This document shows positions 1 to 18,263 of a stretch of 18,263 nucleotides of DNA, piece after piece. Under the pieces are notes generated by a model that saw nothing but the letters and a program-made list of their open reading frames with translations, did no database searches and was not told the DNA's origin. The position numbers and the translations under genes were made by a program. Within the stretch, counting starts at the first letter, position 1. Each line of letters opens with the position of its first letter. The DNA comes from Candidatus Undinarchaeales archaeon (lineage in GTDB: Archaea > SpSt-1190 > JASMDC01), in contig JASMDC010000058.1 in assembly GCA_030753015.1 (NCBI GenBank), positions 1 to 18,263 of the forward strand. The letters are read 5' to 3'.

Positions 1-1824
1 CGCCATAAGACATAGAGCGATTAACATTGCGACCGGGATCGTGGGATCTATCACCTGCTCACCGTCGAAGTACGCCATCCAGTGGAGCAGGGCGTAATAT
101 GACGTGACCGGCCGGAGGTCGGTGTTCTCCCCCACATCGTCCGTAAGCGAGGAATCGATCAGGTCAAGACGGTCCTTTGTTAGATGCCAACCGATGTACT
201 CACGGCGTACGTACTGTGTAGGAATCCCCCGCTCTTCGACCAGCTGAGGGATGTCCCTGCGGAGGGGCCGGTCGCCTGCTACGAAGAAAGTGCGTCCTCC
301 GGGGATAGCTGTCACGTGATCGAACCGGGACGCAAGTGTGCGGTACACCGCTGAATTGAGCTGCCGTCGTTCCGCGCTCACGTAGTTCGCGATACCCTCC
401 ACACCGAGGGAGACCACTCCGCCCGGTCGTAGGATGCGGGCGACCTCGTCCATGAACTCCCGTGTATAGAAACGGTTGATCTGTGTTGTCGTCGGATCCG
501 GGAGGTCGATGATGACCACATCGTACCGCTCCGTCGTCTGCCGTACGTACAGCCGCCCGTCCATGGCGTGGACGTGGATGCGTTCATCATCGAGGTTGCG
601 TGTGAAGCGCTTACCTACCTCGATGATGAGGGGATCGAGCTCAACGTAGTCGATCCGTTCGACCCCATACTTCAATGCCTCCAGAGCGGTACCGGCCACA
701 CCTCCAGAGATGATGAGCACCTGCTCAGGGGCTGGGTGTTGGAGCATGGCGTAGTGCACCGTCTCCTCGCGAGAGACGTTGCTACCAGTGGTGAAGAGCG
801 GTGTCCCGCTCTCCCAGAATGTGAGCTGGTCACGCTCGCGTGTGACCACGAGCTTTCCGTAGGGTGACTCCTGTGCGAACACAAGGTCCGCCAATCCCTC
901 CTCGGGCCGGCTGGGATCCTGGAGGAAGCCCGCGAGCCGGGACGGCGAGCCGAGCACTGCACCCGCAGCCTCGGGTGTGCTGAAAAGGATACGTGTCGTG
1001 GCAAGCTCAATGTCGAGAACGAGGATCGCGATGACTGTCGCTACGGCGAAGGCCGCAAGAACCCGTCCGAGGTCCCTCCGTCCCGTGGAACGAGCGATGA
1101 CGACGGCAGCGACCATGTTCACGATGAAGATGACGGTAGTGATATGGAAGGGGCGGAGGATGTGGACGAGAAGGAATGAGAACAGCACACCACCCAGGAT
1201 GTCACCGATGTTGTCCATGAAGTAGACCTCACCGATGTCCTCGGCGCGCTCACCACGGGAGAGTATGAGACAGGCCAGGGTGAGAAGAAATCCCGAGATG
1301 ATGCAGTAAGGTGCGAGCAGTACCAATGCCGATCCCAGCACCTCGATGAATCCCACCATCCTGCCCTGCTGGAACACGACGTTGCGCAGGAGGCGGATTG
1401 TCAGGAGATGGAGGAACGGTAGCACAGCGACGGCAACCTGTGAGGCGATGAGGATGCGCATGTGGTCCTCGATTCTGTGGGCCCAGCGTCCTAGAGCGGC
1501 GCCCACTGCGTCGAGTAAGAGCCAAGATGCGAGGATGATACCGAACACGAGCTCGTTGCCGTGGAACACGCTCATGAACTCCCGCATGATCAGGAGCTGC
1601 GTGATGATGGACGAGACACCCAGTGCAGTGATTGAAAGGAAGACACGGGTCTTGAGCGGCGAGTCCAAGGAGAGCCAGTTCTGGACCCTCGATATAGTGT
1701 CCAGACCACTGTCATCGTCCAGGACATCCTGACGAGAATCCCGTTCCTTCAGGCTATCCTTCACTTCATCGGCCGTCTCACGCTCCTTTCCTCGCTTCCT
1801 ACGGCCCATACGGTCGAACCTCAT
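1..1824 (-). CDS. Membrane-embedded spermidine synthase-like (PABS-fold) protein, C-terminus beyond window
   Basis: Seen: an uninterrupted frame of 608 codons from an ATG at 1824-1822 to the left edge, with no stop, so the protein is incomplete. Residues 1-50 are charged. Residues ~60-285 hold several hydrophobic helices. A PABS/methyltransferase-like domain follows, with a glycine-rich AdoMet-type loop SGGVAG (~371-377), YVELDP just after it, MDGR (~420) and DLPDP (439-443). A new hydrophobic segment begins near the cut end. Known: spermidine/spermine synthases carry GGGDG, an acidic strand-2 residue, DG and a D-x-x-DP motif. Longer bacterial and archaeal relatives join this fold to membrane helices, and many lack proof of aminopropyltransferase activity. 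Inference: a membrane protein with a cytosolic PABS-fold domain and unknown substrate. It is divergent from the nitroreductase gene. A TATA-like TTTATATC at about 1863-1871 could serve this strand too. The fold call is firm; the reaction is not. Confidence 0.85.
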   Translation of the reverse strand, partial: MRFDRMGRRKRGKERETADEVKDSLKERDSRQDVLDDDSGLDTISRVQNWLSLDSPLKTRVFLSITALGVSSIITQLLIMREFMSVFHGNELVFGIILASWLLLDAVGAALGRWAHRIEDHMRILIASQVAVAVLPFLHLLTIRLLRNVVFQQGRMVGFIEVLGSALVLLAPYCIISGFLLTLACLILSRGERAEDIGEVYFMDNIGDILGGVLFSFLLVHILRPFHITTVIFIVNMVAAVVIARSTGRRDLGRVLAAFAVATVIAILVLDIELATTRILFSTPEAAGAVLGSPSRLAGFLQDPSRPEEGLADLVFAQESPYGKLVVTRERDQLTFWESGTPLFTTGSNVSREETVHYAMLQHPAPEQVLIISGGVAGTALEALKYGVERIDYVELDPLIIEVGKRFTRNLDDERIHVHAMDGRLYVRQTTERYDVVIIDLPDPTTTQINRFYTREFMDEVARILRPGGVVSLGVEGIANYVSAERRQLNSAVYRTLASRFDHVTAIPGGRTFFVAGDRPLRRDIPQLVEERGIPTQYVRREYIGWHLTKDRLDLIDSSLTDDVGENTDLRPVTSYYALLHWMAYFDGEQVIDPTIPVAMLIALCLMA

Positions 1825-1862
1825 GCTGGTGACTATTAAATCTGTTCGCGCCGCGGACGGTC

Positions 1863-1871
1863 GATATAAAA
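1863..1871 (+). promoter_or_regulatory. TATA-like element for the nitroreductase gene (possibly shared with the divergent gene)
   Basis: The GATATAAAA stretch is centred about 48 bases before the nitroreductase ATG. That leaves room for a leader of about 20 bases holding the GAGGTGG ribosome binding site. The element is nearly symmetric, and on the other strand it lies about 40 bases before the divergent start at 1824. Confidence 0.6.
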
Positions 1872-1900
1872 GGATTGCCCTTGCCGGTTTGAACGCTTGA

Positions 1901-1907
1901 GAGGTGG
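1901..1907 (+). promoter_or_regulatory. Shine-Dalgarno site of the nitroreductase gene
   Basis: GAGGTGG lies six bases before the ATG at 1914. It favours that start over the second in-frame ATG at 1923. It is the clearest ribosome binding site in the window; most other genes have a TATA element too close to the start codon to leave a leader. Confidence 0.7.
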
Positions 1908-1913
1908 ATTCAA

Positions 1914-2423
1914 ATGGACGCAATGGACTGTATTCTCACGCGACGGAGCATTCGCAAGTACACCGACGACATGATCCCGGACGACATCATCGATGAGCTG
2001 TTGAAGGCTGCGATGAGCGCACCTGCAGCAGGAAGTCAGGACCCCTGGCACTTCATCCTCATCAAGGACCGTGCAATCCTCGAGAAGGTGCCCGAGGTCC
2101 ACCCATACGCACGTATGGTACCCAAGGCATTCGCCGCCATCCTCGTGTGCTGGGACCCGACCATCGAGAAGCACAAGGGCTTCGGGGAACAGGACTGCTC
2201 GGCCGCCACCGAGAACATCCTCCTAGCAGCACAGGCCTGCGGACTGGGTGCCGTTTGGCTCGGATGCTACCCGCGCGAGGACAGGGTCAACGGTCTCCGG
2301 GGGCTTCTTGGAATCCCCGACCATGTTATCCCGTTTGCCCTCATCCCATTCGGCCGACCTGACGAGGAGAAGGGACCTGCTCTCAGGTGGAAGGAGGACC
2401 GTATCCATCGGAACGGATGGTGA
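1914..2423 (+). CDS. Nitroreductase family FMN-dependent oxidoreductase
   Basis: The product is 169 aa, a usual length for the short single-domain nitroreductases of archaea. Seen: the N-terminal RRSIRKYT motif (residues ~10-17), typical of FMN-phosphate binding; SAPAAGSQDPW (~35-45), the family's conserved flavin-contact loop; and a C-terminal helix-turn with NILLAAQACGLGAVWLGCY (~101-120), which packs at the dimer and flavin site. Known: these enzymes are cytosolic FMN homodimers that use NAD(P)H to reduce nitro compounds, quinones or related acceptors; the physiological substrate is usually unknown. No signal peptide or membrane segment is present. The gene is divergent from the spermidine-synthase-like gene and precedes the cysteine-rich membrane protein by 58 bases. 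That gap has its own TATA-like palindrome, so co-transcription is not required. Family assignment is firm, substrate unknown. Confidence 0.93.
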   Translation: MDAMDCILTRRSIRKYTDDMIPDDIIDELLKAAMSAPAAGSQDPWHFILIKDRAILEKVPEVHPYARMVPKAFAAILVCWDPTIEKHKGFGEQDCSAATENILLAAQACGLGAVWLGCYPREDRVNGLRGLLGIPDHVIPFALIPFGRPDEEKGPALRWKEDRIHRNGW

Positions 2424-2440
2424 GCGGATACCGACCACGT

Positions 2441-2454
2441 AGTAATTAATTACT
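2441..2454 (+). promoter_or_regulatory. Perfect AT-rich palindrome, probable promoter of the Cys-rich protein gene
   Basis: AGTAATTAATTACT is a perfect 14-base palindrome centred about 35 bases before the ATG at 2482. Position and AT content fit a TATA element. The perfect symmetry also allows a dimeric repressor site. Confidence 0.5.
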
Positions 2455-2481
2455 TGAGTGACGACCTAATCCCCGTAGAGG

Positions 2482-5256
2482 ATGGTAGGTCGCTCGACTG
2501 CTCGGGGATGGCTCCTGCTCGTCGTAGCCATCATGCTCCTACTTGGTCCCGCGGTAGGTCTCCATTTCAAGCTCGCTGATGAGCGACATGACAGTCAAGG
2601 TAGCGAGTACATGATCCGCTTCCCCATTCCTCTCAAGAACACGAACGTCAGGATCGACAAGCTCGAGACCGTGCACCTGGATTTCCCCGATGACCTCGTA
2701 CAAGAATCGTCCATCCGTGTGATCGAGCGCCTGAACGATACTTTCTATGAGATCCCGTACCAAGTGGTCAAGCTCGGTGACACGTCAACGCTCTCCAAGT
2801 ACGACTCAGGCTTCGTTCGCGCCGTCGACCTGAAGTTCTTCCTCACGATCACCTCGGACAACAGCACGTCCTACTTCGTGCTCGTGTCACCCGAGCGGAC
2901 CCGGCGTGCAGATTACAGTGGGGGCCACGGTGAAATGATCAAAGGCGTCGCCCCGTACATTATCGTGAAGACTGACCATCTTGAGGGTACCTTCACCGAG
3001 AACGGTCTCATGCTCAGGGATGCTGACGGTACGATGCTATCTGATGGGGACAAGTTACAGGAGAGACGGACGGCTGTGTTCCTGAAGGACCTCCCCTCTC
3101 CGAACATAGTACTCAAACCGCGCCTCTCTGTCGAGCCAACAGAGCTTGGAGTGCGGGTGTACGGGACCATGGTCATGCTCGGGTTCCAGCACTCGGCCGA
3201 GTACATGTTCTACGACACGGCACCGGTCTATGAGCGGCTGGAGAAGTTCTCCATCCCCGTGGTCTCGGCCAATCTATGTTATATCGTCTTCAACAGCCTT
3301 GACGTTCTCAAACACAGATGGGACATAACTCTCTATCCCGAGAACAAGACCTTCCACTTGGACGGTGACAGTAACGATCCCCGGTTCCTCTCTGAGCATA
3401 CACAGGTCCAGCGGGGCCAGGCGATAGTCGCCTCGAGTGATGACGTATCTCTGGTGACGATAATCATCGATGTGCCCGAGTTCGAGATGCAAATGGGTTT
3501 CCTCGAGGGTAGTGCGAAGATGTCCATCCCGGGTCTTGGTATCAAGGACCTGGGTTCCATCCATTTCCCCGACACGATGTACCACGGGATGTACTTTACC
3601 AATATCCCCCCTGACTATCATATCACAAACCAGTGTGGGGACATCGCGGGAGTGAGCTCGTTACGCCATATCACATTCCTGATTGATGGTCCCGTGGATT
3701 GGGCCATGGTCGACGAACTGCGTTCGCTCTACCTCGGTACGGTCCTCGAACCGACCGCCTTGCTCAAGGCCGAGTACTACTGGAACGATGCTTGGCGGCA
3801 GGAACCGAGACCTTGTGGTTCGGCGTGCTCCTACGATGGGGAATGCGGGAGCCGTAAGTGTATCGGTGGCCTCTGTAGGCAACCGACCGAGTGCGTATTC
3901 GATGAAAAATGCTATCAGAGCGGAACTGAGTTGGAGAGTCGTATGTGTCTAGACGGCGAATGGCTCCCGATCCAGACAGGGTGCGGGCCCTGCGTGGTCA
4001 TGGCACAGTGCCAAGAAGGCCGGAGGTGCATCGATGGTATCTGCCGGGAGAACAGCACCGTGTGTGGTAAGCAAGGTCGATGCTTCTCCTCGGGCTCTGT
4101 CTACAAGGACGAGTACTGCGAGATGGGATTGTTCTTCAGACGGGCTGGTGGTGGTGCGGAGTGCGATCAGGATTACGAGTGCGAGACCGGTTTTGCATGC
4201 GAGGACGGGCACTGCATCAAGCGCGATGGTATGACTTGTACTGATGATAGCGAGTGCAAGAGCAGGCACTGCTCTCGTGGGATCTGTTGCGTTCAGGGTC
4301 GGCAGTGCTGCCGGGAAGATGACCAGTGCAAACCGCCAACGCGCTGCAATCCCACCACGTTCTACTGCGAGGTGCTCTGCGGTAACGCGGTATGTGATCC
4401 GGACGAGTGCAGTGAGTGTCCGAGCGACTGCTCACTAGAGCAGTGTGCTGACGACCGGTACTGCTCACCCGAGGTGGGGGAGACCTGCGACACCACGACT
4501 TACTGCGAGTGCACGGCCAAGGTGCGGGGATTGTTCGACTCGTCCGAGGAGTACCGGTTCGGCGACATGGTGTTCGTTGAGGCAGAGGTACAGAACTTAG
4601 GTGATGCTCCTGGTACCTACGACGTTGCTTTCACCGTTAACGAACTGAACGTCCTCGAGACCCGGAAGGGCGTACAGATCGGTAAGAACAGCCTTGTTGT
4701 GCTGCCCTTCAACTTCACGGCCCTTGCTCCTTTCGAGACCGTGCATGTTGGCTTTACCGTGTTCTACGGATCGGGGCGCAAGCGACCTGAGCACAGCGAG
4801 ACCGTTACCGTCACCCTCAGGGAGCGCAGGTTCTACGAGACCACCTACTTCGAGTACCTATTTGGCTTCAAGGAGGCCTTCGAGATCGTGGTGGCTATCG
4901 TGACGGTGTTCGGCCTCTTCATGGGATACCGCTCATGGGTGGAGCGCAGTCAAACCGCCCAGCCTGCCGTCGTCTACTACTACTATCCACCTCCCTATGA
5001 GAGTTATTACGGGCAGTATGGCTATTCCTATCCACAGGACGCCTATCCGGCGGGATACACTGAACAAGGCGAGAGCGTGAGCAGCGAGGAGGCGTCCCAA
5101 CCGGTCGAAGCAGCATCTGAAGCTCCCGCAGAGGAGCCTGTTGCCTATGTACAGGAGCAGCCCGTGTACCAGGAGGACGTCCCGACCGAAGCCACGGCCG
5201 AGAGTGATAAGGTGGAACATCAACCCGGTACCGACGGTGTCCAGCCCAACGAGTAA
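2482..5256 (+). CDS. Large type I membrane protein with Cys-rich repeats and CARDB-like domain
   Basis: The product is 924 aa; I do not recognise a named family. Order of parts: a short basic N-terminus and hydrophobic signal segment (~9-27, LLLVVAIMLLLGPAVGL); a long beta-rich ectodomain (~30-440) without obvious motif; a cysteine-rich block (445-677) with about 40 cysteines in repeats such as CTDDSECKSRHCSRGICC and a CGNAVCDPDEC-type motif; a CARDB/Ig-like beta domain (~680-785); a hydrophobic membrane helix (~801-820) followed by basic residues; and a cytoplasmic tail (~830-924) with YYYYPPPYESYYGQYGYSY, then Glu/Gln/Pro/Ala-rich sequence. Inference: secreted through Sec, anchored by one helix, with disulfide-linked ectodomain outside and a disordered Tyr-rich tail inside, so adhesin or receptor-like. 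GAGG abuts the ATG too closely to act as a normal ribosome binding site; the upstream TATA palindrome suggests a very short leader. It ends convergent with the gene at 5329-5856. Confidence 0.85.
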   Translation: MVGRSTARGWLLLVVAIMLLLGPAVGLHFKLADERHDSQGSEYMIRFPIPLKNTNVRIDKLETVHLDFPDDLVQESSIRVIERLNDTFYEIPYQVVKLGDTSTLSKYDSGFVRAVDLKFFLTITSDNSTSYFVLVSPERTRRADYSGGHGEMIKGVAPYIIVKTDHLEGTFTENGLMLRDADGTMLSDGDKLQERRTAVFLKDLPSPNIVLKPRLSVEPTELGVRVYGTMVMLGFQHSAEYMFYDTAPVYERLEKFSIPVVSANLCYIVFNSLDVLKHRWDITLYPENKTFHLDGDSNDPRFLSEHTQVQRGQAIVASSDDVSLVTIIIDVPEFEMQMGFLEGSAKMSIPGLGIKDLGSIHFPDTMYHGMYFTNIPPDYHITNQCGDIAGVSSLRHITFLIDGPVDWAMVDELRSLYLGTVLEPTALLKAEYYWNDAWRQEPRPCGSACSYDGECGSRKCIGGLCRQPTECVFDEKCYQSGTELESRMCLDGEWLPIQTGCGPCVVMAQCQEGRRCIDGICRENSTVCGKQGRCFSSGSVYKDEYCEMGLFFRRAGGGAECDQDYECETGFACEDGHCIKRDGMTCTDDSECKSRHCSRGICCVQGRQCCREDDQCKPPTRCNPTTFYCEVLCGNAVCDPDECSECPSDCSLEQCADDRYCSPEVGETCDTTTYCECTAKVRGLFDSSEEYRFGDMVFVEAEVQNLGDAPGTYDVAFTVNELNVLETRKGVQIGKNSLVVLPFNFTALAPFETVHVGFTVFYGSGRKRPEHSETVTVTLRERRFYETTYFEYLFGFKEAFEIVVAIVTVFGLFMGYRSWVERSQTAQPAVVYYYYPPPYESYYGQYGYSYPQDAYPAGYTEQGESVSSEEASQPVEAASEAPAEEPVAYVQEQPVYQEDVPTEATAESDKVEHQPGTDGVQPNE

Positions 5257-5286
5257 TCGAGATCAGTGAGCGCTGCTTATGGCATG

Positions 5287-5302
5287 CCGGAGCAATGCTC
5301 GG
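5287..5302. terminator. Weak hairpin between convergent genes
   Basis: GAGC-AAT-GCTC forms a 4-bp stem, extended by two outer C-G pairs across a one-base bulge. It lies in the 72-base gap between the convergent genes ending at 5256 and 5329. No clear T-run follows on either strand, so a terminator role is only suggested. Confidence 0.25.
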
Positions 5303-5328
5303 TCAATCCAGGGGGACGATTACCGATC

Positions 5329-5856
5329 TCAGTACAGTTCTTCGAGCAACTCAACGTCCAGCTCATCCTCAAGCACGGGGAGGTTGAGGTCGATTGTGTA
5401 CCTGTGCTCTTCCATGCGCTGAAGCCGACTGTCAATCTGGCCCTTCTTTGTGTTCTCGTCCTTCATGGCCCACGCGATGCCCATATCTATAGGACTCATG
5501 CCTATAGCGACGCCACCAGCAGCAATGCCTGCCGTTTGGACATCGCCGGTGGCCCAGTAGACCAGACCGAAAGTACCTGCGATGAACAAGCCCACGCCAG
5601 CCTGGATGTAGTGCAGGACCTTGGAACCGGACGTACCGTCCTTGTATCCATTCTGGATAATTGCATCCTTCTCCTCCATGAGCTCGTCCATGGCGGAGTA
5701 TAGCTCATCCTGTGAGACGGGTCCTTCGGTGTCGATGGAGAACTTGATGTACTCTGGCTCTTTCTGGTGATTGTAGCCGAAGAGCGAGTTCCACTCGGCG
5801 TCCTCGACCTCCAGATGACCTTCGTGATAAGAAGCGTGAAGTTCTATCTCGTACAT
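5329..5856 (-). CDS. Hypothetical protein with two membrane helices
   Basis: The product is 175 aa; I do not recognise the family. Seen: an acidic N-terminal region (1-50); a likely amphipathic acidic stretch around residues 50-68 (DELYSAMDELMEEKDAIIQ); two hydrophobic Gly/Ala-rich helices (~83-102 and ~107-131) joined by a short ATGDVQ turn; then a charged, Glu-rich C-terminal part (~132-175). This suggests a hairpin in the membrane with both ends on the same side, probably cytoplasmic given the lack of a signal peptide. The start is well supported: a TATA element at 5879-5888 is centred 28 bases before the ATG at 5856, the spacing for a leaderless transcript. The gene is convergent with the Cys-rich protein gene and divergent from the DUF5591-like gene. 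No function can be inferred. Confidence 0.8.
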   Translation of the reverse strand: MYEIELHASYHEGHLEVEDAEWNSLFGYNHQKEPEYIKFSIDTEGPVSQDELYSAMDELMEEKDAIIQNGYKDGTSGSKVLHYIQAGVGLFIAGTFGLVYWATGDVQTAGIAAGGVAIGMSPIDMGIAWAMKDENTKKGQIDSRLQRMEEHRYTIDLNLPVLEDELDVELLEELY

Positions 5857-5878
5857 GGGGATAAAGGCACGTCAAGTG

Positions 5879-5888
5879 GTATATAAAT
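5879..5888 (-). promoter_or_regulatory. TATA element for the two-TM hypothetical gene
   Basis: On the minus strand this reads ATTTATATAC and is centred about 28 bases before the ATG at 5856. The spacing matches archaeal leaderless transcription. Confidence 0.7.
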
Positions 5889-6019
5889 CCTCGTCTTACG
5901 CGAGGGATGTATCTCTAGGCGATCGGTGTAGCACAACCAGTACAGAACTTGGTACTACCGACGCGATAAGTGGAATTGCAGTTCGGCCAGGCGATAGTGC
6001 CGGCACGACCCACCGCAAC

Positions 6020-6028
6020 GCTTATGTA
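6020..6028 (+). promoter_or_regulatory. Probable TATA-like element for the DUF5591-like gene
   Basis: GCTTATGTA is centred about 29 bases before the ATG at 6054. It is weaker than the other TATA elements, but its position decides between the ATG at 5970, which would lie upstream of the promoter, and the one at 6054. Confidence 0.5.
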
Positions 6029-6053
6029 CCACCTGCATCCGCGGCTTACCGTA

Positions 6054-6827
6054 ATGATGGAGTTCTATTCTCCAAAGGAGTACGAACACGTACGCGACGT
6101 CCTCCTTCAGGAAACGCTCCGGAAGCGTCCTGACACGGATCCTGAGCTCACGGCCTATACTCCCACAGAGACGCTCGACCTCATGGAGAACAACGAGACC
6201 ATCGGCGCCTACTTCGAACATCTCGAGAGCTATCGGATCCCTGAGGTGAAGACCCTTGTAGGTATTCCCTGTGCTGCCGCTAAGCCATGGACCCGCGAGG
6301 AACAGGAGGGGCGAGCCTCACAGTACGGTGCGGTCTGGGAGGTCAAGGACGACGTCAAGGACGCCTACTTCGTCACGGTCTCGGAACCGCTGGGAATCGT
6401 CCCCGAGGACCACTGGGACCTCCAGGTCGACGGTATCGGCTCGGTTTTCTATGATGTCCCCGGCCTGTTCTCAGCACTCCCACAGTTCCGGTGCAGTCGT
6501 GAGGACTTCGAGAGGAAGTACGGTTTCGAGAAGAAGCGGATCCCCTTCGACCGCGACGACTACAAGCGGTGCGTTGAGATCCTCGGACATGAGATCGCCG
6601 TGTTCCTTTCGAACAACGCCGACCGGTACGAGCACGCCGAGTTCTTCGTGAAGAAGGGCTCGACACATGACGCCTTCATGAAGGAGGCGCTCACACAACT
6701 CGACGACGACGTGCGCGAGCGTGTACACGTCAACTACCTCCCCAAGGGCTATATCAAACCGGGTAATCCCGGTGGAAAAGCGTTCAAGGAGGAGCTGCTG
6801 GCCTTATCTTGGGACGAGGACGACTGA
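6054..6827 (+). CDS. DUF5591-like protein (archaeosine-synthase-associated type)
   Basis: The product is 257 aa from the ATG at 6054. An in-frame ATG at 5970 would add 28 residues, but it lies upstream of the TATA-like element, so I reject it. Seen: VGIPCAAAKPW (residues 69-79), SEPLGIVPE (110-118), YDVPGLF (133-139), and a C-terminal alpha/beta part with FLSNNADRY and a LPKGYIKPGNPGG turn near the end. From memory, the P-C-[SA]-x-K-P-[YW] and S-x-P-L-G-[IV]-V-P-[RE] pattern resembles the DUF5591 domain found in archaeal archaeosine synthase (ArcS) and in stand-alone proteins. Inference: a stand-alone cytosolic DUF5591-like protein, perhaps acting in or near tRNA modification; none of the TGT or PUA domains of full ArcS is present here. 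The gene ends 15 bases from the convergent metalloprotease gene. The ORF is certain; the family call is moderate. Confidence 0.6.
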   Translation: MMEFYSPKEYEHVRDVLLQETLRKRPDTDPELTAYTPTETLDLMENNETIGAYFEHLESYRIPEVKTLVGIPCAAAKPWTREEQEGRASQYGAVWEVKDDVKDAYFVTVSEPLGIVPEDHWDLQVDGIGSVFYDVPGLFSALPQFRCSREDFERKYGFEKKRIPFDRDDYKRCVEILGHEIAVFLSNNADRYEHAEFFVKKGSTHDAFMKEALTQLDDDVRERVHVNYLPKGYIKPGNPGGKAFKEELLALSWDEDD

Positions 6828-6842
6828 GGCGCAGATAGAACC

Positions 6843-7673
6843 TTACTGTTCCCCGTACTTCGCGATCCCTGTCTCAAGTGTGTCGAGCGAGAGGGGAAGG
6901 CTGGCTAGGAGATCGTCTGGTGACCTTCCGTCCTTGAAGGCGCTGTCAGCATACAAATAGCCCATACCGTACTCGGCCTTCCTGCTCATACCAAGGATGA
7001 TAAGATCGGTCTCCGAAAGGGTGATGCCATCCCGGGCCTTACCGACGATCATACCGTACACGCTATGGTTCTTCTGAGCCTTCTGGCGGTCGAGCTGATG
7101 GGCGTTCTGCACAGTCTCCGTGAAGTACTGGAGATCCTCTGGGGACGTCTCACCGGTCCCGACGAGGTACTCGAGCATTCCCTCTGACATCCGGTCTGCC
7201 ATTCCCTCGAGCAGGGCGAAGGTCGGATAGAGCTGGTAATCCTGGACGATACGTCCGTTCTCGTCGAGCCCTTCCCGAGATGCGTCGTACCGTGCGACGA
7301 TGTCGTTGGCGCTCGCTCCACGGTTGCGTTGGTAGGCGTGGACGAGCTCGTGCGCTACGAGGTTGCGGAACCGCGGTGATCGCGGCTCCAGGGACTCCTT
7401 GTCCATGAGGAGGACTGTGTGTGACGTGGGCTCATACATCCCCTCGGCCCGTGAGAATACCATGTAGGAGTTCTGGACGACCTCTACGCGCTCGTCCTCG
7501 GTGAGCTCACGTCCAAGGCGCGTGTGCTCCTCGTCGAGCATGTATCCTTTCAGAGCATCACGGTCCACGACATCGACCTTGGGTAGCTCTCCGAACGAGA
7601 TGTCGTACACGTTCTCGTACGCTGAGGCATATGTATCTATCAATCCCGCGGCATAGGGACCGATGTCGTCCAT
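6843..7673 (-). CDS. Putative zinc metallopeptidase with HExxH motif
   Basis: The product is 276 aa from the ATG at 7673. Seen: HELVH at residues 108-112 in the helix NLVAHELVHAYQ, and EGMAD at 156-160 in the helix LLEGMADRMSEG. The 43-residue spacing gives an HExxH...E-G-x-A-D layout as in gluzincin-like peptidases, where the two His and the downstream Glu bind zinc and the first Glu is catalytic. I see no signal peptide or membrane segment, so it is probably cytosolic, which is less common for this kind of peptidase. The sequence N-terminal to the motif is acidic and of no family I know. Start choice: an in-frame ATG at 7694 lies only about 8 bases from the TATA element, whereas 7673 lies 29 bases from it. 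Divergent from adenine deaminase; convergent with the DUF5591-like gene. Substrate unknown. Confidence 0.75.
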   Translation of the reverse strand: MDDIGPYAAGLIDTYASAYENVYDISFGELPKVDVVDRDALKGYMLDEEHTRLGRELTEDERVEVVQNSYMVFSRAEGMYEPTSHTVLLMDKESLEPRSPRFRNLVAHELVHAYQRNRGASANDIVARYDASREGLDENGRIVQDYQLYPTFALLEGMADRMSEGMLEYLVGTGETSPEDLQYFTETVQNAHQLDRQKAQKNHSVYGMIVGKARDGITLSETDLIILGMSRKAEYGMGYLYADSAFKDGRSPDDLLASLPLSLDTLETGIAKYGEQ

Positions 7674-7697
7674 CGAACGGGACGGCCCGAACATCCC

Positions 7698-7706
7698 TAT
7701 TTAATT
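7698..7706 (-). promoter_or_regulatory. TATA element for the metallopeptidase gene
   Basis: On the minus strand this reads CAATTAAAT, centred about 29 bases before the ATG at 7673 and only about 8 bases before the ATG at 7694. It therefore supports the shorter protein. Confidence 0.6.
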
Positions 7707-7742
7707 GTTCCCCGGGGTCATTGAGCATCGGCCTCAACACAA

Positions 7743-7752
7743 TCTTTATAAG
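7743..7752 (+). promoter_or_regulatory. TATA element for adenine deaminase
   Basis: TCTTTATAAG is a near-consensus archaeal TATA box centred about 39 bases before the ATG at 7787. It would leave a leader of about 12 bases, with AGGT at 7776-7779 as a possible weak ribosome binding site. Confidence 0.75.
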
Positions 7753-7786
7753 GCGCCCCGGCACCTCGCCCCCACAGGTAAAACCC

Positions 7787-9526
7787 ATGGAGGCCCCTCT
7801 CGATCGAGACACATCAGTCTACGATGGTCCTGCGGACCTGGTGTTCTCCAATGCCAACATAGTGGACGTCGTATCGGGTGAGATCCGACAGGGCGACATC
7901 GCTGTGTACCAGGGCAGGATCGTAGGTGTATATGGTACGTACAAGGGCAACGAAACGGTGGACTGCACCGGTAAGTACGTCGCCCCAGGGTTCATCGACG
8001 GCCACATCCATATCGAGAGCTCCATGCTGGGCGTGCGTGAGTTCTCCCGGGCCGTGCTCCCCCATGGTACAACCGCAGTCGTCACCGATCCACACGAGAT
8101 CGCCAACGTCCTGGGTACCTACGGCGTCGACCTCATAATCAAAGAATCAGGCTATACTCCGCTCAATGTCTATGTCACCGCTCCCTCATGTGTCCCGGCC
8201 ACCCACTTAGAGACATCAGGTGCGGTCCTGGGCCCCTCGGAGATCGAGACGCTCATGGGGTACGATCAGGTCGTGGGCCTTGGTGAGGTCATGAACTTCC
8301 CGGGCGTCATCGGTCGCGATCCACAGATGATGGCCAAAATAGCTGCTGCCCAACGGGCCGGCAAGGTCATCGATGGTCACGCCCCAATGGTTAGCGGCGA
8401 CGACCTTGACGCTTACATAGCCGCCGGTGTCCAGTCGGATCACGAGTGCTCGAACGGCACAGAGGCGCTGGAGAAGCTAGGAAAGGGCATGCATCTCATG
8501 GTGCGAGAGGGCTCGGCCGCCCGTGACATGGCCAATATCCTCCCTGACCTAATTGCGGCCGGAGCTGACATGGACCACGTGTCCCTGGTGTCCGACGACC
8601 GCCATCCCGGCGACCTTCTTGAGAAGGGGCATCTCGACTACACCCTTCGTGAGGCCGTCAGGCTCGGGCTAGATCCCGTCACTGCCATCAAGACGGTGAC
8701 GTACAACACGGCCAAGTACTTCAAGCTCGATGATATCGGTTCCATCGAAGCGGGAAAGCGAGCCGACCTGGTAGTGTTCTCATCGCTCGAGGACTTCACC
8801 GTGAACGACGTGTACGTCGCGGGAGAACGGGTTGCTCATGATGGTGTATGCACCGCTCGACTGGGCGATGTGCAGTACCAGGACCGCGAGCTCCACTCGG
8901 TCCACCTTTCAAAGACGTTCGATGCCCGTGATTTCGACATCCCCTACGCTGGAGATGAGGGCCAGGCCAGGGTCATCGGTGTCACCGATGGTTCCCTACT
9001 AACATCGAAGGAGATGTATTCCGTCACTCCCGAGAACGGCGAGGTCGGAGTGGACACGGCACGCGACCTTCTGAAGATCAGCGTGGTCGAGCGACATCAT
9101 GGTACGAACGATCACACGACAGCCCTCGTCCATGGATTCGGCCTGACCGAGGGTGCCATCGCCTCCACTGTCGCGCATGATTCGCACAATATCGTCGTTG
9201 TGGGTGCCGATGAGCAGGACATGGCCACGGCCGTTAACTACCTTGGCGAGCATGGCGGGGGTTTGGTGGTCGTCCGCGACGGAAAGGTCGTCGATGCCCT
9301 CGACCTTGAGATCGCCGGTCTCATGAGCACCCAGGACGCCAGGTACGTGGCAGATACGCTTGATCGGCTCCACGACGAGGTGCGTGATCTGGGATGCTCA
9401 CTTGAGGCGCCCTTCATGACCATGGCGTTCCTCGCACTTCCCGTTATCCCCGAACTCAAGATCTCAGACCAGGGGCTCATCGAGGATTTCCAGATCGTCC
9501 CCGCCGTTGAGGACGGGCAGGACTGA
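7787..9526 (+). CDS. ade: Adenine deaminase
   Basis: The product is 579 aa, the normal length for AdeC-type adenine deaminase (EC 3.5.4.2), which hydrolyses adenine to hypoxanthine and ammonia in purine salvage. Seen: an N-terminal composite beta domain; GFIDGHIHIESS with the metal-binding pair H73 and H75; TDPHEIANVLG (~100-110); GEVMNFPGVI; IDGHAPMVSG; SLVSDDRHP with the D270/D271/H273 active-site group; TYNTAKYF and the amidohydrolase tail EAGKRADLVV; then the C-terminal adenine-deaminase domain with VERHHGTN. Both parts are intact. The open frame extends upstream to an ATG at 7631, but that would put the start before the TATA element at 7743-7752, so the ATG at 7787 is preferred. The enzyme is cytosolic and metal dependent. 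It converges on the MFS gene with a 9-base gap; an adenine-transport link to that neighbour is possible but unproven. Confidence 0.96.
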   Translation: MEAPLDRDTSVYDGPADLVFSNANIVDVVSGEIRQGDIAVYQGRIVGVYGTYKGNETVDCTGKYVAPGFIDGHIHIESSMLGVREFSRAVLPHGTTAVVTDPHEIANVLGTYGVDLIIKESGYTPLNVYVTAPSCVPATHLETSGAVLGPSEIETLMGYDQVVGLGEVMNFPGVIGRDPQMMAKIAAAQRAGKVIDGHAPMVSGDDLDAYIAAGVQSDHECSNGTEALEKLGKGMHLMVREGSAARDMANILPDLIAAGADMDHVSLVSDDRHPGDLLEKGHLDYTLREAVRLGLDPVTAIKTVTYNTAKYFKLDDIGSIEAGKRADLVVFSSLEDFTVNDVYVAGERVAHDGVCTARLGDVQYQDRELHSVHLSKTFDARDFDIPYAGDEGQARVIGVTDGSLLTSKEMYSVTPENGEVGVDTARDLLKISVVERHHGTNDHTTALVHGFGLTEGAIASTVAHDSHNIVVVGADEQDMATAVNYLGEHGGGLVVVRDGKVVDALDLEIAGLMSTQDARYVADTLDRLHDEVRDLGCSLEAPFMTMAFLALPVIPELKISDQGLIEDFQIVPAVEDGQD

Positions 9527-9535
9527 TCCCGCTCC

Positions 9536-10765
9536 TTACTCCTGCACTTCTTCGTTGTGCTGCACTTCCGTGGGCAGTGCTTGAGGACGCCCGATAAGTG
9601 AATAGACCATATCCATGATACCCAGCGAGGGTTCTGTTGCCAGTCCTTTTTGGATGAAGGGGACCTTGAGGGCTAGAGCAGCTGCAAGGAAACAGGCCAA
9701 TCCTGATAGGATGTGTGGGAGAGCGTATCCACGGGCCGCGCCCAAGGGAGCGAACACAAGGATACCGACGAATTGCCCCATCACCATGATAGTGGTAATG
9801 AATGCGGAGTCTCCTCCAACACGTTCTCGGCTGAACAAGGTGGCAATGACGACATACGTGTACACCACGGCCAGTGCGTCCCCGATCTCGTGCACGATGC
9901 GGAATACGAATGATATGGGAACGTGCGGGTAGGTCATGGCTGCATGACCGAATCCAGAGAGAGCGAGGCCTCCAAGGAATATACGAGGATTATTCCCATT
10001 GCGGTCGATTGCACGGCCGATGTTCCTCGAAGCCAGACCAAGAAGGATGATGGGCAATGCGATGTACACCGCGAGCTCGCTCCTCGAAAGCCCAAGGTCG
10101 TTAGCGAGGAACAGACTGTAGGAGGTCACTTCAGCACCCCAGTGAAGGGTGAAGAGGAAGAGCACCGCACCGAGCTTGAGGACCTCCCCGCTGATAAGGT
10201 CGCTTGAGTACTCGTCGAGGGTCGTGTCGACACGCGTGGTGTCGTCGAGCTTGAGCGCTAAGAACCAGACCACTACGAATCCCAAAGCGGCGAACGCAAA
10301 AAGCGGAGGGAAGTCAACTCGTGAGAGGGCGAATCCCATTAGGAGGACTCCAATGCCTGCCGGGAAGGCACGCGAGAACCAGTAATCGCCGAACGCAGCA
10401 CCCTTTCTCTCCTCATCATGGGTCTTGAATATGGAACTGGTGATGGAGGTATAGGTAAGGTTACTGCCCACACCACCGATGAAGAACAGGATGACGAGGG
10501 GCCAGAATGCTGTTGTTCCGGAAAGTCCGGCATAGAACACCACGGAGAGCGCGAATCCTGCCAGGATGAACGATCGGGTCGAGATACGATCGTTCCCCAC
10601 ACCAGAGATGAATGTTGTAAGGAGGGCTGTTACTGTGAGGAGCGAAAGAAGGATTCCCTGCTGTATCCCCGTGAGACTTATGGCTGTGAGGTGGAGTGGG
10701 AGCAAGAAGAAGATGGGATTATCGATGAAGATCTTGGCGGCGAGGAGCAGATAGGGAAGACGCAT
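9536..10765 (-). CDS. Major facilitator superfamily (MFS) transporter
   Basis: The product is 409 aa with about 12 hydrophobic helices in two halves, separated by a charged central loop (LKLDDTTRVDTTLDEYSSD, ~172-190), as in MFS proteins. Seen: a G-x-x-x-DR segment (GVGNDRISTRS, ~55-65) between helices 2 and 3, a form of MFS motif A, and a matching GRAIDRNGNNPR loop in the second half (~248-259). The cytoplasmic C-terminus is short and Glu/Gln-rich. Known: MFS members move small solutes by secondary transport. The substrate cannot be read from sequence. The gene starts 35 bases downstream of the 439-aa gene, and that gap contains its own TATA-like element, so it may be read both from there and by read-through. 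It converges with adenine deaminase. Confidence 0.9.
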   Translation of the reverse strand: MRLPYLLLAAKIFIDNPIFFLLPLHLTAISLTGIQQGILLSLLTVTALLTTFISGVGNDRISTRSFILAGFALSVVFYAGLSGTTAFWPLVILFFIGGVGSNLTYTSITSSIFKTHDEERKGAAFGDYWFSRAFPAGIGVLLMGFALSRVDFPPLFAFAALGFVVVWFLALKLDDTTRVDTTLDEYSSDLISGEVLKLGAVLFLFTLHWGAEVTSYSLFLANDLGLSRSELAVYIALPIILLGLASRNIGRAIDRNGNNPRIFLGGLALSGFGHAAMTYPHVPISFVFRIVHEIGDALAVVYTYVVIATLFSRERVGGDSAFITTIMVMGQFVGILVFAPLGAARGYALPHILSGLACFLAAALALKVPFIQKGLATEPSLGIMDMVYSLIGRPQALPTEVQHNEEVQE

Positions 10766-10790
10766 GAGCAGGGCTCACTCCTACCTCTGA

Positions 10791-10799
10791 GCTTATAGT
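10791..10799 (-). promoter_or_regulatory. TATA-like element for the MFS gene
   Basis: On the minus strand this reads ACTATAAGC, centred about 30 bases before the ATG at 10765. It lies just after the stop of the upstream 439-aa gene. Confidence 0.5.
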
Positions 10800-10800
10800 A

Positions 10801-12120
10801 CTATGTTGTGCTGGCCGCTGATTCTTCAGGAAGCAGGTATCGACCGTGTTGGATGTCGAACTCGCGCCCGTCAGCATCGAGGTACGACCGCGTGGCCTGA
10901 AAGTCTCCCCGAAGCTGCGCTTCTGGTATCTTCTCCCCGGGCGCAAGGTCCTGAAAGGTGACCTCCTCGTCCAGTTCCTTTCCGTCATAGAGGAGCTTGC
11001 CATGGTCGTATGTGATCGTGGCCTTTGGCTCGAAGGTGGTACATGTGTACTCCCGTGAGGTGTCCTGGATACCGAGGACGATCGTCAGCTCACCCTCCTC
11101 CGGGAGCTGGTGCTCTCGCTTGTCGTATGATGAATTGAAGCGTGATGTGAGCTGTTCCTCCACCTTCTCGCGCACACGCCAGGATGCATCGAAGCCGCTC
11201 CATTCATCGTCCCAGGAGTGGCTTATGCCCGTTGTGACCTTCTGCTCGACATAATCGTTCTGGTGGGTCAGGAGACTGTCCACGGTGACCCTTCCGTGGT
11301 CCTTCGGTGAATAGGCGTCGTCAATGACGTCCTTTGAGGGATAATGTTTAGGGACGATCGCATCGGTTATGACGAGCTTCTGTATTTGACCTATCGGATC
11401 GTACCCGCTCGCGTTGGGAAGCGCCTGGAACGCTGCCTTTGCGCAGGCATCTGCATAGGCACCGGAGATAAGGAAGTTGGTGGCCTTCGATGAGAACGCT
11501 TGTCGTTCATCGGGGAGCGGTTCGCCCTCAGAGTACTTAGTGAACACGACACGGTCGATCAAACCCTTATCAACAAGGTCACGGGACTTTGAACCGGGTG
11601 CAGCGAAATGTTCAGCTATCTCGACCAGGACAACATCGTACTGGTCCCTGTCGATCGAGGTCAGGAGACGCTCGAGGTTCGCCTCATAGCGGTCCCGGAC
11701 GGTGTCACGTTCCTCATCGGAAAGCCGGTAGATCACCTTCTTACCGATGGGTTGTTTTTCATCCATCTCTTTGATTTCTTTATGGCGCTCTGGATCGATG
11801 TCGATATATTGATCGTTGTCGGGGGTAGAAGTGCGGAACGTGTAGACAGCAGGGCTTGGATCGTTCATGACCTCAGCATAATAAGGGTGGACGACGAAGA
11901 TGACGTTCGGTGCCTCAAGGGCATCGGTTCCCGTACGCTCCTCAGCGTAGCGTTTGCAGGCGCCAAGAAGCTCCTGCTGCTCGGTAGTTTTGTAATAAGC
12001 GTGTGCTTCGTCCATCTGTGGTGGGTAGTGGCAGAACATCCCGGCGTCCTTCACCGCCTGCTCCCAGTCCTTGACGTGCTGGGGGTACACATCGAACTCC
12101 ACGCCCTCAAACACGTCCAT
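10801..12120 (-). CDS. Soluble protein of unknown function, 439 aa
   Basis: I do not recognise this family. No signal peptide, membrane helix or canonical P-loop is visible; the protein is acidic and probably cytosolic. Seen: the first ~260 residues look alpha/beta, with strand-like segments NVIFVVHPYYAEV (72-84), YDVVLVEIAEHF (161-172), IDRVVFTKY (188-196) and a Gly-turn-helix, FLISGAYADACAKAAFQAL (216-234). HPYY and the ISGAYADACAKAA turn look like candidate functional sites. Residues ~260-330 are polar and helical. The last ~110 residues look beta-rich (ELTIVLGI, ATITYDHGKLLYDGKEL). The ATG at 12120 is 30 bases from a TATA element at 12145-12155. The RAM-domain gene lies upstream on the same strand with a 77-base gap, and the MFS gene downstream after 35 bases, so the three might be partly co-expressed. 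Two domains, hydrolase-like N-terminus: a guess only. Confidence 0.8.
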   Translation of the reverse strand: MDVFEGVEFDVYPQHVKDWEQAVKDAGMFCHYPPQMDEAHAYYKTTEQQELLGACKRYAEERTGTDALEAPNVIFVVHPYYAEVMNDPSPAVYTFRTSTPDNDQYIDIDPERHKEIKEMDEKQPIGKKVIYRLSDEERDTVRDRYEANLERLLTSIDRDQYDVVLVEIAEHFAAPGSKSRDLVDKGLIDRVVFTKYSEGEPLPDERQAFSSKATNFLISGAYADACAKAAFQALPNASGYDPIGQIQKLVITDAIVPKHYPSKDVIDDAYSPKDHGRVTVDSLLTHQNDYVEQKVTTGISHSWDDEWSGFDASWRVREKVEEQLTSRFNSSYDKREHQLPEEGELTIVLGIQDTSREYTCTTFEPKATITYDHGKLLYDGKELDEEVTFQDLAPGEKIPEAQLRGDFQATRSYLDADGREFDIQHGRYLLPEESAASTT

Positions 12121-12144
12121 GGAAGGCGAAAGCTACCTCTGGGC

Positions 12145-12155
12145 GTATTTATACG
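12145..12155 (-). promoter_or_regulatory. TATA element for the 439-aa gene
   Basis: On the minus strand this reads CGTATAAATAC, centred about 30 bases before the ATG at 12120. A GAGGTAG sequence about 13 bases before the ATG is too far away to be a convincing ribosome binding site. Confidence 0.7.
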
Positions 12156-12197
12156 TTCCCTTTTTCATCACTCATCGGTGACAAACTATCTTGGGAT

Positions 12198-12812
12198 CTA
12201 TTTCCGCCACGATTGGGGATTGATCATACCGATGGCACGGCGCGAGGTGGAGCCGCCGGCATTGCCGTCATAGGCAAACTCCTCCATCTCAGCGATATCG
12301 ATGACAAGGTAGGTCTCTGTACCAGAGATCAGTCGTGCTGTTCGCATGCGGTTGATCATGGACCTAAGTTCACCGAGGTTCTCCACATAGATCTCCATGA
12401 GGGCATTGTACATACCGGTCGTGCCGTAGATACGCTTCACGTTACCATCCTCAGCGAAGGATGTCATGGCGTTCTCGGGTTTTCCACGGCCTACGATGAC
12501 ACCTATGAACGCAATGATGTTCTTACAGAGTGTATCGCCCTTCTCATCCTCAGTGAGCTTACGATGTGTGATGGTCGGTTCCTTGATGGGATGCATACAG
12601 ATGCACATATCGGACTTGATGATGAAATCATACTCGCTGATCTTGTCCAGGACACGAAGGAGCTCCTCGGCGGATGGTACCTCCAGCTCGGTGATGAAAT
12701 CGTACTTACCGGTGACGGTGTAGACGTTATCGACATACTCGGTCTCATCCAATCGTCCTAGGATCTCTTCCTCGGACAGCGGCCGGGTTGTGAGGAACAC
12801 AAAGCCCTTCAT
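12198..12812 (-). CDS. Tandem Lrp/AsnC ligand-binding (RAM) domain protein without HTH
   Basis: The product is 204 aa. Seen: two similar alpha-beta sandwich units. The first (~1-73) starts with KGFVFLTT and has VYTVTGKYDFITELEV (30-45); the second (~98-173) starts with NIIAFIGVIVG and has RIYGTTGMYNALMEIYV (127-143). The T-G-x-Y core in both is the glycine turn where RAM domains of Lrp/AsnC proteins meet their amino-acid ligand at the dimer interface. The usual N-terminal winged HTH is missing; the protein begins directly with the RAM strand and has a TATA element centred 27 bases before the ATG, so the short start is real. Residues 74-97 form a charged linker. Known: stand-alone RAM proteins can bind ligands and assemble with full Lrp proteins. 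Inference: a sensor or co-regulator that does not itself bind DNA. Cysteines at 70, 72 and 96 are a possible metal or redox feature. Confidence 0.8.
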   Translation of the reverse strand: MKGFVFLTTRPLSEEEILGRLDETEYVDNVYTVTGKYDFITELEVPSAEELLRVLDKISEYDFIIKSDMCICMHPIKEPTITHRKLTEDEKGDTLCKNIIAFIGVIVGRGKPENAMTSFAEDGNVKRIYGTTGMYNALMEIYVENLGELRSMINRMRTARLISGTETYLVIDIAEMEEFAYDGNAGGSTSRRAIGMINPQSWRK

Positions 12813-12832
12813 ACACAGCTCTTTCCCCAGAA

Positions 12833-12842
12833 CCTATAAAAA
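12833..12842 (-). promoter_or_regulatory. TATA element for the RAM-domain gene
   Basis: On the minus strand this reads TTTTATAGG and is centred 27 bases before the ATG at 12812, the leaderless spacing. Confidence 0.75.
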
Positions 12843-12903
12843 CCTACTGCGGAGGACTGGGATTACGATATATTCACTGTAAAGTAACAAAAAGGAGGAA
12901 CTA

Positions 12904-12934
12904 TAATAAAGTTTATTAAGTTCGGGGTATACAG
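12904..12934 (+). promoter_or_regulatory. Inverted repeat and TATA candidates before the 29-codon ORF
   Basis: TAATAAA-G-TTTATTA (12904-12918) is a perfect inverted repeat with a one-base centre. GTATAC at 12927-12932 lies about 31 bases before the ATG at 12961 and has the spacing seen at other promoters here. The arms ACTGTA (12876-12881) and TACAGT (12930-12935) also form a spaced inverted repeat. Which element is the TATA box is unclear. Confidence 0.45.
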
Positions 12935-12960
12935 TAGAACCTGTCCGGGGGGACGTGACA

Positions 12961-13050
12961 ATGAAAAGACAGATTGAAAGGTTCTTCAACCATGCCGCAG
13001 GGGCTACGCTCCTTATGAGCGTGTTCTATCAACTTTACACGGTTCTGTAA
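12961..13050 (+). CDS. Possible 29-aa small membrane peptide
   Basis: An ATG-TAA frame of 29 codons in the gap between the RAM and antiporter genes. Seen: a basic start (MKRQIERFFNH) followed by a hydrophobic stretch (AAGATLLMSVFYQLYTVL) long enough for one short membrane helix, so positive-inside topology. A G-rich run (GGGGGGAC) lies 6-13 bases before the ATG, AT-rich promoter candidates lie upstream, and a hairpin with a T-rich tail follows the stop within 10 bases. This promoter-ORF-terminator order is what makes it more than a chance frame. It could instead be a small RNA gene with an accidental ORF. No homologue is known to me. Confidence 0.4.
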   Translation: MKRQIERFFNHAAGATLLMSVFYQLYTVL

Positions 13051-13058
13051 GGGTTCAC

Positions 13059-13090
13059 GGGTCCGGCATCGCTGGGCCCATTTCTTTTAT
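13059..13090 (+). terminator. Hairpin with T-rich tail after the 29-codon ORF
   Basis: GGGTCC (13059-13064) pairs with GGGCCC (13074-13079), one pair being G-U, around a 9-base loop. It is followed by TTTCTTTTAT (13081-13090). This resembles a simple intrinsic terminator on the plus strand, in the gap between this unit and the convergent antiporter gene. Confidence 0.5.
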
Positions 13091-13114
13091 TGCATTTCAG
13101 ACCGAGTCAGAGCC

Positions 13115-14314
13115 CTATCCCCAGTGAGGTGGCGAGGTGTCCTGTGGTTCGAACACCCACTTGAGGAGGACCGCAGCAACGAGCGATGTGGTGATGGTCA
13201 TCACGACTGTGATGGAGAAGATCTCACGGGATATCACCGGGGGGGACAGGCGTAGGGCAATGCTGGCGATGACCAGGGGTACCTCGGCGCGGGGCACCAT
13301 GCCTACACCGATTCTAAGAGCGGACATTGAAGACATGCCACTGAGCATGGCCCCGAGGCCACATCCCACGACCTTGCTCACGACGGCGATGATGGTTATG
13401 ACCAGACCGCCGAGGAGGATGGAACCCAGGTTGGAAAGATCGACCTCGATACCGAGCATTACGAAGAAAATCGGGACGAAGAAGTTGTAGACTGGTTCGA
13501 TACGCTCCCTGATGCGATCCGCTCGGGGGCTCTCAGCAAGGAGGATGCCGGCGATGAGGGCGCCAGCGATGGCGGCGAGCCCGGCCATCTCGGCCAGTAC
13601 ACCCATGAAGAAGGCAAGAGAGAGGCCGATGAGGAGCGCGGACTCTCGGGTAACCATGTCCAAGGTGGCGACCATGAGGACGGGCACCACGAGCCTGCCA
13701 ATCCAGATCGATCCGAAAAGGAAGATTAGGATGCGGAACACTACTGGAAGAAGGCCGATGACACTAGTTGTTCCTGATGCTAACCAGCTCACAACGAGTG
13801 AGAACACGAGGAGGGCAAGTACATCGTCCACGACAGCGGATTCGAGGATGAGTGTTGCTTCCGGCATGTCGATGGTCTCTAAATCTGCAAGTATGCGAGC
13901 GGAGATCCCGATGGACGATGCTGTGAGAATGACGCCCAGAACGATGTTCCGACGCATGTCACCTGCAGGTATCCCGATGCCCGTCCATCCCCAGAGATAG
14001 CCGATGAAGAAGGTGAGGATGACACCCGTAAGGGAGATGATGATCGCTTTCCTTCCATATTCGACAAGCTTGCGCATGTTCACGTCAAGACCGATTCGGA
14101 AGAGCAGGATGACCAGAGCGACGTTAGCAATCTCTTCAAGGAAGGGCGTCGAAGTGATTCCTGCACCGAAGTAGCCGTATATGTTCGGCCCGATCACCAA
14201 TCCACCGACGATCTCACCGAACACTGAAGGTAGGCCCGCCCTCTGGGCGAACTCACCGAACATCTTGGCCATGAAGATGATGACAGCGAGATCGAAGAGG
14301 GGCTCGATTGCCAT
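13115..14314 (-). CDS. CPA2-family sodium/proton (NapA/Kef-type) antiporter
   Basis: The product is 399 aa with about 12-13 hydrophobic helices, the usual size of the antiporter core. Seen: the family's N-terminal FGEIVGGLVIGP motif (~31-42), LLFRIGLDVNMRKL (~69-82), and ESAVVDDVLALLV with the Asp pair at residues 163-164, close to the D156/D157 ion-binding pair of Thermus NapA; also FVPIFFVMLGIEVDL (~280-294) and GVGMVPRAEVPLVIAS (~341-356). Known: an Asp-Asp pair marks electrogenic exchangers (2 H+ per Na+), an Asn-Asp pair electroneutral ones. No KTN/RCK or TrkA-C regulatory domain is present; the tail is short. Inference: a plasma-membrane Na+(or K+)/H+ antiporter for pH and salt homeostasis. 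The TATA element at 14336-14344 is centred 26 bases before the ATG. Convergent with the small unit at 12961-13050. Confidence 0.92.
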   Translation of the reverse strand: MAIEPLFDLAVIIFMAKMFGEFAQRAGLPSVFGEIVGGLVIGPNIYGYFGAGITSTPFLEEIANVALVILLFRIGLDVNMRKLVEYGRKAIIISLTGVILTFFIGYLWGWTGIGIPAGDMRRNIVLGVILTASSIGISARILADLETIDMPEATLILESAVVDDVLALLVFSLVVSWLASGTTSVIGLLPVVFRILIFLFGSIWIGRLVVPVLMVATLDMVTRESALLIGLSLAFFMGVLAEMAGLAAIAGALIAGILLAESPRADRIRERIEPVYNFFVPIFFVMLGIEVDLSNLGSILLGGLVITIIAVVSKVVGCGLGAMLSGMSSMSALRIGVGMVPRAEVPLVIASIALRLSPPVISREIFSITVVMTITTSLVAAVLLKWVFEPQDTSPPHWG

Positions 14315-14335
14315 CGGTCGAATCAGATATCTTCA

Positions 14336-14344
14336 TCTTTAAAA
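14336..14344 (-). promoter_or_regulatory. TATA element for the antiporter gene
   Basis: On the minus strand this reads TTTTAAAGA, centred about 26 bases before the ATG at 14314. Confidence 0.6.
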
Positions 14345-14392
14345 TGTTGTGGGGGACACCGCTCATTTGAACGGGGGTGTTAGAAAGAGGTA

Positions 14393-14418
14393 TCAGGGGA
14401 CCTCGGAAGGCCCCCTGA
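14393..14418 (-). terminator. Strong hairpin after the winged-HTH gene
   Basis: The 26-base palindrome pairs 10 of 11 positions (7 bp, one A-C mismatch, then 3 bp) around a 4-base loop. It starts 16 bases after the stop of the HTH gene and, read on the minus strand, is followed by a pyrimidine-rich stretch (TACCTCTTTCT). A terminator or 3'-end stabiliser is likely. Confidence 0.6.
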
Positions 14419-14433
14419 ACGGTCTGCCACTCA

Positions 14434-14757
14434 CTACCGCTTCTTCGGTCGTCCCCTCTTGGGGGTCACGAGGTTGAAGAGCTTGAGATACTCCTTTACG
14501 AATTCCTTGCCGGAGTCTGTGATCTCAAGGCTGAAGGAGCGAACACGCTTGCCCTTGCTCTTCTTGAGATGACCTCGCTCAACGAGGGACTTGACGGAAT
14601 TGTAATAGCTGCCTGCATCGAGCTTGATACCCTTATCGCGGATGTTGATGAGGGTCCGGTAAGGTGTCGCGCCAGCATTCCTGGCAACCTCGTTTAGGAT
14701 TATATACTTCAGGTTGCCAGTAAGGAACAGTTTCTTCACATAGCCTTTCATGTCCAT
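14434..14757 (-). CDS. Winged-HTH DNA-binding protein with C-terminal AT-hook
   Basis: The product is 107 aa from the ATG at 14757 (ATG at 14751 also possible). A GTG at 14787 would lie inside the promoter spacing and is rejected. Seen: helix KYIILNEVARNAG, then TPYRTLINIRDKGIKLDAGSYYNSVKSLVERGHLKKSKG, a helix-turn-helix with a basic wing (KGKRVRSFSLEITDSGKEFVKEYL), matching PadR/MarR-like archaeal winged helices. The last residues TPKRGRPKKR contain RGRP, the core of an AT-hook that binds the minor groove of AT-rich DNA. Inference: a transcription regulator or chromatin-like protein. It lies beside the most AT-rich stretch in the window (about 14770-14945), a natural candidate target that would include its own promoter. 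TATA-like sequence at 14789-14798. Its 3' end has a strong hairpin. Confidence 0.75.
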   Translation of the reverse strand: MDMKGYVKKLFLTGNLKYIILNEVARNAGATPYRTLINIRDKGIKLDAGSYYNSVKSLVERGHLKKSKGKRVRSFSLEITDSGKEFVKEYLKLFNLVTPKRGRPKKR

Positions 14758-14788
14758 TCTATCGACCGCCGAATTATTTAGACCCACA

Positions 14789-14798
14789 ATTTAAAAAC
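14789..14798 (-). promoter_or_regulatory. TATA-like element for the winged-HTH gene
   Basis: On the minus strand this reads TTTTTAAATT, about 37 bases before the ATG at 14757. A second AT stretch, CTAAATAATTC (14771-14781), is also possible and lies 26 bases before the ATG at 14751. Confidence 0.45.
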
Positions 14799-14945
14799 CT
14801 ATTCAAAAAATCCCCTTTTCAATATAAAGGTCTTTTAATCCAACTTTTTAGATTGTAATAAGCTTGCGTCTATCGATATTATAATGTCATTCAGTATATA
14901 GGTGTAAAAAAACCAAGATTTTATTTCTGTATTTTCCTCTTTCTC
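14799..14945. other. AT-rich intergenic stretch
   Basis: The stretch between the divergent HTH and helicase genes is clearly richer in A and T than the flanking genes. It holds runs of A, runs of T and several TATA-like words (CAATATAAAGG, ATATTATAATG, GTATATAGG). I see no convincing ORF, tRNA or repeat array. It is probably regulatory DNA. Confidence 0.55.
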
Positions 14946-14980
14946 CCGGTCTATTGATCGCGCGCGTGGGGAGCTCCAAA

Positions 14981-14991
14981 GGTTTATATTT
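14981..14991 (+). promoter_or_regulatory. TATA element for the helicase gene
   Basis: GGTTTATATTT is centred 25 bases before the GTG at 15012, so the transcript is expected to start at or next to the start codon. This supports GTG as the start. Confidence 0.75.
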
Positions 14992-15011
14992 CGCACCACG
15001 GCACAGGTCGT

Positions 15012-17243
15012 GTGCGGCCCAGGACCATTGCGAAACGGTACCCTCACATCGCCGAGGTCGTGAAAAGCGCCACCAAGCATGATGGTGTCACAACTCTCTT
15101 CCCCCCACAGAAAGAGGCGATGAAGGCGGGTCTGCTGGACGGTGGATCCTTTCTCCTCGTGTTCGGGACCGGAAGCGGTAAGACCCTCATGGGAGAGCTG
15201 TTCGCATTGGACGCTGTAATCCGCGAGAAGCACATAGCTATCTTCGTTGTCCCCCTCAAGGCGATTGCTTCCGAGAAGTATGCGGATTTCACGGCCAAGT
15301 ACGGTCCTCTCGGAATACAGGTAGGGATGGCGACAGGGGATCTTGATTCAGCGGAACGAGGAATGAGTCGCAAGGATGTAATCATCTGCACCCCCGAGAA
15401 ACTGGAGAGCATGATACGTCACAAGGCATCCTGGCTCTCCCGTGTGGGTGCGCTCGTGGTCGATGAGGTCCACGAGATCGACTCCTCGGATCGTGGTCCG
15501 ACCCTTGAGGTAGTGATCACCCGGCTCCGTTCCATGAACTCGAAAATGCGGGTTCTTGGTCTCTCTGCCACTGTAGGGAACGCGGAAGAGGTTGCACGGT
15601 GGCTGGACGCGACGCTCGTGAAGAGCGATTGGCGTCCAGTTCCCCTCGACGAAGGGATCTGGTCGGAAGGCACAATCCGGTTCGTTAGCGGGCGGACGTC
15701 CAACGTTGGTACCGACCGATACCCTGAGATACCGATCCTCCGTGATACGCTCGGACAGGGAAAGCAGCTGCTCGTGTTCGCCGCATCCAAGCGTAGTGCT
15801 GAGGCCGTGGCCAAGCGCTGTAGACCTGTGACGACACGCAACCTTTCAGCAGAAGAGCGTGATTCCTTAGAACAGGTGTCCTCCGAAGTACTCAATGCCC
15901 TTTCCCGCCCCACGAAGCAGTGTCGCGCCCTTGCCGAGCTCGTCGCACACGGGGCCGCTTTCCATCACGCAGGGCTCGTGTATACACAGCGGGCCGCCAT
16001 TGAGAGCGGCTTCCGCGCAGGTCTCATCAAGGTAGTCGCCTCCACACCGACCCTGGCCGCAGGTGTCAATTTACCCTCGTTTAGGGTCGTGATCAAGGGA
16101 CACAAGATGTTCAAGCGAGGTTCGGGATCACTACCAATCTCTGTCATCAGGTACCGCCAGCAGGCGGGCCGAGCGGGTCGGATCGCGTACGACGAGCGGG
16201 GGGAGGCGTTGCTCATGGCCGCTAACACTCAAGAGCTCGAAGAGCTCTGGTCCAGGTATATCGAGGGAGAAGTCGAGCCAGTAACATCCAAGCTTTCGGT
16301 GCGACCTGTCCTGCGGATGCACATCTTGGGTCTTGTAGCGACTTCGAACAGTCTTACCGTCCAAGATCTAGAGCGGTTCTTCACACGGACCTTCTACGCC
16401 ACCCAGTACGGCGACGTTGAAGCTCTCATGGGGGTGGTCGAAGGTGTGGTGTCGGACCTCGTGGACATGGAATTCATTACATGGAAGTCGGGTACCTTGA
16501 CTGCGACCCGCCTCGGAAGTCGAGTGGCGGAGCTCTACGTGGACCCGCAGACCGCGTATTCTCTTATCGACTTCCTGCGACGGTTCGAAGAGCGGGACGC
16601 GAAGGATATTTCCTATCTGGCGAAGCTGTGCGAGGTCACAGAGATGCGTCCGCTGCTCAACGGGCGGAATGCTGAGACCGAGGTTCTGTTGGATGAGCAC
16701 GAGCCGTATCTGGACGCACCTGAGGCGTTCACCTACCAATACGAACGATATCTGGATGTGTTCCGGACAGCTCTCCTCCTCAAGGACTGGATCCATGAAA
16801 CGAGCGAGGATATCCTCATGGAGAGGTACGGTGTGGCCCCCGGTGACCTGAACTATAAACTGGACCGGGCCGAGTGGCTGATGTACGCTTGTAGCGAACT
16901 TGCTCGCATCATAGAGCTGAAAGGGGGCTCCAGCGACTGCCGTAAGCTCCTCATTCGACTCAAGTTCGGTGTCGGAAAAGAGCTTCTTCCTCTGGTAAAA
17001 CTGAGGAACGTGGGTAGGGTTCGCGCACGGCGCCTCTTCAACATCGGTATCAGGAGCTTGGCTGACGTGCGACGTGCAGAACCTCGAACGCTCGCGAGGG
17101 CGGTCGGCCCCGGAATCGCTAGATCGATCCTGGAACAGGTTGGGCGAAGTGAGGAGGCTAGCCCGGGGCTCGAGCGAGTGAAGATGCTGAAGGACGATCC
17201 CGCCAGCGTCTCGGGTGCGAAGACGCTCTTAGACTTCATGTAA
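15012..17243 (+). CDS. hel308: Hel308-like superfamily 2 DNA helicase
   Basis: The product is 743 aa, the normal length of archaeal Hel308. Seen: a Q-motif-like QKEAM; motif I GTGSGKT (52-58); TPEKLES; motif II DEVH (151-154); motif III GLSATVG (183-189); motif IV/V region ASTPTLAAGVNLP; motif VI QQAGRAGR (383-390); a winged-helix and ratchet region (~430-640); and a C-terminal helix-hairpin-helix LLPLVKLRNVGRVRARRLFNIGIRSL (from ~658). Known: Hel308 unwinds 3'-tailed and forked DNA with ATP, acts at stalled forks and is related to human HELQ. Motif I differs from the usual Hel308 PTASGKT. The GTG start is fixed by the TATA element 25 bases upstream. The gene is followed by the deoxynucleoside kinase after 58 bases, with its own TATA element. 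It is divergent from the HTH gene. Confidence 0.93.
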   Translation: MRPRTIAKRYPHIAEVVKSATKHDGVTTLFPPQKEAMKAGLLDGGSFLLVFGTGSGKTLMGELFALDAVIREKHIAIFVVPLKAIASEKYADFTAKYGPLGIQVGMATGDLDSAERGMSRKDVIICTPEKLESMIRHKASWLSRVGALVVDEVHEIDSSDRGPTLEVVITRLRSMNSKMRVLGLSATVGNAEEVARWLDATLVKSDWRPVPLDEGIWSEGTIRFVSGRTSNVGTDRYPEIPILRDTLGQGKQLLVFAASKRSAEAVAKRCRPVTTRNLSAEERDSLEQVSSEVLNALSRPTKQCRALAELVAHGAAFHHAGLVYTQRAAIESGFRAGLIKVVASTPTLAAGVNLPSFRVVIKGHKMFKRGSGSLPISVIRYRQQAGRAGRIAYDERGEALLMAANTQELEELWSRYIEGEVEPVTSKLSVRPVLRMHILGLVATSNSLTVQDLERFFTRTFYATQYGDVEALMGVVEGVVSDLVDMEFITWKSGTLTATRLGSRVAELYVDPQTAYSLIDFLRRFEERDAKDISYLAKLCEVTEMRPLLNGRNAETEVLLDEHEPYLDAPEAFTYQYERYLDVFRTALLLKDWIHETSEDILMERYGVAPGDLNYKLDRAEWLMYACSELARIIELKGGSSDCRKLLIRLKFGVGKELLPLVKLRNVGRVRARRLFNIGIRSLADVRRAEPRTLARAVGPGIARSILEQVGRSEEASPGLERVKMLKDDPASVSGAKTLLDFM

Positions 17244-17266
17244 GCTCGGAGGGTCGCGGGCGACAT

Positions 17267-17276
17267 CCATATAAAT
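17267..17276 (+). promoter_or_regulatory. TATA element for the deoxynucleoside kinase gene
   Basis: TCCATATAAA is centred about 30 bases before the ATG at 17302 and 18 bases before the ATG at 17290. It favours 17302. Confidence 0.65.
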
Positions 17277-17301
17277 CTGAACTTGCTCCATGCGAACGGG
17301 G

Positions 17302-18012
17302 ATGACCACCATGGAAGCACAAAAGCCCGCCATGAAGGATGGCCAGAGGCTCCTCTGCGTAGAGGGCCTCATCGGAGTGGGAAAGACCCAGTACATAGAA
17401 GCTCTCGGAAAACGGCTCGAGTTCTATGCGATTCCAGAACCCGTGCTCGAATGGCGCAGGGTCATCGATTCACAATCACTTCTGGAGAACCTCTACAAGG
17501 ATTATTCTCGATGGTCGTATACCTTCCAGGTCAACTCCCTGCTCACAAGGGCCCAGGCCTTGGAGGAAGAAGCGAAGATGAGCCGTGGGCGGGACCTATT
17601 GATGGAACGGTCCCTTATATCCGACCGGGAGTGCTTCGGGCGCATGTGCTTCGACACCGGACGGATGTCGCCCCTCGAGTGGTACTGGTACTCCCGCTAT
17701 TACGAGTACATGACCCATGGCACAAAGCATCCCAACGGGTTCATCTATCTTCGTATCGAGCCGACGACCGCACTGAAGCGCATCGGTGACCGTGCACGTG
17801 CAGAGGAGACAGGTCTTACCTTGGATTATCTGCAGGACCTCCATAGAAGGTACGAAGCATTGTTCGGTGGTGGCGAGGTCGTCACGGACCAGGGTACTAT
17901 TCCGGTGCTCGTGCTCGATTGCGACGACGACCATAATGTCGCATGTTTCGACCGGAACATGAAGGCCATAGTACCCTTCGTGAAAGATGTCGGTTTCTCC
18001 CCATTGGAGTGA
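17302..18012 (+). CDS. Deoxynucleoside kinase
   Basis: The product is 236 aa from the ATG at 17302; the in-frame ATG at 17290 is less well placed for the TATA element. Seen: P-loop VEGLIGVGKT (20-29); IPEPVLEW after it, matching the family's substrate-side E-P motif; MERSLISDRECF with the E-R-S motif (102-104); and the lid region IGDRARAEETGLTLDYLQDLHRRYE, where R-x-R-x-E-E and Y-L-x-x-L-H-x-x-Y fit the deoxynucleoside kinase family. Known: these cytosolic enzymes phosphorylate deoxynucleosides to dNMP with ATP or another NTP; dCK, dGK, dAK and TK2 share this fold, so the base preference cannot be told here. Such kinases are patchy in archaea, so transfer from bacteria or a virus is possible. 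It fits nucleotide supply beside the helicase and salvage with adenine deaminase, though neither is in an operon with it. Confidence 0.88.
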   Translation: MTTMEAQKPAMKDGQRLLCVEGLIGVGKTQYIEALGKRLEFYAIPEPVLEWRRVIDSQSLLENLYKDYSRWSYTFQVNSLLTRAQALEEEAKMSRGRDLLMERSLISDRECFGRMCFDTGRMSPLEWYWYSRYYEYMTHGTKHPNGFIYLRIEPTTALKRIGDRARAEETGLTLDYLQDLHRRYEALFGGGEVVTDQGTIPVLVLDCDDDHNVACFDRNMKAIVPFVKDVGFSPLE

Positions 18013-18042
18013 CGACGGAAGCGGCGACCCTCTCTCACCAAC

Positions 18043-18052
18043 ACACTTAAAA
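18043..18052 (+). promoter_or_regulatory. TATA-like element for the Lys-rich gene
   Basis: ACACTTAAAA is centred about 30 bases before the ATG at 18079, the common spacing in this window. Confidence 0.55.
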
Positions 18053-18078
18053 GCATAACCGCGGCAAAATTGGACCGC

Positions 18079-18263
18079 ATGGCGACGGATAAGAAGAAGC
18101 ACCGTATCCCTCACGGACGCGCTACACGACGTGCCGCCCTGAGGGAACGAGCGCATGAGGACGCTGCTCCCAAGAAGGTCGCCCCCAAGAAGGCTGTTCC
18201 TAAGAAGGCTCCTCCCAAGAAGGTCGCCCCCAAGAAGGCTGTTCCTAAGAAGGCTCCTCCCAA
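18079..18263 (+). CDS. Lysine/proline/alanine-rich repeat protein, N-terminal part
   Basis: Sixty-one complete codons are present before the window ends. Seen: a basic head (MATDKKKHRIPHGRATRRAA, then LRERAHEDAA) followed by a repeat of the 5-residue type PKK[VA][APV], as PKKVA-PKKAV-PKKAP twice. I do not recognise the head; it is not an archaeal histone fold in the visible part. PKKA repeats resemble linker-histone H1 and bacterial or chlamydial histone-like tails, and also tails of some ribosomal and DNA-binding proteins. Inference: a disordered, positively charged nucleic-acid-binding arm ahead of a domain beyond the edge. The ATG is 30 bases from a TATA-like element. Function not established. 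Confidence 0.6.
   Translation, partial: MATDKKKHRIPHGRATRRAALRERAHEDAAPKKVAPKKAVPKKAPPKKVAPKKAVPKKAPP
18169..18258 (+). repeat. Perfect 45-bp tandem repeat inside the Lys-rich gene
   Basis: Two identical 45-bp units (18169-18213 and 18214-18258) encode PKKVAPKKAVPKKAP each, and a third begins at 18259. The identity at synonymous positions suggests recent duplication, or copy-number change by slippage, rather than ancient repeat structure. Confidence 0.85.

What the first reader, a model, noticed from the sequence alone, without database searches (positions are those of the whole stretch)
2482..5256. Receptor-like type I protein with about 40 cysteines and a Tyr/Pro-rich cytoplasmic tail
Seen: signal segment, beta-rich ectodomain, ~40 Cys in 445-677, CARDB-like domain, one membrane helix, and a tail with YYYYPPPYESYY. 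Inference: an extracellular binding module tied to a cytoplasmic low-complexity tail. The PPPY word is the kind of motif that WW domains bind in eukaryotes, and clustered Tyr could be a modification or assembly site. The cysteine repeats imply oxidative folding outside the cell.
Basis: partly seen in the sequence, partly recalled or inferred. Interest (0 to 1): 0.62.

Follow-up and report, generated by a model that had tools for sequence, protein, structure and literature searches.

The report
Archaeal surface protein with tyrosine-rich tail
This is a large archaeal cell-surface protein whose outer part is unlike anything found in the searches made here, while its cysteine-rich stalk, membrane anchor and tyrosine-rich inner tail belong to a family found here only in one small archaeal lineage; the tail may cluster these proteins on the inner side of the membrane, which is untested.

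Summary
ORF 2482-5256 (+) encodes 924 aa: signal segment, 416-aa ectodomain, 40 Cys in residues 445-677, an Ig/CARDB-like domain, one membrane helix and a disordered C-terminal tail with 14 Tyr. The ectodomain has no usable relative in the own genome, 394 archaeal genomes, GTDB contigs, Pfam or PDB, and its model failed (pLDDT 37). The rest (last Cys module, CARDB-like domain, helix, tail) is a family: ten members in this genome, three in phylum-mates and small 200-aa versions in five phylum-mates. Outside the phylum only weak, partial relatives were found, with short or charged ends. Twelve of 13 long members have Tyr-enriched tails (pooled Tyr 11.1% against 2.7%, p about 4e-30), with composition but not positions conserved. 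Similar tails occur on other surface proteins of the genome with VWA-like or sialidase-like domains. The WW-domain idea is not supported: no WW domain was found and PPPY is unique to this tail. Best explanation: an adhesin or receptor on a shared disulfide-rich anchor whose Tyr-rich tail clusters or docks surface proteins through weak multivalent aromatic contacts. Anatomy and family are shown; clustering is inferred. New variant of a known kind.

The parts
2482..5256 (+). whole gene, 924 aa plus stop
   Evidence: 58 bp after a nitroreductase-family ORF (1914-2423, +), convergent with 5329-5856 (-)
2482..2559 (+). signal segment, residues 1-26
   Evidence: hydropathy
2560..3807 (+). orphan ectodomain, residues 27-442
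   Evidence: no usable relative; AF2 without alignment pLDDT 37
3814..4512 (+). block of 40 Cys, residues 445-677, several Cys modules
   Evidence: similar modules in many proteins of the same genome
4366..4512 (+). last Cys module CGNxxCxxxECxxCxxDC...GExC...CxC, the family signature, residues 629-677
   Evidence: invariant columns of A1
4516..4827 (+). Ig/CARDB-like domain, residues 679-782
   Evidence: AF2; Foldseek; VIA Z 11.8
4831..4956 (+). long helix with membrane core (about residues 796-818), residues 784-825
4936..5253 (+). disordered tail, residues 819-924, predicted cytoplasmic
   Evidence: pLDDT below 50 from residue 827; family-wide positive charge after the helix
4975..5058 (+). 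Tyr/Pro cluster YYYYPPPYESYYGQYGYSYPQDAYPAGY, residues 832-859
   Evidence: mixed TAT/TAC codons, so not a fresh codon repeat

Best explanation
A type I surface protein built on a lineage-specific chassis: variable ectodomain, disulfide-rich stalk, CARDB-like juxtamembrane domain, one helix, and a disordered Tyr/Gln/Gly/Pro tail. The orphan ectodomain is the adhesive or ligand-binding part. The tail faces the cytoplasm and gathers these proteins, or docks them to a cytoplasmic partner, by many weak aromatic contacts in which Tyr number counts more than Tyr position. Shown: domain order, CARDB-like fold, the family, compositional conservation of the tail, its presence on proteins with other ectodomains. 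Inferred: cytoplasmic side (signal segment plus positive-inside rule), binding by the ectodomain, clustering by the tail.
For: Family of Cys module + CARDB-like + TM + tail: ten long members in own genome and three in phylum-mates; strong hits (E below 1e-30) only in this phylum among 394 archaea. Tail Tyr 93 of 837 residues (11.1%) against 2.7%, p 4e-30; 12 of 13 individually enriched; net charge after the helix positive in 13 of 13. Outside-phylum CARDB-type relatives end in short or Lys/Arg/Glu-rich tails, 0 of 9 Tyr-rich. Unselected sample of own genome: 4 of 15 single-pass surface candidates have such tails against 0 of 362 C-termini of soluble ORFs, p 1.6e-6. Same tail type on proteins with VWA-like and BNR domains and, inside the family, a LamG domain. 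Small f2 versions keep a 'KKKKY[YF]' tail end while the CARDB part diverges. In FUS-type sequences Tyr number, not position, tunes phase separation (PMC5704491) and Tyr act as stickers with S/G/Q spacers (PMC10850361).
Against: No experiment; no partner known. Tails are short (32-141 aa, 4-15 Tyr), near the low end for self-association. Topology by rule, not by measurement, and for this protein alone the charge difference is small (-1 before, +1 after). Membership was found partly with models that contained the tail. The ectodomain has no fold assignment.
Confidence: 0.45

Rival explanations
1. The tail is a docking peptide: it binds one specific cytoplasmic or membrane complex, such as the conserved multi-TM gene cluster that stands next to some family members, and the Tyr are a binding surface, not stickers.
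For: In f2 genomes the small family member lies beside a second small TM protein with a Pro/Tyr-rich tail and several multi-TM proteins. In the own genome the family member L022 lies beside the same kind of multi-TM genes, including an A5 homologue. The small members keep KKKKY[YF] near the end.
Against: The window gene is not next to that cluster, and long-member tails share composition rather than a motif.
Confidence: 0.25
2. The tail has no specific role: a low-complexity end that merely follows the anchor, inherited and tolerated in this lineage.
For: Fast-changing, unalignable, of variable length.
Against: Tyr is kept at four times background over 13 diverged members at about 24% identity, on unrelated ectodomains too, with mixed codons.
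Confidence: 0.15
3. The tail tyrosines are a phosphorylation or other modification array, with PPPY read by a WW-like domain, giving receptor-type signalling.
For: Clustered Tyr and a PPPY word are present.
Against: No WW domain found in the phylum (control silent); PPPY in one tail only; no reader domain known.
Confidence: 0.08
4. The C-terminal helix and tail are an export or processing signal (archaeosortase-like or pilin-like) and are removed from the mature protein.
For: Archaeal surface proteins often carry C-terminal processing signals (general knowledge).
Against: Such signals end shortly after the helix with a few basic residues, as the relatives outside the phylum do; here 32-141 residues follow.
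Confidence: 0.05

Closest known systems
CARDB domain (PF07705; PF1109 of Pyrococcus, 3idu/2kl6)
   Same: Fold of residues 679-782; top match of Foldseek and VIA
   Different: No Pfam hit for this protein; here it is a juxtamembrane spacer after a Cys block; other Ig-like domains score within one Z unit
CARDB-type surface proteins of other archaea (for example L156, L157, L166)
   Same: CARDB-like region and one C-terminal helix
   Different: Short basic ends, no Tyr-rich tail, far weaker match
FUS-type prion-like low-complexity regions
   Same: Tyr with Gly/Gln/Pro/Ser spacers; number rather than position counts (PMC5704491, PMC10850361)
   Different: Archaeal, short, on a membrane anchor, no RNA-binding part, condensation not tested
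Eukaryotic single-pass receptors with Tyr-rich cytoplasmic tails (general knowledge)
   Same: Topology: folded outside, one helix, disordered tail with Tyr
   Different: No homology; no SH2, WW or kinase link shown

Membership tests
CARDB (PF07705) | score above the Pfam gathering cut-off | tested here: not met
   no hit up to E 10 for the window protein; paralogue L022 19.8 bits, cut-off 22.7
CARDB (PF07705) | seven-strand Ig-like fold of the PF1109 type | tested here: met
   3idu_B Z 11.8, rmsd 3.1 over 104 residues; 2kl6 Foldseek E 3e-6; shared with other Ig-like folds
Type I membrane protein | N-terminal signal segment and a single later hydrophobic helix | tested here: met
Type I membrane protein | C-terminus in the cytoplasm | tested here: inconclusive
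   positive charge after the helix in 13 of 13 family members; no experiment
WW-ligand (PPxY) adaptor | a WW domain in the same organism | tested here: inconclusive
   no hit in 10 genomes, but the 14 control genomes were silent as well
WW-ligand (PPxY) adaptor | PPxY kept in relatives | tested here: not met
   only this tail has it in alignment A1
PcRGLX/YetA-like (PF21345) for the ectodomain | profile match | tested here: not met
   no match at E 1 in the own genome; control rings in Bacillus subtilis and Bacteroides ihuae
Tyr-rich prion-like region | Tyr and Q/G/P enriched, predicted disordered | tested here: met
Tyr-rich prion-like region | self-association or phase separation | not testable with these tools
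   needs purified protein or cells

The most novel reading that the evidence does not exclude
A lineage of archaea uses a shared disulfide-rich anchor with sticker-type Tyr tails to gather many different surface receptors into membrane-bound cytoplasmic condensates, part of them tied to an undescribed multi-TM complex: a prokaryotic counterpart of receptor clustering by disordered tails.
Probability: 0.15. Interest if true: 0.8.

Novelty: new variant of a known kind. Interest (0 to 1): 0.5.

Why it matters
If right, it gives an archaeal example of compositionally conserved Tyr-rich cytoplasmic tails on a whole set of surface proteins, testable with short recombinant tails. It would show that aromatic low-complexity tails organise receptors outside eukaryotes. 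Five searches of the held paper library touching archaeal surface proteins, CARDB, tyrosine-rich tails or prion-like domains turned up no title or abstract describing such tails; I read no paper on this lineage.

Tried and rejected
WW/PPPY signalling. Ectodomain as a PcRGLX/YetA-like fold, a guess from memory: no match. Ectodomain relatives in IMG/VR, GTDB contigs, 394 archaea and PDB: none usable; two hits at E 0.003-0.006 in unrelated archaea are short (92-93 residues) and were not pursued. AF2 of the ectodomain alone: pLDDT 37, not searched further. Genome-contig scan with A1 failed because no stretch was conserved enough; A2 worked and named the phylum-mates. VKOR as oxidant: not found. 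Contaminant contig: tetranucleotide profile r 0.94 to the genome mean, within the range of own contigs (0.87-0.985) though toward its low end. A larger control sample of other archaea could not be fetched, so the specificity of the tail to this phylum rests on 9 homologous comparators and 400 kb of ten genomes, where 1 of 5 candidates, a 19-aa tail with 4 Tyr, also met the loose criterion; against that control alone the difference is not significant (p 1.0).

Full report
Observation. 40 of the 42 Cys lie in 445-677, an even number, so all could be paired. Five N-glycosylation sequons (85, 127, 288, 524, 744) are all on the predicted outer side.

Where it lies. The window is a whole 18.3-kb contig (C71) of a 3.85-Mb archaeal assembly, 98.9% complete with 5.0% contamination. 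The other nine held genomes of the phylum are 0.6-1.1 Mb. Three of them are deposited as 'Ca. Altiarchaeota' or 'DPANN group' MAGs (JAAOXU01, JAAOXW01, WAMX01). The neighbours are ordinary genes (nitroreductase, spermidine synthase-like, adenine deaminase, helicase, deoxynucleoside kinase) and give no clue.

The ectodomain (27-442) is an orphan: no usable match in Pfam, NCBIfam, PDB, IMG/VR, GTDB contigs, elsewhere in the own genome or in 394 archaea. The single-sequence AF2 model is not usable.

The other half is a family. Searching with the whole protein and then with alignment A1 gave ten long members in the own genome (the window gene included; 423 to more than 3,300 aa, up to 500 Cys) and one each in G005, G007 and G009. 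They share the last Cys module, a CARDB-like domain and one helix at about 24% identity, and end in a tail rich in Tyr, Gln, Gly and Pro. Five f2 genomes carry a version of about 200 aa: signal, one Cys module, CARDB-like domain, helix, Pro-rich linker and an end with KKKKY[YF].

Structure. With 13 members AF2 gives the CARDB-like sandwich at high confidence, one helix, and a disordered tail. CARDB of PF1109 is the top match by Foldseek and VIA, but several other Ig-like domains tie within one Z unit, so I call it CARDB-like.

The tail. Pooled Tyr is 93 of 837 (11.1%) against 2.7% in the genome; 12 of 13 tails are enriched at p below 0.05, L024 is not. By a looser rule (at least two Tyr and a third Y/Q/G/P) 12 of 13 pass, L075 failing; none of nine CARDB-type relatives from other phyla does, p about 2e-5 by hand (the 13-of-13 value is slightly too strong). 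These are not independent lineages. In an unselected 678 kb of the genome 4 of 15 single-pass candidates have such tails, against none of 362 soluble C-termini; all four lie on one contig, and against the 5 candidates of the control archaea alone the difference is not significant. Codons are mixed, so the tract is not a fresh repeat expansion. The tails also sit on proteins with VWA-like and BNR domains, and within the family on a LamG protein.

Mechanism. Composition kept without positions is what a sticker-and-spacer tail predicts: in engineered FUS proteins the number but not the position of Tyr matters (PMC5704491). I therefore favour clustering by weak aromatic contacts (0.45). The main rival is docking to a defined partner (0.25), because in f2 genomes the small member, and in the own genome L022, stand beside a conserved set of multi-TM genes.

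Disulfides. Seven DsbA-like stretches pass the cut-off clearly in the genome, which fits oxidative folding outside; VKOR was not found.

Verdict. Real, and more than a single odd protein: a lineage-specific anchor-and-tail family with an orphan ectodomain. The function of the tail is untested.

Noticed in passing
L173:2785-6960 (-); L174:976-4978 (-); L176:720-4877 (-); L172:2642-8530 (+); L175:1269-5968 (-); own genome L204:5045-9517: Conserved cluster of small multi-TM proteins without Pfam assignment, next to the small Cys-CARDB-TM-KKKKYYY gene in f2 genomes and next to the long member L022 in the own genome; possibly an undescribed membrane complex.
   Followed up: partly
L173:6685-6960 (-), L174:4661-4978 (-), L172:2642-2989 (+), L175:5672-5968 (-): Partner gene directly upstream of the small member: 90-115 aa, N-terminal helix, Pro/Tyr-rich stretch with 'GYY', strongly basic C-terminus.
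   Followed up: partly
G000 as a whole: 3.85-Mb assembly in a phylum whose other held genomes are 0.6-1.1 Mb; contamination estimate 5.0%.
   Followed up: no
L024:9058-18999 (-): Open frame of more than 3,300 aa with 500 Cys, same anchor and tail.
   Followed up: no
L032:2620-6627 (+): Surface protein with a Rieske-like CTH...CPLH motif near the N-terminus by eye (no Pfam hit at 1e-3) and the tail end SYYGQYSTVRY.
   Followed up: no
G000:C92, C63, C59: Large ORFs (655-772 aa) with two DsbA-like domains each.
   Followed up: no
L165, L171 (G104) and L152 (G263): In other archaea ORFs at the Cys-module/CARDB-like hits show HerA/VirB4-like ATPase sequence by eye; fusion not checked.
   Followed up: no
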